In this document: one piece after another, positions 1 to 64,000 of the stretch
Position numbering within the stretch: position 1 is the first letter of the stretch
How the letters are laid out: each line of letters begins with the position of its first letter
Origin: Psychroflexus aestuariivivens
GTDB lineage: Bacteria; Bacteroidota; Bacteroidia; Flavobacteriales; Flavobacteriaceae
Reading direction: 5' to 3'
Length of the DNA: 64,000 nucleotides
Assembly: GCF_004010055.1 (NCBI RefSeq)
Contig: NZ_RQVT01000056.1
Location: forward strand, 1-64,000
The notes under the pieces: model-generated
Told to the model about the DNA's origin: nothing
Database searches by the model: none
What the model saw: the letters and a program-made list of their open reading frames with translations, nothing else
Position numbers and translations under genes: made by a program

Positions 1-1
1 G

Positions 2-2380
2 GGTCAAGTTATTGACTTAACGGGTGTTCAAATTGGTTATACTGACGGTTCTGGTTTAGGCGGCGGCGGTGATGCTGTCAATCTTTGGATTGGTAATCCT
101 TCATCTTCTCAACCAATTGCTTTGGGAACTTATCCAGACACGGACGCTAACGATGGGCAAACTTACGATTTAGAATTAGGTGAATTCAGTGCAGTTGGCA
201 ATATGAACGGTGCAGTAGCAACTATTGCCGGTGGTGGCGACAATGGCGATGTACCAAATATTGGTTCGCCTGGAAATGGCAATGCGGTGACTCAAATTTT
301 CCTTGATTTTAGTGAAAGTTATGTAAGCGTTCAAGAAGATGAAGGTCAAATTTCTGTTGAAGTTAGTTTGAATGAGGCGGCTTCAGAAGACATCACGTTC
401 GACGTTGAACTTTTAGACGGCGGTTCTGCTGAAAATGGAAACGAGTTCAACTTTAGTACACAAAACTTAAGTATTGCTGCAGGTCAAACTTCAACAACAT
501 TCACTGTAGATATTACAGACAATTCCAATGATACTGAAGATGTATTTTTTGTACTTCAACTTACCAATATTTTGAATGCGGAAATGGGCAGTACAAATTA
601 TCACGCCATTTATATTTTGGATGATGATAACCAAGCACCAACGGCTTCAGAAAATATTTTGGACATTAGCCTTTTGACAAGTCATTTGGTTGATGAAAAT
701 GGAACTGCAGAAATCACTGCTTTCGACGAAGACACGCAACGTCTTTTTGTGGTGAACAACACACACATTGAAATTGTAGATTTTTCAGATCCTGCCAACT
801 TAGTCAATTCAACAAATATAGATGTTACTCCTTATGGCGCAAGCGCACAAAGTGTTGCAATTAAGAACGGTTTGGTCGCTATTGCAGTGGCAAATTCAGT
901 AGAAACTGACAATGGTTTTGTGTTATTTACAGACACAGACGGCAACAATCCACAAACGGTTGAAGTCGGTGCTTTGCCTGATATGCTTACATTTACGCCA
1001 GACGGCACAAAGCTTTTGGTCGCTAATGAAGGCCAACCAAATGCAGATTATAGCATTGACCCAGAAGGAAGCGTTTCTGTAATAGATGTGACTGGCGGTT
1101 TAGACAATATCACCCAAACTGAAGTTCAAAATTTAGATTTTAATGCCTTCGATTCTGAACTCGCAACTTTGCTTGCCAATGATGTGAGAATTTTTGGTCC
1201 AAATGCAACTGTTTCTCAGGATTTAGAACCAGAATATATTGTAGTTAGTGAAAATTCTGAACGTGCTTATGTGAGTTTACAAGAAAACAACGCTTATGCC
1301 GTGGTTGATTTAGTAAATTCTGTTGTAGAATCTATTATTCCTTATGGTTTGAAAGATCATAGTTTAACTGAAAACAGCTTGGATGTTAATGATAATATAG
1401 ATTTTATTTTCGATGCCACTTGGCCAATCAAAGGCATGTATATGCCAGATGGAATTGCCACTTATATGGTAGATGGAACGACTTATATCGTTACGGCAAA
1501 TGAAGGTGATGCTCGTGAATACGACACTTACGAAGAAGAAGTGAATCTTGGAGATGCTGGATACGAACTTGATCCAAGCGTATTTACCAATGCTGAAATT
1601 TTAGCGATGGAATCCAACTTGGCAGCCATCAATATTTCCAATGCTTCTGGTGATTCTAATGATGATGGTTTGTTTGAAGAAATTCATGTTTACGGTGGGC
1701 GTTCATTCAGTATTTATGAAGCTGAAAGCGGAGTTCAAGTTTACGATAGCGGTAATGATTTTGAAAGAATCATCGCAGCAGATCCTGTATATTCTGAAAT
1801 TTTTAATGCCAGTAACTCCAACAATAATTACAAAAACCGTAGTGACAACAAAGGTGTTGAGCCAGAAGGTGTGATCGTTCAAGAAATCAATGATGCCATG
1901 TATGCATTTGTAATTTTGGAACGTGTTGGCGGCGTAATGGTTTACGATGTCACTAATCCAAACGCACCTCAGTTTATCGATTACAAAAACAATCGTGATG
2001 CTACAGAAGGCGGCGAAGAATCTGGCGACTTAGGTCCTGAAGGTATTCTTTATATTCCTGCAGATCAAAATGCTTTAGACATTGGTTTGCTAGTTATTTC
2101 CAATGAAGTGTCTGCAACGGTTTCTGTTTATGCCATCAATAATGATACTTTGGGTGTGAAATCTTTTAATCCTGACAATAATGAATTCACTTTTTATCCG
2201 AATCCAGTAAAATCAACTTTGCATCTTTCAGCGTCATCAGATTATTCTGTATATAATTTGAATGGTCAGTTGGTGAAATCTGTGAAAGATTCCTCTAATG
2301 TACAGGTTGAAGACTTGCAAGCAGGTATTTATATTTTGAAATCTGCAAGCGGTGAATCTTACAAATTTGTAAAACTATAG
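2..2380 (+). CDS. Calx-beta / choice-of-anchor I protein with T9SS sorting domain (5' end outside window)
   Basis: The frame is open back to base 2, so the first bases of the window are already coding and the start lies to the left; the first possible start inside (TTG at 122) is not the true one. The visible part begins with a lamin-tail-like stretch (GDAVNLWIGNP, then GDVPNIGSPGNGN), followed by a Calx-beta domain at about 300-640 bp (ISVEVSLNEAAS to FFVLQLTNI). Next comes a long choice-of-anchor I beta-propeller-like region (DISLLTSHLVDENGTAEI, then LVANEGQPNADY, TANEGDAREYD and GPEGILYIP). The last ~70 residues are a T9SS type A sorting domain (FYPNPVKSTLHL to YKFVKL). The protein is expected to be secreted or cell-surface attached. 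Choice-of-anchor I proteins are often annotated alkaline-phosphatase-like, but no enzyme function can be assigned from what is visible. Confidence 0.88.
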   Translation, partial: GQVIDLTGVQIGYTDGSGLGGGGDAVNLWIGNPSSSQPIALGTYPDTDANDGQTYDLELGEFSAVGNMNGAVATIAGGGDNGDVPNIGSPGNGNAVTQIFLDFSESYVSVQEDEGQISVEVSLNEAASEDITFDVELLDGGSAENGNEFNFSTQNLSIAAGQTSTTFTVDITDNSNDTEDVFFVLQLTNILNAEMGSTNYHAIYILDDDNQAPTASENILDISLLTSHLVDENGTAEITAFDEDTQRLFVVNNTHIEIVDFSDPANLVNSTNIDVTPYGASAQSVAIKNGLVAIAVANSVETDNGFVLFTDTDGNNPQTVEVGALPDMLTFTPDGTKLLVANEGQPNADYSIDPEGSVSVIDVTGGLDNITQTEVQNLDFNAFDSELATLLANDVRIFGPNATVSQDLEPEYIVVSENSERAYVSLQENNAYAVVDLVNSVVESIIPYGLKDHSLTENSLDVNDNIDFIFDATWPIKGMYMPDGIATYMVDGTTYIVTANEGDAREYDTYEEEVNLGDAGYELDPSVFTNAEILAMESNLAAINISNASGDSNDDGLFEEIHVYGGRSFSIYEAESGVQVYDSGNDFERIIAADPVYSEIFNASNSNNNYKNRSDNKGVEPEGVIVQEINDAMYAFVILERVGGVMVYDVTNPNAPQFIDYKNNRDATEGGEESGDLGPEGILYIPADQNALDIGLLVISNEVSATVSVYAINNDTLGVKSFNPDNNEFTFYPNPVKSTLHLSASSDYSVYNLNGQLVKSVKDSSNVQVEDLQAGIYILKSASGESYKFVKL

Positions 2381-2409
2381 AAAAACAAAAAAATTCATCC
2401 TTCTACTCT

Positions 2410-2445
2410 ACTCTCCTAAGGTTCTAAACTTTAGGAGAGTTTTTT
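2410..2445. terminator. Convergent intrinsic terminator
   Basis: A 10-bp perfect stem (2410-2419 with 2431-2440) around an 11-nt loop is followed by a T run on the plus strand. It serves the T9SS protein gene ending at 2380. The stop codon and last codons of the minus-strand DUF2809 gene lie inside the hairpin (its stop is at 2424-2426), so both transcripts share this element. Confidence 0.8.
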
Positions 2446-2843
2446 ATAAATTGACTTATCAATAAATAATCTATCCCAAAACCAAAAACAACGCCTATGC
2501 TATAGGCGACCAAGTCGCTCCACAAAAAGCCAAAACCCAAAATAAGTCCGCCCAAAAGCGTCTGACGAATCTCATTGATCCAATCTGCTTGATACAATTG
2601 ACTGATTTCAATTGCAAAAGAAAAACTAATTGCTAAAATCGCTGACTGAATAATCGCTAATCTTGGCCAAAACATTCTGAAACCAAAATAGACCATCAGT
2701 GCCCAAATGGCATCTCCCAAATACAAATTGACCTCCGTTGGAATCCCCAAATTCAAACGCCTAGACGCTAAACCAAATCCAATACTTAAGAGCATTAAAA
2801 AGGCATAAAACAAAGATTTAGGGAAGTGCTTAGGCTTAGTCAT
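2424..2843 (-). CDS. DUF2809-family membrane protein
   Basis: A 139-residue, strongly hydrophobic protein with about four membrane segments. It carries the DUF2809 pattern: FGLASRRL near residue 23, then NLYLGDAIWALMVYFGFRMF, and an EISQLYQADWINEIR stretch followed by a LLGGLILGFGFLWSDLVAY segment. Length matches the family. The role of DUF2809 proteins is unknown; they are inner-membrane proteins in many Bacteroidota. The gene stands alone, converging on the secreted protein gene at its left, and its 3' end is part of the shared terminator hairpin. Confidence 0.8.
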   Translation of the reverse strand: MTKPKHFPKSLFYAFLMLLSIGFGLASRRLNLGIPTEVNLYLGDAIWALMVYFGFRMFWPRLAIIQSAILAISFSFAIEISQLYQADWINEIRQTLLGGLILGFGFLWSDLVAYSIGVVFGFGIDYLLISQFIKNSPKV

Positions 2844-3202
2844 TAGTTTCTTAGTCTTTCATCTTTTCAAACTGAAAGTAATTAAAAAGTTTCAAAATAT
2901 TCCTTAGTATCTTATGAAAATTGAGAACAAATATGAATTTGAAACTTCGCTTCGAAACATTTTTTAGAAAATACCCAATCAAAAACTTTTAACTCCGGTT
3001 TTTGTGATCACAAGATAATTCATTACTGAATTATCTTTACTCCACTTAGTATTAGTCATGATGACGCGTATCATTCATGCTTGAATAATATTTTAACAGG
3101 TTAGTTATTTTCATGTTAAAACATCATATACTTAAACAATTACTATTCTTTTTAATAATTTTATATGAACAAATATTAATTTATACCAAAAAAATTAAAA
3201 TT
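2844..3202. other. 359-bp AT-rich intergenic region with two inverted repeats
   Basis: No convincing gene is present. It holds a perfect 12-bp palindrome TTGTGATCACAA (3002-3013). Overlapping its end is an 11-bp inverted repeat with a 4-nt loop (3012-3022 with 3027-3037). The palindrome has the TGTGA/TCACA half-sites of CRP/FNR-type regulators but without a spacer. The second hairpin has no T run and is not a clear terminator. A regulatory role is only inferred. Confidence 0.4.
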
Positions 3203-3607
3203 ATGGAATGGATAGAATTATTTGGAATTTTAATTACTGCAATTTTTATTGGCGCAATATTTTTTTATGGGTTTAAAGTAAGAGGTCCTTGGGGTTCTTT
3301 TTGGCCGTTTTTGTTAATTATTATAGGTGGAATTTGGCTTGCTTCAGCAATTTCTGAACCAGTGGGTCCAGTTTACTGGGAGGTTGCATGGTTCGATTTT
3401 CTTTTTATCGGACTCATATTTGCTTTTATTCTTGCAGCAACAACACCTTCTCGAATAGATCGGCAAAGATACAAAGAGTTCTATGCCAATCCTAAACCCG
3501 AAGAAGAACCAACAGATCCAGTAGGACCGGCAATTGCAGTCGGCATCTGGTTTTGGCTAATGATGCTTTTAATTGTTATCGCTATTTTAGTCGCCACTTT
3601 ATCTTAA
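3203..3607 (+). CDS. Small multi-pass membrane protein, unknown function
   Basis: I prefer the ATG at 3203 (134 residues, beginning MEWIELFGI) over an upstream in-frame ATG at 3113. The extra 30 residues are Lys/Ile-rich, low in complexity and would add an unusual second hydrophobic leader. The protein has three to four membrane segments: about residues 5-23, 30-48, 58-76 and a C-terminal one at 110-133. A soluble charged loop (RIDRQRYKEFY then PKPEEEPTDP) precedes the last segment. I do not recognise the family. A strong terminator follows at 3664, so it is probably a single-gene unit. Confidence 0.6.
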   Translation: MEWIELFGILITAIFIGAIFFYGFKVRGPWGSFWPFLLIIIGGIWLASAISEPVGPVYWEVAWFDFLFIGLIFAFILAATTPSRIDRQRYKEFYANPKPEEEPTDPVGPAIAVGIWFWLMMLLIVIAILVATLS

Positions 3608-3663
3608 ATTTTAGAGCAAATTAATTGATGATTGATTTTCTTTAGCGATATGAAAATTCAATA

Positions 3664-3697
3664 AAAAAGGCTTTACGTAGATTCGTAAGGCTTTTTT
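3664..3697 (+). terminator. Intrinsic terminator after the small membrane protein gene
   Basis: A 14-bp stem with two G-U wobbles (3664-3677 with 3684-3697) and a 6-nt loop, ending in a six-T run. The matching A run on the left means it could also stop transcription from the other side. Confidence 0.75.
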
Positions 3698-3818
3698 CTA
3701 TTTTCAAATTATTCCGATTTCATTTTAAAATTTAAGCATTGAAAACTAAGTTCTAAGAATTTTGTAAATTTTAGTAGTTCAATTATTAGTTTTAACTTTA
3801 ACTCAAAATAGTTTTTTT

Positions 3819-4277
3819 ATGCTAGACATTAACTGGAATGGTGAGTTACTGATACTCATGAATGTAGCAATTGCAGCGGTTTTGACCGGATTTATCGGAC
3901 TGGAAAGAGAAGTAAAAGATAAACCCGCCGGTTTTAGAACCAATATGATTGTTGGCGGGTCTTCAGCTTTAATTTTATCTTTAGGAAAAGTACTTGTTGA
4001 TAGTTATATCCAAAGCGGATTGCAGGATGTTATTCAGCCCGACCCCACCAGGATTATTGAAGCCATTATTTTAGGCATTAGTTTTATAGGTGCAGGAACC
4101 ATTCTAAAAGCCAATGATGAAAGCCGGGTGTATTATCTTACTACTGCAGCAACTGTTCTTTTCTCTGCTGGTATTGGCATTGCGGTTGCATTGGAACAAT
4201 ACGTGTTATCTGTTTCTGCGACTGTGTTATTACTTATCATCAACAGAGTGGCAAAAAGTATAAATAAGAAAGTTTGA
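3819..4277 (+). CDS. MgtC/SapB-family membrane protein
   Basis: 152 residues with four to five membrane segments and the family's conserved motifs. GLEREVKDKPAGFRTN is at about residues 27-42, followed by MIVGGSSALILSLG. GISFIGAGTILK is at about residues 87-98, and LTTAATVLFSAGIGIA follows. MgtC-type proteins are inner-membrane proteins linked to Mg2+ limitation and, in pathogens, to inhibition of the F1Fo ATP synthase. This copy has only the N-terminal membrane domain and no cytosolic C-terminal extension, as in SapB and many environmental homologues. It is flanked by unrelated single genes, so context does not sharpen the role. Confidence 0.85.
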   Translation: MLDINWNGELLILMNVAIAAVLTGFIGLEREVKDKPAGFRTNMIVGGSSALILSLGKVLVDSYIQSGLQDVIQPDPTRIIEAIILGISFIGAGTILKANDESRVYYLTTAATVLFSAGIGIAVALEQYVLSVSATVLLLIINRVAKSINKKV

Positions 4278-4471
4278 TTGGCAAGTAAGGGAAATAAGGA
4301 ACTGAGATTTCAAAACTCAGTTGAATCTTCAATATTTTCCATAATGTTATAATGTTTGGAGGTTAGCTAAAAATCGTTATTTTTAAAGTATAAAATCAGC
4401 AAGTCCTAAGATATAAATTCTTAACAAACATTACCTGATGATGACTAAATATTAATCAATAAAATTGAAAC

Positions 4472-4744
4472 ATGAGTTTCGGCGTTGTTCAATCAATGAT
4501 TATTTCACTTAGAAATAATTCCAGAAAAAAAGACTTGGTTCACTTTGAGCGGAAGAACTTTCCTACGAAGAGTTCAGAAGGGGAATTTGATAAATTATTA
4601 AAACGCAAAGCTTCGCCAGAAGAACTGAAAAGGATTAGGGCCAAAATCAAAAAACAACAAAGGAAGTTGTTGCTTATAACTATTATAATTTCAAGTTTTA
4701 TACTGCTTACTTTGATTTTAGGTTTAGTTTTATTTTTGGGTTAG
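4472..4744 (+). CDS. Small basic protein with C-terminal membrane anchor
   Basis: 90 residues. The N-terminal two thirds are highly basic and soluble (RNNSRKKDLVHFERK, then LLKRKASPEELKRIRAKIKKQQRK). They are followed by one hydrophobic segment at residues 66-88 that runs to the C terminus, so the protein is probably tail-anchored with its basic part in the cytoplasm. A second in-frame ATG lies eight codons in (4496). I keep the first because similar short flavobacterial proteins begin with an MSxGVVQxM-like stretch. Function is unknown. Confidence 0.55.
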   Translation: MSFGVVQSMIISLRNNSRKKDLVHFERKNFPTKSSEGEFDKLLKRKASPEELKRIRAKIKKQQRKLLLITIIISSFILLTLILGLVLFLG

Positions 4745-4880
4745 TCTATTTATGAAAAATACAAACATAATTTTTACTTTTCCTTTTATACTTCTTCTTT
4801 TCAATAAGTCTTAATTTAAGATTCTATAATTATTCCTTCTAAAATTCAAATATTTTTTCATGTTTACATAATTATAAATC

Positions 4881-4927
4881 TTTAAAAGATATATATATTG
4901 CAGTTTTAAAGATATATATCTTTTAAA
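4881..4927. repeat. AT-rich inverted repeat upstream of a lipoprotein gene
   Basis: A 16-bp perfect inverted repeat, 4881-4896 with 4912-4927, encloses a 15-nt loop. The right arm is itself part of a 16-bp self-complementary palindrome (AAAGATATATATCTTT, 4908-4923), so two alternative folds are possible. It ends 33 bp before the lipoprotein start at 4960. It lacks a G/C core and a clean T run, so I read it as a possible operator or cruciform rather than a terminator. Confidence 0.5.
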
Positions 4928-4959
4928 TTCAACTTAATTCAACCAAATCTCTAATATCC

Positions 4960-5652
4960 ATGAAATTCCTTTTGTCTCTCATTAGTTTAGTCGTTTTAAT
5001 GTCTTGCAGTTCTGCTTCAAATATTGTTTATCATTCAGAACTAAAAAAACGCGTCAAGGTGTTTGAAAATGAAGATTTTAGAGTCTATTATCCGAAATCT
5101 TGGGTAAGCTTCAACTCCATGACAGCTGGAGATTCAAGAGATAGTATATTCCGAGTAAGTCCTAAGAAAAAACTTTATGATTCTTACATTTATTTGGACA
5201 CAATTAATGGAGATCCTAAAACAGTCATAGGTAGCAAAGAAAGTGAAGTTAAACATGAGTCAGTAAAACATAAAATAACTGAACCGAATACGCAGCATTC
5301 TTTTGTTGAAGTTTATGTATTCAAAAATAAAAACACAACAATAGATGCAATATTGGAAGAAATAAAAAACAAAGCCCAACAAATTGATGAAATTGATTTG
5401 GAAGTGAACAAAGTCTCGGATTCGTTTTATATCACAGAATCCAGATACCAAGCGACAAACAGAGCAAATAATTTCAGTCTTGCAAGTTCACTTTACAAAA
5501 CTTATATACGAAGCACAGCTGAAGGAGAGGTTTACCAAATCACTTACAAAGCCAGTGAATATTATTTTACTGATAATGAAGAGGATGCCAACATGGCACT
5601 AAGAACATTCGAATTGAAGGATAAAAGTCCAGCGGTAACAAAGGTGCCCTAA
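4960..5652 (+). CDS. Predicted lipoprotein, unknown function
   Basis: 230 residues with a type II signal peptide (LVVLMSC, lipidated Cys16), so it should be anchored in the inner or outer membrane after export. The mature part begins with a short segment suggesting a PsbP/DUF-like fold (FENEDFRVYYPKSWVSF at about 35-50). This recalls the YP.gW opening of proteins that bind at membranes, but I cannot assign a family. The rest alternates strands and helices without known motifs. The upstream inverted repeat at 4881-4927 may regulate it. No terminator is clear downstream. Confidence 0.65.
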   Translation: MKFLLSLISLVVLMSCSSASNIVYHSELKKRVKVFENEDFRVYYPKSWVSFNSMTAGDSRDSIFRVSPKKKLYDSYIYLDTINGDPKTVIGSKESEVKHESVKHKITEPNTQHSFVEVYVFKNKNTTIDAILEEIKNKAQQIDEIDLEVNKVSDSFYITESRYQATNRANNFSLASSLYKTYIRSTAEGEVYQITYKASEYYFTDNEEDANMALRTFELKDKSPAVTKVP

Positions 5653-5948
5653 TTTTCAGTAACTTCAGTCGGTTTTCTCAATAATTAATATATATTCTGG
5701 TTTTCAAATTCCTTTGATTATCTTTTATTAAATTCAGGAAACGCTTCAGAATATTATTTTACAATATCAACGCAATCGTCTAATTTCTTTTTAAATAGCT
5801 GAACATAATTGCTCGGCTGTTTTTGTTTTAAAGCAAAACTGTTCAAAATTGAAAATACTTTTGAGTTTATTGATTTAATATTCAATATGAACATACAGCA
5901 CATTTTTATTTTAAAACTTGATGAAGCATACAAACAATTATCAAAAGA

Positions 5949-5968
5949 TTGTGATGGTAAAATCACAA
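5949..5968. promoter_or_regulatory. Candidate CRP/FNR-like operator upstream of the phospholipase gene
   Basis: Perfect 7-bp inverted half-sites TTGTGAT and ATCACAA are separated by 6 bp. The centre (5958.5) lies about 38-42 bp before the transcription start predicted from the -7 element at 5986-5993. No TTG -33 box is found there, so this site sits where a class II activator would bind. Identity of the regulator is inference. Confidence 0.4.
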
Positions 5969-5985
5969 GCTGCTTCAACTCTCTG

Positions 5986-5993
5986 TATTTTTG
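5986..5993 (+). promoter_or_regulatory. Bacteroidota -7 promoter element (TATTTTTG)
   Basis: Matches the TAnnTTTG consensus of the Bacteroidota primary sigma factor. It decides the start of the phospholipase gene: an in-frame TTG at 5991 lies inside this element, so translation must begin downstream, at the ATG at 6012. Confidence 0.55.
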
Positions 5994-6011
5994 CACTTTA
6001 TACTTTATTCA

Positions 6012-6899
6012 ATGAAACTAAACTACCTTTTTATTATTCTTTTTATAAGTTTTGCATCTCAGTCGCAATCATTTTTTGGAGAAGATGATGTCATTGAAAA
6101 AACCTTGTCAGAACGTTGGGAATTGGACGATGAGGATAAAAATGGAACTTTTAAACTTACCTTTTACAAGCCAATTTACGTTTTGCCAGCAAGATGGTCG
6201 AGCAATCCTAATGAACTTCCACAAAGTGCAAATCCTGACAATAGTTTTACTGAAACACAAAATTATAATAGTGTAGAAGCCAAATTCCAGTTAAGTTTTA
6301 AAACCAAATTAATACAATCCTTCCTTTTTGGATATGGCGATATATGGCTAGGATATACCCAATTGGCCAACTGGCAAGTCTATAATAATCCTATTTCAAG
6401 ACCATTTCGAGAATTGAATTATGAACCAGAGATTTTTGTTAATTTTCCTATGAAAGTTGATATCTTTGGTGTTGACCTGAGAATGGCAGGTTTCGGTTTC
6501 AATCATCAATCCAACGGGAGAGATTTACCAAGGTCAAGAAGTTGGAATAGAATTATGTTTCACGCCGCTTTCGAAAAAGATAACTTTCAAATGTATTTAA
6601 AACCCTGGATAAGGCTTGAGAGTTCAGACAAAGATGACAATCCAGGAATTAGCGACTACATCGGCAGACTAGAAGCCACTTTAATTTACAATTTAGGCAA
6701 GCACAGTATCAACCTAATCGGTAAAAACTCATTGGATTTCGATGAAAACAGAGGCAGTCTGGAACTTAATTATTTTTATTCAGTAAAATCAAATTTACGA
6801 CTTCACTTCCAAGCGTTTACAGGCTATGGTGAAACCCTCATCGACTACAATCATAATCAAACAACTTTAGGTATAGGCATATCTTTTATAGATTGGTAA
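6012..6899 (+). CDS. pldA: Outer-membrane phospholipase A (OMPLA family)
   Basis: 295 residues from the ATG at 6012, with a cleavable signal peptide (about residues 1-19, ending ASQSQS) and then a beta-barrel. The diagnostic active-site block is FNHQSNGRD followed by RSRSWNR. With this start the catalytic residues are His165, Ser167 and Asn179. The His-x-Ser spacing and the 12-residue Ser-to-Asn distance equal those of E. coli PldA (His142, Ser144, Asn156). The enzyme hydrolyses acyl chains of phospholipids that reach the outer leaflet and so keeps outer-membrane asymmetry; the family works as a Ca2+-dependent dimer. It is a single gene, possibly controlled by the palindrome at 5949-5968. Confidence 0.9.
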   Translation: MKLNYLFIILFISFASQSQSFFGEDDVIEKTLSERWELDDEDKNGTFKLTFYKPIYVLPARWSSNPNELPQSANPDNSFTETQNYNSVEAKFQLSFKTKLIQSFLFGYGDIWLGYTQLANWQVYNNPISRPFRELNYEPEIFVNFPMKVDIFGVDLRMAGFGFNHQSNGRDLPRSRSWNRIMFHAAFEKDNFQMYLKPWIRLESSDKDDNPGISDYIGRLEATLIYNLGKHSINLIGKNSLDFDENRGSLELNYFYSVKSNLRLHFQAFTGYGETLIDYNHNQTTLGIGISFIDW

Positions 6900-7022
6900 A
6901 ATCATGAATTAAAGTTAAAAAGTAGGTGTTTTTGAAATATAATCAGCAGTTAATCAATAGTTTGAGAAAGTATACTTTTAAAGAAAACGCGAAAGCTGTT
7001 CATCATATCATGATTAAATTTC

Positions 7023-7030
7023 TATATTTG
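7023..7030 (+). promoter_or_regulatory. Bacteroidota -7 promoter element (TATATTTG)
   Basis: Exact TAnnTTTG match 35 bp before the GH16 gene start. No TTG is found at the expected -33 distance, so the promoter may be weak or need an activator. Confidence 0.45.
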
Positions 7031-7065
7031 GATTCTTTTGAAAAAAATTAATATTAAAAAAGAAT

Positions 7066-8685
7066 ATGAGATCTATAATATTACAAAGCTTTTTATTTAT
7101 AATTGGATTTAGTGCATTTTCCCAAACATTAACAGATGATTTTGAAGGCAACTCTAGTATCAATAGTTGGTTTGCTGATGATTGTTTGTTAAATACCGAA
7201 AAAAATAATCCATACATCAATAGCAACAATCCTTCAGCTACAGTTTTAGAATATCAAGATAATGGCGGTGCTTATGCCAATATTGGCTTCAATTCTGAAA
7301 CCAATATTAATATTTCGGAAAATGCTGAGTTCTCCTTAAAAATTTATGTGCCCTCTGATGGAATTACGGGCAACCAAAACAATCAAATTTCCTTGAAACT
7401 GCAAAATGCAAACATCAACGAGCCTTGGTCTACCCAAAGTGAAGTCATTAAAAACTTAAGTTTGGATGAATGGCAGGAAGTAACTTTCAATTTTGTGAAC
7501 GACAATTATATTAATTTAGACCCAAACTCTCCTCCACCGTCAAGTAGAAGCGACTTCAATAGAGTGGTTTTGCAAATTAATGGCGAAAACAATACTGACG
7601 AAGTTTTAGCATTTATTGACGATTTTTATTTTGAAGGTGAAGAACAAGGTTCTGGTAATCCTGGCAATGACCCAGTTTATGACGAATTGGTTTGGTCAGA
7701 TGAATTTGACGAAGACGGCGCTCTTGACAATAGTAAATGGTTTCATCAAACAGAGATCCCAAATGGAAGTTCTTGGTTCAATGGTGAAGTTCAACATTAT
7801 ACCGATCGTTTGGAAAACACTTATGTTGAAGACGGCATCATGAATTTGGTGGCTAAAGCTGAAACTTTCACTGACCAAGGCGTCACAAAAAATTACACCT
7901 CAGCACGCTTGAATTCTAAATTCGCCTTCACTTACGGTCGAGTTGAAGTTCGTGCAAAACTACCAACTGGGGTTGGGACTTGGCCTGCGATTTGGATGTT
8001 GGGTAAAAACATCAGCGAAAATGGCGCATATTGGTACAATGAAGGTTTTGGCACAACTGGATGGCCAGCTTGTGGCGAAATAGATATTATGGAACATTGG
8101 GGAACCAATCAAAATTTTGTTCAAAGCGCAATGCACACTCCTTCTAGTTATGGCGGCACTATAAACCATGGAGGACAAGTTATTCCGACAGCTTCTACAG
8201 AATTTCACACGTATACTTTAGACTGGTATCCAGACAGAATGGTTTTTAGCGTCGATGGTGTTGAACATTACACATATCAACCAGAAGTCCAAGATGCTGC
8301 CACATGGCCATTTGACTCGGATCAATATTTATTGCTCAATACAGCAATCCAGCCAAGTATCTCAAACAACTTTACAGAAAGCACATTCGAAGTGGACTAC
8401 GTAAGAATTTATCAGGAAGATGGTTTAGGAACAGAAAATCAAATAGTCAAAACAGAGGTTCGTATCTATCCAAATCCAGCAAATACGCAAACCACTTTAG
8501 AAATACCTGAATCTGTAATTGGAAGTAAAGCTTCTATATTTACTGTGCAAGGACAGTTTATAGGAACTGAAGAACTCAAAAGCAGAACAAATTCCATAGA
8601 CATGTCAACTTGGGAATCTGGTGTTTATATTTTCAAAATTGAAGGTAAAAATACAAGTCAGTTTTTTAAAATTATTAAAAAATAA
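7066..8685 (+). CDS. Secreted GH16 beta-glucanase (laminarinase-like) with T9SS sorting domain
   Basis: 539 residues. A signal peptide (about 1-20, ending SAFSQ) is followed by a jelly-roll, carbohydrate-binding-like domain (about 22-192, ending AFIDDFYFEG) and a Gly/Asn-rich linker. The GH16 catalytic domain spans about 205-450. The GH16 signature GEIDIMEHWG gives catalytic Glu338, Asp340 and Glu343. VWSDEFDE, TSARLNSKFAFTYGRVEVRAK and WPAIWMLG are typical of laminarinases and other endo-beta-1,3-glucanases. The C terminus (IYPNPANTQTTL to FFKIIKK) is a T9SS type A domain. Likely substrate is laminarin or a similar beta-1,3-glucan. No SusC/SusD pair or other glycoside hydrolase is nearby, so it is not part of a visible utilisation locus. 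Confidence 0.9.
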   Translation: MRSIILQSFLFIIGFSAFSQTLTDDFEGNSSINSWFADDCLLNTEKNNPYINSNNPSATVLEYQDNGGAYANIGFNSETNINISENAEFSLKIYVPSDGITGNQNNQISLKLQNANINEPWSTQSEVIKNLSLDEWQEVTFNFVNDNYINLDPNSPPPSSRSDFNRVVLQINGENNTDEVLAFIDDFYFEGEEQGSGNPGNDPVYDELVWSDEFDEDGALDNSKWFHQTEIPNGSSWFNGEVQHYTDRLENTYVEDGIMNLVAKAETFTDQGVTKNYTSARLNSKFAFTYGRVEVRAKLPTGVGTWPAIWMLGKNISENGAYWYNEGFGTTGWPACGEIDIMEHWGTNQNFVQSAMHTPSSYGGTINHGGQVIPTASTEFHTYTLDWYPDRMVFSVDGVEHYTYQPEVQDAATWPFDSDQYLLLNTAIQPSISNNFTESTFEVDYVRIYQEDGLGTENQIVKTEVRIYPNPANTQTTLEIPESVIGSKASIFTVQGQFIGTEELKSRTNSIDMSTWESGVYIFKIEGKNTSQFFKIIKK

Positions 8686-8720
8686 AACTCAACAAATTTA
8701 TTCTGAAGCCTTATTTGAAT

Positions 8721-8769
8721 TTAAAAGAAAAACGATTTCAATATTTAATTGAAATCGTTTTTCTTTTAA
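8721..8769 (+). terminator. Very strong intrinsic terminator after the GH16 gene
   Basis: A 22-bp perfect stem (8721-8742 with 8748-8769) closes a 5-nt loop and contains A-rich and T-rich flanks within the arms, so it can work in both directions. It isolates the glucanase from the hydrolase gene downstream. Confidence 0.8.
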
Positions 8770-8960
8770 AACTGAATGATTTTTTTTGAGATAAATTCTC
8801 TTGAAATGAATTGTTGATGAAGTCTGTATTTCCAAAATAATTTTGCTTGTGTTTACTTAATTTTTAGTTTTGGTTAGCTTTCAAATTGAAATTTTTTATC
8901 CAAAATTGAAAGTCATATCGTAAATTACGACTTATCTTTAAAATTATTTAAACCTCTATA

Positions 8961-10163
8961 ATGGCTTTAGAAAAAGTAAAATTCAAAAATAAAAACGGAC
9001 AGGAATTAGAAGGACGTATCGAGTTTCCAAACCAACAACATCCGCAAGCGTTTGCGATTTTTGCACACTGCTTCACCTGTGGTAAGAATCTGAAAAGCAT
9101 CAAATACATATCTATGGCTTTGGCAGATGCTGGAATAGGTGTTTTAAGATTTGATTTCACTGGTTTAGGCCAAAGCGAAGGTGATTTTGAAGACACTGAT
9201 TTTTCGCATAATATTGAAGATTTAATAGAAGCTTCTGACTTCTTAGAGAAAAATTATCAAGCTCCTAGCCTACTCATTGGTCATTCTTTAGGCGGAACTG
9301 CGGCACTTTTTGCTGCAAAACAATTGGACAACATCAAGGCCGTAGTAAGTATTGCAAGCCCATGTAATCCTGAACATGTCAAAAATTTGATAAATACCAA
9401 ATCAAAAAACGATAATTCAGAATCTATTTCTATAAATATTGGTGGACGTGATTTCAAAATAAAACGAAAATTTCTTCAGGACATTGAAAATATGAATGTT
9501 GACTCTTTTCTGAATGACCTAAAAAAACCATATTTGATATTTCATTCGCCACAAGACAAAATTGTTGGTATTGAAAATGCTGAAAAACTCTACACTCTCG
9601 CCCACCATCCTAAAAGTTTTGTGAGTCTAGACCAAGCCGATCATTTGCTGAGTGATAGCCAAGATTCAAAATATACCGGTGGTGTAATTGCAGCTTGGAC
9701 AAAACGATATTTGAACCTTGAATCTCCTCCCGAAATCAAAAGTAACAGTGAAGTCGCAGCAACACTCAAAAAAGAAGACAAATTTACCACACCAATGAAA
9801 GTTGGCGATTTTCAGCTAATTGGCGACGAACCTAAAAGTTTGGGTGGTCATAATTTTGGACCTTCACCATACGAAATGTTGTCCGCAGGATTGGCTGAAT
9901 GTACTGCAATGACCATCCAAATGTACGTCAGGCGTAAGAATTGGGATATGAAAGAAGTGAAAGTTCACATCAATCATAATAAAAAGGAAATCGAAGATTC
10001 TGATGGAAAAACCCAAAAAGTTGATGTCTTTAAGAGAAAAATTGAATGCATTGGAGATTTAGATGATGAACAAAAGCAACGCATTATAAAAATCGCTGAT
10101 AAATGCCCAGTACATCGTACGCTAATTCATAATGAGGTTAAGGTAAATACTGAATTGCTTTAA
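8961..10163 (+). CDS. Alpha/beta hydrolase - OsmC fusion protein
   Basis: 400 residues in two domains. Residues 1-255 form a serine hydrolase: the nucleophile elbow GHSLGG (Ser109) with Asp199 (HSPQDK) and His228 (ADHLL) makes a plausible triad. Residues 265-400 are an OsmC/Ohr-type domain: GLAECTAMTIQMY with Cys314 and CPVHRTL with Cys382 are the two redox cysteines that reduce organic hydroperoxides. This fusion is known in Bacteroidota and some proteobacteria. A plausible job is to release and detoxify hydroperoxy acyl groups, but the hydrolase substrate is unknown. The protein has no signal peptide, so it is cytoplasmic. A weak -7-like TATCTTTA lies near 8935. Confidence 0.9.
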   Translation: MALEKVKFKNKNGQELEGRIEFPNQQHPQAFAIFAHCFTCGKNLKSIKYISMALADAGIGVLRFDFTGLGQSEGDFEDTDFSHNIEDLIEASDFLEKNYQAPSLLIGHSLGGTAALFAAKQLDNIKAVVSIASPCNPEHVKNLINTKSKNDNSESISINIGGRDFKIKRKFLQDIENMNVDSFLNDLKKPYLIFHSPQDKIVGIENAEKLYTLAHHPKSFVSLDQADHLLSDSQDSKYTGGVIAAWTKRYLNLESPPEIKSNSEVAATLKKEDKFTTPMKVGDFQLIGDEPKSLGGHNFGPSPYEMLSAGLAECTAMTIQMYVRRKNWDMKEVKVHINHNKKEIEDSDGKTQKVDVFKRKIECIGDLDDEQKQRIIKIADKCPVHRTLIHNEVKVNTELL

Positions 10164-10251
10164 AAATTAAAATTTAATGTTAAGATAATGCATATTTTTT
10201 ATGGTCTTTTTTTAAATCCTTACATTTACAAAATATTAAATCACAAACACT

Positions 10252-11067
10252 ATGAAAAAAATAACATTATTAACTTTTTTATTTACAGCTTTAATTTTGA
10301 CAAGTTGTAAGCAAAATAGCGACGAAAAAGATGATAAAAACGAAGTTACTGAAGAGGAAGCCGTTGGAGTATTGGATACGATTATAACCATTGAGCCTTT
10401 AGCAATGGAATCTCCAAAATTTCCAGATGCCAAATTAACACATCCAGGTGAACAAACTATAAAAGTCAAAGACGGTAAAGTCGATTTTGACTTTGAGGTT
10501 GAAAATTATGAACTTGGAGTTCAATCAGAAAATGCCGGTAAAAATGGATTGGCAAATTCTGACAAAGGTCAGCATATCCATTTTATTTTGGATAACGGTC
10601 CTTACTCCGCACACTATGAACCAGAATTCAGCAAGACTATTTTAGAAGGTGACCACGTTTTGTTAGCCTTTTTATCCAGATCATATCATGAATCTGTTAA
10701 AAATCCAAATTCTTTTGTTGTGAAAAAAATACGCGCTGGAGAACCTACTGAAGATCTTAAGATGGATGTTGATTTCGCTGCCGAACATTTGTTCTACAGT
10801 CGTCCTAAAGGAACCTATAAAGGTGAAGATACCGAAAAAATACTTTTAGATTTTTTCCTGGTAAATACAGAGATTGGAGAAGATGGAAACAAAGTAAAAG
10901 TTAAAGTCAATAACCAAGAATTTTTGATTGACCAATGGATACCTCATGTTATTGAAAATATGCCAATGGGTGAAAATAAAATTGAATTGACTTTAGTTGA
11001 TGAAAAACTAATACCAATTGAAGGTCCGTTCAACAATGTGACAAGAACAATTACTTTAGAAGAATAA
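10252..11067 (+). CDS. Predicted lipoprotein, unknown function
   Basis: 271 residues with a lipoprotein signal (LILTSC, lipidated Cys19) and an acidic tether (NSDEKDDKNEVTEEE). The mature domain is all-beta. It includes a His-containing strand pair (KGQHIHFILDNGPYSAHYEP) that recalls Cu/metal-binding or phosphopeptide-binding-like Bacteroidota lipoproteins, and it ends in beta strands without other motifs. I know similar proteins in flavobacteria but no established role. It is a single gene with its own terminator. A -7-like element with one mismatch (TACATTTA, 10221-10228) lies just upstream. Confidence 0.65.
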   Translation: MKKITLLTFLFTALILTSCKQNSDEKDDKNEVTEEEAVGVLDTIITIEPLAMESPKFPDAKLTHPGEQTIKVKDGKVDFDFEVENYELGVQSENAGKNGLANSDKGQHIHFILDNGPYSAHYEPEFSKTILEGDHVLLAFLSRSYHESVKNPNSFVVKKIRAGEPTEDLKMDVDFAAEHLFYSRPKGTYKGEDTEKILLDFFLVNTEIGEDGNKVKVKVNNQEFLIDQWIPHVIENMPMGENKIELTLVDEKLIPIEGPFNNVTRTITLEE

Positions 11068-11093
11068 GTATTAGTTTATACTATAAGATAATT

Positions 11094-11128
11094 AATCTCG
11101 CTAAATTTAGTTTTAGCGAGATTTTTTT
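11094..11128 (+). terminator. Intrinsic terminator after the 10.3-kb lipoprotein gene
   Basis: A 12-bp perfect stem (11094-11105 with 11112-11123), a 6-nt loop and a seven-T run. Confidence 0.85.
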
Positions 11129-11163
11129 GGCTTGAATCCGGGCTGGAAATGCTTTAAGGAAAA

Positions 11164-11193
11164 AAAAACTTTGAGAAAAATCTCAAAGTTTTT
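11164..11193 (-). terminator. Intrinsic terminator of the purA operon
   Basis: A 13-bp perfect stem (11164-11176 with 11181-11193) with a 4-nt loop. On the minus strand it is followed by a T run (the A run near 11158-11168). It lies about 40 bp beyond the purA stop. Confidence 0.8.
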
Positions 11194-11230
11194 AAGTTGA
11201 AAAATATCTGAGGTCAAACCCACGATATTT

Positions 11231-12508
11231 TTATTGATTTTTGATAATCGTTTCAGTACGGTCTGGACCTACCGAAACAATTTTAATCAGCACTTTAACC
11301 TCGTCTTCTATAAATTTGATATATTCTTTTAAAGTCTGAGGTAAATCATTTTCATTTTTCAGCTTAGTAATATCTTCTTTCCAACCACTGAATTCCTTAT
11401 ATATTGGTTCGAGATTTTCAGCTTCAATATTATAAGGCAAGTGTTTAATTTCTTCGCCTTTATAACGATAAGCAACTCCAACTTTCAAAGTTTCAAAACC
11501 GCTTAAAACATCTGCTTTCATCATCATCAATTCGGTAACACCATTTACTTGAACAGCATATTTCAATGCGACTAAATCTAGCCAACCGCAACGTCTTGGT
11601 CGGCCGGTTGTTGCACCAAATTCATGACCAACTTTCGCCATTCTTGCGCCATTTTCATCAAATAATTCAGTGGGAAATGGACCGCTACCTACTCGTGTGG
11701 TATAAGCTTTGAAAATTCCATAAACGTTTTTAATTTTATTCGGGGCAATACCTAAACCTGTACAAGCTCCAGCAGCTGTGGTATTAGAAGAAGTTACAAA
11801 TGGATAAGTACCAAAATCAATATCCAAGAGCGAACCTTGTGCACCTTCAGCTAAAATAGTCTTGTTTTCTTCTTGTGCTTGGTGAAGATATTCTTCAGAA
11901 TCTATAAACTTCAATTTTTTTATTGCTTCTACTGCTTCAAAAAATTGCAGTTCAAGCTCTTTCAAATCATATTGAACATCAACATTATAGAATTCTATTA
12001 AAGCTTGATGTTTATTGGCCAGTTGCCTGTATTTTTCTTTCCAATTGTCTAATTCTAAATCACCAACGCGAATACCGTTTCTGCCAGTTTTATCCATGTA
12101 AGTCGGTCCGATTCCTTTTAAAGTTGAACCAATTTTCGCTTTCCCTTTGGAAGTTTCGGAAGCTGCGTCAAGCAGACGATGTGTTGGCAATATAATATGT
12201 GCTTTTCTTGAAATCAATAATTTATCACGAAAATTTATATCAAATTTTGCGAGTCCATCAAGTTCTTTTTGAAATATTACAGGGTCAATGACAACGCCAT
12301 TTCCGACAACATTGATTGCTGTTTTATGAAAAATCCCAGAAGGAATTGTATGTAAAACGTGTTTGATGCCATCGAATTCTAGGGTGTGACCTGCATTTGG
12401 ACCACCTTGAAATCTTGCTATAATATTGTAATCTTTTGTGAGGTAATCAACAATTTTTCCTTTGCCTTCATCTCCCCATTGGAGTCCAAGTAGTAAATCT
12501 ACTGCCAT
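11231..12508 (-). CDS. purA: Adenylosuccinate synthase
   Basis: 425 residues, the usual length. It joins IMP and aspartate using GTP to give adenylosuccinate, the first committed step to AMP. The GTP-binding loop QWGDEGKGKIVD (about 10-21) contains the catalytic Asp. The other family blocks follow: QGGPNAGHT, GIGPTYMDK, EGAQGSLLDIDFGTYPFVTSSNTT, and TTGRPRRCGWLDL. It is the last gene of the M48-rel-fur-purA group, 6 bp after the Fur-family gene. In E. coli this enzyme is inhibited by ppGpp, which makes its place next to rel notable. Confidence 0.98.
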   Translation of the reverse strand: MAVDLLLGLQWGDEGKGKIVDYLTKDYNIIARFQGGPNAGHTLEFDGIKHVLHTIPSGIFHKTAINVVGNGVVIDPVIFQKELDGLAKFDINFRDKLLISRKAHIILPTHRLLDAASETSKGKAKIGSTLKGIGPTYMDKTGRNGIRVGDLELDNWKEKYRQLANKHQALIEFYNVDVQYDLKELELQFFEAVEAIKKLKFIDSEEYLHQAQEENKTILAEGAQGSLLDIDFGTYPFVTSSNTTAAGACTGLGIAPNKIKNVYGIFKAYTTRVGSGPFPTELFDENGARMAKVGHEFGATTGRPRRCGWLDLVALKYAVQVNGVTELMMMKADVLSGFETLKVGVAYRYKGEEIKHLPYNIEAENLEPIYKEFSGWKEDITKLKNENDLPQTLKEYIKFIEDEVKVLIKIVSVGPDRTETIIKNQ

Positions 12509-12514
12509 ATTTTG

Positions 12515-12973
12515 TCAGTCTTTGCTTTGTTTTTTAGTTCCGTAAAAATATAATGAATGTCTATCGATTGTGATATCGAAAACTTCTTCAATAGTTGATT
12601 TTATAGATTCTATTCTTGGATCACAAAATTCAATCACTTCACCGGTATCGGTCAAAATGACGTGATCGTGTTGTTTGTCGAAATATGATTTTTCGTATTG
12701 CGCTTGATTTTTACCAAACTGATGTTTTCTCACCAATCCACAATCCAATAATAAATCTATAGTATTGTATAGCGTGGCGCGACTTACTCTATAATTTTTG
12801 GTTTTCATTTTGATATATAAAGATTCGATATCAAAATGTTCTTCACTTTCGTAAATTTCTTGTAAGATGGCGTAACGCTCGGGTGTTTTACGGTGTCCGT
12901 TGCTTTCCAAAAACTTGGTAAAAACATTTTTTACAACCGCTAAATCATTTTTTAAATTGTCCTTATTCATCAT
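12515..12973 (-). CDS. Fur-family transcriptional repressor
   Basis: 152 residues. The N-terminal winged helix (about 15-90) carries the [13 protein letters not shown] and [20 protein letters not shown] blocks. The C-terminal dimerisation domain keeps the metal-binding HDHVI motif (His102, Asp103, His104) and ends RHSLYFYG. The two Cys-x-x-Cys zinc pairs of classic Fur are absent (LTDTG stands where LDCG is usual, and no Cys follows the YFYG end). The structural zinc site is therefore missing, as in some Bacteroidota members. It could sense Fe, Zn or peroxide. Two adjacent ATGs (12973 and 12970) make the exact start uncertain. It lies between rel and purA in one transcription unit. Confidence 0.9.
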
Positions 12974-12992
12974 ATTCTACAAAAATAAGCTT

Positions 12993-15212
12993 TTATTCAC
13001 GTGTAACCTTATCTATTCCATCGATTTTTTTCAATCTTTGAATTAAAGTATTCAAAATGGTTAAATTTTTCACCTTCACTACAATAGCACCTTCAAAAAC
13101 ACCAGCTTTACTTGTAAAAGTCAAACTATGAATATTCACATTTAAACTTTTAGAAATAATATCTGTAATATGGCTGACCAAACCTAAATCGTCGATTCCC
13201 GTCAGTTTTATGTTTGCATTAAATTCCTCTTGACTAGAATCTATCCATTTTGCTTTCAGAATTCGATAAGCGTAATTGCTCTGAAGCTGAATTGCGTTTG
13301 GACAGTTTTTCTTATGAACTTTGATCCCGTCGTTGATTGTGGTAAAACCAAAAACTTCGTCTCCAGGTATTGGATTGCAGCAATTTGCCAATTTATAATC
13401 TAACTTTTGCTCATCATCACCGAACACAAGTTGATCATATTTATCGGTAACGTCATCTTCAACTTTTTCTTCGTTTTTAACTGGCGAACGGCGTATTTTA
13501 TTTTTGAAAAAGGACACTAAAGCATTGCTTCTGGATGATGCAAATTCTTTGATTTGCTTGTTATCTATAGTACCAATACCAACCCTAAAGAATAAGTCCA
13601 AACTAGTGTTTAGTTTGAAAAAATTCACCATTTCATTTACAGATCTTTCGTTGAGTTCAATTTTTTGTGACTTCAACTTTCGTCGGAGAATCTCTTTCCC
13701 TTCTTCTCCTATCTGTTTCCGCTTTTCTTTTAAAGCTGATTTTATTTTGGTTCTTGCTCGCGCAGTTGTGGCATAGTCTAGCCAGTTTTTAGTTGGCTTA
13801 GCATTGGAAGACGTGATAATTTCAACTTGATCGCCACTTTTCAAAACTCGACTCAAAGCTACAATTTTACCGTTCACTTTGGCTCCTCTTGTTTTATAGC
13901 CAACATCTGTATGAATGGCGAATGCAAAATCAAGAACTGTCGAACCTTTCGGTAAAGATTTTAAATCGCCTTGTGGTGTAAAGACAAAAATTTCCTTCGA
14001 ATATAAATTGAGTTTAAACTGCTCGACGAAATCAACTGCGTTCATTTCGTTGTTTTCAAGTGCTTCCTGGAGTCTATTCAGCCATAAATCTAAACCTTGC
14101 TCGTCCTGTGCCTCGTCTTTATGTTTGTATTTATAATGAGCAGCGTAACCTTTTTCTGCAATTTCATTCATGCGTTCACTACGAATTTGAACTTCTACCC
14201 AACGTCCTTTTGGCCCCATAACGGTTATATGAAGCGCTTCGTAACCTGTAGTTTTTGGAGAAGAAATCCAGTCTCGCAAACGTGTTGGATTAGGTCTGAA
14301 ATAATCTGTAACAATAGAGTAAATCTTCCACGCTAGAAACTTTTCGTTACTAGAATTTGACTTGTAAATAATCCTTAAAGCGAACTTGTCGTAAATTTCG
14401 TCGAATGAAATATTTTGTGTTACAATTTTCTTCCGAATGGAATAAATTGATTTTGGTCGTCCTTTGATTTCAAATTCAATATCTTCTTTTTCTAGAGCGT
14501 CGGAAATAATCTTAGAAAAATCCTTAATATACTGGTCTTGTTCCTCTTTGCTTTCCTTTATTTTATTTGAAATATCTTTGTATACTTCAGGTTCAGTATA
14601 TTTCAGACTCAAATCTTCCAATTCAGTTTTTATATTATACAACCCAATTCTATGAGCAAGCGGCGCATAAATATAAAGCGTTTCACTAGCAATTTTGACC
14701 TGTTTGTCAGCTCTCATTGAGTCCATAGTTTGCATATTATGCAATCGATCAGCAATTTTTATTATAATGACGCGAATATCGTCATTCAAAGTAAGCAGCA
14801 TTTTTCGAAAATTTTCTGCTTGCATTGAAATATCTCCGTCTTTTTTTAAGCTGGAAATTTTAGTCAACCCATCTACAATTCTTGCCACGGTTTCCCCAAA
14901 CATTTGCTCAATATCACTTAAAGAATAAGTTGTGTCTTCAACTACATCATGCAAAAGAGCTGAAACTATTGAAGTTGCATCCAAACCAATTTCGTAAGCT
15001 ACAATTTTTGCCACAGCAATGGGATGAAAAATATAGGCTTCCCCTGATTTCCTTCGCTGGTCTTTGTGGGCTTCAACAGCAGTTTCAAAAGCCTTTCTTA
15101 TTTGTTTTTTATCCTCGCTTGTCAGCGTTCGATAACTGATTCTAAGTAATTTTTTGTATTGTTTGGCTATTTCTTTTTTCTCTTCCTCTATATACGCATC
15201 GGTGATTTCCAT
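12993..15212 (-). CDS. Bifunctional (p)ppGpp synthetase/hydrolase (Rel/SpoT)
   Basis: 739 residues with the full long-RSH layout. The HD hydrolase domain spans about 45-195; LLHDVVEDT gives intact His88/Asp89, so hydrolysis should work. The synthetase domain spans about 245-365 (EIKGRPKSIYSIRKK, TGYEALHITVMGP). The TGS domain spans about 405-465 (IFVFTPQGDLKSLPKGSTVLDFA). A helical/zinc-finger region contains NCCNPIPGDEVFGF, and an ACT domain spans about 665-739. The RFKD-type motif reads RLRD, still the basic form seen in bifunctional enzymes rather than the acidic form of RelA. It is probably the sole long RSH protein, controlling the stringent response. It begins 26 bp after the M48 gene. 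Confidence 0.96.
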   Translation of the reverse strand: MEITDAYIEEEKKEIAKQYKKLLRISYRTLTSEDKKQIRKAFETAVEAHKDQRRKSGEAYIFHPIAVAKIVAYEIGLDATSIVSALLHDVVEDTTYSLSDIEQMFGETVARIVDGLTKISSLKKDGDISMQAENFRKMLLTLNDDIRVIIIKIADRLHNMQTMDSMRADKQVKIASETLYIYAPLAHRIGLYNIKTELEDLSLKYTEPEVYKDISNKIKESKEEQDQYIKDFSKIISDALEKEDIEFEIKGRPKSIYSIRKKIVTQNISFDEIYDKFALRIIYKSNSSNEKFLAWKIYSIVTDYFRPNPTRLRDWISSPKTTGYEALHITVMGPKGRWVEVQIRSERMNEIAEKGYAAHYKYKHKDEAQDEQGLDLWLNRLQEALENNEMNAVDFVEQFKLNLYSKEIFVFTPQGDLKSLPKGSTVLDFAFAIHTDVGYKTRGAKVNGKIVALSRVLKSGDQVEIITSSNAKPTKNWLDYATTARARTKIKSALKEKRKQIGEEGKEILRRKLKSQKIELNERSVNEMVNFFKLNTSLDLFFRVGIGTIDNKQIKEFASSRSNALVSFFKNKIRRSPVKNEEKVEDDVTDKYDQLVFGDDEQKLDYKLANCCNPIPGDEVFGFTTINDGIKVHKKNCPNAIQLQSNYAYRILKAKWIDSSQEEFNANIKLTGIDDLGLVSHITDIISKSLNVNIHSLTFTSKAGVFEGAIVVKVKNLTILNTLIQRLKKIDGIDKVTRE

Positions 15213-15238
15213 AAGTTCGTCAGTTTGGGTTAATGAAA

Positions 15239-16477
15239 TTACGAATTATTTTTCAAATTTCTAAATCGTTTGATCATTGTAGGATGAGAATAATGAACAA
15301 AAACATATAAAGGATGTGGCGTCAAATTACTTAAACTTTTTTTGGATAATTTTTTCAATGCTGAAACTAATGGTGAAGCTGCAAATGTATGTTTTGCATA
15401 ATTATCGGCTTGATATTCAAACTTTCGAGATAAAGCATTGGTTAGTAATCCAGTGACGACTGAAATTGGCGTGTATAAAAAGCTAAAAGCAATCAAACCA
15501 ATATGAAAACTAGGTTTTTCTACACCTAGAGCCTGGGATAATAAAGGTTCATTTATAAATAAAGACAACAACCACAGCGTGATACCGATAGTTATGATAG
15601 ATAATACTAAGTTAATAATTATGTGATTTTTCTTATAATGCCCAACTTCATGCGCCAACACAGCTACAATCTCTTCGTTGTCCAAATCATTGACAAGAGT
15701 ATCAAATAAAGTGATTCGTTTTTCTTTGCCAAAACCTGAAAAATAAGCATTGGCTTTTTTGCTTCGTTTCGAACCATCAATTACAAATATATTGTCGAGT
15801 TGAAAATCTACTTTACGAGCATATTTTTCAATTTTGTTTCGTAAATCACCTTCCTCTAATGATGTCTGTTTGTTGAAAATAGGCACGATGAGTTTGGAGT
15901 AAAACATATTCATAAAAATGGTAAATAATGCAACTAAGATCCAAGTATACCACCAAAAATCTTCACCTGAAAACTGAAAAAATAATAAAATTAGTGTTAG
16001 AATAATTCCACCAACAATGATAGCCATCATCCATGATTTCAACTTATCAATAAAAAAAGTCGCTCTGCTAGAAGTATTGAATCCGTATTTTTCTTCGATT
16101 ACAAAGGTGAAGTAATAAGAAAAAGGCGTCGTAATAAGATCACTTCCTAAAAAAATAATGCCAAAGAAAATTAATGAAACTAAAATCGGTTCTGAAACCA
16201 AAGAGCGTGCAAAATCTTCAACCAGATAAAAACCGTCCAAGAAGAAAAAAGCTAAAACCAAAATCAATGAAAATGTAGATTCCACTAGTCCAAATTTAAA
16301 TTTCTCTTTTTTATAAGATTGAGATTTTTGGTATTCATCTTCATCATAAATATCACTAACCTCATCAGGCAAATCTGCGGAGAAACGTTTGGCATTCAGA
16401 AAATCCAAAAAAGTTTCAAACAAAAAATTCAAGATAATAATACCGATAATAATATAAAACAAAGCTTGCGGCGTCAT
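15239..16477 (-). CDS. M48-family zinc metalloprotease (Ste24/CAAX protease type)
   Basis: 412 residues with about seven membrane segments, the size and layout of Ste24-type proteases rather than HtpX. The zinc site is HEVGH at 276-280 with Glu354 (RKFEYQADNYA) as third ligand. NAYFSGFGKEKRITLFDTL just before it is a family hallmark. It probably acts in inner-membrane protein quality control. It is the first gene of the minus-strand M48-rel-fur-purA unit, and its ATG lies only about 13 bp after the -7 element at 16491-16498. Confidence 0.92.
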   Translation of the reverse strand: MTPQALFYIIIGIIILNFLFETFLDFLNAKRFSADLPDEVSDIYDEDEYQKSQSYKKEKFKFGLVESTFSLILVLAFFFLDGFYLVEDFARSLVSEPILVSLIFFGIIFLGSDLITTPFSYYFTFVIEEKYGFNTSSRATFFIDKLKSWMMAIIVGGIILTLILLFFQFSGEDFWWYTWILVALFTIFMNMFYSKLIVPIFNKQTSLEEGDLRNKIEKYARKVDFQLDNIFVIDGSKRSKKANAYFSGFGKEKRITLFDTLVNDLDNEEIVAVLAHEVGHYKKNHIIINLVLSIITIGITLWLLSLFINEPLLSQALGVEKPSFHIGLIAFSFLYTPISVVTGLLTNALSRKFEYQADNYAKHTFAASPLVSALKKLSKKSLSNLTPHPLYVFVHYSHPTMIKRFRNLKNNS

Positions 16478-16490
16478 ATATTTTTTTTCA

Positions 16491-16522
16491 CAAAACTACT
16501 ACTTGAAAATTGATAATTACAA
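16491..16522 (-). promoter_or_regulatory. Promoter of the M48-rel-fur-purA unit
   Basis: On the minus strand TTG (16522-16520) and TAGTTTTG (16498-16491) are separated by 21 bp, matching the Bacteroidota TTG-N17-23-TAnnTTTG consensus exactly. The predicted transcript would have a leader of roughly 8-10 nt before the ATG at 16477. Confidence 0.7.
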
Positions 16523-16571
16523 TCTTAAAGCCAATTCTGAAAATCAATTTGGATTTTAAGTTGCAAAACTA

Positions 16572-16602
16572 TTGTCATATTCATTAATAGATACTAAATT
16601 TG
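16572..16602 (+). promoter_or_regulatory. Promoter of the coiled-coil gene-zapA unit
   Basis: TTG (16572-16574), 20-bp spacer, TAAATTTG (16595-16602): an exact Bacteroidota consensus promoter. It is divergent from the promoter of the M48 unit, about 50 bp away. Confidence 0.7.
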
Positions 16603-16627
16603 CGGTTAGGCATTACGAAAGTTGTAG

Positions 16628-16918
16628 ATGAGTAAGTTGATAAAAAATCTGGATTCTCTGGAAGAAAGCATCAAAAAGTTGATGCTTGAGAACAAAAATT
16701 TAAAACAAAAAAACAGCGAATTAGAACATCAACTCAATAATAATTCTACTTCAGTTTCAGAATTAGCCACTGAAATTGAACTTTTAAAAAAAGAGAATAA
16801 AACACTCAGAACAGCCAACGCAATGCTTGGCAGTAGCGAATATAAAAGAGAAACAAAACTCAAAATAAATAGTTTGATTAAAGAAATTGATGAATGCATT
16901 ATTCAATTAGCAGATTAA
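16628..16918 (+). CDS. Short coiled-coil protein encoded just before ZapA
   Basis: 96 residues, almost entirely predicted coiled coil: heptad-like Leu/Ile spacing from residue 4 to about 62 (LIKNLDSLEESIKKLMLE, then ELATEIELLKKENKTL), followed by a short basic hinge and a C-terminal helix (KLKINSLIKEIDECIIQLAD). It has no signal peptide or membrane segment. It ends one base before the zapA start, so the two are almost certainly co-translated. By position and shape it is a candidate ZapA partner comparable to ZapB or ZauP, but no sequence relationship can be claimed by eye. Confidence 0.75.
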   Translation: MSKLIKNLDSLEESIKKLMLENKNLKQKNSELEHQLNNNSTSVSELATEIELLKKENKTLRTANAMLGSSEYKRETKLKINSLIKEIDECIIQLAD

Positions 16919-16919
16919 A

Positions 16920-17213
16920 ATGTCAACAGATAAGCTAAAAATAAAATTATCGATTGCAGACCGCGTTTATCCATTAACCATTAGACCGGAGCAAGAAGAA
17001 GGCCTTAGAAAGGCTGCTAAGCGAATTAGTGATACCATCAAAAAACTTGAACAAAGTTATGCAGTCAGAGACAAACAAGACGTTCTTGCCATGAGCGCTT
17101 TGCAATTTGCTGCAGAAATCGAACAAAGTCAACTTTCATCTAAAAGTGAAATTAATCAAGTCGAAATGAAACTTGAAACTTTGGACGAAATGATCAAGAA
17201 ACAATTAAACTAA
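16920..17213 (+). CDS. zapA: Cell division protein ZapA
   Basis: 97 residues, typical ZapA length. The N-terminal beta part has the family pattern KIKLSIADRVYPLTIRPEQEEGLRKAAKRI, and the C-terminal half is a long helix (DVLAMSALQFAAEIEQ and onward) forming the antiparallel coiled coil of the tetramer. ZapA cross-links FtsZ filaments at the division septum. The gene follows the coiled-coil gene with 1 bp between them and is followed by a structured RNA and rny. Confidence 0.9.
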   Translation: MSTDKLKIKLSIADRVYPLTIRPEQEEGLRKAAKRISDTIKKLEQSYAVRDKQDVLAMSALQFAAEIEQSQLSSKSEINQVEMKLETLDEMIKKQLN

Positions 17214-17231
17214 CGTTCATTACATAAATCG

Positions 17232-17411
17232 ACACTGCCTGTATTAGTCGTTACCTTTTTGATAAACTCAACACTTAACTATTAAAAAGGGTGAGTTTCA
17301 GTTGCTAAAGCAAGCCGCCACTTTTGTGAAGCGGATCCTTGATCAGCTGAGTAGCCCTAAACCTGTTTTTACGGAGTTTTATACAAAACGACACTAATAC
17401 AGGCTTTTTTA
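17232..17411 (+). ncRNA. ssrS: Probable 6S RNA (6S-Flavo type)
   Basis: A 180-nt non-coding, GC-richer stretch lies between zapA and rny. Its ends pair: 17237-17248 (GCCTGTATTAGT) is perfectly complementary to 17393-17404, extended by a CG/CG pair across a 2-nt bulge. The closing stem is followed at once by six T residues (17405-17410), so it carries its own terminator. Inside are further helices, such as AAACTCA with TGAGTTT and a CCGC/GCGG hairpin near 17310-17333, giving a rod with a central open region as in 6S RNA. 6S RNA binds and sequesters the housekeeping RNA polymerase. The zapA-ssrS order is also found in enterobacteria. I recognise this by context and fold, not by alignment. Confidence 0.75.
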
Positions 17412-17424
17412 TTATATATAAATT

Positions 17425-18987
17425 ATGGAAATAGCAATTACAATAATAGCAGCAATAGTAGGATTGGTCATCGGTTTTTTAATTTCAAAAAATCTAGACA
17501 AAAAGAGTGCAAAAGGCACGCTGAAATCTGCAGAAAAAGAAGCTGAAAAAATCATCCGAGAGGCTGAAAAAGAAGGCGAAAGCGTCAAAAAAGACAAAAT
17601 ATTACAAGCCAAAGAGAAATTTATCGAGCTCAAATCTGAGCACGAAAAAGTTATTATGTCTCGTGACAAAAAAATCAGCGATGCTGAAAAACGCACTAAA
17701 GACAAGGAGTCTCAAGTCTCAAGCGAATTGGCAAAAAATAAAAAAATGAATGCTGATCTTGAGGAAAAACTGAAAGATTACAATTACAGAACAGAATATC
17801 TTGAAAAACGACAAGAAGAAATCGACAAGATTCTTCAGCGTAAGATCAATCAACTGGAAGTTATCAGCGGCTTGAGTGCCGACGATGCCAAAGCGCAACT
17901 CATGGAATCGCTTAAGGAAACTGCTAAAGCGGAAGCCATGCAAATGATTCAAGACACAGTTGAAGAAGCCAAAATGACGGCCCAACAAGAAGCCAAGAAA
18001 ATTGTCATCAACACTATTCAACGTGTTGGTACAGAAGAAGCTGTCGACAATTGCGTATCTGTTTTCAACTTAGAAAGTGACGATGTAAAAGGACGAATAA
18101 TTGGTCGTGAAGGTCGAAATATTCGCGCTATAGAAGCTGCGACTGGTGTAGAAATTATTGTGGATGATACGCCTGAAGCTATTATTTTATCTTGCTTCGA
18201 TTCTATCCGAAGAGAAGTGGCTAGATTATCCCTTCACAGATTGGTGACCGATGGTAGAATTCACCCAGCTAGAATTGAAGAAGTCGTCAAGAAAACAAGA
18301 AAATCGATTGATGAAGAAATTATCGATATCGGAAAACGTACAATTATTGATTTAGGAATTCACGGGTTACATCCGGAATTGGTCAAAATGGTTGGACGTA
18401 TGAAATACCGTTCTTCTTATGGACAAAATCTTTTACAGCACTCGAGAGAAGTTGCCAAACTTTGTGGCATTATGGCTTCAGAATTAGGATTGAATCCTAA
18501 ACTTGCCAAGCGTGCTGGATTATTGCATGATATCGGAAAAGTGCCAGAAACTGAAACAGAACTGCCGCATGCAATACTAGGTATGCAGTGGGCTGAAAAA
18601 TATGGCGAAAAGGACGAGGTTTGTAACGCAATTGGTGCTCACCACGACGAAGTAGAAATGACTTCACTCCTATCTCCAATTGTTCAAGTTTGTGATGCCA
18701 TTAGTGGTGCAAGACCTGGTGCAAGACGCCAAGTTTTAGATTCTTATGTTAAACGACTAAAAGATTTGGAAGACATTGCGTTTGGATTTGGTGGTGTGAA
18801 AAAAGCTTACGCTATTCAAGCTGGACGTGAATTGAGAGTAATCGTTGAAAGTGAAAAAGTTACAGACGAAAAGGCGTCTTCGCTTTCTTTCGAGATTTCG
18901 CAGAAGATTCAAACTGACATGACATATCCAGGTCAAGTAAAAGTGACCGTCATACGTGAGACACGTGCTATAAATATTGCCAAGTAA
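17425..18987 (+). CDS. rny: Ribonuclease Y
   Basis: 520 residues, the usual size. An N-terminal membrane anchor (residues 2-21) is followed by a long charged coiled coil (about 28-195). A KH RNA-binding domain has its GxxG loop in IIGREGRN (225-232), and an HD domain has LLHDIGK with His368/Asp369 and AHHDEVE further on. RNase Y is a membrane-bound endoribonuclease that starts mRNA decay. It follows the 6S RNA terminator by 14 bp, so it either has its own promoter inside the RNA region or depends on readthrough. Confidence 0.97.
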
Positions 18988-19010
18988 ATTTATTCAGATA
19001 TTTTAAATAA

Positions 19011-19042
19011 AAAAAGCTGTTTCAATTTGAAACAGCTTTTTT
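19011..19042. terminator. Bidirectional terminator between rny and ndk
   Basis: A stem of 13 bp (19011-19023 with 19029-19041), a 5-nt loop, A run on the left and T run on the right. It serves both convergent genes. Confidence 0.85.
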
Positions 19043-19065
19043 GTTATCTTTTACTGAAGTAAAAT

Positions 19066-19485
19066 TTAGAATTGCTCTCTTCCAGAAAAGTGAAAATTTC
19101 CTTCAATTTTAGCATTCTCATCAGAATCACTACCATGGATAGCGTTTTCACTAATTGAGGTTGCAAATTTCTTACGGATCGTACCTTCAGCAGCTTCTTC
19201 TGGATTGGTCGCGCCAATTAAAGTTCTGAAATCATCTACAGCATTTTCTTTTTCAAGAATTGCTGCCACAATTGGTCCGCTTGTCATATAGTCAACAAGT
19301 TCCCCATAAAAAGGACGTTCCTTATGAACTTCATAAAAAGTTTTTGCGTCGTTTTCGGTCATTTGTGTCATTTTCATCGCCACAATTTTGAAACCTGAGC
19401 CTGTAATTTGATTCAAGATTTCACCGATGTAACCCTTAGCCAATGCATCAGGTTTCAGCATAGTAAATGTTCTATTGCTTGCCAT
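19066..19485 (-). CDS. ndk: Nucleoside-diphosphate kinase
   Basis: 139 residues, standard length. It transfers the gamma phosphate between nucleotides through a phosphohistidine. The active-site block NAIHGSDS (His117) and the N-terminal [19 protein letters not shown] are diagnostic, together with [16 protein letters not shown] -7 element (TACTTTTG on the minus strand, 19515-19508) lies 22 bp upstream. It is a single gene converging on rny. Confidence 0.98.
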
Positions 19486-19507
19486 TGTATTTGATTTAAT
19501 TTTTGTG

Positions 19508-19515
19508 CAAAAGTA
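19508..19515 (-). promoter_or_regulatory. -7 promoter element of ndk (TACTTTTG on minus strand)
   Basis: Exact TAnnTTTG match 22 bp upstream of the ndk ATG. No TTG at the standard -33 spacing is visible. Confidence 0.45.
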
Positions 19516-19642
19516 AGCATTTCAAAAGAATAAGTAGCCATTCGCACTTGAAGTTGAAATTTATATCTAAAATTTTTCAGAATAAAATCTTATAAATTGA
19601 ATAAACCCAAACTTGTACTGCAATTGCTTTCACTAGAATTTG

Positions 19643-19650
19643 TACATTTG
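19643..19650 (+). promoter_or_regulatory. -7 promoter element of the nrnA-gldI unit (TACATTTG)
   Basis: Exact TAnnTTTG match with a TTG 16 bp further upstream (19624-19626), slightly short spacing. The ATG at 19657 follows only 6 bp after the element, so the mRNA would be leaderless or nearly so. It excludes the longer in-frame start at 19597. Confidence 0.5.
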
Positions 19651-19656
19651 AGAATT

Positions 19657-20670
19657 ATGAAAAAAATCGAATTAAACGGAATACAAGACAGCTTAAAATC
19701 CGCAAAAAATATTTGTATTATTGGTCATAAAAACCCAGATGGAGACGCTTTGGGTTCTACTTTAGCCTTGTCGCATTTATTGGCAAAACAAGGTAAAAAT
19801 ACTGTAGTCATAATGCCAAATTCCTATCCTGATTTTCTAAATTGGATGCCTGGAAACGATCAGATTTTGATCTACGATAAAGATGCTGAAAAGTGCGAAG
19901 AAAATTTATCTGGAGCTGATTTAATTTTCACCCTCGATTTCAATCATCTAGACAGAACAGGTCGGCTTGGTGATTTTTTGAAAACATTGGATAAAACTTT
20001 TGTGATGATAGATCATCATCAGTCGCCAGACGATTATGCAAAATTTCAGTTAGTAGACACAATGGTGGGTTCAACTTGCGAATTGATTTATGATTTTATC
20101 GAAGTTTTAGATCAGAAACAAAGCTTAGATCAAGATATTTCTACCTGCCTTTATACTGGAATTATGACAGACTCAGGTTCTTTCAGATTTCCATTGACTT
20201 CAAGTAAAACGCATAGAATCATTGCAGATTTGATTGATCATGGCGCAAATAACAGCAAAATACATCGTGATACTTTCGACAACAACTCCTATAGTAGACT
20301 TCAACTTTTAGGCCGAGCTTTGCAAAATCTAAAAGTCATAGAAGCACTGAACACTGCATATATTTCACTTTCTCAGGCAGATTTGGATGAATTTAATTTC
20401 AAAAAAGGAGACACCGAGGGTTTTGTAAATTATGGATTATCCTTAAAAGGTATAAAATTTGCTGTGATTTTCATTGAAAGTAAGCAAGAGAATATTATTA
20501 AAATTTCGTTTCGTTCTAAAGGCGATTTTGATGTGAACACTTTTGCAAGAAAACATTATGATGGTGGCGGTCATAAAAATGCTGCAGGTGGTAAAAGCAA
20601 CCTTGCATTAGACGAAACTTTAATTAAATTTGAAGAAATTATTCAGCAATACAAGAGCGATTTATTATGA
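19657..20670 (+). CDS. nrnA: DHH/DHHA1 phosphoesterase, NrnA-type oligoribonuclease / pAp phosphatase
   Basis: 337 residues from the ATG at 19657; an upstream in-frame start at 19597 would lie before the promoter element. The N-terminal DHH domain has GHKNPDGDALGS (23-34), LDFNHLDR and the DHH triad at 119-121 (IDHHQSPDDY). The C-terminal DHHA1 domain ends with the GGGHKNAAGG motif. NrnA degrades short oligoribonucleotides to mononucleotides and dephosphorylates 3',5'-pAp. The last codon overlaps the gldI start by 4 bp (ATGA), so the two are translationally coupled. Confidence 0.93.
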   Translation: MKKIELNGIQDSLKSAKNICIIGHKNPDGDALGSTLALSHLLAKQGKNTVVIMPNSYPDFLNWMPGNDQILIYDKDAEKCEENLSGADLIFTLDFNHLDRTGRLGDFLKTLDKTFVMIDHHQSPDDYAKFQLVDTMVGSTCELIYDFIEVLDQKQSLDQDISTCLYTGIMTDSGSFRFPLTSSKTHRIIADLIDHGANNSKIHRDTFDNNSYSRLQLLGRALQNLKVIEALNTAYISLSQADLDEFNFKKGDTEGFVNYGLSLKGIKFAVIFIESKQENIIKISFRSKGDFDVNTFARKHYDGGGHKNAAGGKSNLALDETLIKFEEIIQQYKSDLL

Positions 20671-21209
20671 TAAAAAATTTAATGCTGATTTTGGGTTTGC
20701 TTACAGTTTGTTTTGCCTGCAAAACACCTGAAGCAAGAAAACCGATTTCAAAATCTACAAAAAGTTATACTTCATCTTCACTTAAGATGAATCAAGCAAT
20801 CTTAGAAAAAGAGGAAAATAAAATTCAAAAGATTATAGCTTCAGACACAACAAACACCTACATCACTTCGAATTCTGGTTTTTGGTATTATTATAAAGTA
20901 AAAAAAGAAAATGATAGTATCACGCCAAAATTCGGTGACGAAGTTGAATTCAACTATAATTTATTGAGTTTAGAAGGTGATACAATTTACTCAAGGAAAG
21001 AAATTGGTGAGCGTGCTTATTTAATTGACCAAGAAGAAATTTTCACTGGATTGAGAAAAGGACTAAAATTGATGAAAGAAGGTGAAACTGTCACATTTTT
21101 GTTTCCATCTCACCACGCTTATGGATATTATGGTGATAATGACAAAATAGGTTCGCACGTTCCTTTGAAATCTACTGTAACTTTAAATGAAATAAAAATC
21201 AAAAACTAA
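20667..21209 (+). CDS. gldI: Gliding-motility-associated peptidyl-prolyl isomerase lipoprotein GldI
   Basis: 180 residues. The lipoprotein signal (LLTVCFAC, lipidated Cys18) is followed by a helical linker rich in Lys/Ser and then an FKBP-type domain (about 85-180: PKFGDEVEFNYNLLS, FTGLRKGLKLMKEGETVTFLFPSHHAYGYYG). GldI is required for gliding in Flavobacterium johnsoniae and is thought to help fold secretion or gliding proteins in the periplasm. The order nrnA-like gene, gldI, PPIase gene is common in flavobacteria. Start overlaps nrnA by 4 bp. Confidence 0.88.
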   Translation: MIKNLMLILGLLTVCFACKTPEARKPISKSTKSYTSSSLKMNQAILEKEENKIQKIIASDTTNTYITSNSGFWYYYKVKKENDSITPKFGDEVEFNYNLLSLEGDTIYSRKEIGERAYLIDQEEIFTGLRKGLKLMKEGETVTFLFPSHHAYGYYGDNDKIGSHVPLKSTVTLNEIKIKN

Positions 21210-21215
21210 ATTAAA

Positions 21216-22259
21216 ATGAAAAAAGTGAATATTTACTTAGCTGCCATTATAGCTATGATTACAATTAGTTGTCAAGACAAATATCCTGATCTCGAAGACG
21301 GAATGTACGCTGAATTCCAAACCAACATGGGAACTTTTGTCACCGAATTACATTTTCAGGAGACTCCGATGACTGTCGGAAATTTTGTTGCATTAGCTGA
21401 AGGTAAACATCCAAAAGTTGATGAGGAATACAAAGGTCAACCTTTTTATGATGGTTTGATTTTTCACCGCGTTATCGATGGATTTATGATCCAAGGTGGG
21501 GATCCTAAAGGAAATGGTCAAGGCGGACCTGGTTATAAATTTCCAGACGAATTTGACCCTGAAGTAACACATAAAAAAGGTGTTTTATCAATGGCAAACT
21601 CAGGTCCAAACACCAATGGAAGTCAGTTTTTCATCACTTTAGCACCAACACCACATCTTAACAACAAGCACTCTGTATTTGGCGAATTAGTTGTAGGTGA
21701 AGATGTTGTTAGCAAAATCGGTAAAGTAGAAACTAAAAAACCTGGAGACAAACCTATTGAAAAAGTAATTATTGAAAAGCTAAACATCATCAGAAAAGGC
21801 AGTGATGCAAAAGGATTTGACGCTGTAGCCGCTTTTGAAAAGGGATTGGAAGATCATGTAACTAAAATGGCTGAAGAAGAAGCAAAAAGACAAGCTGAAA
21901 TGGATAAACTTACCGAAGGATTTACAGAAACTGAATCTGGATTATTTTATAAAATAGAGGAAGAAAACCCTTCTGGCAAGTCACCAAAACCTAGACAAAA
22001 AGTCAAAGTTCATTATGAAGGATATTTAATGAATGGTAAGAAATTCGATTCTTCAAGAGACCGAGGTAAGCCAATTGAGTTTACAGTTGGAGTTGGCCAA
22101 GTTATTCCAGGTTGGGATGAAGGATTGCAAAAGTTGAAAACAGGTGAAAAAGCCCGTTTTATAATTCCATCAAACCTAGCTTATGGTGCGAGAAGCACAG
22201 GACCAATTCCACCAAATTCAACATTAATTTTTGATTTGGAACTCATCAGTATAGAATAG
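21216..22259 (+). CDS. Cyclophilin-FKBP dual peptidyl-prolyl isomerase lipoprotein
   Basis: 347 residues. The lipoprotein signal (AMITISC, Cys19) is followed by a cyclophilin domain at about 28-200 (YDGLIFHRVIDGFMIQGGD, GPNTNGSQFFITLAPTPHLNNKHSVFG). A charged helical linker (EKGLEDHVTKMAEEEAKRQ) then leads to an FKBP domain at about 245-347 (VKVHYEGYLMNGKKFDSS, QVIPGWDEGL, FIIPSNLAYG). Both isomerase domains keep their key motifs. It is a periplasmic folding factor, 6 bp downstream of gldI, so the unit encodes three PPIase domains on two lipoproteins. Confidence 0.93.
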   Translation: MKKVNIYLAAIIAMITISCQDKYPDLEDGMYAEFQTNMGTFVTELHFQETPMTVGNFVALAEGKHPKVDEEYKGQPFYDGLIFHRVIDGFMIQGGDPKGNGQGGPGYKFPDEFDPEVTHKKGVLSMANSGPNTNGSQFFITLAPTPHLNNKHSVFGELVVGEDVVSKIGKVETKKPGDKPIEKVIIEKLNIIRKGSDAKGFDAVAAFEKGLEDHVTKMAEEEAKRQAEMDKLTEGFTETESGLFYKIEEENPSGKSPKPRQKVKVHYEGYLMNGKKFDSSRDRGKPIEFTVGVGQVIPGWDEGLQKLKTGEKARFIIPSNLAYGARSTGPIPPNSTLIFDLELISIE

Positions 22260-22283
22260 AGTAAATTAAATATTATAAATAAT

Positions 22284-22317
22284 AAAGCCCGCAACTTTTG
22301 CAAGTTGCGGGCTTTTT
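22284..22317. terminator. Terminator after the nrnA-gldI-PPIase unit
   Basis: A GC-rich 14-bp perfect stem (22284-22297 with 22302-22315), a 4-nt loop and a T run to 22317. The minus-strand csbD gene ends 23 bp away and may use it from the other side. Confidence 0.88.
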
Positions 22318-22339
22318 CTAGCTTAGTGGAACGCTAGAA

Positions 22340-22531
22340 CTATTTTAAATCTTTAATTTCTTTTTCTAATTCTTCTTTGGTTTTACCGGTTTTTTCTTGA
22401 AGCTTACCTAACATTTCATCGAATTTGCCTTCTGAATATTGCAAATCGTCTTCTGAAATTTTTTCAGCATATTTCTGCTTCAACTTTCCTTTAACTTGGT
22501 TAAATTTGCCTTCTAATTCTGTAGTGTTCAT
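22340..22531 (-). CDS. CsbD-family stress protein
   Basis: 63 residues, predicted all-helical and rich in Lys/Glu. It has the repeated family pattern LEGKFNQVKGKLKQKY and EGKFDEMLGKLQEKTGK (CsbD/YjbJ). These small soluble proteins are abundant in stationary phase or under general stress; their molecular role is unknown. It is a single gene between two plus-strand units. Confidence 0.85.
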   Translation of the reverse strand: MNTTELEGKFNQVKGKLKQKYAEKISEDDLQYSEGKFDEMLGKLQEKTGKTKEELEKEIKDLK

Positions 22532-22545
22532 AATTATAGTTTTTA

Positions 22546-22577
22546 TTGATTTACCTCGAATATAACAAATACTGTTG
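22546..22577 (+). promoter_or_regulatory. Candidate promoter of the phytase-like lipoprotein gene
   Basis: TTG (22546-22548), 21-bp spacer, TACTGTTG (22570-22577): one mismatch to TAnnTTTG. An in-frame TTG at 22575 lies inside the element. The preferred ATG at 22584 follows 6 bp later. Confidence 0.45.
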
Positions 22578-22583
22578 TTTTTT

Positions 22584-23717
22584 ATGTTAAATATTACTTA
22601 TAATAGCAATAAAATCACATATTTAAAGCTATTAATTCTCCTATTAACTATATGCAGTTGTCAAACTACAAAATTTGCTACTGATGAATCAAAGCGTTTT
22701 TCCGTAAAATTTCTAGATGAATATATAGTTAATAAAGACTTTCAATTTCAAAATGCAGAATATGGCGGAATTTCTGGAGTAGATTTTAGAAATGATAAAA
22801 ATATTGTATTGGTAAATGATTCTCCAGTAAATCCAATTATATACGAGGCTGAATTCATAATCGATAATTTAAAAATCGATAAATTAGTTTTTAAAAACAC
22901 AATTCAACTGAATGATATAGAAAGCGATTTCTACACCAAAGAAAGTCTAGATATGGAATCCATTCGTTATTTTCAAGATGGGTTTTTAATTTCTACAGAA
23001 GGAAATATTACCAAAGAAAAGTCACCGCAAATTTTTAAAACTTCATTAGCAGGAGAATTTGAAAAAAAATATAACTTACCAGAATATTTCCAAACTGGGG
23101 GCGAGAATAAACCTAGACATAACGGTGTTTTTGAAGGTTTGAGTGTCGATAAGAGTTCCAAAGGATTTTGGTTTGCTAACGAACTTCCTTTAGCCAAGGA
23201 CGGACCAAAACCGAAACTAATAAACACCAATTCACCGATTAGGCTTAGTTACTTTGACTTGAAAACTGAACAAGTTACAAAGCAATTCGCCATGGATTTA
23301 GACAGAGTTACAAAAATCCCACTTTTACCGTTTTACCTCAATGGATTAACAGAGATTTTAGCAATTGATGAGCATCGATTATTGATTCTGGAACGCGCGT
23401 ATTCCGCAGGTCACAAAAGCAAAGGCAACAATGTGAAATTATTTTTGGTCGATGTTTCCAAAGCCACTGACACGAAATCAATCTCAGAATTGAAATCACA
23501 AAAAAATGAGATTTCCTATGCTGAGAAGACTTTAGTTTTTGATTTTAAATCCATAAAAAATAAATTAACAAATGGAATTATAGATAATATTGAAGGTCTG
23601 TGCTTTGGTCCAAAACTTCCTAATGGCAATTCAACATTAATCTTGATTTCTGACAATAATTTCAATAGATTTGGCAAACAATTGAACCAAATCATTTTAC
23701 TTGAAATAAAACTATAA
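22584..23717 (+). CDS. Phytase-like (esterase-like activity of phytase) lipoprotein
   Basis: 377 residues from the ATG at 22584. The signal peptide ends in a lipobox (LLTICSC, lipidated Cys24 or Cys26). The mature part has the six-bladed beta-propeller pattern of the phytase-like family: YGGISGVDF, LDMESIRYFQDGFLISTEG, NGVFEGLSVD, GFWFANELPL, NGLTEILAIDEHRLLILERAYSAG, and DNIEGLCFGP. This family may bind Ca2+ and act on phosphoester or ester substrates; the actual substrate is unknown. The histidine-phosphatase lipoprotein gene follows after 3 bp, so a paired role in extracytoplasmic phosphate release is a fair guess. Confidence 0.85.
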   Translation: MLNITYNSNKITYLKLLILLLTICSCQTTKFATDESKRFSVKFLDEYIVNKDFQFQNAEYGGISGVDFRNDKNIVLVNDSPVNPIIYEAEFIIDNLKIDKLVFKNTIQLNDIESDFYTKESLDMESIRYFQDGFLISTEGNITKEKSPQIFKTSLAGEFEKKYNLPEYFQTGGENKPRHNGVFEGLSVDKSSKGFWFANELPLAKDGPKPKLINTNSPIRLSYFDLKTEQVTKQFAMDLDRVTKIPLLPFYLNGLTEILAIDEHRLLILERAYSAGHKSKGNNVKLFLVDVSKATDTKSISELKSQKNEISYAEKTLVFDFKSIKNKLTNGIIDNIEGLCFGPKLPNGNSTLILISDNNFNRFGKQLNQIILLEIKL

Positions 23718-23720
23718 TTC

Positions 23721-24311
23721 ATGAAACAAATTTTGATACTCAGCATTTTAAGCCTCTTCATTATGTCTTGCAAAAGTGATAAAAACAACGATAAAGAAAT
23801 TTCAAATTTTCAGTTCGATATTCCAGATTCTGAAACTGAAACACCAAAGTCAACCTTATATTATTTCGTCAGACATGCCGAAAAAGACACCTCCGATCCT
23901 AAAAACGACGATCCAGAATTGACAGACAAAGGATTGGAGCGCGCCGCTTTTATTTCAGAATTTTTCAAAAAGAAAAATTTAGATGCTTTGTATGCCACAA
24001 GTTACAAACGGAATTTGCAAACAATTATACCAACTGCGCATTACTACCGCTCTCGCATAGAAGATTTTGATCCCAATGCGGACACTTTATTTACCAAAGA
24101 ATTTTGGAAAAATACTTATGGAAAAAATGTTTTGATTGTTGGCCACAGCAATACCAACCCAAGATTCGTCAATGAAATTTTGCAATCAAAAAAGTATGAA
24201 AATTTAGATGAAGACAATTACAACACCATTTTCCAAGTTGAAATTACCAAAGATTTGAAAGTTAAAGATTCAGTCTTTCAGCTTAAAATGAATGGTGAAA
24301 CTATGGAATAG
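23721..24311 (+). CDS. Histidine phosphatase superfamily lipoprotein
   Basis: 196 residues with a lipoprotein signal (LFIMSC, Cys17). The phosphatase core has the catalytic RHAEK (Arg51, His52), the conserved LTDKGLERA, YATSYKRNLQT and a second catalytic-site His142 in VGHSNTNP. The small size matches the SixA-like branch without a large insertion. It is export-anchored, so it works on extracytoplasmic phosphoesters. It follows the phytase-like gene by 3 bp and is probably in the same transcript. Confidence 0.87.
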   Translation: MKQILILSILSLFIMSCKSDKNNDKEISNFQFDIPDSETETPKSTLYYFVRHAEKDTSDPKNDDPELTDKGLERAAFISEFFKKKNLDALYATSYKRNLQTIIPTAHYYRSRIEDFDPNADTLFTKEFWKNTYGKNVLIVGHSNTNPRFVNEILQSKKYENLDEDNYNTIFQVEITKDLKVKDSVFQLKMNGETME

Positions 24312-24313
24312 CT

Positions 24314-25066
24314 TCATTCACAATCCAATTTTTTAGGTTTCAATTGAATATTCTCGTTTTCAATTTTTGAAAGCAATTCTAACTCATCATTTTTATAGTG
24401 TTTACTTAATTCTGAAAGTTTTGCTGTATCAGATTTTGGCTTGTAATTTTCGTAATCCTGAAATTTTACGCCGTCGATTTCTCTAGGATTGATGGCTTTT
24501 CTGAATCGCAAACCGCCGCCATTTGTCATAAATGAATACGCCAAATAATCCATAGAAAAGGTTTCATTTTCGAACCAATATTGAAAAACATCTTGAAAAT
24601 CTTCACCGCCGTCTTTTTCGTCGAAAGTAATTTGTATTTTATAGTAAATTTTGTTTTCGATTGTATCTTTGCCTATATACTTTTTATTCACCGCTTGATC
24701 TTGAAGCCTAAGTGGCAATTGCATAAAATAATGTACCGAATTTAATGACTCTTTGTATTTAAAAGCTGTAGAATCAGCCAATTCTACGATTGAATCGTTT
24801 CGATAACGCGTCAATTTTCCATTTTTCAAAACATCTTTTACTTTAGATTCGTGTTGAATTCTAGAAAGTGTAAAACCATTACAATTTGGCACAGATTTAT
24901 AGTGATAATCGCGAAAATCAAATTCCAATTCATGTGAATTCAATTTCTGTTTTCCTGAATATTCAATCGCCTTTTCGACAATAATTTCAGAAAGCTTGTT
25001 TTCGATTTCTTCTGAATCTGAACAAGAGAGTAATAAAAAAATACTAAAAGCCGCAAAATATTTCAT
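24314..25066 (-). CDS. DUF6503-like lipoprotein
   Basis: About 250 residues. The signal MKYFAAFSIFLLLSC has lipidated Cys15. An additional ATG two codons upstream (25072) cannot be excluded. The mature part shows the pattern I associate with DUF6503: an early AIEYSGKQKLNS, then a LEFDFRDYHY strand, a YFMQLPLRLQD block, and a C-terminal GVKFQDYENY segment. Proteins of this type are secreted LolA/LppX-like folds of unknown role in Bacteroidota. The stop codon is 2 bp from that of the convergent histidine phosphatase gene, leaving no room for a separate terminator. Confidence 0.65.
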   Translation of the reverse strand: MKYFAAFSIFLLLSCSDSEEIENKLSEIIVEKAIEYSGKQKLNSHELEFDFRDYHYKSVPNCNGFTLSRIQHESKVKDVLKNGKLTRYRNDSIVELADSTAFKYKESLNSVHYFMQLPLRLQDQAVNKKYIGKDTIENKIYYKIQITFDEKDGGEDFQDVFQYWFENETFSMDYLAYSFMTNGGGLRFRKAINPREIDGVKFQDYENYKPKSDTAKLSELSKHYKNDELELLSKIENENIQLKPKKLDCE

Positions 25067-25124
25067 TATCATGGAATTTGGTTATAAACTTGGTCGTTAG
25101 ATTTAGATTTACCTTTCAAAATCT

Positions 25125-25132
25125 TATTTTTG
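25125..25132 (+). promoter_or_regulatory. -7 promoter element of smpB (TATTTTTG)
   Basis: Exact TAnnTTTG match. An in-frame TTG at 25130 lies inside it, which rules out the longer smpB reading frame and supports the ATG at 25151. Confidence 0.55.
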
Positions 25133-25150
25133 GCTAAATTAAAAAGAATA

Positions 25151-25615
25151 ATGACAAAGAATAAAATCAATATAAAAAACAAAAAAGCCAGATTTCAATA
25201 TGAAATCTTGGATAAATTCACTGCAGGTATTGTTTTAGCCGGTACCGAAATAAAATCGATTCGGGAAGGCAAAGCAACGATTACAGAAAGCTTTTGTGAA
25301 TTTAATGAAAAAGGTGAACTTTTCGTTATTAATATGCATGTTCAAGAATATTCTCATGCCACGCATTTCAATCACGATCCCAAAAGTGCCAGAAAATTAC
25401 TTCTTAATAAACAAGAATTGCGCAAACTACACAAAGAAGTTAAAAATTCTGGACTAACTATTATTCCGCTACGAATGTTCCTTAACGACCGTGGTTTTGC
25501 AAAAATGCAAATTGCTTTGTGTAAAGGTAAAAAACTCCATGACAAACGTGAAACCATCAAAGACCGCGACGCCAAACGAAAATTAGGACGCATTAATAAA
25601 ACGTACAATACCTAA
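25151..25615 (+). CDS. smpB: SsrA-binding protein SmpB
   Basis: 154 residues from the ATG at 25151 (NKKARFQYEILDKFTAGIVLAGTEIKSIREGKATITESFCEF). SmpB binds tmRNA and brings it to stalled ribosomes. The OB-fold blocks (RKLLLNKQELRKL, PLRMFLNDRGFAKMQIALCKGKKLHDKRE) and the basic tail that enters the decoding centre (DRDAKRKLGRIN) are present. The tmRNA gene itself is not in the window. A DUF5686 protein gene follows after 9 bp. Confidence 0.96.
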   Translation: MTKNKINIKNKKARFQYEILDKFTAGIVLAGTEIKSIREGKATITESFCEFNEKGELFVINMHVQEYSHATHFNHDPKSARKLLLNKQELRKLHKEVKNSGLTIIPLRMFLNDRGFAKMQIALCKGKKLHDKRETIKDRDAKRKLGRINKTYNT

Positions 25616-25624
25616 AATTTACTT

Positions 25625-28111
25625 ATGGATTTTCTGAAAAACTTTAGCCTCGTCCTAATCTTATTGATTTCAATATCAAGCTTTTCGCAAATATCTGGAA
25701 AAGTGACAGATACTGTTGGCAATCCTTTGCAAAATGTAAATGTTTATGAAGACAATACCTTTAATGGAACGACAACCAACAAAAATGGCGAGTTCAGATT
25801 GAATATTGATATTGAAGATAAAAGTCTCATTATTTTTAAGTTTTTAGGTTTTGAAACTCAAAAAATTGAAGTCACTTCAGAAAATTCAACTGAATATTTA
25901 GAAGTTGAAATGATCGATAAAGTCACGAGTTTAGATGATGTTGTGATTCAAAATGATGAAGATCCAGCTATTAGAATTATTCAAAATGCCATTGCAGAGC
26001 GCAAAAAAAACTTGGCTAGAATCCAACAATTTAAAGCAGAGTTTTATTCCAAAGGTTTATGGGAAGTTGAAAATGTTCCTGAAAAAATTATGGGTCAGGA
26101 AGTTGGCGATATGGGTGGAAGTTTAGATTCTACTAGAAGTGGCGTGGTTTACCTCAGCGAAACCGTATCTGACATTGCTTATCAAAGTCCTGATCGATTC
26201 AAGGAAAACATAATCGCTTCTAAAGTTAGTGGTAATGACAATGGATTCAGTTTCAATTCTGCACAAGATTTTGATGTGTCTTTTTACAGAAACACGGTGG
26301 ATTTAGGTAAAAACCTCGTGTCGCCAATTGCTAATTTTGCTTTCAATTATTATGACTACAAATTAGAAGGAACGTTTTATGATGATAATGGATTTTTAAT
26401 CAACAAGGTGAAAGTAATTCCAAAACGACCAAATGACATCGTTTTCAGTGGTTATATCTATATTATAGAAGACACTTGGGAAATTTATGGTGTGGAATTG
26501 AAAACTACTGGAAAATCTATTCAAGTTGAAGTGGTTGAAGAAATTAATTTCAACCAAACTTTCACTTATAGTGAAGCAAATGAATTTTGGGTGTTGTTTT
26601 CTCAAAAAATTGATTTCAATTGGAAAATATTTGGTATTTCTGGAGAAGGTAATTTCGTGGCATCTTATAAAAATTATGATTTTGAACCGAATTTTGAAGA
26701 GGATTTTTTCAACAAAGCGGTGGTCACTTTCGAAGAAAATGCCAATCAAAAAGACAGCTTGTATTGGGAACGCAATCGTCCGATACCATTGACTAATTTA
26801 GAGGTTAGAGATTATCAAAGAAAAGACAGTATTCAAACTGTGTGGAATTCTCCTGCGTACAAAGATTCTGTGGACACGGCTCGAAATAAATTCAAATTGC
26901 TAGATCCTATTTTAGGATATAATTGGCAAAATTCATTTACACATCAAGAAGCAGGTTTTGGCGGATTGACTGGCTTAAGATACAACACAGTTCAAGGATT
27001 CAACATCAACACAGATTTATATTACAGGCAAAAAGATACCGCTGGCACGTATCGGAAATTTTGGGAAATAAGAAGCGATATCAGTTATGGATTTTCAGAC
27101 GAACGCTTTCGTACTTCAGCAACTTTTAGAAAAAAATTCAATAATTTTTCTGATCCTTACCTTACTATTTCTGGTGGAATAAAAACAGAACAAATCAACA
27201 ACACCAATCCGATTAGTCCTTTGGTTTCGTCTGTAGCTTCAGTGTTTTTTGAAAGAAATTATCTGAAATTATATGATAAAATTTTCGCTCGTGTTGCTTA
27301 CAGCGAAGAGTTTTGGAACGGCATTCAGTTGAATACTGGTTTAGAATTTCAACGCAGAAAAGCATTGATTAATGCGACAAATTCACAAATAATCGGTGAT
27401 GATAATGGCGGTTTCACTTCTAATAATCCATTAGCACCACTCGATTTTGGATCCAAACTTTTCCCTTCACACAATATTCTAAAGTTTAATCTGAGCGGTA
27501 GAATTCATTTTAACCAAACTTACACATTGACGCCAAATGGCAAATACAATAACTACAGCAACAAATACCCTGTGTTGAGTTTCAATTACCAAAAGGGATT
27601 TCTATCGGATATTAGCGATTACAATTTTGATGTTTTGAAAACCAGAATTACGCATGATTTTGATATTTCAAGATTTGGAAACTTTGCTTATAGTTTGAAC
27701 GGAGGATTATTTTTCAATGCAGATGACATTTCATTTTTAGATTACAAGCATTTTGATGGCAATCAAACTCGAATTGGTTCTTCTACAAATTATTTGAACA
27801 AATTCAACCTTCTGCCCTACTATGCGTTGTCGACAAACGAAAATTATGCAGATGTACATTTCGAACATAATTTTAATGGCTATATTTTAAATAAAATCCC
27901 GTTGTTGAATAAATTGAATTTCAATCTGATTGCTGGAGCGAAATCGCTATTTACGGCCAACAACAAGCCATACTCAGAATTCTCTTTAGGTTTGGACAAC
28001 TTAGGTTTTGGTCAGATTAGATTTTTCAGAATAGATTACGTCAAACCTTACCAAGGCGGTTGGCAAAGTGGAGCATTTATATTTGGATTGAATTTTATCG
28101 GCGATTTATAA
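25625..28111 (+). CDS. DUF5686 / carboxypeptidase-like regulatory domain outer-membrane protein
   Basis: 828 residues. A signal peptide (about 1-22, ending SSFSQ) is followed by a carboxypeptidase-regulatory-like beta sandwich (about 22-110: ISGKVTDTVGNPLQNVNVYEDNT, TNKNGEFRL). A DUF5686 region then runs to the C terminus, with many amphipathic strands typical of an outer-membrane barrel (IRFFRIDYVKPYQGG near the end). The layout resembles a TonB-dependent receptor's N-terminal extension, but the plug domain and TonB box are missing, so it is not a SusC-like transporter. Function is unknown; the family is widespread in Bacteroidota. It lies 9 bp after smpB and ends 2 bp from the convergent S51 gene. 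Confidence 0.88.
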   Translation: MDFLKNFSLVLILLISISSFSQISGKVTDTVGNPLQNVNVYEDNTFNGTTTNKNGEFRLNIDIEDKSLIIFKFLGFETQKIEVTSENSTEYLEVEMIDKVTSLDDVVIQNDEDPAIRIIQNAIAERKKNLARIQQFKAEFYSKGLWEVENVPEKIMGQEVGDMGGSLDSTRSGVVYLSETVSDIAYQSPDRFKENIIASKVSGNDNGFSFNSAQDFDVSFYRNTVDLGKNLVSPIANFAFNYYDYKLEGTFYDDNGFLINKVKVIPKRPNDIVFSGYIYIIEDTWEIYGVELKTTGKSIQVEVVEEINFNQTFTYSEANEFWVLFSQKIDFNWKIFGISGEGNFVASYKNYDFEPNFEEDFFNKAVVTFEENANQKDSLYWERNRPIPLTNLEVRDYQRKDSIQTVWNSPAYKDSVDTARNKFKLLDPILGYNWQNSFTHQEAGFGGLTGLRYNTVQGFNINTDLYYRQKDTAGTYRKFWEIRSDISYGFSDERFRTSATFRKKFNNFSDPYLTISGGIKTEQINNTNPISPLVSSVASVFFERNYLKLYDKIFARVAYSEEFWNGIQLNTGLEFQRRKALINATNSQIIGDDNGGFTSNNPLAPLDFGSKLFPSHNILKFNLSGRIHFNQTYTLTPNGKYNNYSNKYPVLSFNYQKGFLSDISDYNFDVLKTRITHDFDISRFGNFAYSLNGGLFFNADDISFLDYKHFDGNQTRIGSSTNYLNKFNLLPYYALSTNENYADVHFEHNFNGYILNKIPLLNKLNFNLIAGAKSLFTANNKPYSEFSLGLDNLGFGQIRFFRIDYVKPYQGGWQSGAFIFGLNFIGDL

Positions 28112-28113
28112 AG

Positions 28114-29403
28114 TTATTCTTTGATAATTCGCTTGATTATTTGTTGATTTAATGAAGTAGAAATTTTCATCAAATAGATTCCTGAATTCAAAGTATTCAA
28201 ATCGAACTGATAGTAATTTGGACTATAAAATGCTAAGAGTTTTTGCCCTTTTAAATTAAAGACTTCAAGACTTTGTATTTCAGCTTTTGTTTGAATATTA
28301 ATTGAATTTTCAAAAGGATTTGGACTAATTGTGAAAGAAATCCGTTCTGTTTCAGGAATGCTCAAATCTTCGCAGTCAATTGCATTTCCATTTTCTGAAA
28401 AGAATTCACCTTGATTAACCCACCAATTTTCCCTACTTCCACCACTTCCTGAAAGCCAACTATTCAGGTTGAAAGTGTTTGTTGCATCGCTAGTTCCTGA
28501 AATTTTGTAAGCTTTAACGGCTTCATTGTTCAAATCCCAAGTCAATGCAGTGTTTTCCATCAATGTTTCTGGTTGAAAATCTATCAGACAATTCGCTTGT
28601 ATGAAATAAGCAAAATCATCAAAATTTGGGAAATCACCAAAAACTGAAGCTTGGCCAGTTTCATCAATAACAACGGCAGTATATTCTTCAACTCCAATTC
28701 CAAAAGCACGTTCACCAGTTTCTGCAACAATTCTAGAGAGGAAAACGGTATGACGCGCACGACGATCAGGATTATCGTAATGCGTATCCGTAATGGTCTG
28801 ACTTAGGAAAGGTAAATCTAAAAAATCGCTTTTACCTATGGAAACTTCATCTGCCATTGGATCGGACATCGCTTCTGAAGAAGTCACGGTTCCGTTGAGT
28901 GCATCGAAATAAAACTCACCTAGGATTGCCATTCCAGCACTAGTTCCACCAATTGGCGCTTGTTTTGTGTTAATGTGTGCATCGAGTAAATCTTCAATAG
29001 CGTTGTCCTTGAAAAAATTTACATAATCTGCCTGGTCGCCACCAGCAAACCAAATGACTTCTGCTTGAGCAATAGCATTCAATACATAATTGTCTGCTGC
29101 AGCATTTTCATTATGAATCACAAGCGTTTCAACTGAATTCAGGTTAACGCCCAATTGGTTCATCATGTAATCATTATAGCCATCGCTGCCAGAAGTTCTC
29201 AAAACTAAAACATCACCAGAATCTGCACGATTCAAAAGCCACTGCATGGCATTGTCGTTTTCAGTTGCTCCGCCCATCAGGCAAATACCAAATTCTGGAT
29301 TTGTCGAAATATCGTTTCCGCTTCCGACTTTAAAACTGGTGTAATTTTGTGCTTGTATTTGAAGAGAAACTGAAAATATTAATAGTACAAAAAGTGATTT
29401 CAT
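28114..29403 (-). CDS. Secreted cyanophycinase-like S51 peptidase with T9SS domain
   Basis: 429 residues. A signal peptide (ending QIQAQ, about residue 19) is followed by a class-I glutamine-amidotransferase-like S51 domain (about 35-290). The nucleophile is Ser155 in GGTSAGMAI, with the preceding FAGGDQ loop (120-124) and a His in TDTHYDNPDRRARH. These are the cyanophycinase/dipeptidase E motifs. A T9SS type A domain (FTISPNPFENSIN to IIKRIIKE) ends the protein. Cyanophycinase cleaves multi-L-arginyl-poly-L-aspartate to beta-Asp-Arg; a secreted form would be an extracellular scavenging enzyme. It is encoded 4 bp downstream of pcm. Confidence 0.85.
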   Translation of the reverse strand: MKSLFVLLIFSVSLQIQAQNYTSFKVGSGNDISTNPEFGICLMGGATENDNAMQWLLNRADSGDVLVLRTSGSDGYNDYMMNQLGVNLNSVETLVIHNENAAADNYVLNAIAQAEVIWFAGGDQADYVNFFKDNAIEDLLDAHINTKQAPIGGTSAGMAILGEFYFDALNGTVTSSEAMSDPMADEVSIGKSDFLDLPFLSQTITDTHYDNPDRRARHTVFLSRIVAETGERAFGIGVEEYTAVVIDETGQASVFGDFPNFDDFAYFIQANCLIDFQPETLMENTALTWDLNNEAVKAYKISGTSDATNTFNLNSWLSGSGGSRENWWVNQGEFFSENGNAIDCEDLSIPETERISFTISPNPFENSINIQTKAEIQSLEVFNLKGQKLLAFYSPNYYQFDLNTLNSGIYLMKISTSLNQQIIKRIIKE

Positions 29404-29407
29404 AGCT

Positions 29408-30049
29408 TCAAGCTTTATCTTCTAATAAAGGTACAAAACGAAATTCACCAAATGTTTCTTTTTCAAATTTTTTGACAGATTGACGCTTTAGGAGAGTCAT
29501 AATTTGTGGATCTTCACCAACAGGAATCACCATTCTGCCGCCAACTTTTAGTTGTGATAGAAGTGCTTTAGGAATGTAAGGTGCGCCAGCTGTTACAATA
29601 ATTTTATCGAAAGGCGCAAATTCCGGTAAACCTTTATAACCATCTCCAAAACTCATGTATTTTGGTCGATAGCCGATTTTTTGAAGAAAATTTTTGGTTT
29701 TTTTATAAAGTTCCAATTGACGCTCGATGGTATAAACTTTAGCGCCAAGTTCACAAAGTGCTGCCGCTTGGTAACCACTTCCTGTTCCGACTTCCAAAAT
29801 TTTTTCGCCAGATTTCACTTGCAATAATTCAGTTTGAAAAGCAACCGTATAAGGTTGAGAAATCGTTTGCCCTGCAGCGATTGGAAAGGCTTTGTCTTGA
29901 TACGCATGATCTTCAAAACTACTATCCATAAATAAATGTCGCGGTATAGCGTTAATTGCTGCCAATACTTTTTCGTCTTTAATGCCTTTTTCTCGAATTT
30001 GTTCTACTAGTATTTTTCGCTTTCCTTGCTGCCGATAACTGTCTTCCAA
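29408..30049 (-). CDS. pcm: Protein-L-isoaspartate O-methyltransferase
   Basis: 213 residues. It methylates isoaspartyl residues in aged proteins so they can revert to aspartate. The SAM-binding motif I is EVGTGSGYQAA (86-96), with AINAIPRHLFMD, AGQTISQPYTVAF and the later IIVTAGAPYIPKALLSQLKVGGRMVIPVG all typical. The gene precedes the S51 peptidase gene by 4 bp. It is divergent from the Gfo/Idh oxidoreductase gene across 233 bp. Confidence 0.95.
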   Translation of the reverse strand: MEDSYRQQGKRKILVEQIREKGIKDEKVLAAINAIPRHLFMDSSFEDHAYQDKAFPIAAGQTISQPYTVAFQTELLQVKSGEKILEVGTGSGYQAAALCELGAKVYTIERQLELYKKTKNFLQKIGYRPKYMSFGDGYKGLPEFAPFDKIIVTAGAPYIPKALLSQLKVGGRMVIPVGEDPQIMTLLKRQSVKKFEKETFGEFRFVPLLEDKA

Positions 30050-30256
30050 TGCTTTAACTTATTTTAATTGCGAGAGTAAAATTAGAAAAAAATCCTAAAG
30101 AGTTTAACTTATTAAACATCGATTTTACGTTTATTTTTATCTTGAATTTAGTTCAACAAAGCTGAAAGTAAATTAAAAATAAAGCTTCGGAGTTTTAATA
30201 TGTTCAAAAATGACTTGATAAGGCTTTAGAAACAACTTTAACTTAAAAAGAAATGT

Positions 30257-30264
30257 TACTTTTG
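30257..30264 (+). promoter_or_regulatory. -7 promoter element of the oxidoreductase-HBD-DUF1015 unit (TACTTTTG)
   Basis: Exact TAnnTTTG match 18 bp before the ATG at 30283; no clear TTG at -33. Confidence 0.45.
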
Positions 30265-30282
30265 TGAAAAACCATAAATTTT

Positions 30283-31248
30283 ATGCTAAAAGTAGGGGTT
30301 TTAGGCGCAGGTCATCTTGGTAAAATTCATCTGAGATTGCTCAAGGAATCAAAAAAATACAATTTAATTGGTTTTCATGATACCAATGCTACATCTGCCA
30401 CCAATATAGAAAAAGAATTCGGTTATCAACATTTTGAAGATTATGATGAATTATTAAAATCTGTTGATGTTATTGACATTGTCACACCAACATTATCTCA
30501 CTTTGTCATGGCAAAAAAAGCTATACAATCTGGTGTTCATGTCTTTATAGAAAAACCAATTACCAACACTGTTGCTGAAGCCGCAGAATTAATTCGTTTG
30601 GCAAAAGAAAACAAAGTCAAAGGACAGGTTGGACATGTGGAACGATTCAATCCTGCATTTCGTGCAGCAATTGACAAAATAGACCAGCCGATGTTCATCG
30701 AAACGCATCGTTTGGCTGAGTTCAATCCGCGTGGTACTGATGTTCCGGTGGTTTTAGATTTGATGATTCACGATATCGATGCTATTTTGAGTATTGTCGA
30801 TTCTAAAGTGAAAAAAGTAAATGCCAGTGGCGTTTCTGTAATTTCTGAAACACCAGATATTGCAAATGCTAGGATTGAGTTTGAAAATTCTTGCGTGGCA
30901 AATTTAACCGCTAGTCGAATTTCTTTGAAAAATATGCGTAAATCCAGATTTTTCCAAAGAGATGCTTATATTTCAGTAGATTTTTTGGAAAAAGTAACTG
31001 AGGTGGTCAAAATGAAAGATGCGCCTGAGGAGCCTGGTGATTTCGATATGATTTTGCAGAATGCAGAAGGCGTCAAAAAGCAAATTTATTTTGACAATCC
31101 CGACATTAAAGTCAACAATGCGATTTTAGATGAATTGGAAACTTTTGCCGATGCAATAAATAATGACACCGAGCCAATTGTGACTTTAGAACAAGCCACT
31201 GAAGCCTTGCGTGTCGCCATACAGGTTATTGAAGCATTTGAAAAATAA
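30283..31248 (+). CDS. Gfo/Idh/MocA-family oxidoreductase
   Basis: 321 residues. The N-terminal Rossmann fold has GAGHLGKIH (8-16), DIVTPTLSHF and the catalytic EKP (90-92). The C-terminal alpha/beta domain begins after VGHVERFNPAF, with the DLMIHDIDAI segment that usually holds the catalytic His. It is an NAD(P)-dependent dehydrogenase, probably acting on a sugar or cyclitol-like substrate that cannot be named. HVERFNP recalls the UDP-GlcNAc-oxidoreductase-like branch. It is the first gene of a three-gene unit with a hydroxyacyl-CoA dehydrogenase (27 bp later) and a DUF1015 protein. Confidence 0.9.
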   Translation: MLKVGVLGAGHLGKIHLRLLKESKKYNLIGFHDTNATSATNIEKEFGYQHFEDYDELLKSVDVIDIVTPTLSHFVMAKKAIQSGVHVFIEKPITNTVAEAAELIRLAKENKVKGQVGHVERFNPAFRAAIDKIDQPMFIETHRLAEFNPRGTDVPVVLDLMIHDIDAILSIVDSKVKKVNASGVSVISETPDIANARIEFENSCVANLTASRISLKNMRKSRFFQRDAYISVDFLEKVTEVVKMKDAPEEPGDFDMILQNAEGVKKQIYFDNPDIKVNNAILDELETFADAINNDTEPIVTLEQATEALRVAIQVIEAFEK

Positions 31249-31275
31249 ACATACACAATCATAAATTTTATAACT

Positions 31276-32166
31276 ATGAAAAATATTGCGATTATAGGTG
31301 CAGGAACTATGGGAAATGGCATTGCACATACGTTTGCTCAATTTGATTATAAGGTAAGTTTAATCGATATTTCGAAAGAAAGTTTAGATAAAGGTATTGC
31401 TACGATCACCAAAAATTTAGACAGGATGGTCGCTAAAGAAAAAATCTCTGAAGATGATAAAAACCGAACTTTAAGCAATATCACAACTTACACAGATATG
31501 GCTAAAGGTGCAGAATATGCGGGTTTAGTAGTGGAAGCAGCAACTGAAAACGAAAAAATAAAATTAGATATTTTCAGAGAATTGGATAAAGTTTGTCCAG
31601 ATGAAACAATTTTAGCGAGTAACACAAGTTCGATTCCGATTACAAAAATAGCAGCCGTAACGAACAGACCTAAGCAAGTCATCGGAATGCACTTTATGAA
31701 TCCTGTGCCGATTATGAAATTGGTTGAAATTATTCGCGGTTACAATACCAGTGACGAAACTACAAGTACTATTGTTGAATTGTCCAAAAACTTGAAAAAA
31801 GTACCAACAGAAGTCAATGATTATCCAGGATTTGTAGCCAATAGAATCTTAATGCCAATGATCAACGAAGCGGTTGAAACTTTGTACAACAACGTCGCTG
31901 GTGTCAAAGAAATTGACACCGTGATGAAACTTGGTATGGCTCACCCAATGGGACCACTTCAATTGGCAGATTTCATTGGTCTAGACGTTTGTTTATCTAT
32001 TTTGGAAGTCATGTACGACGGATTCAAAAACCCAAAATATGCGCCTTGCCCACTATTAGTGAATATGGTTCGTGCGGGTAAAATGGGTGTAAAATCTGGA
32101 GAAGGTTTTTACGACTATAGCGAAAGCAAAAAGGCAGAAAAAGTATCTGAACAATTCACAAGCTAA
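31276..32166 (+). CDS. 3-hydroxybutyryl/3-hydroxyacyl-CoA dehydrogenase
   Basis: 296 residues, the length of stand-alone short-chain enzymes. The NAD-binding IIGAGTMGNGIAHTFAQ (6-22) is followed by SNTSSIPIT (115-123) and the catalytic GMHFMNPVP (His139). The C-terminal dimerisation domain contains NRILMPMINEA, LGMAHPMGPLQLADFIGLD and GEGFYDY. It oxidises (S)-3-hydroxyacyl-CoA with NAD+ or works in reverse. No thiolase or enoyl-CoA hydratase gene is adjacent, so its pathway is not shown by context. Confidence 0.93.
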   Translation: MKNIAIIGAGTMGNGIAHTFAQFDYKVSLIDISKESLDKGIATITKNLDRMVAKEKISEDDKNRTLSNITTYTDMAKGAEYAGLVVEAATENEKIKLDIFRELDKVCPDETILASNTSSIPITKIAAVTNRPKQVIGMHFMNPVPIMKLVEIIRGYNTSDETTSTIVELSKNLKKVPTEVNDYPGFVANRILMPMINEAVETLYNNVAGVKEIDTVMKLGMAHPMGPLQLADFIGLDVCLSILEVMYDGFKNPKYAPCPLLVNMVRAGKMGVKSGEGFYDYSESKKAEKVSEQFTS

Positions 32167-32168
32167 GA

Positions 32169-33407
32169 ATGCCGAAAGTCATCCCATTCAAAGCAACGCG
32201 TCCTACGCGTGATAAAGTGAGTCTAATTGCTTCTCGTCCGTATGAAAGTTATTCTAAATCGGAACGAGAAGCAAGACTAGACCACAATCCCTATTCATTT
32301 TTGCATATCGTAAATCCAGGTTATAAATATCATACTGAAATTTCTGGTGAAGAACGATTCAATTTAGTTAAAAATCGGTTTGAAGAATTTAAGGAAGATT
32401 GCAACTTCAAACAAGATGAAAGTGCTTGTTTTTACCTACACAAAATCGTTCATAGAAATGAAGTTGAATTTATAGGAATAGTTGGTGCTGCGAGTGTTGA
32501 AGACTACGAAAACGATCTTATTAAAAAACATGAAAATACGATTTCAGAAAAAACAGAAGTTTTTACAGAATATTTAAAAACAGTTCATTTCAATGCAGAT
32601 CCAGTTTTACTTACTTATCCCGATAATTCTGAAATAGAAAATATTGCCAAAAATTTAATGGCAAATCGTGCTGAATATGAATTCACAACCACTTCTCACG
32701 AAACACATTATTTTTGGGTTATTGATCAAAAAGATATGATTGAAACTATCTGTTCTGAATTTCAAAAGATGAGTCATTTTTATATTGCAGATGGTCATCA
32801 CAGAAGTTCGTCATCAGTAGCTTTGAAACAATCGCTTGCAAAGGACAACCCAAAGCATACTGGTGAAGAAGCCTACAATTTTTTTATGGGATTCTTCATT
32901 CCAGAAAGCCAACTAAAAATCTACGAATTCAACCGATTGGTAAAAGATTTGAATGGTTTGACTAAGGACGAATTTCTGATTAAACTAGATGCGAATTATA
33001 AAATAGAAAATTTAAAACAACATTACTACAAGCCTAGCCAAAAACATCACTTCAGCATGTATTTGGATGGTGATTTTTATGCATTAAAATTAAGAAAAAA
33101 GAGCTATAATTTTGAAGATGCACTATCAGAATTGGATGCTCAAATTTTATACGATACAATTTTGAAGCCAATTCTCGGTATAGAAAATTTGAAAAACAGC
33201 CCAAGATTATCTTATGCACAAAGTCAAAAAGATATGGCTTATGTCAAAGGTGCAGTAGACCAAGGAAAATACCAAGTTGGTTTTGGAATGTTTCCAGTCA
33301 CGATAAAGGATATCAAAACCATTGCCGATGAAGGCTTGGTCATGCCACCAAAAACAACCTATATCGAACCAAAATTGAGAAGTGGTATTTCTATCTACGA
33401 GTTTTAA
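32169..33407 (+). CDS. DUF1015-family protein
   Basis: 412 residues with family blocks near the N terminus (PFKATRPTRDKVSLIASRPYES, HNPYSFLHIVNP) and the central motif IADGHHRSSSS (DGHHR at 208-212). The C-terminal DALSELDAQILYDTILKPIL is also conserved. The DGHHR motif resembles the phosphotransfer or nucleotide site of ParB/Srx-fold serine kinases, so a small-molecule kinase role is possible; this is inference. In many Bacteroidota DUF1015 genes follow serC-serA; here it follows a hydroxyacyl-CoA dehydrogenase by 2 bp. Confidence 0.87.
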   Translation: MPKVIPFKATRPTRDKVSLIASRPYESYSKSEREARLDHNPYSFLHIVNPGYKYHTEISGEERFNLVKNRFEEFKEDCNFKQDESACFYLHKIVHRNEVEFIGIVGAASVEDYENDLIKKHENTISEKTEVFTEYLKTVHFNADPVLLTYPDNSEIENIAKNLMANRAEYEFTTTSHETHYFWVIDQKDMIETICSEFQKMSHFYIADGHHRSSSSVALKQSLAKDNPKHTGEEAYNFFMGFFIPESQLKIYEFNRLVKDLNGLTKDEFLIKLDANYKIENLKQHYYKPSQKHHFSMYLDGDFYALKLRKKSYNFEDALSELDAQILYDTILKPILGIENLKNSPRLSYAQSQKDMAYVKGAVDQGKYQVGFGMFPVTIKDIKTIADEGLVMPPKTTYIEPKLRSGISIYEF

Positions 33408-33613
33408 AGGAATTCACTTTCAGCACATTATCAAGTATTCATAATTTTTAGCTTTAAATAGCAAAAAAAGTGAAATCCACGTCTTGTTTTTCGCCATATT
33501 ATCCTTAATTTAGAATCCGTTTAATATACAATTTTCAATGAAAACATTTGGTTAGCGTGTATAAAATCAGTGGAAAATTTAATAAAGTAAATTTAAATTA
33601 ATCAGGCTTACCA

Positions 33614-36600
33614 ATGCAGTTATTTAACGATAAAAACAGGCTTCACTATTTAGAAAGTTTAAATCTTTTGAATACAGGAAAAAATTCTGATTTCGACGAT
33701 TTGACTGAACTTGCTTCTGAAATTTGTGAAATTCCGATTTGTGTGCTTTCGTTTTTTGGAGATTTAAACTTATATTGTAAATCTGCATTTGGAGTTTCTA
33801 AAACTAGTATTTCTATTTCAAATACGATTTGCCAAAACTTAATTATTGACAACAAAGAAAATCTTGTCATAAACGATATCAAAGCATGTAATTTTTATGA
33901 AAAAACCATTCCTAAAACAGAAATTGAATTTTACGCTGGTGTAAAGCTCAAAACCAGTTCTGGAATCATTTTAGGCACTTTATGTGTTTTAGACAAAAAA
34001 CCCAATCAAATTTCAGATAAGAAACTGAAATACTTGCAAACTATTGCCAAGCAAATCACTAAAATTATTGAACTGAAAGCCGCTGAAGCCGATTTAAAAA
34101 TCAAGTCTGACAAGCTTAAAGAAGATGCCAATCTTTATCATAATTTCATAGACAAAACACCTGTTGACGGTATTTTGTGGGAAGCTGATGCTGAAACATT
34201 TCAAAATACATATGTAAGTCCTCAAGCTAAAAAAATACTGGGGTATGAAACTGAAAAATGGATTACAGACAAAGATTTTTGGGAAAATCACTTACATCCG
34301 GAAGATAGAAATTGGGCTATTGATTTTTGTAAAAATGAGGTAAAACATAGACGAAATCATATTTTTACTTACAGGATGCTAACCAAAAGTGGAGATTACA
34401 AATGGATCCAAGACAGAGTACAAGTTTTCAAGAACGAAAATGACCGACTTACCTTAAGAGGAATCATGCTGGATGTAACTCAGCAAAGAAATAATGAAAT
34501 TCAGCTATCTCAAGAACAAATTTTCAATCGTGATATTATAAAGAATTTACCGAATATTTTATATCTTATCGATGAAGATCAAAATTTCATACTTTGGAAT
34601 AACAAATTAGAAGTAGTCACTGGTTATAAGCCTTTTGAAATCAAAAAGATGAAACCTCTAGATTTTTTTAATGAATATTCAAAAAATCTTATTCAAAAGC
34701 ATATAAACAAAGTCAGGACAAAAGGTCAAACTTCAGTCAAAACCAATTTACAAATCAAAAGTGGAAAATTGATACCTCATCAGTTTTCAGCTTCAATTAT
34801 AGATTACAAAGGCAGAAAATGTATAATTGGAACAGCGGTTAACGTTGGTGAAGCAGAATTACAATCTAAGATTGAAAGTGCTGAAACTCAACTTTTAACT
34901 AATATCATCAATCAACAATTTGACTTTAAAACATCTTTGGATGAATATTTGAAAGATTTAGAAAATATTTTTCCTGAGATGCACATTAGCATTCAAAATA
35001 TTATAGATAAAAAAATAAAACCGTTGTCTTCTCCTTCTATGCCAAAAGCATACCACGACATGATTGATGGGGTTGAGATTGGCAAAAACATTGGTTCGTG
35101 CGGCGCGTCAGCTTTTTCAGGACAAACTATCATTGCAGAAGACATCAACACTCATAAAAATTGGGAAGATTTCAAACATCTTATACTACCTTTTGGCTAC
35201 CGTTCTTGCTGGTCTACACCAATTTTTGGAGAAAATAAAAAAGTGATTTCTACATTTGCAATCTATTATAAAACTCCAAGAAAGCCATCTAAAAAAGAAT
35301 TACTTTTTTTCAAAAGAAGCGCTTCACTTTTGAGCGTAATTTTCCAAAATAATAAAAGACAAAAAGTCATTAAAGACAATCTTAAAACTTATAAATACGT
35401 CAACTTAGCAACAAAGGATGTCATTTTCAACTGGCAACTCAACGAAAATAAAATATTTTGGAAAGATAGTTTAAAATCTTGCTTTGGATATGAAAATCCA
35501 AGTTCTCTACAAAGTCCTGATTTTTTTTGGAATAATTGCCACCCAGAAGACAAGCAATACCTAAAAGATACAATTAAGAATGCCATAGAAAAAAACAAAA
35601 AAAGATGGCAAGCAAATTTTAGATTTCGGTATGCAAAAGGTGACTATGCATACGTAAAATGTTTTGGATATATACTTAGAACACCTGATGGAAAAGCAGA
35701 CTGCACTATTGGTATTCTAAGAGACATAACCTTGGAACACCAAGCCCGTGAAAAACAATTATTATTGGAAAGTGCCATAGAAAATAGCACAGACGCTGTC
35801 TTGATTACAGAAGCAAATCCGATTTCTGAACCTGGCCCAAGAATTGTATATGTAAACCAAGCTTTTACAAAAATGACTGGTTATAAAGAAGCTGAAGTTA
35901 TAGGTAAAACACCCCGAATTTTGCAAGGACCAGAAACCAACAGAGAAGGTCTTGATAAGGTAAGAAAAGATTTAGAAAAATCCCATTCTACAGAATTAAC
36001 TACAATTAATTATAAAAAAAATGGAGATCCGTTTTGGATAAATTTTAAAATAAACGGGGTTAAAAATCAAAAAGGAGAATTCACTCATTTAATTGCTATA
36101 GAACGAGATGTTACTAAGCAGAAGCAAAAAGAAATCAGAGATTTAATAAAGATAGAAATCAGTCAGATTTTCAACCAGACCAAAACTTTAAAGAGAACTT
36201 TAAAAAAAGTACTAAAGTATTTTTCTAGACTTTCGGACTTTCATTTGGCAGAAGTTTGGCTTACAAATAACGATCAAACTAAAATAAGTTTAATTAATCA
36301 TTATTCAGAAGAATTAGGAAGCGAAGAATTTTATAAAGAAACTAGCCACGAACATATTTATGAAAAAGGTGAAGGTTTACCAGGTATTGTTTGGGAAAGA
36401 CAAGAAATTGTTTCCATCAATAATAGCCCGGAAAACAAAAATTTATTAAGAAAGAAAATCTTTGATAAATCAGGCATCAAAAAACTTATTGGCTTGCCAG
36501 TTATATATAATAATAATGTAGTCGCTGTTTTTATTTTTGGCTTGAAACAAACTTATATTGATATAAGCAATTTAAAATTCTACATAAACAGTTTACAGTC

Positions 36601-37213
36601 AACTTTGGGCGGAGAAATAAACCGTAAAAAAATTGAAGATAACTTGAACAAAGTTTTTGCGACAGTTCCCGATATTATTTGTGTTATTGATGAAAATGGT
36701 CAAATCAAAAAAATGAATAAAAACGGATGCAAATTACTTGGGCATGCTGAAGAAGAATTATTCAATATGAAACTTCAAGATTTTATTCATAAGGAAGATT
36801 CTTCTGAAGAATTCAACAAGCTTTTGAAAAAATCAGTTTATCAATCCAAAATTCAATTACAAAATAGGTTTCAAGATAAAAATGGAGAAATAATGTTCCT
36901 GAATTGGACGTTTAGCCATTCCAAAGAAGATCACCAAATCTATGGTGTAGCAAGAGATGTGACTGAAAGACAAAAGCATATTCTTGCGATCGAAGCCCAA
37001 AACAAAGCCCTAAAAGATATCGCTTGGAAACAATCTCACGAAGTGAGAGCACCACTTACTAAAATTATGGCTTTAGTTGATCTTTTAGAAGATGTCATCG
37101 AGGATAAAAATGAAATGAAAGAAATTTTATCCATGATTGCAGTATCTGCAAAATCACTTGATGAAATTATTCACGAAATCGTACATCGCACACAAAAATT
37201 TGATAATGTTTAA
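33614..37213 (+). CDS. Multi-PAS/GAF sensory protein with a histidine-kinase dimerisation domain but no ATPase domain
   Basis: 1199 residues, cytoplasmic, with no membrane segments. Domains in order: GAF (about 8-155), PAS (175-292), PAS (303-415), GAF (440-580), PAS (600-710), PAS (715-835), GAF (850-1005), PAS (1010-1120). A HisKA-like helix pair follows (1125-1190) with the H-box KQSHEVRAPL (phospho-acceptor His1142). The protein stops there: the N, G1, F and G2 boxes of HATPase_c are absent, and the stop is only about 58 residues after His1142. It could be phosphorylated in trans, act as a phosphotransfer protein, or be non-catalytic. The fourth PAS has a LOV-like GKTPRILQG where a photoactive LOV has Cys, so no flavin adduct is expected. 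It is a single gene; no response regulator is next to it. Confidence 0.9.
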   Translation: MQLFNDKNRLHYLESLNLLNTGKNSDFDDLTELASEICEIPICVLSFFGDLNLYCKSAFGVSKTSISISNTICQNLIIDNKENLVINDIKACNFYEKTIPKTEIEFYAGVKLKTSSGIILGTLCVLDKKPNQISDKKLKYLQTIAKQITKIIELKAAEADLKIKSDKLKEDANLYHNFIDKTPVDGILWEADAETFQNTYVSPQAKKILGYETEKWITDKDFWENHLHPEDRNWAIDFCKNEVKHRRNHIFTYRMLTKSGDYKWIQDRVQVFKNENDRLTLRGIMLDVTQQRNNEIQLSQEQIFNRDIIKNLPNILYLIDEDQNFILWNNKLEVVTGYKPFEIKKMKPLDFFNEYSKNLIQKHINKVRTKGQTSVKTNLQIKSGKLIPHQFSASIIDYKGRKCIIGTAVNVGEAELQSKIESAETQLLTNIINQQFDFKTSLDEYLKDLENIFPEMHISIQNIIDKKIKPLSSPSMPKAYHDMIDGVEIGKNIGSCGASAFSGQTIIAEDINTHKNWEDFKHLILPFGYRSCWSTPIFGENKKVISTFAIYYKTPRKPSKKELLFFKRSASLLSVIFQNNKRQKVIKDNLKTYKYVNLATKDVIFNWQLNENKIFWKDSLKSCFGYENPSSLQSPDFFWNNCHPEDKQYLKDTIKNAIEKNKKRWQANFRFRYAKGDYAYVKCFGYILRTPDGKADCTIGILRDITLEHQAREKQLLLESAIENSTDAVLITEANPISEPGPRIVYVNQAFTKMTGYKEAEVIGKTPRILQGPETNREGLDKVRKDLEKSHSTELTTINYKKNGDPFWINFKINGVKNQKGEFTHLIAIERDVTKQKQKEIRDLIKIEISQIFNQTKTLKRTLKKVLKYFSRLSDFHLAEVWLTNNDQTKISLINHYSEELGSEEFYKETSHEHIYEKGEGLPGIVWERQEIVSINNSPENKNLLRKKIFDKSGIKKLIGLPVIYNNNVVAVFIFGLKQTYIDISNLKFYINSLQSTLGGEINRKKIEDNLNKVFATVPDIICVIDENGQIKKMNKNGCKLLGHAEEELFNMKLQDFIHKEDSSEEFNKLLKKSVYQSKIQLQNRFQDKNGEIMFLNWTFSHSKEDHQIYGVARDVTERQKHILAIEAQNKALKDIAWKQSHEVRAPLTKIMALVDLLEDVIEDKNEMKEILSMIAVSAKSLDEIIHEIVHRTQKFDNV

Positions 37214-37250
37214 ATATCGCTTTCACAGACATAAAGCTTTATTTTTCGAT

Positions 37251-37258
37251 TATCTTTG
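37251..37258 (+). promoter_or_regulatory. -7 promoter element of the yggS unit (TATCTTTG)
   Basis: Exact TAnnTTTG match 16 bp before the ATG at 37275; no TTG at standard -33 spacing. Confidence 0.45.
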
Positions 37259-37274
37259 AAATAAAAAATAATTT

Positions 37275-37934
37275 ATGGAATTTTCCATTTCAGAAAAAAT
37301 CAAAGAATTTAAAGCAGAATTAGGCGAAAATGTTGATTTAGTTGCAGTTTCAAAAACCAAACCTAACCAGGATTTGATGGAAGCCTACGATGCTGGGCAG
37401 CGTAATTTTGGTGAAAATAAAGTTCAAGAAATGACTGACAAGTCGGAAGCTTTACCAAAAGACATTCAGTGGCATATGGTTGGGCATGTCCAAACCAACA
37501 AAGTAAAATATATGGCGCCTTATGTGAATTTAATTCATGCGGTTCATAAAATGAAATTGCTCAAGGAAATCAATAAACGTGCTGAAGAAAATGATCGCAT
37601 TATCAACTGTTTACTGCAAGTGAAAATTGCCGAGGAAGATTCAAAATACGGTATGTCACCAGAAGAGTTAAGAGCTTTTCTAAAAGACGAAAAACTTTCA
37701 GAATTAAAAAATGTGAATCTTAAAGGACTAATGGGAATGGCAACTTTCACAGACGATGAAGCACAAATTCACAGAGAATTTTCAGTTTTAAAATCACTTT
37801 ACGACGAAGTTTCTCAAGAAATGCCAGATTTCGACACGCTTTCTATGGGAATGAGTGGCGACTACAAAATAGCTCTTGAACATGGCAGCAATATGGTGCG
37901 CATTGGTAGCTCTATTTTTGGCGCTAGAAAATAA
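37275..37934 (+). CDS. YggS-family pyridoxal-phosphate homeostasis protein
   Basis: 219 residues. PLP-binding Lys27 sits in LVAVSKTKP. The other YggS blocks are RNFGENKVQEM, WHMVGHVQTNKVKYM, LLQVKIAEEDSKYGM, LKGLMGMATFTDD and SMGMSGDYKIALEHGSNMVRIGSSIFG. YggS proteins bind PLP on a TIM barrel and keep vitamin B6 and amino-acid pools balanced, without known catalysis. It opens a short cluster with a flavoprotein gene (35 bp later) and an FMN reductase gene. Confidence 0.93.
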   Translation: MEFSISEKIKEFKAELGENVDLVAVSKTKPNQDLMEAYDAGQRNFGENKVQEMTDKSEALPKDIQWHMVGHVQTNKVKYMAPYVNLIHAVHKMKLLKEINKRAEENDRIINCLLQVKIAEEDSKYGMSPEELRAFLKDEKLSELKNVNLKGLMGMATFTDDEAQIHREFSVLKSLYDEVSQEMPDFDTLSMGMSGDYKIALEHGSNMVRIGSSIFGARK

Positions 37935-37969
37935 AATTAATTTACATTTACTGAAATTCATCAATTTCT

Positions 37970-39112
37970 ATGAATCCACAATTTGATGTCGTTATTATTG
38001 GCAGTGGCCCCGCAGGCGCTTCAGCAGCTTTTGAATTGGCCGAGAGCAATCTAAAAGTTGCAATTATTGAAAAAGAAAAACTACCACGTTATAAAACTTG
38101 TGGCGGTGGTTTGGTGTATCGCGGGAGACGCCATCTTCCATTTGAAATTTCTGAAGCTGTAGAAAGAGAATTTTTCGATGTTGACATCAGGTTTGATGCT
38201 AAGAAATTAGCTTTCAAAACCAAAAGAGACAGGCCAATTATCAGCATGATTATGCGCGATGATTTTGACCATTTGATCACCAAAAAGGCTGAAAAACTTG
38301 GTGTAACGATATTTGAAGAAGAACAATTACTAGCTTTGGAATTGGGCGAAATTGCCAAGCTAAAAACCAGTCGACGAGAAATTACTACTAAATTTGTAAT
38401 CGCTGCGGATGGCGCGTTAAGTCCAACTTCAAAAATGGCTGGTTGGCAAGAAACGCGAATGATGTGTCCAGCTTTGGAATACGAAATAAAAGTCCCTGAA
38501 GCAGATTTCGAAAGTTTATCAACTTCAGCCAGATTCGATATTGATGTTGTTCCTTATGGCTATGGCTGGTGTTTTCCTAAAGCAAAACATTTATCGATTG
38601 GTGTCGGAAATTTTATGAAAGCCAAAAAGGGAATCGATTTGAAATCTCATTATCAAACATATTTGAAAACATTGGGAATTTCTGAAATTTTAGAATCTGA
38701 AGCGCATGGCTTTATCATTCCAATTTCACCTAGAAAAGATGGTTTTGTTAAGCAAAATGTATTTTTGTGTGGTGATGCAGCAGGTTTTGCAGATCCTGTA
38801 ACTGCTGAGGGTATTTCCAATGCAATTTACAGTGGAATTTTAGCTGCAAAATCTATTACTGAAAGCGATTTAGATTTAGAAAAAGCTAAGCAAATTTATC
38901 AATCGAAACTTGAAGAAAAATTAATTCCTGAGCTGAATATCGGCGTGCGTTTAGCTGAATTATTTTATCAAAATAAAACCACTAGAAATTTACTTTTGAA
39001 AAAATTTGGACAGCGAGCCGCAGAATATATGACCGATATTTTTATGGGAGACCGCTCCTACCCTGCCGATTTCAAACAAAAAATAAAACAAAAATTGAAG
39101 TTGAAACTTTAA
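37970..39112 (+). CDS. Geranylgeranyl-reductase-family FAD-dependent oxidoreductase
   Basis: 380 residues. The FAD-binding dinucleotide fold is at the N terminus (VVIIGSGPAGASAAFELAES), followed by the RYKTCGGGLVYRG motif of the geranylgeranyl reductase family and the later GDAAGFADPVTAEGI loop that contacts FAD. Members saturate isoprenoid chains of quinones, lipids or pigments, or act as digeranylgeranyl-glycerophospholipid reductases. The exact substrate here is unknown. It is flanked by yggS and an FMN reductase gene (17 bp later), which could supply reduced flavin. Confidence 0.85.
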   Translation: MNPQFDVVIIGSGPAGASAAFELAESNLKVAIIEKEKLPRYKTCGGGLVYRGRRHLPFEISEAVEREFFDVDIRFDAKKLAFKTKRDRPIISMIMRDDFDHLITKKAEKLGVTIFEEEQLLALELGEIAKLKTSRREITTKFVIAADGALSPTSKMAGWQETRMMCPALEYEIKVPEADFESLSTSARFDIDVVPYGYGWCFPKAKHLSIGVGNFMKAKKGIDLKSHYQTYLKTLGISEILESEAHGFIIPISPRKDGFVKQNVFLCGDAAGFADPVTAEGISNAIYSGILAAKSITESDLDLEKAKQIYQSKLEEKLIPELNIGVRLAELFYQNKTTRNLLLKKFGQRAAEYMTDIFMGDRSYPADFKQKIKQKLKLKL

Positions 39113-39129
39113 TTTAAAAAAGAGTAAAC

Positions 39130-39642
39130 ATGAATATTCTTGGCATTTCTGGTTCAGCGAGTAAAAATAGCAGCAATTTTTATTTGTTGAAAAGTATTCA
39201 GAAATTAATTCAAGATAAACATCAAATGGAAGTTTACGAAGGTTTGGATGAATTTCAATTATTCTCACCGCAACTTTTGGAATCTGGAATTCCAGAAAAT
39301 ATTCAACATTTCAAACAAAAATTAGAAGATGCTGATGCGGTTATCATCAGCACGCCAGAATATACGCACAACATTCCTGCTGTTTTGAAAAACATGATTG
39401 AATGGTGTACACACTCTGGGGAATTTTCTGAAAAACGCGTATTGCCAATTACTTTTACACCAAAAGAGCCACGCGGAGAATTTGCTATGAAATCACTGTT
39501 ACAATCTTTACAAACCATGCAATCTAAAATCGTTAGCCAATTACCACTTTACAAAACTGATATGAAAGTGCATCACGAAACAATTGAACTTGATGAAGAA
39601 ACAAAAGAGATGATTAATACTGCAATTTCACTTTTGGGTTGA
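39130..39642 (+). CDS. NADPH-dependent FMN reductase
   Basis: 170 residues with a flavodoxin-like fold. The phosphate-binding loop ISGSASKNSSNFY (5-17) and the STPEYTHNIPAVLKNMIEW segment that contacts the flavin ring are typical of the NADPH_dep_FMN_red (SsuE/ArsH/azoreductase-like) family. It reduces FMN or quinones using NADPH. It is the last gene of the yggS cluster, ahead of a terminator. Confidence 0.9.
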   Translation: MNILGISGSASKNSSNFYLLKSIQKLIQDKHQMEVYEGLDEFQLFSPQLLESGIPENIQHFKQKLEDADAVIISTPEYTHNIPAVLKNMIEWCTHSGEFSEKRVLPITFTPKEPRGEFAMKSLLQSLQTMQSKIVSQLPLYKTDMKVHHETIELDEETKEMINTAISLLG

Positions 39643-39658
39643 TTTTAAAACAAAAAAA

Positions 39659-39681
39659 GACGCTTAAAAAAGCGCCTTTTT
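39659..39681. terminator. Terminator between the FMN reductase and Hsp20 genes
   Basis: A 7-bp stem with one A-C mismatch (39659-39665 with 39670-39676), 4-nt loop and T run to 39681; an A run on the left allows use by the convergent hsp20 gene. Confidence 0.6.
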
Positions 39682-39703
39682 GACTAATTCAAAAACTCTA
39701 AAA

Positions 39704-40132
39704 CTATTTGATTGTGATTTGCTTTGGTGGTTTTGGTTTAGCTTCTTCCTTTTTAGGAATGCTCACACGCAACACACCGTTTACATAATTTGCTGAAATT
39801 TTTTCACCATCAGCAGTTGTTGGCAAAGTAAAAGTTCTTTTGAAAGACTGATAACTGAATTCTTTTCTAGTAAAACGTTCGCCTTCTTTTTCTTCATTTT
39901 CAAATTTCTTTTCTGAAGAAATACGCAACTCGTCATTATTCAATTCGATGTTAAAGTCTTCTTTCTCTAGACCTGGAGCTGCCATTTCTACTTCAAAACG
40001 ATCATCGTTTTCTTTGATATTTACCGAAGGCATTGTTGTATTTGGTTCGGTAAAATCTGGAGACATTAAGTCTGTATTAAACAATCTATCCAATAAACTT
40101 AGATTCTGATTAGAAAATTTTGCTGGTATCAT
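39704..40132 (-). CDS. Hsp20 / alpha-crystallin small heat-shock protein
   Basis: 142 residues. The alpha-crystallin domain spans about 35-130 (VNIKENDDRFEVEMAAPGLEKEDFNIEL, ELRISSEKKFENEE, RKEFSYQSFKRTFTLP), with YVNGVLRVSIPKKE near the end. The C-terminal tail KPPKQITIK holds the I-x-I motif that docks neighbouring dimers. It binds unfolding proteins without ATP. A direct repeat about 125-165 bp upstream (40258-40298) may be a control site. Confidence 0.93.
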   Translation of the reverse strand: MIPAKFSNQNLSLLDRLFNTDLMSPDFTEPNTTMPSVNIKENDDRFEVEMAAPGLEKEDFNIELNNDELRISSEKKFENEEKEGERFTRKEFSYQSFKRTFTLPTTADGEKISANYVNGVLRVSIPKKEEAKPKPPKQITIK

Positions 40133-40257
40133 AATTTGTTTTTTTTAATGTTAAACTTACTCTCAATTAGTCAAATTAGATACCAAACCTTCTTTAGACA
40201 AGTTTCGATGTGATTTTTAAAAGTTTACACTATAAAACCAAGCTTTTTACTGCCGTT

Positions 40258-40298
40258 TTGTCTGTTATTAACGAAAAATAAGCGACATATTGTCTGTT
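40258..40298. repeat. Direct repeat TTGTCTGTT x2 with embedded GACAnnnTGTC palindrome
   Basis: Two 9-bp identical copies on the same face of the helix (32-bp period) lie upstream of hsp20, read on its strand as AACAGACAA. The palindrome GACATATTGTC overlaps the second. It is a candidate operator for heat-shock control; the binding protein is unknown. Confidence 0.35.
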
Positions 40299-40457
40299 TT
40301 GTGCTGAAAAATCTGAAATCGATAAAAACAAAAATCATGATCAAGTCAATTTATGTTGAATAGACTTAAAAAAAAGATGTTTTCATAAATAAAACTAACA
40401 ATACAATGCTATAGCAAACTTTATTTTTCACTTCAGTTTCAGTAAGAAATATATCCT

Positions 40458-40465
40458 TATTTTTG
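40458..40465 (+). promoter_or_regulatory. -7 promoter element of the nuclease-potassium unit (TATTTTTG)
   Basis: Exact TAnnTTTG match; TTTC 17 bp upstream is a near -33 box. An in-frame TTG at 40463 lies within the element and so cannot be the start, which points to the TTG at 40493. Confidence 0.5.
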
Positions 40466-40492
40466 TGTGCACTTAAAATTCAACTAGCAAGT

Positions 40493-41857
40493 TTGTACGC
40501 TATTTTAGACATAGAATCCACTGGCGGAAAATTTAATGAAGAAGGCATTACTGAAATTGCAATCTATAAATTCGATGGCGAGAAAATCGTTGATGAGTTT
40601 GTTAGTCTCATTAATCCTGAGCGAAGAATTCAATCTTTTGTAGTTGGGCTGACTGGCATCAATAATGAAATGGTTCATACTGCGCCAAAGTTTTATGAAG
40701 TTGCCAAACGCATTGTTGAAATTACAGAAGACTGTACAATTGTAGCGCACAATGCAAAGTTTGACTACCGAATGTTACGTTTAGAATTCAACCGATTGGG
40801 ATTCGAATTCGAAAGAAACACACTTTGCACCGTAAAACTTTCAAAAGTTTTATTGCCCGGTCATAATTCATATAGTTTAGGGAAGCTGGTTAAAAGTTTA
40901 GGTATTTCTATCAAAAACAGACATCGTGCTAGCGGCGATGCTTTAGCGACCGTTGAATTGTTTGAAATGCTGCTAGCAAAAGATCCTGATAAAGCAATTT
41001 TAGAGAAAAACCTAAATAAGAAAATTTATCAAAAGCTTGATAAAGATCTTTTAGATTTAGTCAAAACTTTACCAGAAAGTGTTGGTGTGTATTATTTCCT
41101 GAACAAATCTAAAGAAGTTATTTACGTTGGTAAAAGCAAGAATCTAAAAAAGCGTTCTCAACAACATTTCACGAGTGATAATCATAAATCGAAGCAAATT
41201 CAATCTGAGGTTGAAAAGGTTGAATTTGAGATTACTGGTAATGAACTTCAAGCTTTACTAAAAGAAAATCAAGCCATTAAACGTTTGCAACCAAAATACA
41301 ATCGGGCTTTGGTGAAAAACATTTTCAGCTACGCTTTATATGTTTTCAAAGATGATTTGGGATATTTGAATTTAAGCTTGTCGAAAGTAAAACCAAATGT
41401 TAGATATATCACGAGTTTCACTAACTACCAACAGGGTAAAAGTTTCATGGAGCGAATGCTGGAACAGTACGAACTTTGCCAGAAATTGACAGGTTTACAT
41501 CAAACTAAAGGCGCTTGCTTCAATTATACAATAAAGCAATGTAATGGTGCTTGTGTAACGGAAGAGTCTGCAGAAATTTATAATGAACGTGTTCAGAAAC
41601 TAATAGATTATTATGATTTTGAACATAAAAATATGGTAATTCAGGATCGTGGCCGTCATTCAGCAGAAAAAAGTCTTATCATTATTGAAGACGGTCAACT
41701 TTGTGCGATTGGCTTTGTGAATGCAGATACTGAAATCAGTAATATTAATAAACTGAAAACAATGTTGAATTCAATTGAAAATGACAGAGACGCACAACAT
41801 ATTATTCAAAGTTATTTAAGAAAACGAAACAAAAACTTGAAAATCCACAGGTTATAA
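40493..41857 (+). CDS. DnaQ-type 3'-5' exonuclease fused to a GIY-YIG (UvrC/Cho-like) nuclease domain
   Basis: 454 residues from a TTG start (MYAILDIESTGGKFNEEG is the usual opening of this family; the longer frame from 40463 begins inside the promoter). The DEDDh exonuclease is at about 1-165: Asp6/Glu8 (LDIES), Asp91 (AHNAKFDYR), His144 and Asp149 (HRASGDA). The GIY-YIG domain is at about 197-270: GVYYF, VIYVGKSKNLKKR and Glu258 in LLKEN. A UvrC-like C-terminal part has CQKLTGLHQTKGACFNYTIKQCNGAC. The fusion combines 3'-5' trimming and incision and may serve repair like Cho or UvrC; this is inference. Start is 2 bp upstream-linked to ktrB by its 3' end. Confidence 0.9.
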   Translation: MYAILDIESTGGKFNEEGITEIAIYKFDGEKIVDEFVSLINPERRIQSFVVGLTGINNEMVHTAPKFYEVAKRIVEITEDCTIVAHNAKFDYRMLRLEFNRLGFEFERNTLCTVKLSKVLLPGHNSYSLGKLVKSLGISIKNRHRASGDALATVELFEMLLAKDPDKAILEKNLNKKIYQKLDKDLLDLVKTLPESVGVYYFLNKSKEVIYVGKSKNLKKRSQQHFTSDNHKSKQIQSEVEKVEFEITGNELQALLKENQAIKRLQPKYNRALVKNIFSYALYVFKDDLGYLNLSLSKVKPNVRYITSFTNYQQGKSFMERMLEQYELCQKLTGLHQTKGACFNYTIKQCNGACVTEESAEIYNERVQKLIDYYDFEHKNMVIQDRGRHSAEKSLIIIEDGQLCAIGFVNADTEISNINKLKTMLNSIENDRDAQHIIQSYLRKRNKNLKIHRL

Positions 41858-41859
41858 GC

Positions 41860-43596
41860 ATGAATAGAAATTTGAAAATCCATACTGTTTCGTTCTTACT
41901 TAGCCTAATAGGTTTAGTAGTTATGGTTTTCGACTTTGGCTTTGAACATTCTGATTATTTGAGCAAAACTTATAATATTTTTTACGTTGCGGTTATTATT
42001 TTAGGAATTACTTCAACGTCAATTAGGTATTATAAAAATGATGATTTTCCCAAAAAAGGTGTTGTTGTTTTTGATTTGATTTCAGTTTTATTTTCGATTT
42101 TTGTACTGATTAGGCATTTTGTAGTTTTAGATTTTCAGATTTTAGAAAGTTCAGTAATTAGGGACAACTGGTTAAATTTAGCAATCCTTCTTACTTTCAT
42201 TAGGGAGTCTTCAGATATTAAAATTTCAATTGATCGGACTATTCTTAATCCGGCTCAACTATTCATACTTAGTTTTTTGACGATTATAGTAATTGGCAGC
42301 TTCCTCCTCATGCTTCCTAATGCAACCCACTCAGGCATTAGTTTTATTGACGCTTTATTCACTTCTACCAGTGCAGTCTGTGTAACTGGTCTTATTGTGG
42401 TAGATACAGGAAGTTATTTTACAGGTTTAGGTCAAACTATAATTCTTTGCCTAATACAAATAGGTGGTTTAGGTATTTTGACCTTTACAAGTTTTTTTAG
42501 CTATTTTTTTAAAGGAGGCTCAACCTATGAAAATCAGCTTACTTTGAACAGCATTACAAGTTCTAAATCTTTGAGTACAGTTTTCAAAACTTTAAAATAT
42601 ATCATTGTAATCACATTCGGAATTGAGTTGGTCTCAGCACTTCTGATTTATTCTTCATTAGAAAGCTCAGACTTTAAAGGTTTTTCAGATCAGGCTTATT
42701 TTTCCATATTTCATGCTATATCTTCATTTTGTAATGCGGGGTTTTCAACTTTAACCAATAGTTTTAATGAAACTGGTTTCAGATTCAACTACGGACTTCA
42801 ACTTGTAGTAATTGTTTCTTTTATTGTAGGCGGGCTTGGTTTTCCCATAGTTGAAAATATAGTCAAATACATTAGATATAGCGTAAAAAGAGTTTTTGGA
42901 CGGGAAGCAGATTTCAAACCTTGGGTTTTGAATTTGAGTAGTAGAATCACTTTGATTACAACTTTTATTGTGACTGCCATTGCCTTGGTCGTTATTTATA
43001 TTTTAGAATTTAACAACAGCTTAGCCGAGCATAGTGGATTTGGAAAAATCGTAACTGCTCTATTTACGGCTGCTACTCCGCGAACAGCAGGATTCAATAC
43101 CGTAGATACATCTCTTTTGACTTTACCGACTTTATTATTCATTTTACTTCTAATGTGGATTGGCGCATCCCCATCCTCAACTGGCGGAGGTATAAAAACG
43201 AGTACACTTGCAATATCTACTTTGAATATTTTAAGTTTAGCTAGAGGAAAGTCGAGAATTGAAGTTTTCAAGAGAGAAATTTCCAATATATCTATAAGAA
43301 GATCTTATGCTATTATTGCGCTATCTTTGATTGTTATAGGCTTTTCCACTTTGGTTTTAAGTCTAAGCGAAAAAAACTTGAGTCTATTTGATTTGGTTTT
43401 TGAAACCTTTTCAGCTTATTCAACAGTTGGATTAAGCTTAGGAATTACAGACCGACTTAGCGAATTGGGAAAATTGGTCATTATTTTTACGATGTTCGTA
43501 GGCAGAGTAAGCATGCTGACAGTTGTCGTTGCTGTTTTTAAGAAAATAAAGCAAAAAAATTATGATTATCCAACAGAAGAAATATTAATTAACTAA
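41860..43596 (+). CDS. TrkH/KtrB-type potassium transporter subunit
   Basis: 578 residues with about ten to twelve membrane segments. All four pore-loop filter glycines of the SKT superfamily are recognisable: SAVCVTGL, SSFCNAGFS, TPRTAGFN and SAYSTVGLS. The GASPSSTGGGIKTST loop that gates the KtrB pore lies between the third and fourth. The N-terminal ~130 residues hold extra membrane helices, so it is longer than Bacillus KtrB. It is the pore subunit, and the next gene is its regulatory subunit. It starts 2 bp after the nuclease gene, within one transcription unit. Confidence 0.93.
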   Translation: MNRNLKIHTVSFLLSLIGLVVMVFDFGFEHSDYLSKTYNIFYVAVIILGITSTSIRYYKNDDFPKKGVVVFDLISVLFSIFVLIRHFVVLDFQILESSVIRDNWLNLAILLTFIRESSDIKISIDRTILNPAQLFILSFLTIIVIGSFLLMLPNATHSGISFIDALFTSTSAVCVTGLIVVDTGSYFTGLGQTIILCLIQIGGLGILTFTSFFSYFFKGGSTYENQLTLNSITSSKSLSTVFKTLKYIIVITFGIELVSALLIYSSLESSDFKGFSDQAYFSIFHAISSFCNAGFSTLTNSFNETGFRFNYGLQLVVIVSFIVGGLGFPIVENIVKYIRYSVKRVFGREADFKPWVLNLSSRITLITTFIVTAIALVVIYILEFNNSLAEHSGFGKIVTALFTAATPRTAGFNTVDTSLLTLPTLLFILLLMWIGASPSSTGGGIKTSTLAISTLNILSLARGKSRIEVFKREISNISIRRSYAIIALSLIVIGFSTLVLSLSEKNLSLFDLVFETFSAYSTVGLSLGITDRLSELGKLVIIFTMFVGRVSMLTVVVAVFKKIKQKNYDYPTEEILIN

Positions 43597-43598
43597 TT

Positions 43599-44315
43599 AT
43601 GAAATATATCATTGTAGGATTAGGCAATTTCGGTGCCTCACTAGCTCAAAAACTTACAGCTCTAGATAATGAAGTTATAGGAGTTGATAAAAATATGGAC
43701 AAGGTAGATTATTTTAAAGAAAAAATCACACATACCATCCGAATGGACGCTACCGATGAAATTGAAGTTTCTGACTTACCTCTAGACGAAACCGATGTCG
43801 TAGTCATTGCTATTGGAGAAGACCAAGGTGAAAACATTATGACAACGGCTCTTTTCAAAAACCTAGGCGTTAAAGAACTTATCACTAGAGCTATGAATCC
43901 TTTACATAAAAAAGTTCTTCAAGCTATTGGTGTTGACAAGATTGTTCATCCTGAAGCTGAAATCGCCGAGCGCTGGTCAAATAAACTTCACTTTAAAAAT
44001 ATATTGGATTCTTTTGAGCTTAATGAAGATTTTAGTATTGTACAGATAGAACTTCCAGAAAAATTCGCTGGTAAAACGCTAAAGGAATTAGACTTAAGGA
44101 AGAAACATAATCTTCTCATTCTGACTACTATTAAAAAAAATGAAGATAATAATGATTCTGAAAATGAGGATAAGGTAAGTGAAAATGAAAGAGAAGATAA
44201 AATTCGTGGAATATTAGATCCAACAGAAAAATTGAAGGAAAAAGAAATTCTGGTTATTTTTGGAAAAAATAGTGATATAAATACTTTTATTGATAAAAAG
44301 ACTTCTAAGGATTGA
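43599..44315 (+). CDS. TrkA/KtrA-type potassium uptake regulatory subunit
   Basis: 238 residues with a single RCK unit. The NAD/ATP-binding Rossmann fold (IIVGLGNFGASLAQKL, then VDKNMDKVD and RMDATDEIEVSDLP) is followed by an RCK_C/TrkA_C part (about 135-238). The latter is interrupted by a highly charged loop (EDNNDSENEDKVSENEREDK). One RCK unit makes it KtrA-like rather than E. coli TrkA, which has two. It forms an octameric ring on the KtrB dimer and gates it with ATP/ADP or NAD(H). It starts 2 bp after ktrB. Confidence 0.93.
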   Translation: MKYIIVGLGNFGASLAQKLTALDNEVIGVDKNMDKVDYFKEKITHTIRMDATDEIEVSDLPLDETDVVVIAIGEDQGENIMTTALFKNLGVKELITRAMNPLHKKVLQAIGVDKIVHPEAEIAERWSNKLHFKNILDSFELNEDFSIVQIELPEKFAGKTLKELDLRKKHNLLILTTIKKNEDNNDSENEDKVSENEREDKIRGILDPTEKLKEKEILVIFGKNSDINTFIDKKTSKD

Positions 44316-44454
44316 CGAAAAGTTCGAACATGTTTCTTTATATCGGAATCTAAAGCAAAACATAAGAAATAAAGTTTTATTTATCCTAAATTTAGCGCTT
44401 CTAGCTTTTTCAATCAAAAATTAAAGCTAAAACAAAAAATAATTTTGAATCAGT

Positions 44455-45255
44455 ATGACTTGGAAAGAAAAGGTTCATGAAGTAATTTACGAGGCAGACA
44501 CAAAAGCTGGAAAAGTATTCGATGTGGCTTTGCTGATTGTAATTGTAGTAAGTCTCGCATTAGTGGTACTCGACTCTGTTGAACAAATTAGCTTAGAATA
44601 CCATTCTTTGTTTGTTACTTTAGAATGGATTATTACCATATTTTTTACAATTGAATATATTTTGAGAATTATCAGTATAAAAAAACCAAAAAATTATATT
44701 CTTAGTTTTTATGGTATAGTCGATTTTCTTTCTACAATTCCACTTTATGTTTCATTAGTTTTTGTTGGCTCCGGAGCCTTATTGTCTTTAAGAGCTTTAA
44801 GGTTACTACGAGTTTTTAGAGTGCTTAAGCTAGCAAGATATACTGGAGCCGGTTCTGTAGTTTCAGTCGCCTTGAAAAAGAGCATGCCTAAAATATTGAT
44901 ATTTTTATACAGTGTTATCATAATAGCTTTTGTATCTGGAACTATTATGTACCTTGTAGAAGGACCCGAAAACGGCTACACTTCTATCCCTATTGGGATT
45001 TACTGGACAATTGTAACCTTGACAACTGTTGGATTTGGAGACATTCACCCTGTAACGCCTTTAGGTCAATTCATAGCTACTCTTATTATGCTACTTGGTT
45101 ATGGTATTATAGCTGTGCCAACAGGAATTGTTACGGCAGAAATGACAAAAGAAAATGTTTCCAGAAATACTCAAGTATGCTACAACTGTGGAGAAAGTAT
45201 ACATCAAGATGACGCTCAATTTTGTCATAAATGTGGCTATGATTTGAAAAGATAA
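44455..45255 (+). CDS. Voltage-gated potassium channel with C-terminal zinc ribbon
   Basis: 266 residues. It has six membrane segments. S4 is LRALRLLRVFRVLKLAR (about 112-128), with a positive residue about every third position. The pore loop has the K+ filter TLTTVGFGD (TVGFGD at 191-196), and S6 ends near 228. The last 25 residues form a small zinc ribbon: Cys242/Cys245 (CYNC) and Cys257/Cys260 (CHKC). The ribbon is cytosolic and could mediate tetramer contacts or sensing. The gene follows ktrA by 139 bp, forming a K+ block. Confidence 0.9.
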   Translation: MTWKEKVHEVIYEADTKAGKVFDVALLIVIVVSLALVVLDSVEQISLEYHSLFVTLEWIITIFFTIEYILRIISIKKPKNYILSFYGIVDFLSTIPLYVSLVFVGSGALLSLRALRLLRVFRVLKLARYTGAGSVVSVALKKSMPKILIFLYSVIIIAFVSGTIMYLVEGPENGYTSIPIGIYWTIVTLTTVGFGDIHPVTPLGQFIATLIMLLGYGIIAVPTGIVTAEMTKENVSRNTQVCYNCGESIHQDDAQFCHKCGYDLKR

Positions 45256-45414
45256 ATTATTTATTAAAACAGTTTTTAATTTGAATAAAATAAATTTTGA
45301 AAATCTTCAGTTACAGAAATTTCAAAATCATGAAATCTTTGAAAATCTATAGTTTTAGAATTCAATTTTTATTCGAAATTTACCATAATTAACAGAAAAA
45401 TTTTAGTTTGAATT

Positions 45415-46323
45415 ATGACAAAAAAACTGATTTCAATAATTGGTCCGACGGCAATAGGCAAAACTTCAAAAAGCATCGCTTTGGCGAAAATTTACAACAC
45501 AGAAATTTTATCCTGTGATTCTAGGCAGTTTTATAAAGAAATGTCGATAGGAACTGCTGTGCCTGAAGACTCGGAAATGGCTGAAATTCCTCATCATTTT
45601 ATACAACATCGTTCCATAATTGAAAATTATAATGTTGGTGATTTTGAAAAAGACGCAATTAAAAAGCTTAGTGAAATTTTTCTTGAAAACAATATCGCCA
45701 TAATGGTTGGTGGTAGCGGTTTGTATGAAAAAGCTGTAGTAGAAGGTTTGGATCAATTTCCAGATATTGATCCAAAAGTTAGAGAAAATCTGAATACTAT
45801 TCTGAAGCATTATGGCATCGAAAAACTTCAAAATGAATTGGCTGAAAAAGATCCTGAATATTATACAACAATAGATCAGGAAAATCCTAGAAGAATAATC
45901 CGGGCATTAGAAGTTATTTTAAGTTCAGGAGAAAAATTTTCTAAATTTTTGAATCAACCAAAACCAAAACGTTCATTTGAAACTATAAAAATTGGATTGG
46001 ATGCTCCAAGACAAATTATTTATGAAAGAATCAACCAGAGAGTAGATTTAATGATTGAAAATGGATTGGTTGACGAAGCTAAATCACTTTACAAACACAA
46101 AAGTTTGAATGCTTTAAACACCGTTGGTTATAAAGAATTGTTTAGGTTTTTTGAAGATGAAATTACTTTAGAAGAAGCTATTTCGGAAATAAAAAAGAAT
46201 ACAAGAAGATTTGCTAAACGACAAATGACTTGGTTCAAAAAAGATGAAGACATTCGATGGTTTCCATATGAAACCTCTGCAAAAGAAATTTCAGAATTTA
46301 TAAACAAAAAACACCTATCATAA
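45415..46323 (+). CDS. miaA: tRNA dimethylallyltransferase MiaA
   Basis: 302 residues. It adds a dimethylallyl group to A37 of tRNAs that read UNN codons. The P-loop IIGPTAIGKTSKSIALA is at the N terminus, followed by SCDSRQFYKEMSIGTAVP, VGGSGLYEKAVVEGL, DQENPRRIIRALEV and the C-terminal TRRFAKRQMTWFKKD block with the catalytic base region. It is about 10 residues shorter than E. coli MiaA but complete. It converges on the response regulator gene. Confidence 0.96.
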   Translation: MTKKLISIIGPTAIGKTSKSIALAKIYNTEILSCDSRQFYKEMSIGTAVPEDSEMAEIPHHFIQHRSIIENYNVGDFEKDAIKKLSEIFLENNIAIMVGGSGLYEKAVVEGLDQFPDIDPKVRENLNTILKHYGIEKLQNELAEKDPEYYTTIDQENPRRIIRALEVILSSGEKFSKFLNQPKPKRSFETIKIGLDAPRQIIYERINQRVDLMIENGLVDEAKSLYKHKSLNALNTVGYKELFRFFEDEITLEEAISEIKKNTRRFAKRQMTWFKKDEDIRWFPYETSAKEISEFINKKHLS

Positions 46324-46346
46324 TAAAATCAATTATTACGATAGGT
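46313..46346. terminator. Weak convergent terminator between miaA and the response regulator gene
   Basis: A 13-bp stem with one A-C mismatch (starting ACCTATC at 46313 and closing GATAGGT to about 46346) includes the miaA stop codon. It is AT-rich with only short T runs, so efficiency is uncertain. Confidence 0.45.
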
Positions 46347-46374
46347 AATTTTGAAACTGAAAAAAGATAAGAAT

Positions 46375-47097
46375 TTATGCTCCTTTTCCGTCGGAACCTC
46401 TAACAACCAAACGGAAACCTTCTCCGTGGATATTTAAAATTTCAACGGTTTCATCTTTTTTCAAGTATTTTCTTAATTTGGCGATATAAACATCCATACT
46501 TCTTGATGTAAAGTAGTTATCGTCTCTCCAAATCTTTGTCAATGCCAACTCTCTTGGCATCAAATCATTTTCATATAATGCCAAAAGCCTCAATAATTCA
46601 TTTTCTTTTGGTGATAATTTGATAGGTTCTTCATCCTTATAAGTTAAGAAACGAAGTTTAGAATTGAGGTGAAAATTACCAATCGTAAATTCAAATTGTT
46701 TACTTTCTGCTAAACTATCAGAACTTTTTCTTTGCATAATGGCTTTGATTTTCATCAAAAGCACTTCACTGTCAAATGGTTTATTCAAATAGTCATCAGC
46801 TCCGACTTTATAGCCTTTTAAAACATCATCTTTCATAGCCTTCGCAGTTAAAAAGATAATTGGAACGTCTTCATTTTTAGCTCTAATTTCTTTTGCTAAA
46901 GTAAAACCGTCTTTGTATGGCATCATGACATCTAATATGCATAGATCGAAGTTGCCTTTTTTAAATTTCTCAAAGCCTTCCATACCGTTCTTAGCATGTG
47001 TAACGTCGTAGTTATTCATGGCTAAATAATCTTTCAATACGATTCCAAAATTTGGATCGTCCTCTACTAATAAAATTTTCTTGTTTTCAGTTTCCAT
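46375..47097 (-). CDS. OmpR-family response regulator (RprY-like)
   Basis: 240 residues. The receiver domain has acidic residues VEDD (11-14), phospho-acceptor Asp56 (ILDVMMP) and Lys in FLTAKAMKDD. The winged-helix DNA-binding domain (about 137-230) carries KLSPKENELLRLLALYENDLMPRELAL and SRSMDVYIAKLRKYL. It is the partner of the sensor kinase encoded just upstream (4 bp between). The ordering in flavobacteria resembles the RprX/RprY system of Bacteroidales. It is the last gene of a five-gene minus-strand unit. Confidence 0.92.
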   Translation of the reverse strand: METENKKILLVEDDPNFGIVLKDYLAMNNYDVTHAKNGMEGFEKFKKGNFDLCILDVMMPYKDGFTLAKEIRAKNEDVPIIFLTAKAMKDDVLKGYKVGADDYLNKPFDSEVLLMKIKAIMQRKSSDSLAESKQFEFTIGNFHLNSKLRFLTYKDEEPIKLSPKENELLRLLALYENDLMPRELALTKIWRDDNYFTSRSMDVYIAKLRKYLKKDETVEILNIHGEGFRLVVRGSDGKGA

Positions 47098-47101
47098 ATA
47101 T

Positions 47102-48667
47102 TTATGATATTAATGGTAATTTAATTATAAATGAACTTCCTTTTCCTTTTTCACTTGTCACAGATATCTCACCGTGATGATCTTCAACGATTCTTTTTAC
47201 ATAAGCTAATCCAAGACCGTGCCCTTTTACGTTATGAACATCTCCTGTGTGTTCTCGATAAAATTTTTCAAAAATTTTCTTTTGAACCTGTTTGCTCATT
47301 CCGCTTCCTTTATCTGAAATAGTCAACAAAATAAAATTGCTTACATTTTCAGTATAAACATCTATTTCGGGTACGTCCGTTGAATATTTTACTGCATTGT
47401 CCAAAATGTTTACAATAACATTTGAAAAATGAGAATCATTAGCCAAAACACTGTCACGAGATGCTTCAAGATGTGTCTTTATATAACCTCCGCGATCTTC
47501 AACAATTAAGTTGATGTGACTTACAGCGTCTTCTATAATATCGTGCAAATCACGCTTTTCTTTTTCAATATCTAGTTCATTGCGCTCCAGTTTTGAAATT
47601 CTCAAAACATTTTCTACTTGAGCATGCATCCGTTTATTTTCCTCTCTAATCATGTTCAAATAGCGATCAACAGCGTCAGGATTTTTTGAAATCATTGGGT
47701 TTTTCACAGAATCCAAAGCCAAATTGATTGTAGCAATAGGCGTTTTAAATTCATGAGTCATGTTGTTAATGAAATCGGTTTTGATTTGTGAAATCTGTCT
47801 TTGACGAATCAATTGACCGATTGCAGAAGAAAAGGCTAAAACAATAACCAAAGTAAACATTACTGACAAACCGCCCATTAAAGCAATAGATGACAAAATT
47901 TGCTTATTTTTATCCTTAAAATTGATAAACAATTGAAAGTCTGAGTTCGTATCGTTATAACTATATACAGGAATTCCGTAAGTTGAAGGTGAATTCAATT
48001 CGAAATTGGCTGTTTTCACTTTTGTTGACAAAGCATTGCTATAAATGCCAAATTCATAATCTGAATCCATATTCCTTTTCTGCATTTGCTCATCAATCAA
48101 ATTCTTGATCTCGATTGTGTCAATACGTTTATGAATCGGAATTTTAGACGCCATTTCTTTAATTGCGTCCAACCACAAATATTTCTGTTCGTCTTCCAGA
48201 TTATTTATTTTTTCAAAACGCTCGAGCGCACTCAAAGTATTTCCATCGACATCATTTCGCCGCATTACGGCAGTAACTTTTCTGTTCACTAGTTTTTTAA
48301 ATTCAACCGAATCTTGATTTTCAGCTAAAAAAGGAGATGCAATTTTATAATCTTCCTGAAAAATACTGTTTGAATACAAAAAATAATCTGCGGAAATCTC
48401 ATCTTCTTTCAACTGAAAAATTTCACTTAACTGAGTTTCTACAGGAGTCGCAGAATCAGCTAAAGCAGCAAATTCGAAATAATATTTATCTATTTCTTGT
48501 TTTTCTAACTGCTGAACAACATTGATGAGAATTTGCTTAGCTCCCATAGAAAACTGCTCTTCGTTGCTTTCTACTGTGTTTTTAATCCAGTAGCCCTGCA
48601 CGAAAATGATTCCAACAAGGGAAACACTCATCAAAACAATTATGAATTTGAAAATCTTTTTATTCAT
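47102..48667 (-). CDS. Membrane sensor histidine kinase (RprX-like)
   Basis: 521 residues. Membrane segments at about 8-28 and 259-283 enclose a ~230-residue periplasmic sensor domain. The cytoplasmic HisKA has the H-box INNMTHEFKTPIATI (His305). The HATPase_c domain is complete: N box VIVNILDNAVKYS, G1 LTISDKGSGMS, F box KIFEKFYRE and G2 VKGHGLGLAYVKRIV. It phosphorylates the response regulator encoded next to it. The ligand is unknown. It follows coaE by 63 bp in the same direction. Confidence 0.93.
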   Translation of the reverse strand: MNKKIFKFIIVLMSVSLVGIIFVQGYWIKNTVESNEEQFSMGAKQILINVVQQLEKQEIDKYYFEFAALADSATPVETQLSEIFQLKEDEISADYFLYSNSIFQEDYKIASPFLAENQDSVEFKKLVNRKVTAVMRRNDVDGNTLSALERFEKINNLEDEQKYLWLDAIKEMASKIPIHKRIDTIEIKNLIDEQMQKRNMDSDYEFGIYSNALSTKVKTANFELNSPSTYGIPVYSYNDTNSDFQLFINFKDKNKQILSSIALMGGLSVMFTLVIVLAFSSAIGQLIRQRQISQIKTDFINNMTHEFKTPIATINLALDSVKNPMISKNPDAVDRYLNMIREENKRMHAQVENVLRISKLERNELDIEKEKRDLHDIIEDAVSHINLIVEDRGGYIKTHLEASRDSVLANDSHFSNVIVNILDNAVKYSTDVPEIDVYTENVSNFILLTISDKGSGMSKQVQKKIFEKFYREHTGDVHNVKGHGLGLAYVKRIVEDHHGEISVTSEKGKGSSFIIKLPLIS

Positions 48668-48730
48668 TCCGTCAAAATTAACTTTTTAATTAAAGGCTCA
48701 AATAGCATTTAACCGAAAGTTAACATCAAA

Positions 48731-49327
48731 TCAAATGGAATTATCTGAAAGTTTTGAAATATCTTCATGAAGTTCACGAACTCTTTGCTGAGTTTGTTTT
48801 AAATCTAGATTTTCAATAACGAAATCCGCAAGTTTAGCTTTTTTAGCATCGCTCCATTGGTTACTAATTCTTGACTGAACAGAATTTGGATTGGATGAAT
48901 CTCGTGCAACTACTCTCTGGATTCTAAGTTGCTTTGGTGCAGTTACCAAAATAGTGAAATCGAAATCGTCTTGTCTTTTTTTTTCAAAAATTATAGCAGC
49001 TTCATAAATTATATATTCTGAATTTTGTTTACTGATCCATTTCATAAAGGCTTTATGAACTTCAGGATGTATGATGCTGTTCAGGGTTTTTAGCGCTTTA
49101 TCATCATTGAATACAATTTCCGCTAATTTTTTTCGGTCTAAATCATCGTTTTCAGATAAAATTCCTTGTCCAAAAACTGCGGTCATTTGTTCTAAAACTG
49201 ACTTGGTTTTTTGAATTTTTTTGGCTTCTTCATCTGCAATGAATACAGGAACGCCTAATTCTTGAAACATTTTGGCTACTGTAGATTTTCCACTACCAAT
49301 ACCACCTGTCAACCCTACTTTTATCAT
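48731..49327 (-). CDS. coaE: Dephospho-CoA kinase
   Basis: 198 residues. It carries out the last step of coenzyme A synthesis, phosphorylation of the ribose 3'-OH. The Walker A loop VGLTGGIGSGKSTVAKMF is at the N terminus, followed by VFIADEEAKKIQ, IIHPEVHKAFMKW, YEAAIIFEKK and RIQRVVARD. Its start overlaps the YbbR gene by 4 bp (ATGA). Confidence 0.96.
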   Translation of the reverse strand: MIKVGLTGGIGSGKSTVAKMFQELGVPVFIADEEAKKIQKTKSVLEQMTAVFGQGILSENDDLDRKKLAEIVFNDDKALKTLNSIIHPEVHKAFMKWISKQNSEYIIYEAAIIFEKKRQDDFDFTILVTAPKQLRIQRVVARDSSNPNSVQSRISNQWSDAKKAKLADFVIENLDLKQTQQRVRELHEDISKLSDNSI

Positions 49328-50274
49328 TTTTTTACCAAATAATCAACTTTATTAATATTCAAATTCAGATGTTTGAGTGATTTAGGATGCTCAACAATTT
49401 TTGGAATCATGAAGTCTTCATCTTCTTTATATTCACATTCTACAGTAAAATCATTTTCATCAATTTTTTCAAAATTTGACAAGCTGGTTTTAAAACTTAT
49501 TTCAACTGTTTTGGGAAATGTTGTTACCTCTGCATATTGTGGTAAGTTGACGACTTTTATAGGAACTTGTACTTTGCCTTCAGTAAAACGATCAACAACC
49601 AATTGATATTCAACTTGAGTTGTAAAAAAATTGACCAATTCGAAATCTTCAGTCTTAAGTTGAATTTTACCAGAAAGTGTATCTGATACATCTGTGAAAG
49701 TCTTCGAGATTGTGTGTACAGAATCTATTTCTTTCAATATAGAATCTTTGCCCGAAATCTTTACCATTTTGGGCATTACTTTAAAATTTTGAACCGAATC
49801 ATAACCCAACTTGAATTCAACCTGTAGGTTTGGAATAACCTTTATTTTTTTAGTTTTAAGTTTATAATACTCGTAGTTTAAAGTGCTTTGGGTTAATTTT
49901 AATTCAGATTCTGATAAATTAAATTTCTTCACAATTTCAGAAATATCTTTGTATAAATCATAAGTTAGGTAGGCATCTTCAACTTTAAGATGTTTAAAAT
50001 CTATTCTATAATTTTGATTGAACAGGTTCAGAGATAATAACTTAAAACCTGTTTCATTCAGTTGAAAGTCGACAGATTTCGATTTTTTTTCGACTACAAT
50101 ATCTTTGGGAGTATTTGTGATTTCAAAATTAAACTCTACTGTTTGGTTGTAATTTTTAGATAACTGAACAAAAATCCAAATCAGCAAAGTAAAACACAGA
50201 AAAAAGATAAAAGCTTTATAATTACGCTTACTCAGATTTGTTTTTATAGTCTTGAACTGTCGATTTTTATTCAT
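49324..50274 (-). CDS. YbbR-like domain protein, membrane anchored
   Basis: 316 residues. A short basic N terminus is followed by one membrane segment (about 20-37, FIFFLCFTLLIWIFVQL). The extracytoplasmic region has two to three YbbR-like beta modules, recognisable by repeats of the PKMVKISGKDSIL and FPKTVEISFKTSL type. In Firmicutes YbbR (CdaR) regulates the c-di-AMP synthase CdaA; here no cyclase gene is adjacent, so that link is only a possibility. It overlaps both neighbours (the glycosyltransferase gene and coaE) by 4 bp, so the three are translated together. Confidence 0.85.
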   Translation of the reverse strand: MNKNRQFKTIKTNLSKRNYKAFIFFLCFTLLIWIFVQLSKNYNQTVEFNFEITNTPKDIVVEKKSKSVDFQLNETGFKLLSLNLFNQNYRIDFKHLKVEDAYLTYDLYKDISEIVKKFNLSESELKLTQSTLNYEYYKLKTKKIKVIPNLQVEFKLGYDSVQNFKVMPKMVKISGKDSILKEIDSVHTISKTFTDVSDTLSGKIQLKTEDFELVNFFTTQVEYQLVVDRFTEGKVQVPIKVVNLPQYAEVTTFPKTVEISFKTSLSNFEKIDENDFTVECEYKEDEDFMIPKIVEHPKSLKHLNLNINKVDYLVKK

Positions 50275-51278
50275 TTTTGGAAAAATAATTTAGGAAAAAC
50301 TTCCCTTGGGTTTTTATTCAATATATGAATTTTAAAATAACTATTCAAAAATCCCAAGCCATATCCAAAAAACTGAATTTGGGTTGCCCATAAGGTCAGT
50401 AATCCAATTTTTAAGCTCTTATGGGTCACAGAAGCATCAATTAGTAATAAAAATAAATATAAAGAAAGGAAATAAGCAATGAAATGATAATCGAAAACGA
50501 TAAAAAACAAAGATAAAACTAACACTACGACATAAACAGATGGAAACCAATAGGTGATTTTAGCTGTATTAGGATAGCGTTTTAACAAAATAGGTCTAAC
50601 TAAGCCGAACTTATTGACTTGAGTTTTGAATTTCGAAAAATCGATTCGCCTTTTGTGATAAACGAATGCTTTTGGTATATAGCCAACATTGAAGCCTTTT
50701 TGCTTGAGTCTTATTGATAAATCAGGATCTTCACCAGGATGAATATCGGAAAAACCTTGCGTTTCTTGAAAGGCTTCTTTAGACAGACCCATATTAAAAC
50801 TCCTTGGTTCATAAGTAGTAGAAATTTTGGAATTTTTACTACCACGAATTCCACCCGTAGTCAAAAACGAAGTCATAACGTAATCGATGGCTTTTTGGGT
50901 GTCTGAAAAATTTTGATGAGCACGATCTGGACCTCCAAAGCAATCAAAATGATACGCATGAAGTGCTTCTCTAACTTCGCTCAAATATGTATTTGGTAAA
51001 ATAACGTCGCTGTCTAATATAATATAATAATTGCCTTTTGCTTTTTTCATTCCGAAATTTCGAGAATCACCAGGACCAGAATTACTTTTGCTAAAATATT
51101 TAAGTTTGAGTTTAGTCTTATATTCTTCAATAACATGTTCTGATGTTTCTGTTGATCCATCTTCAATAATTAGGACTTCGAAATCATCTTCTATCTTGGT
51201 CAAGCTTTCAAGAAGTTCCTCTATTTCTTTAGGACGGTTATAAACCGGAACAATAAATGAAAAGTGCAAATGTTTCAT
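50271..51278 (-). CDS. Family 2 glycosyltransferase
   Basis: 335 residues. The GT-A domain has FSFIVPVYNRPKEIEELLESL, LIIEDGS, NFGMKKAKGNYYIILDSDVILP with the metal-binding DSD, and the GEDPDLSIRLKQKGF acceptor-side motif. Two to three membrane helices follow (about 245-320). It probably transfers a sugar to a lipid or envelope glycan at the inner membrane; donor and acceptor cannot be told. It is the first gene of the GT2-YbbR-coaE-kinase-regulator unit, with a -7 element only 4 bp upstream of the ATG. Confidence 0.88.
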   Translation of the reverse strand: MKHLHFSFIVPVYNRPKEIEELLESLTKIEDDFEVLIIEDGSTETSEHVIEEYKTKLKLKYFSKSNSGPGDSRNFGMKKAKGNYYIILDSDVILPNTYLSEVREALHAYHFDCFGGPDRAHQNFSDTQKAIDYVMTSFLTTGGIRGSKNSKISTTYEPRSFNMGLSKEAFQETQGFSDIHPGEDPDLSIRLKQKGFNVGYIPKAFVYHKRRIDFSKFKTQVNKFGLVRPILLKRYPNTAKITYWFPSVYVVVLVLSLFFIVFDYHFIAYFLSLYLFLLLIDASVTHKSLKIGLLTLWATQIQFFGYGLGFLNSYFKIHILNKNPREVFPKLFFQK

Positions 51279-51282
51279 GCTT

Positions 51283-51290
51283 CAAATATA
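51283..51290 (-). promoter_or_regulatory. -7 promoter element of the GT2-YbbR-coaE-kinase unit (TATATTTG on minus strand)
   Basis: Exact TAnnTTTG match whose 3' end is 4 bp from the ATG at 51278, predicting a leaderless or nearly leaderless mRNA. It lies directly after the terminator of the giant gene. Confidence 0.45.
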
Positions 51291-51302
51291 TTACAAATAA
51301 AA

Positions 51303-51328
51303 AATCCCGAGACTAAAGCCTCGGGATT
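51303..51328 (-). terminator. Intrinsic terminator of the 2971-residue protein gene
   Basis: A GC-rich 9-bp perfect stem (51303-51311 with 51320-51328) with an 8-nt loop, followed on the minus strand by a T run (the A run at about 51297-51304). Confidence 0.8.
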
Positions 51329-51353
51329 CATTATTTAAATATTTAAGTTGAAA

Positions 51354-54300
51354 TTATTCTTTGATAATTCTAATCAATTTAGAATTACCATTGCTCTCAA
51401 CTTTCACTAAGTAAGCACCTGCTTGCAAGTTCTCAAGACTTAAGCTTGGGTTTGCAGCATTAGGTTTCACTTTTACAACAGTCTGACCCAACATATTGAA
51501 TACTGTAATTTCATCAATGTTTAATGAAGTTTTAATATTCAACATATCTTTAACTGGATTTGGATAAAAACTAAAATTATTAGCATTGAAGTTATCTGTA
51601 GAAACTATATCTATAGGAAGTTCTACAAGCGGTCCTCCACTAGCTAATGCTACCCATAATCCAAATTCTGGTCCACCTTGATTATTCACAGGTTCTGAGA
51701 AACCACTGGCCACAACTACAATAGCAGCACCATTGAGACCTAGTTCATCTAAAGGAACTTCATAGCTTTCAATTAATCCAGCAGGACCATTAATGTCTAT
51801 GATATAATCGTCAGTTATAAATGAAGTATAACCTTGGAAATCTGTATAAGCCAAATCAGTAAATACTGGACCAACAGGCACAGATGTTTCAACTACATCT
51901 ATTGCAGGTACATCAGGAGCACCATGATGAACTAAAACATCAGTATCACCAGGATCAGAAGCAACTTCCAAACCACCAGTATAAACTTCAAGACCAAAGT
52001 CTATTGGACTATTAACAGAAGTATCAAACTGAGATGGATCTAAGACACCGTCTGCAACAATGATATAAGTTTCATTTTCAACAAGTGTAGTATTTAAATT
52101 GTAAATACTTTCTGAAACATCAGCACTTGTAGAAGGAGCAATATCAACATCTATAGCAACTTCGGCTGGTACATCTATGAATTCTGTAGCTGTTCTGAAC
52201 TCGAAATCATCTATTGCTAATACACCATTCAAATATACATCAACCATTGTGGCTGCTGGATCTGGTGAATTATGGATAATTTGAGCTCTTGCAAATACAG
52301 GTTCTGGAATTAGAGCCAGTTCGATTAAATCGCCTCCATCAGGAAGTGCAACCCAAAGACCGAATTCAGGTCCATTTTGATTTGCTATTGGGTCTAAGAA
52401 ACCACTTGCAACTACAGTTAAAGCTTGACCTTCTAATTGTAATGTTGCTAAGGGTGCTTCATAAGAAGCCACAACTGTTGAACCATCGGCTGTAGTTACA
52501 TCTATTGTGTAATCTCCAGTAGGTAAATTCAAATAGCCTTCAAATTCAGAATAAGAAATGTCATCAACTAATATTCCAGATGGAACACTCGTTTCAACAA
52601 CATCTACAGTTGGAGCATCTGGAGAACCATGATGAACCAAAACATTTGTTTCAGCAGGATCGCCTGAGACGGTTTGAGAACCTATAAACACATCTAAGTT
52701 AAAGTCGATAGTATTTACAGAACTGTCAAACTGAGTCGGATCTAGTACGCCATTGGCTACAATGGTATACATTTCATCTTCAGCTAATGTTGTACTCATA
52801 TTATAAATACTTTCTGTAACATCAGCACTTGTTGATGGTGCGATATCTATATTAATAACTACATCAGCAGGCAACTCAATAAATTCCGTTGCTGTTCTGA
52901 ATTCAAAATCATCTACAGCCAAGACACCATCAACATAAACATCTACCATAGATGCTGCTGGGTCTGGTGAATTGTGAATGATTTGAGCAGTAGCTAAAAC
53001 AGGTTCTACTTCGATAAATACATCAAAGAATATTTCAGTTTGTTGACCTGTGTCACAAGAATTAGTAAAATCAGATTCTAGTGTAATAAACATAGAACCA
53101 GAGTCTGCTACAAAACTTAGTACACTTAAGTCTCCAACATCAGAATTATCTAAGTCAGAATCATAAAGAACAGTTCCTGTTTGATCTGTTCCGTCATAAA
53201 TGACCAAGTCATCATAAGTGCCACCTGCAAATGTATTAGCTTCAACTGAACCTTGTGTAAAGTCAATAACTAATGGAGAACCATCATCTGAAGTGAATAA
53301 CCATTGCTGAAAATCATTATTACCATAGCAATAATTATCGGACTCAACGACACCTTCTGTAACGATTACCGCTTGAGGCAAAGTAAAGAAAGAAACTGAG
53401 TCTGATAAAACGCTTACTCCATTGACTGTACCACAGTCTGACTGTACATAAAAGTCATATTCTGTGTTTCCAGAAAGACCAGCAATAGTAACACTGAATG
53501 TAGAACTATCGGTATTCCCAGTTTGTAGAGGTGTATCAGTTTCAGGGTCGTTACCAGCTTCAAAAACAAACCAATTATAACCATTGGCTGCATTTGGTTC
53601 TTCATCCCAAGAAATGTTTGCACCATCTTGAGTTGAAGAATCTACGATTAAATTAACAGGTTCTAAACATGAAACTTCTGTAGTAAACGAAACTACATTA
53701 GATAAATCACTAACACCATCTGTATCACAATCAGATTGAACGTATACATCATAATCTGTATCGGATTCTAAACCTGATACTGAAGCCGTAATTTCTCCAG
53801 CATTGGTAGTTCCTGATGCAACCGGCGTGTCAGTTTCAGGATCATCTCCAGAATTGTATACAAACCACTCATATCCTACTGAGGCAGTTGGTTCATCGTC
53901 CCAAGATATATCAGCAGTAAAAGCTGCTATATTATCCACTTGAACATTTGTAGGTTTAAAACATTCTGGTATTTCCGAAACGTTTACGTCATCAACATAA
54001 AGTCTCCAGCCATCTAACCCTCCTTGAGGAACATGCCATGCTATATGAACTTCACCAGTGTAGCTAGACAAATCAACAGTGATTTCCTGATATACAACAT
54101 TATCGTAAGAATCAAGAGGTAATATTACTTCGGTAAAGTCAGCTGTTTCTGTACCAGATGTTGAAAGTAATATTTCAAAATCGTTTGGCTCTCCACTCGA
54201 TTGAACTCTAACTTGGAAAGTCAATTGATCATTTCCTGTTAAATCTAACGTTGGAGAAATTAACCAGTCATTGTTGTTTCCTGAGTTAAAATCTGTATTT

Positions 54301-57300
54301 AAAGCAGCAACTTCATTACCTTCAAATGGATTTAAAGTATAATCTAAGTTCCAAGCATCTCCATCTCCGTTTTCATCTAAAACTATCCAACAATTTTCTG
54401 AATCAGAGTCAGAATTAAAAGTCTCATTGAAAGGAACTGTATACACAGTATCACACAAAGTAGAGAAAGTAACTGCAGATGAAAGTATACTTGTTCCATC
54501 GGTATCACAATCTGATAATACATATGCGTCATATGTTGTATTTGATGTTAAACCAATAATATTGGCTAATGTTTCTCCAGCACCTGTAGTACCATTAACT
54601 ATTGGGGAATCTGTTTCTGGATTATCTCCAGACTCAAAAACTTGCCATTCAAAACCAATTGTAGCCTCAGTCACATCATCCCAAGATAAATCAGCTGAAT
54701 TATCAGTAATATTGCTAATAGCTAAATTTGTTGGTTCTGGACAAGGGGGATTTGTATCCTTAACTTCTATTCCAAAAGTACCTGGGTCAGCTGTACCCCA
54801 CTGATCTACTTGTACATAGTAAGTATCACCTGGAACTAAAGCATCAATTTCTATAATTGACGTATATCCAAATCCAACAATATTACCACCGTCTTGATCA
54901 CATTCTAAATCAGCACCAAATGTGCTTAAATCTGAACAATCCGTTGGAGATTCATAAACTGCAATTTCAGTATCAACAAGTGTAGCTCCTAATATATCTG
55001 TAGATACTTCAACCTCTCCTGAAGCTGGTGCTACAAAAGTAAACCAAACTGACCCATTTATTCCATCATTGAAACAAGCTGGAACTGGTTCATCAGTTTC
55101 TGCTGTAGCATTGACATTCGTATAAGCATCTCCTGTAGAAGTTGCGCCTACCGTTAATGGAATTGCGTCGCATACATTATCATTCGATGGGATTGAAGAT
55201 GCAACTGGTAATTCAATTAAATCACCACCATCAGGAAGTGCAACCCACAATCCAAATGCCGGACCGTTTTGATTTGCTGTTGGATCTAAGAATCCACTCG
55301 CAATTACAGTTAAGGCTTGACCTTCTAATTGTAATGTTGCTAATGGTGCTTCATAAGAAGCCACAACTGTTGAACCATCGGCTGTAGTTACATCTATTGT
55401 ATAATCTCCAGAAGCCAAGTTCAAGTATCCATCAAATTCAGAATAAGAAATGTCATCAACTAAAATTCCAGCAGGAACACTTGTCTCAACAATATCTACT
55501 GTTGGTGCATCTGGAGAACCATGATGAACCAAAACATCTGTTTCAGCAGGATCGCCAGAAACTTCTAGAGAGCCAGTAAATACATCTAAAACAAAATCTA
55601 TAGTATTTACAGAGCTGTCAAACTGAGTCGGATCTAGCACGCCATTGGCTACAATGGTATACATTTCATCTTCAGCCAATGTTGTACTCATAGTATAAAT
55701 ACTTTCTGTAACATCAGCACTTGTTGATGGTGCTATATCTATATCTATTTCTACACCAGCTGGCAATTCAATAAATTCCGTTGCTGTTCTGAATTCAAAA
55801 TCATCTAGAGCTAATGCGCCATCCACATAAACATCTACCATCGATGCTGCTGGATCTGGTGAATTATGGATGATTTGAGCATTAGCAAAAATCGGAGCTG
55901 GACAAGCTACACCTGTAAATAAGGAAGAATCTTGAGAACCATCTCCAGGCAAGTTAGTATATACACTTAATCCGTCAGGATTAATGATTTCTACTCCAAC
56001 TTCACCTGCAAAACTTCCACCAGCATTCCAGTATAATTCAAAAGCAATATCGCTACACAGTGATATGTTTTCAGTCAGTGTTGAACCATTAGTAAAACTT
56101 GATCCAATTGTAGCAACTGTTGTTCCGTCTTGAATTACATCCATTGTGTTTCCGTTCCATCCATCACCAAATGAATCAGTTAATTCAAATGTATAGACGC
56201 ATTGATCTTCTACATCACATAATGCAACTTCAAAATTAAATGGTCCAATTAATGCACTTTCTTCATTATTGCTACAATTAGTTTGTATGTAAATGTCATA
56301 AGAATTAACACCTGTAACTAAGAAAGCGACAGATGTAGCATTCTCATCTGTAGTAATACCTGAATCTACTTCAGTATCAGTTTCAGGAGAGTCACCTGAT
56401 TCAAATATGAACCATGAATAATCAACTGCACCATCATTACCTGTCCAACTAAAGTCTACTGAATCTGTCCCTACTAAATCCAAAGAAAAAGCAGTAGGAG
56501 AAAGGCAAGATGGACACTCAGCTAAACCTGTAAACAATGAAGAGTCTTGGCTACCAGATCCTGGGCTCTTTAAAAATAAAGAAATACCATTTGGATCTGA
56601 TACTTCAACGCCGACTTCGCCTGCAAATGAACCACCTGCATTCCAATATAGTTCAAAGTCAACACCATCACATAAAGCAACTGTCTCTGTGGTAGTTGAA
56701 CCATCCGTAAAGTTACTTCCTAAGGTAGCTACAGTTACACCGGCTTGTATAACGTCCATGGTATTTCCGTTCCACCCGTCACCAAAAGTGTCCGTAAGTT
56801 CAAATGTAAAGTTACACTGATTTGATGGATCACAAACATCTATAGTAAAACTTTCAGGTAGCGAAAGTAAGCTATCAGAATCTCCACAGTTAGATTGAAC
56901 ATAAACATCATAACTAAAAACATCAACGACAGAAAAATTGCTTATAGTTACATTTGTACTTGTAGTAGTTCCTGTTAGAACTTCAGTGTCGGTTTCTGGA
57001 TTAGAACCACCCTCATAAATAAACCATGTGTAACCGCTAGTTGCGCTTGATTCTGCATCCCAAGATAAATCTATCGAATTATTAGAAATATTTGAAATCT
57101 GTACATTCTCTGGTTTAAGACAAGTTGGTAATTCATCTACAGAAACATCATCTATTGCTAAATCATCATCAAAGTCGGTTCCATTGTTTTCGTCAACGAT
57201 GAAAGCTAATTGGATGTCACCTGTAATGTTAAGGGCTGAAATATCAACGATAACTTCTTCCCAGGCTCCGTTTTCAGAATTTTCATTACTGAAAAAAACT

Positions 57301-60269
57301 TCATTCCATGCTGCTCCGTCCCAAACTTCTACTCTAAAGTCTACATTTGTTTCTCCTTCATTATTACTAATGAAGTAAAAACTTACTGCAGGAACTGTTA
57401 AGCTTGAAACATCTATAAATGGTGATTCAAGTCGTGTATCAAGATTGTGGTCACCAGAATCATCTACCCAAGCAAAACCATTTCCACTAGCTGATGAATT
57501 AGGAAAACTTCCAGCATCACCTATATGTCCTGTTGGTGTGTCAGCGAACTCCCAATCTTCAGCGTTGTTGACACCTTGTGTCCAACAATCTGGAATTGAA
57601 GTTGGGTCAGCATCAAAGTTTTCATTATAAGGAGCAGAAACGGTAGAACATGCTGTTGTAAAAGAAACCGCAGAAGACAACTCACTTTCATTTGAGTCTC
57701 CACAAATAGCTTGCAAATAAACATCATAGTCTGTAATAGGGGTTAAACCAGAAATTGAACCAGTAACTGTTGCTGAATCAGTAGTTGACCCGTTAGCAAC
57801 AGCTGTATCGTTTTCAGGTGAATCTCCTGCTTCATAAACAAACCATTCATAACCATCAACGGCAAGTGGTTCTTCAACCCAAGTTATATCGGCTGTTGTT
57901 GAACTTATATTGGAAACTGCTATGGTTGATGTAACTACAGCTGGACAAGAAATTGGCTCGTCGATTTCTACGTCATCAATTAATATGTCGTTATGAAAAG
58001 TATCTCCAGTATTTTCTTGACCAGTGACAGTAAATCTAATTTGAACATCACCAGAAATGGTAAAACTAGTCAAGTCAATATTAAACTCAACCCAATCAGC
58101 ACCAAGAAGTTCACTTTGTGTCAGAACATTATTCCAGACTGACCCATCATAGAATTCTACTTCTAAAATATTAACAGCATCACTATCAACATTATTACTA
58201 AATGCAAAAAATCTTAATTCTGGCTCAGTTAATCCTGATATATCAATAAAAGGAGAGGTAAGTGTTGAAACTTCACCATCCGTATTATCAGATCCGTCCA
58301 TCCAAGCAAAATTAGTTCCGCCGCCATCTGTATGATCTTCAACATCAGAAGCTGCAAATCCTGCAGAAGTACTAAAATCCCATGAATTATCTCCAGATTC
58401 CGACCAACAGTTTGGTGTATCACTAGAGGAAAAATTCTCTGAAAAAGGAGCTGCAAAAGAATCACATTCGGTAGTAAACTCTATGACAGAACTTAAATCA
58501 CTTTCATCGGTATCGCTACAAACTGCAACAACATAAGCATCGTAGGTTGTTGCAGAAGCTAAACCTGAAATATTTGCTTGGCTCGACCCATCATCAACGA
58601 TTCCACTAAATAATGGTGAATCAACTTCTGGATCATCTCCAGAATTAAAAACCAACCATTCATATTCAGTTGCACTAGTCACAGAATCCCATGCTAAGTC
58701 AACACTTGTTGTACTCAAGTTACTTGTCACAAGATTCTGAGGAGTTGGACATGTAATCTGAGAAATATCGAGTGTATAAGTTGTAGAATCTGGAGTAGGG
58801 AATGTAGAAATAACAACATAATATGTTTGTCCAGCAGTAAGATTTATTTCAGAAAGAATCCTAGGGTTTGAATTACTTGATGTATGGTAAGCCACCGTAT
58901 TCGAAAATGGCTCGCAACCTTCAAAAAGCCAAAACCCAACCCAACTTCCTATGTTTGTTAATTCGAAGTTATAGATTCCACTTTCATCTGGTGTAAAAGC
59001 ATAAACAGTATCGTCACCATTTAAGTAAAATCCAGATCCAGTACCATCACTATACTGAACATTATCTATAGTTGGTCTGTCGGTATTCAGATAATTGTTA
59101 CCTGTATTAGCCGTATCTCCTGAATCTGTGTAAGGAACTTGATCTACAACAAAAGCAGTTGAACAATCTTCACCGTTTTCAACAATAGGCTCTTGACTGA
59201 AATAAATATTATCTACATAAATATCGAAGGGTGTTGTATTTGCAGTGCCATCACTATTGAACTGTCCATCAAATTTCAATTGAAAGACAGAATCCCATGT
59301 CATACCTATAAAATCAGATTTATCTAAAGTTACACTATTCCAAGAACCTGGGGTTAAAGGCACTTCTACCAATATTTCAGATACTCCTGTCCCGTTATTA
59401 ATCGGCGACACTTTCACCTGTCGGTCTGTTCCTGCAGCAACCCAGATATCAACATGAAGAAAATCCATATCAGATAAATCTAGATTAGCCCCAATATCTG
59501 TACCTTGATAGGTAAAATTGGGATAGGCCAAAGCAAAATCTGTTCCTGTACCTGTTGGATCAAATGTAGTATTCACTAAGGTGTGACCTGGCTGTCCCCA
59601 GTTTGGGTCATAGTTCGCAACAGAGACATCTGTATAAGCATCAGAATAAATAGATATTACATCTTCCGCTGCTTCAACAGGCGTTGGAGCTGATGTTGTT
59701 GGAGTAATTGGCGCAGAAGAAAAAGCTGACCATGAAAAGTCATCAATCATAATACGTTCTCCACTAGAATTGGGCACAATTCTTACGAGGATATCATCCT
59801 CAGAACTCTGAACTGAACCTGTAAAAGTAACCCAGTCGCTTGCATCATTTAATGAAGCATTGTTAATAAGAGCGACAAATTCCCATGTTGTACCACCATC
59901 AACAGAATACTCTAGGTTAAAATCTGGAGATGGGCTACCATCCCAGCGTCTAATAGCTACAGAAAAGTCGTCTACTCCCCCAGAAGCAATAGTAGCTGTC
60001 CAAGATGTTACATCGTTATTTCTTAAACGCCAAGCATAATCTCCCAGCGCACCAGGAAAACCATCTTGACCTCCATTCCCTTGTCTTAACGCATCATCAG
60101 CTATTGCTGAAAACACGCCGTCTACAAAGGAATGACCATTTTGATAACTTGTAATTGAACCATCCGCGCTCGGAATCCAATTAGCATCAACATCAAAATT
60201 GATCGTCGTTGTTTGACCAAATGTTAACATCACTGAGAACAGCATTGTTAACAACGTAATTTTCTTCAT
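51354..60269 (-). CDS. Giant secreted multidomain protein with fibronectin-III, MAM-like, DUF4397 modules and T9SS sorting domain
   Basis: 2971 residues. A signal peptide (about 1-19) is followed by a jelly-roll module (20-190), a CBM-like module (190-370, FDIYVDNIYFS) and a PPC-like module (370-505). Next come an fn3 (507-598), a MAM/choice-of-anchor-J-like module (600-775), a second fn3 and MAM pair (776-1049), and two fn3 plus FGDGWNGNTMDV modules (1050-1455). A DUF4397 (1455-1687), a PPC-like module (1690-1840), fn3 plus choice-of-anchor J (1842-2099), two fn3 (2100-2300), a CUB-like module (2300-2420) and two more DUF4397 (2424-2882) follow. The T9SS type A domain is at 2890-2971. No catalytic motif is seen. 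It is likely a surface adhesin or matrix protein: acidic, Thr/Ser/Asp-rich and low in Lys. Confidence 0.88.
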   Translation of the reverse strand: MKKITLLTMLFSVMLTFGQTTTINFDVDANWIPSADGSITSYQNGHSFVDGVFSAIADDALRQGNGGQDGFPGALGDYAWRLRNNDVTSWTATIASGGVDDFSVAIRRWDGSPSPDFNLEYSVDGGTTWEFVALINNASLNDASDWVTFTGSVQSSEDDILVRIVPNSSGERIMIDDFSWSAFSSAPITPTTSAPTPVEAAEDVISIYSDAYTDVSVANYDPNWGQPGHTLVNTTFDPTGTGTDFALAYPNFTYQGTDIGANLDLSDMDFLHVDIWVAAGTDRQVKVSPINNGTGVSEILVEVPLTPGSWNSVTLDKSDFIGMTWDSVFQLKFDGQFNSDGTANTTPFDIYVDNIYFSQEPIVENGEDCSTAFVVDQVPYTDSGDTANTGNNYLNTDRPTIDNVQYSDGTGSGFYLNGDDTVYAFTPDESGIYNFELTNIGSWVGFWLFEGCEPFSNTVAYHTSSNSNPRILSEINLTAGQTYYVVISTFPTPDSTTYTLDISQITCPTPQNLVTSNLSTTSVDLAWDSVTSATEYEWLVFNSGDDPEVDSPLFSGIVDDGSSQANISGLASATTYDAYVVAVCSDTDESDLSSVIEFTTECDSFAAPFSENFSSSDTPNCWSESGDNSWDFSTSAGFAASDVEDHTDGGGTNFAWMDGSDNTDGEVSTLTSPFIDISGLTEPELRFFAFSNNVDSDAVNILEVEFYDGSVWNNVLTQSELLGADWVEFNIDLTSFTISGDVQIRFTVTGQENTGDTFHNDILIDDVEIDEPISCPAVVTSTIAVSNISSTTADITWVEEPLAVDGYEWFVYEAGDSPENDTAVANGSTTDSATVTGSISGLTPITDYDVYLQAICGDSNESELSSAVSFTTACSTVSAPYNENFDADPTSIPDCWTQGVNNAEDWEFADTPTGHIGDAGSFPNSSASGNGFAWVDDSGDHNLDTRLESPFIDVSSLTVPAVSFYFISNNEGETNVDFRVEVWDGAAWNEVFFSNENSENGAWEEVIVDISALNITGDIQLAFIVDENNGTDFDDDLAIDDVSVDELPTCLKPENVQISNISNNSIDLSWDAESSATSGYTWFIYEGGSNPETDTEVLTGTTTSTNVTISNFSVVDVFSYDVYVQSNCGDSDSLLSLPESFTIDVCDPSNQCNFTFELTDTFGDGWNGNTMDVIQAGVTVATLGSNFTDGSTTTETVALCDGVDFELYWNAGGSFAGEVGVEVSDPNGISLFLKSPGSGSQDSSLFTGLAECPSCLSPTAFSLDLVGTDSVDFSWTGNDGAVDYSWFIFESGDSPETDTEVDSGITTDENATSVAFLVTGVNSYDIYIQTNCSNNEESALIGPFNFEVALCDVEDQCVYTFELTDSFGDGWNGNTMDVIQDGTTVATIGSSFTNGSTLTENISLCSDIAFELYWNAGGSFAGEVGVEIINPDGLSVYTNLPGDGSQDSSLFTGVACPAPIFANAQIIHNSPDPAASMVDVYVDGALALDDFEFRTATEFIELPAGVEIDIDIAPSTSADVTESIYTMSTTLAEDEMYTIVANGVLDPTQFDSSVNTIDFVLDVFTGSLEVSGDPAETDVLVHHGSPDAPTVDIVETSVPAGILVDDISYSEFDGYLNLASGDYTIDVTTADGSTVVASYEAPLATLQLEGQALTVIASGFLDPTANQNGPAFGLWVALPDGGDLIELPVASSIPSNDNVCDAIPLTVGATSTGDAYTNVNATAETDEPVPACFNDGINGSVWFTFVAPASGEVEVSTDILGATLVDTEIAVYESPTDCSDLSTFGADLECDQDGGNIVGFGYTSIIEIDALVPGDTYYVQVDQWGTADPGTFGIEVKDTNPPCPEPTNLAISNITDNSADLSWDDVTEATIGFEWQVFESGDNPETDSPIVNGTTGAGETLANIIGLTSNTTYDAYVLSDCDTDGTSILSSAVTFSTLCDTVYTVPFNETFNSDSDSENCWIVLDENGDGDAWNLDYTLNPFEGNEVAALNTDFNSGNNNDWLISPTLDLTGNDQLTFQVRVQSSGEPNDFEILLSTSGTETADFTEVILPLDSYDNVVYQEITVDLSSYTGEVHIAWHVPQGGLDGWRLYVDDVNVSEIPECFKPTNVQVDNIAAFTADISWDDEPTASVGYEWFVYNSGDDPETDTPVASGTTNAGEITASVSGLESDTDYDVYVQSDCDTDGVSDLSNVVSFTTEVSCLEPVNLIVDSSTQDGANISWDEEPNAANGYNWFVFEAGNDPETDTPLQTGNTDSSTFSVTIAGLSGNTEYDFYVQSDCGTVNGVSVLSDSVSFFTLPQAVIVTEGVVESDNYCYGNNDFQQWLFTSDDGSPLVIDFTQGSVEANTFAGGTYDDLVIYDGTDQTGTVLYDSDLDNSDVGDLSVLSFVADSGSMFITLESDFTNSCDTGQQTEIFFDVFIEVEPVLATAQIIHNSPDPAASMVDVYVDGVLAVDDFEFRTATEFIELPADVVINIDIAPSTSADVTESIYNMSTTLAEDEMYTIVANGVLDPTQFDSSVNTIDFNLDVFIGSQTVSGDPAETNVLVHHGSPDAPTVDVVETSVPSGILVDDISYSEFEGYLNLPTGDYTIDVTTADGSTVVASYEAPLATLQLEGQALTVVASGFLDPIANQNGPEFGLWVALPDGGDLIELALIPEPVFARAQIIHNSPDPAATMVDVYLNGVLAIDDFEFRTATEFIDVPAEVAIDVDIAPSTSADVSESIYNLNTTLVENETYIIVADGVLDPSQFDTSVNSPIDFGLEVYTGGLEVASDPGDTDVLVHHGAPDVPAIDVVETSVPVGPVFTDLAYTDFQGYTSFITDDYIIDINGPAGLIESYEVPLDELGLNGAAIVVVASGFSEPVNNQGGPEFGLWVALASGGPLVELPIDIVSTDNFNANNFSFYPNPVKDMLNIKTSLNIDEITVFNMLGQTVVKVKPNAANPSLSLENLQAGAYLVKVESNGNSKLIRIIKE
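52289..53005 (-). repeat. DUF4397 repeat, copy 2
   Basis: It encodes the second DUF4397 module of the giant protein (IIHNSPDPAASMVDVYVDG, VLVHHGSPDAPTVDV, NQNGPEFGLWVALPDGG). Its DNA is nearly identical over long stretches to copy 1 at about 55.2-55.9 kb, at a constant offset of 2892 bp where checked (52429 versus 55321). Copy 3 (51625-52295) is more diverged. Confidence 0.8.
55195..55905 (-). repeat. DUF4397 repeat, copy 1
   Basis: It encodes the first DUF4397 module. It pairs with copy 2, 2892 bp away (964 codons, in frame). The stretch around 55317-55411 differs from 52425-52519 at only a few bases, far closer than the fn3 and MAM modules are to each other. Confidence 0.8.
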
Positions 60270-60351
60270 AATTTTATTTATTTTAGAGGTTATTAGTAAC
60301 GAATATATGAAAATTTTATCAAAAACATTTCATAATGATTGTTTAAATAAA

Positions 60352-60384
60352 AAACTCCCTTCTGATATATCCAGAAGGGAGTTT
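60352..60384 (-). terminator. Intrinsic terminator of the partial T9SS protein gene
   Basis: A 13-bp perfect stem (60352-60364 with 60372-60384) with a 7-nt loop, followed on the minus strand by a T run. It stands between the two giant genes, so each is its own unit. Confidence 0.8.
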
Positions 60385-60408
60385 AATTTAAAGTTAAATT
60401 ATTTTAAA

Positions 60409-63400
60409 TTATTCCTTAATAATCTTAAAGGTTTGAGTCTGCTCATTTGATTTAATTTTAACCATATAAGCACCAGATTGAAGACGTTGTAAGTCTAAAG
60501 CTGGATTCTCAACTCCTGGCTTAAGATTTATAACCTTTTGACCTATCATATTGAATACTTCAATTTCATCAACAATAAATGAAGTTTTAATATTCAACAT
60601 ATCACTGACAGGATTAGGATAATATGTAAAGTCTGAATTGTTGAAATCTCTAGCTGAAACCGGTACTTCTGTCAACTGAAGCATTAGTCCACCGTTTGAA
60701 GTGGCTACCCAAAGACCAAATTCAGGACCGTTTTGATTATTCGCAGAATCCACAAAACCACTAGCTACAACAGTAACTGCCTGACCTTCTAAACCTAGGG
60801 TTCCTAATAAAGCCTCATAAGCACCAACTACTGTACCATCAACAGTTTCAACTTGGAGTTGATAAGCCAAAGGCTCTAACTCTAAGTAACCTTGAAATTC
60901 AGTATAACTAATATTACTGATTATTTCACCAGCTGGAATTTCAGTTTCTTCAACATTTACAGCTGGAGCATCAGGCGCACCGTGATGAACAAGAATATCT
61001 GTATTCTCAGGATTATCTGCCATTTGTCTTGCTCCAGAATAAACATCAATACCAAAATCAATAGTGTTGATAGAGGAATCAAATTGAGTTGGATCTAATA
61101 CTCCGTTTGCGACAGCAACATAATTTTCATCTATCGATAAAGTGTTTGTCATTGTATAAATAACGTCATTAACCGACTCACTATTTGCAGGCGCAACACC
61201 AATCACAATTTCTTGATCTGCTGGTATATCTACAAACTCAGTAGCATGTCTAAATTCTAAATCATCGACCAACAATGTACTGTAAAGGTAAATGTCTACC
61301 ATGTTTGCCGCTGGATCAGGCGAATTATGAATAATTTGCACTGAAGCAAATCCATTTGGCTCAGTATCAATATAAACATTGAAGTCTAAAGCTTCTTGTT
61401 GATCATCTCCTTGACCACCTTGACAAGATGCGTAAATATCAGAAACTAAAGTAATGTACATGCTACCAGAGGATGCTGTCAACTCAACACCTGTTAAATC
61501 ACCACCATCAACATCTGAATCATACAACACTGCACCTTCATCATTTGAGCCGTCATAAATAGTAAAGAAGTCAATAGCGCTGTTATTGTCAAATTCAACA
61601 GTTCCAGAGTTAAATGAAATTGTTAATGGACTTCCGTCAGAAGATAAAAACAACCATTCTTTAAATTCGTTGTTTCCGTAACAATAATCATCTTGATACA
61701 TTTCTCCTGGGAATACTACAACAGGTTCTATTTGAGTTGTAAACTCATCAGATTCAACCCAGAGACTTTCATCACCAGGACCACAATCAGCTCTAACAAA
61801 AACTACATAGCTAGTTTCAGAATCTAAACCTGTAATCACAAATGGATTTTCTGTAACATTCTCATAAGTTGGTGTTCCAGAAGCCGTATTTCCAACTTCA
61901 ACAACTTCAATATCAAATTCAGTTTGTGTAGTTACAGCTGGAGTCCAAGTTACTTCTGCATCATTAGTTTGAACATTTTGAACTACAACATCATTTGGCT
62001 TAGGACAAGTTGGTGCTTCCATCACTCTCACGTCATCAATTGCGACATCGTCATAGAAATCTGTGCCATTATTTTCATCAACTATAAAGGCGACTTTTAT
62101 ATCATCAGTAATAGTTAAATCATCAAACAATACAATAATTTCTTCCCAAGCATTATCAGCAGTATTTTGATTACTAAAGAACACTTCATTCCAAGCTGCA
62201 CCATCCCAAATTTCAACTCTAAAGTCAACATTAGTATTACCTTCATTGTCACTTATCAGGTAAAATGATAACTGAGGAACTGTTAAAGCAGATACATCAA
62301 TGAATGGGGTTTCTAGTCTAGTGTCTATGGCATGCGGATCAGAATCATCTACCCAAGCAAGTCCACCATCACTTTCAGAATTTCCATTTAACGTACCACC
62401 TGAACCAACATAACTAAATGCAGGAGGATCAGTAAACACCCATTCCTCATTAGCATTTCCAGCTCTAGACCAACAGTTTGGCACTTCGTCTCCATTTGAT
62501 TCAAAGTCCTCGTAGAAAGGAGCTACAAAAGTATCGCATTCTGTTGTAATAGTAACCGGAGCAGCAAAAGTACTTACATCATCTGTTCCACAGAAAGACC
62601 TCACATATAACTGGTACGTTGTACCTGAGTTTAAACCAGACAATGTGTAACCAGGAGTTCCATCATCATCTAATTCTGTAGAACCTTCAGTTAAAGGATC
62701 GAAACCTGGCTCCCCATAAATAATTTCCCATTGAGTTTCATCAGCACCAGCATCCCAACTTAGATCTACAGAGTTATTTGTAATATTTGACTCTGAAACA
62801 TTAGATGGTGGGAAGCAAGATGGCGCTTCTATAAAACCAACATCATCAATTAAAATATCATTATAGAAAGTAGATCCACCATTAGCATTTCCAGTCACAG
62901 TAAATCTTGCTTGCACATCTCCTGTAATATTAAATTGAGTAAGATTAACCAAGAAACCAGCCCAGTCACTTCCCAATAAAGTATCCTGAAGTAAAACTGT
63001 ATTCCAGTTTGCCCCATCATAAAATTCCACTTCAAGAATATTAATCGCAGCATCATCAGTATTATTACTAAAAACAAAGAATTCTAAAGTTGGCACACTA
63101 AGCGTTGACACATCAACCATAGGTGTTAACAAAGAAGTAACATCGCCATCTGCGTTTCCTGAACCATCTAACCAAGCATAATTAGTACCACCGCCCATTG
63201 TATGGTCTTCTACATCTGTTGCTGCGTAGCCAGCAGTCGTACTAAAATCCCATGAATCATCTCCATTTTCACTCCAACATGCTGGTATTGAATTATCAGC
63301 AAAATCTTCAATATAAGGTGCTATAAAAGTTTGACATGGAACTTCAAAAGTTGTTGGAATAACAAATCCTAAAGAACTCAAGCCGTCTGCATCACAATCT

Positions 63401-64000
63401 GCTTGTACATAGAAATCATATTCATCTCCTATAACAAGTCCACTATCTACTGTAACGTTTTCAGTCGTAACAGTACCAGATTCTACTGCAGTATCTGTAT
63501 CTGGGTTAGCACCTGAATCAAATAATAACCATTGATAACCATTTGTAGCTTCAGCTACAGCATCCCAAGAGAAATCAGCTTCTGTAGATGTTAAATTATC
63601 TAATGTGATATTTTCTGGTGCTGGACAAGTAGCTGGTGTACAATCAACATTACCTGTAAACAGTGAAGAATCGGCTGATTCTGAACCTGGTGTCATTGTG
63701 TAAACATTATTAAGTGCAAAATCATAAACTTCAACACCTACCTCTCCAGCGAAAGAGCCACCTGAATTCCAATACAATTCAAAGTTTGCACCATCACATA
63801 ATGTAACTATTTCTATCTGCTCATCTCCTGTTCCAAAGTCACTTCCAACTGTAGCGATAGTCACTCCATCTTGGATAATATCCATTGTATTACCGTTCCA
63901 ACCGTCACCCCATGTATCAGTCAAAATGAAAGTATACTCACATTGATCCTCAACAGGACAACCTGCAGTTGTAACAGATAATGGATTAGACAAATCACTC
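60409..64000 (-). CDS. Giant secreted T9SS protein, paralogue of its neighbour (5' end outside window)
   Basis: At least 1196 residues; the frame is open to base 64000, so the start lies to the right. The TTG at 63993 is not the start: the codons before it (Ser-Asp) continue an fn3 end. Residues below are counted from 63993. Modules in order: FGDGWNGNTMDI-type (12-118), fn3 (119-215), MAM-like (220-392), fn3 (393-485), MAM-like (486-660), fn3 (663-752), CUB-like (765-880), DUF4397 (883-1110) and a T9SS type A domain (1115-1194). Every module has a counterpart in the 2971-residue protein. The sorting domains are closely similar (YPNPV.DMLNIKTS..., QSGAYMVKI). The pair is a tandem duplication. 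Likely a surface or matrix protein; no enzyme motif seen. Confidence 0.88.
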   Translation of the reverse strand, partial: SDLSNPLSVTTAGCPVEDQCEYTFILTDTWGDGWNGNTMDIIQDGVTIATVGSDFGTGDEQIEIVTLCDGANFELYWNSGGSFAGEVGVEVYDFALNNVYTMTPGSESADSSLFTGNVDCTPATCPAPENITLDNLTSTEADFSWDAVAEATNGYQWLLFDSGANPDTDTAVESGTVTTENVTVDSGLVIGDEYDFYVQADCDADGLSSLGFVIPTTFEVPCQTFIAPYIEDFADNSIPACWSENGDDSWDFSTTAGYAATDVEDHTMGGGTNYAWLDGSGNADGDVTSLLTPMVDVSTLSVPTLEFFVFSNNTDDAAINILEVEFYDGANWNTVLLQDTLLGSDWAGFLVNLTQFNITGDVQARFTVTGNANGGSTFYNDILIDDVGFIEAPSCFPPSNVSESNITNNSVDLSWDAGADETQWEIIYGEPGFDPLTEGSTELDDDGTPGYTLSGLNSGTTYQLYVRSFCGTDDVSTFAAPVTITTECDTFVAPFYEDFESNGDEVPNCWSRAGNANEEWVFTDPPAFSYVGSGGTLNGNSESDGGLAWVDDSDPHAIDTRLETPFIDVSALTVPQLSFYLISDNEGNTNVDFRVEIWDGAAWNEVFFSNQNTADNAWEEIIVLFDDLTITDDIKVAFIVDENNGTDFYDDVAIDDVRVMEAPTCPKPNDVVVQNVQTNDAEVTWTPAVTTQTEFDIEVVEVGNTASGTPTYENVTENPFVITGLDSETSYVVFVRADCGPGDESLWVESDEFTTQIEPVVVFPGEMYQDDYCYGNNEFKEWLFLSSDGSPLTISFNSGTVEFDNNSAIDFFTIYDGSNDEGAVLYDSDVDGGDLTGVELTASSGSMYITLVSDIYASCQGGQGDDQQEALDFNVYIDTEPNGFASVQIIHNSPDPAANMVDIYLYSTLLVDDLEFRHATEFVDIPADQEIVIGVAPANSESVNDVIYTMTNTLSIDENYVAVANGVLDPTQFDSSINTIDFGIDVYSGARQMADNPENTDILVHHGAPDAPAVNVEETEIPAGEIISNISYTEFQGYLELEPLAYQLQVETVDGTVVGAYEALLGTLGLEGQAVTVVASGFVDSANNQNGPEFGLWVATSNGGLMLQLTEVPVSARDFNNSDFTYYPNPVSDMLNIKTSFIVDEIEVFNMIGQKVINLKPGVENPALDLQRLQSGAYMVKIKSNEQTQTFKIIKE

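Follow-up and report, generated by a model that had tools for sequence, protein, structure and literature searches.

The 64-kb window, i.e. the whole stretch of DNA analyzed here, which is probably flavobacterial, carries between zapA (16920–17213, + strand; PF05164, 69.9 bits for a cut-off of 23.8) and rny, the gene of RNase Y (17425–18987, + strand; TIGR03319, 644.5 bits for a cut-off of 454.35), a segment at 17232–17411 that raises two questions: what does it encode, and from which promoter is it transcribed? A sequence-only reading of this DNA had proposed a 6S RNA gene, pointing to ends that pair perfectly, a T run and the lack of a reading frame across the segment, and all three observations hold. 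6S is a small RNA by which most bacteria regulate their RNA polymerase. The 5' arm of the closing stem (GCCTGTATTAGT, 17237–17248, + strand) is the exact reverse complement, over 12 of 12 bases, of the 3' arm (ACTAATACAGGC, 17393–17404, + strand), a helix seen both in its pairing and in its covariation. Six Ts, read directly from the sequence, follow as a terminator-like run (17405–17410, + strand), and the ATG of rny at 17425 stands, as had been stated, 14 nt past the last of them. No ORF of at least 20 aa crosses 17232–17411, and two tiny ones lie within it (31 aa with a TTG start and 29 aa with a GTG start). The fold of this segment reaches -54.1 kcal/mol, a z-score of -5.3 against 200 dinucleotide shuffles, none of which was as low. 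Judging from the closing stem and the T run, the RNA, a homolog of ssrS, would probably extend over 17235–17410 (+ strand), and it has the features of a 6S rod, namely 170 to 200 nt with a terminal stem and a terminator-like end.

The covariance-model search that had been suggested as a check of this proposal returned the 6S-Flavo family of Rfam (RF01685) at 17266–17379 (+ strand) with 103.9 bits for a gathering score of 85 and an E-value of 3.1e-17. This is the single gathering-level Rfam match in the whole window, and it supports the 6S assignment; such a class had, as stated earlier, already been described (PMC2864571). The Rfam core is shorter than the RNA because the model (108 positions) does not include the closing stem. 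In an alignment of 20 of these RNAs, a T-rich run lies 3' of the stem in all 20, and 22 of 34 pairs have changed on both sides for a shuffle mean of 9.9, none of 500 shuffles reaching the observed covariation. Furthermore, 94.5% of the cells are paired, versus no more than 44.3% after sliding of the partner; for the closing stem itself (helix 1), 8 of 13 pairs have changed on both sides and 95.8% of the cells are paired. RF01685 matches 30 of 40 related genomes, 24 of them above the cut-off, and none of 14 control genomes. As it falls below its cut-off outside the genus of the window, it was rejected as a general 6S tool for the phylum, and a model of our own, R1 (188 positions, closing stem included), was therefore built. 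With strict filters, R1 matches only 37 of 247 Bacteroidota genomes and so must itself miss distant 6S RNAs. Altogether, the RNA specified by 17235–17410 is almost certainly a 6S RNA of the 6S-Flavo class, which it resembles in sequence and structure with a full-length match to the model (PMC2864571); to the 108-nt core, the present analysis adds the closing stem, the T run, an upstream element and the gene context. The RNA is itself a member of a known family, and what seems to be new is its apparent mode of production.

The order in the window is zapB-like, zapA, 6S and rny, the last three on the same strand. The zapB-like gene (16628–16918, + strand) encodes a small coiled-coil protein with a weak match to PF06005 (ZapB, E 0.00059) that lies below the curated cut-off. 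Among the 30 loci found with RF01685, rny adjoins the RNA in every one, and zapA is present in 29 by tblastn and in the thirtieth (L028) by profile. At E ≤ 0.001, ZapA is found in at least 245 of the 247 genomes of the phylum and RNase Y in at least 239 (at least 199 over its cut-off). Sixty further stretches were sampled, mostly zapA-rny gaps of other families; R1 matches 18 of them at E ≤ 1, five of which (L129–L133) had been preselected because of an earlier R1 match. The Rfam scan covered 40 of the 60, from deep lineages of the phylum, and the general 6S family RF00013 occurs in 15 of these at E ≤ 1, just one being over the cut-off. The zapA-rny gap thus yields 6S-Flavo matches near the window and general 6S matches further off. 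When the zapA profile was applied to 80 named RNase Y loci, zapA was found upstream of rny in many non-Bacillota loci; in the 40 genomes out of these 80 that were searched, RF00013 matches 18, and of the 12 whose match was located, 8 have it closely preceding rny and sharing its strand, whereas it lies elsewhere in the other four. These eight belong to two Ignavibacteria, one Bacteroidetes MAG, WOR-3, Myxococcales and three deltaproteobacteria (L198, L227, and L212, in whose locus zapA was not found). R1 also detects 6S in five of seven named Sphingobacteriaceae loci.

The zapA-6S-rny arrangement recurs, in sum, in the taxonomic order to which the window belongs, in Sphingobacteriaceae and in Ignavibacteria; beyond the phylum, it occurs in single assemblies of WOR-3, Myxococcales and deltaproteobacteria. 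The arrangement does not hold in Bacteroidales, where zapA and rny are too close for a 6S gene between them, and 6S lies outside the zapA-rny gap in other families as well. In E. coli K-12 the order is zapA-ssrS-fau, in agreement with the earlier statement that enterobacterial ssrS directly follows zapA, and a ZapB-ZapA-SsrS-(FAU1)-EVE array has been published for beta- and gammaproteobacteria (PMC7641849). These arrays are like the window in that zapA, often preceded by zapB, is immediately followed by 6S, and differ in the gene downstream of 6S, which is rny in the window. The conservation of zapA-ssrS across phyla, as previously claimed, is therefore supported and even wider than claimed, because rny belongs to it too, although it is not universal, as Bacteroidales and the other families with 6S outside this gap show. 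That E. coli, Bacteroidota and several further phyla share the zapA-6S order points to an old origin of this arrangement, and the zapA-rny spacer is a place to seek 6S genes that score too low in Rfam. Wehner et al. 2014, reportedly the main survey of 6S, may already have published the 6S gene order in Bacteroidota.

The question of the promoter was addressed with a sigma-A-type pattern, in which the -33 box is TTG. The -7 box of Bacteroidota is TAnnTTTG (PMC9723704). One such promoter, TTG-N20-TAAATTTG (16572–16602, + strand), stands upstream of the zapB-like gene and is the sole match to the pattern from the start of the locus (L044), about 1.5 kb upstream, through the 6S region. The pattern was counted in 55 loci that have 6S in place; 24 of these come from 24-odd genomes of the window's own genus and near kin, and the counts therefore lack phylogenetic independence. 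Upstream of zapB-zapA, 52 loci have the full pattern, where shuffles predict 1.2; in the 120 nt preceding 6S it is found in none (expectation 0.1), and within the 6S region in one, i.e. at chance level (expectation 0.7). The -7 box alone is found at these three places in 55, 1 and 7 loci, the last value again corresponding to chance (7.2 expected). A sigma-A promoter belonging to 6S itself was rejected for now in view of the 0 of 55 loci with the full pattern, and so was a promoter for rny inside 6S, where the pattern is at chance level; the pattern is of the sigma-A type, and a promoter of another sigma type would escape it. For the expression of rny, the sequence-only reading had left the choice between readthrough of the 6S terminator and an internal promoter; readthrough is now favored, because a sigma-A-type promoter in the 6S region occurs at chance level, and the second option loses ground for the same reason. 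The situation is different where 6S is located elsewhere: in 23 such loci (15 of family f22, with neither zapA nor rny in their flanks, six Bacteroidales assemblies and two further loci), the full pattern is found in 10 and the -7 box in 18, and in Bacteroidales a sigma-A-type promoter lies just upstream of 6S in five of the six assemblies. From these counts we infer that the 6S gene of the window lacks a housekeeping promoter, and it is probably transcribed from the promoter of zapB. In Bacteroidales MAG L306, GTTCATTGAAAAAGG stands between the sigma-A-type promoter and 6S, immediately ahead of the latter, an order like that of rrn leaders.

Both the missing promoter of 6S and a conserved element directly 3' of the zapA stop had been overlooked in the earlier reading. 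This boxA-like element, GTTCATTACATAAA (17215–17228, + strand), holds the single occurrence of the core GTTC[TA]TTA[CA]A in the 64-kb window; the loose pattern occurs 3' of the stop in only 1 of the 42 window ORFs of at least 150 aa. Across loci the conserved block is C-GTTC(T/A)TTA. Of 66 loci that have 6S in place, 59 carry G[TC]TC[TA]T within 45 nt of the zapA stop, for an expectation of 3.2; these loci are again not phylogenetically independent. When they are grouped, 18 of 22 groups have the element in most of their members; among the four groups that fail, it overlaps or just precedes the zapA stop in f10 and f15. It is absent from families f5 and f12, where 6S is in place, and from all 12 zapA-rny loci without detected 6S, which belong to other lineages (0.8 expected). 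Its position ranges from about -11 to +11 of the zapA stop, with one mis-anchored row set aside, namely L052, which was anchored on a wrong site in the 26-locus alignment used for column conservation. Furthermore, it stays by the stop where inserts shift 6S by about 100 to 120 nt (L074, L077 and L206); the inserts of about 100 nt between element and 6S in these Pedobacter-like loci look repeat-like by eye. A GTTC-type scan of the 60 spacers relied on a loose pattern with many matches in genes or in 6S and was used by eye rather than for counts. Against a general role of the element, inspection by eye does not show it in 7 of 9 Ignavibacteria/Kapabacteria-type loci (L185–L187 and L189–L192), nor in the WOR-3, Myxococcales and deltaproteobacterial loci or in the E. 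coli spacer. Rikenellaceae L308/L257, left out of the 23 loci considered above, shows 6S beside rny, with the box present and no TAnnTTTG.

The likeness to boxA was examined with the rrn leaders of relatives, and no 16S was found in the assembly of the window's genome. Sites such as GTTCATTAACATATTG and GTTCTTTGAAAATA occur in these leaders about 100 to 150 nt ahead of 16S. We infer that they are boxA sites because they fit GYTCTTTAANA, the gammaproteobacterial boxA consensus of rRNA operons and suhB (PMC5725501). A profile was built from 20 sites of 20 genomes, picked by eye; it leaves out G011, whose site is that of G010, G247, which duplicates G132, and G026, which aligns ambiguously, and the rrn leaders of L032 and L036 are too short to be read. 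This profile recognizes the element at p < 0.01 in 11 of 22 genus representatives and in none of 12 controls, and none of 40 column-permuted profiles gets beyond 4 of 22 (at p < 0.02). The other 11 representatives, most Sphingobacteriaceae among them, fail this threshold, and the window copy, which lacks one base of the most frequent rrn form, is weak as well (p = 0.12). The element shares a GTTC(T/A)TT(T)A core with the boxA of rRNA operons and suhB, and the 6S-linked copies of L020, L029 and L257 match the gammaproteobacterial consensus; it differs in preceding a 6S gene inside a protein-coding operon. A literature search conducted mostly at the title level found no link between 6S and boxA, and the text examined from the 6S-Flavo description (PMC2864571) discusses neither promoter nor boxA. 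On this resemblance, the chances that the element functions as a boxA appear about even; its absence from the loci listed above, a different element in family f31 and the box-like sites at 4 of the 23 6S genes located elsewhere count against such a function. Several single-contig genomes (G143, G210, G112, G042 and others) gave no 16S match, possibly owing to withheld or masked stretches rather than biology.

Two other explanations of the element have to be weighed. According to the first, 6S would be free-standing with an unrecognized promoter of its own, of which the GTTCTTTA element would form the -10-like box read by an alternative sigma factor. The -10 boxes of ECF sigma factors contain CGT, and the C before GTTC is indeed conserved (1.57 bits), about 20 nt before the stem in the window's family; a flavobacterial ECF-type motif likewise has CGT in its -10 region (PMC9723704). 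However, none of the 44 positions before this C forms a conserved -35-like column (at most 0.42 bits in the 26 loci), and the spacing between the element and 6S is variable (about 20 to about 120 nt), which speaks against a promoter because a promoter should hold its distance to the RNA whereas an RNA signal need not. Since, in addition, the element fits the rrn-leader sites better than permuted profiles do and 6S genes located elsewhere use sigma-A -7 boxes, this explanation is unlikely.

The second keeps transcription from the zapB promoter and sees in the element a cleavage or binding site on the RNA that sets the 5' end of 6S, or else a part of the zapA 3' end. Its closeness to the zapA stop and its absence from the 12 zapA-rny loci without 6S would fit, but its resemblance to rrn leaders would not, nor would the box-like sites present at 4 of the 23 6S genes away from zapA-rny and the GTTCTTTAACATA site that precedes 6S in Rikenellaceae L257, where zapA is about 900 nt away, and we regard it as slightly less probable still than an alternative-sigma promoter. 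Finally, that the segment is merely a structured 5' leader acting in cis on rny, directly 5' of which it lies, can be rejected as very improbable given the above-gathering RF01685 match and since 6S homologs occur, by the 6S models, away from rny in other families.

We return to the single transcript as the best overall explanation, to which we give a modest preference: a zapB-zapA-6S-rny RNA from which 6S is excised and in which rny is reached by readthrough, perhaps with the assistance of boxA. Transcription would start from 16572–16602 and proceed through zapB, zapA, 6S and rny, and the mature 6S RNA would be cut out of this transcript. The closing stem and the T run would act as a partial terminator, so that rny would be expressed by readthrough. 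The putative boxA after the zapA stop would load NusB-S10 on the elongating polymerase ahead of the structured RNA, as in rRNA operons, and NusB, which is encoded in the genome, together with S10 might help the polymerase past the 6S terminator and help the long-range closing stem to form. In E. coli, 30S assembly makes use of the boxA of rRNA and of the helix between leader and trailer (PMC10250234); the closing stem of 6S with its upstream boxA would be a small analog of that pair.

As to the role of the RNA, 6S has been detected in transcriptomes of Bacteroidota (PMC7366714 and PMC9723704), and that of Bacteroides thetaiotaomicron, which is of the same phylum and the same kind as the window RNA, has product RNAs (PMC7366714); a difference is that the Bacteroidales assemblies examined have 6S outside zapA-rny. 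By homology to the Bacteroides RNA, the 6S of the window would bind and sequester sigma-A RNA polymerase and serve as a template for product RNAs. More tentatively, and with slightly less than even confidence, we propose that in much of Bacteroidia a promoterless 6S is made like rRNA, being cut from the zapB-zapA-6S-rny transcript with an upstream boxA recruiting the Nus complex, and that a 6S gene leaving the operon gains a sigma-A promoter. If true, a single promoter and the Nus complex would link 6S, a global regulator of RNA polymerase, with cell division (ZapBA) and with mRNA decay (RNase Y), and 6S maturation and RNase Y output would be coupled to the antitermination machinery.

Some minor features of these loci deserve mention. 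In the f31 loci L122–L125 and L127, a different conserved element, GTTACATTGAAA-like, lies between zapA and 6S. The f5 loci L071–L073, with 6S in place and no GTTC element, have a hairpin-like GGGAA...TTTTTTTCCC in the gap, and the boxA-like rrn site GATCATTGACATACAA occurs in the f5 genomes with readable rrn leaders (G132 and G247). Lastly, in deep lineages of the phylum (L138, L140 and L153), pheT is found by Pfam ahead of zapA-6S-rny, a place taken in the window by a divergent gene for an M48 CAAX protease.
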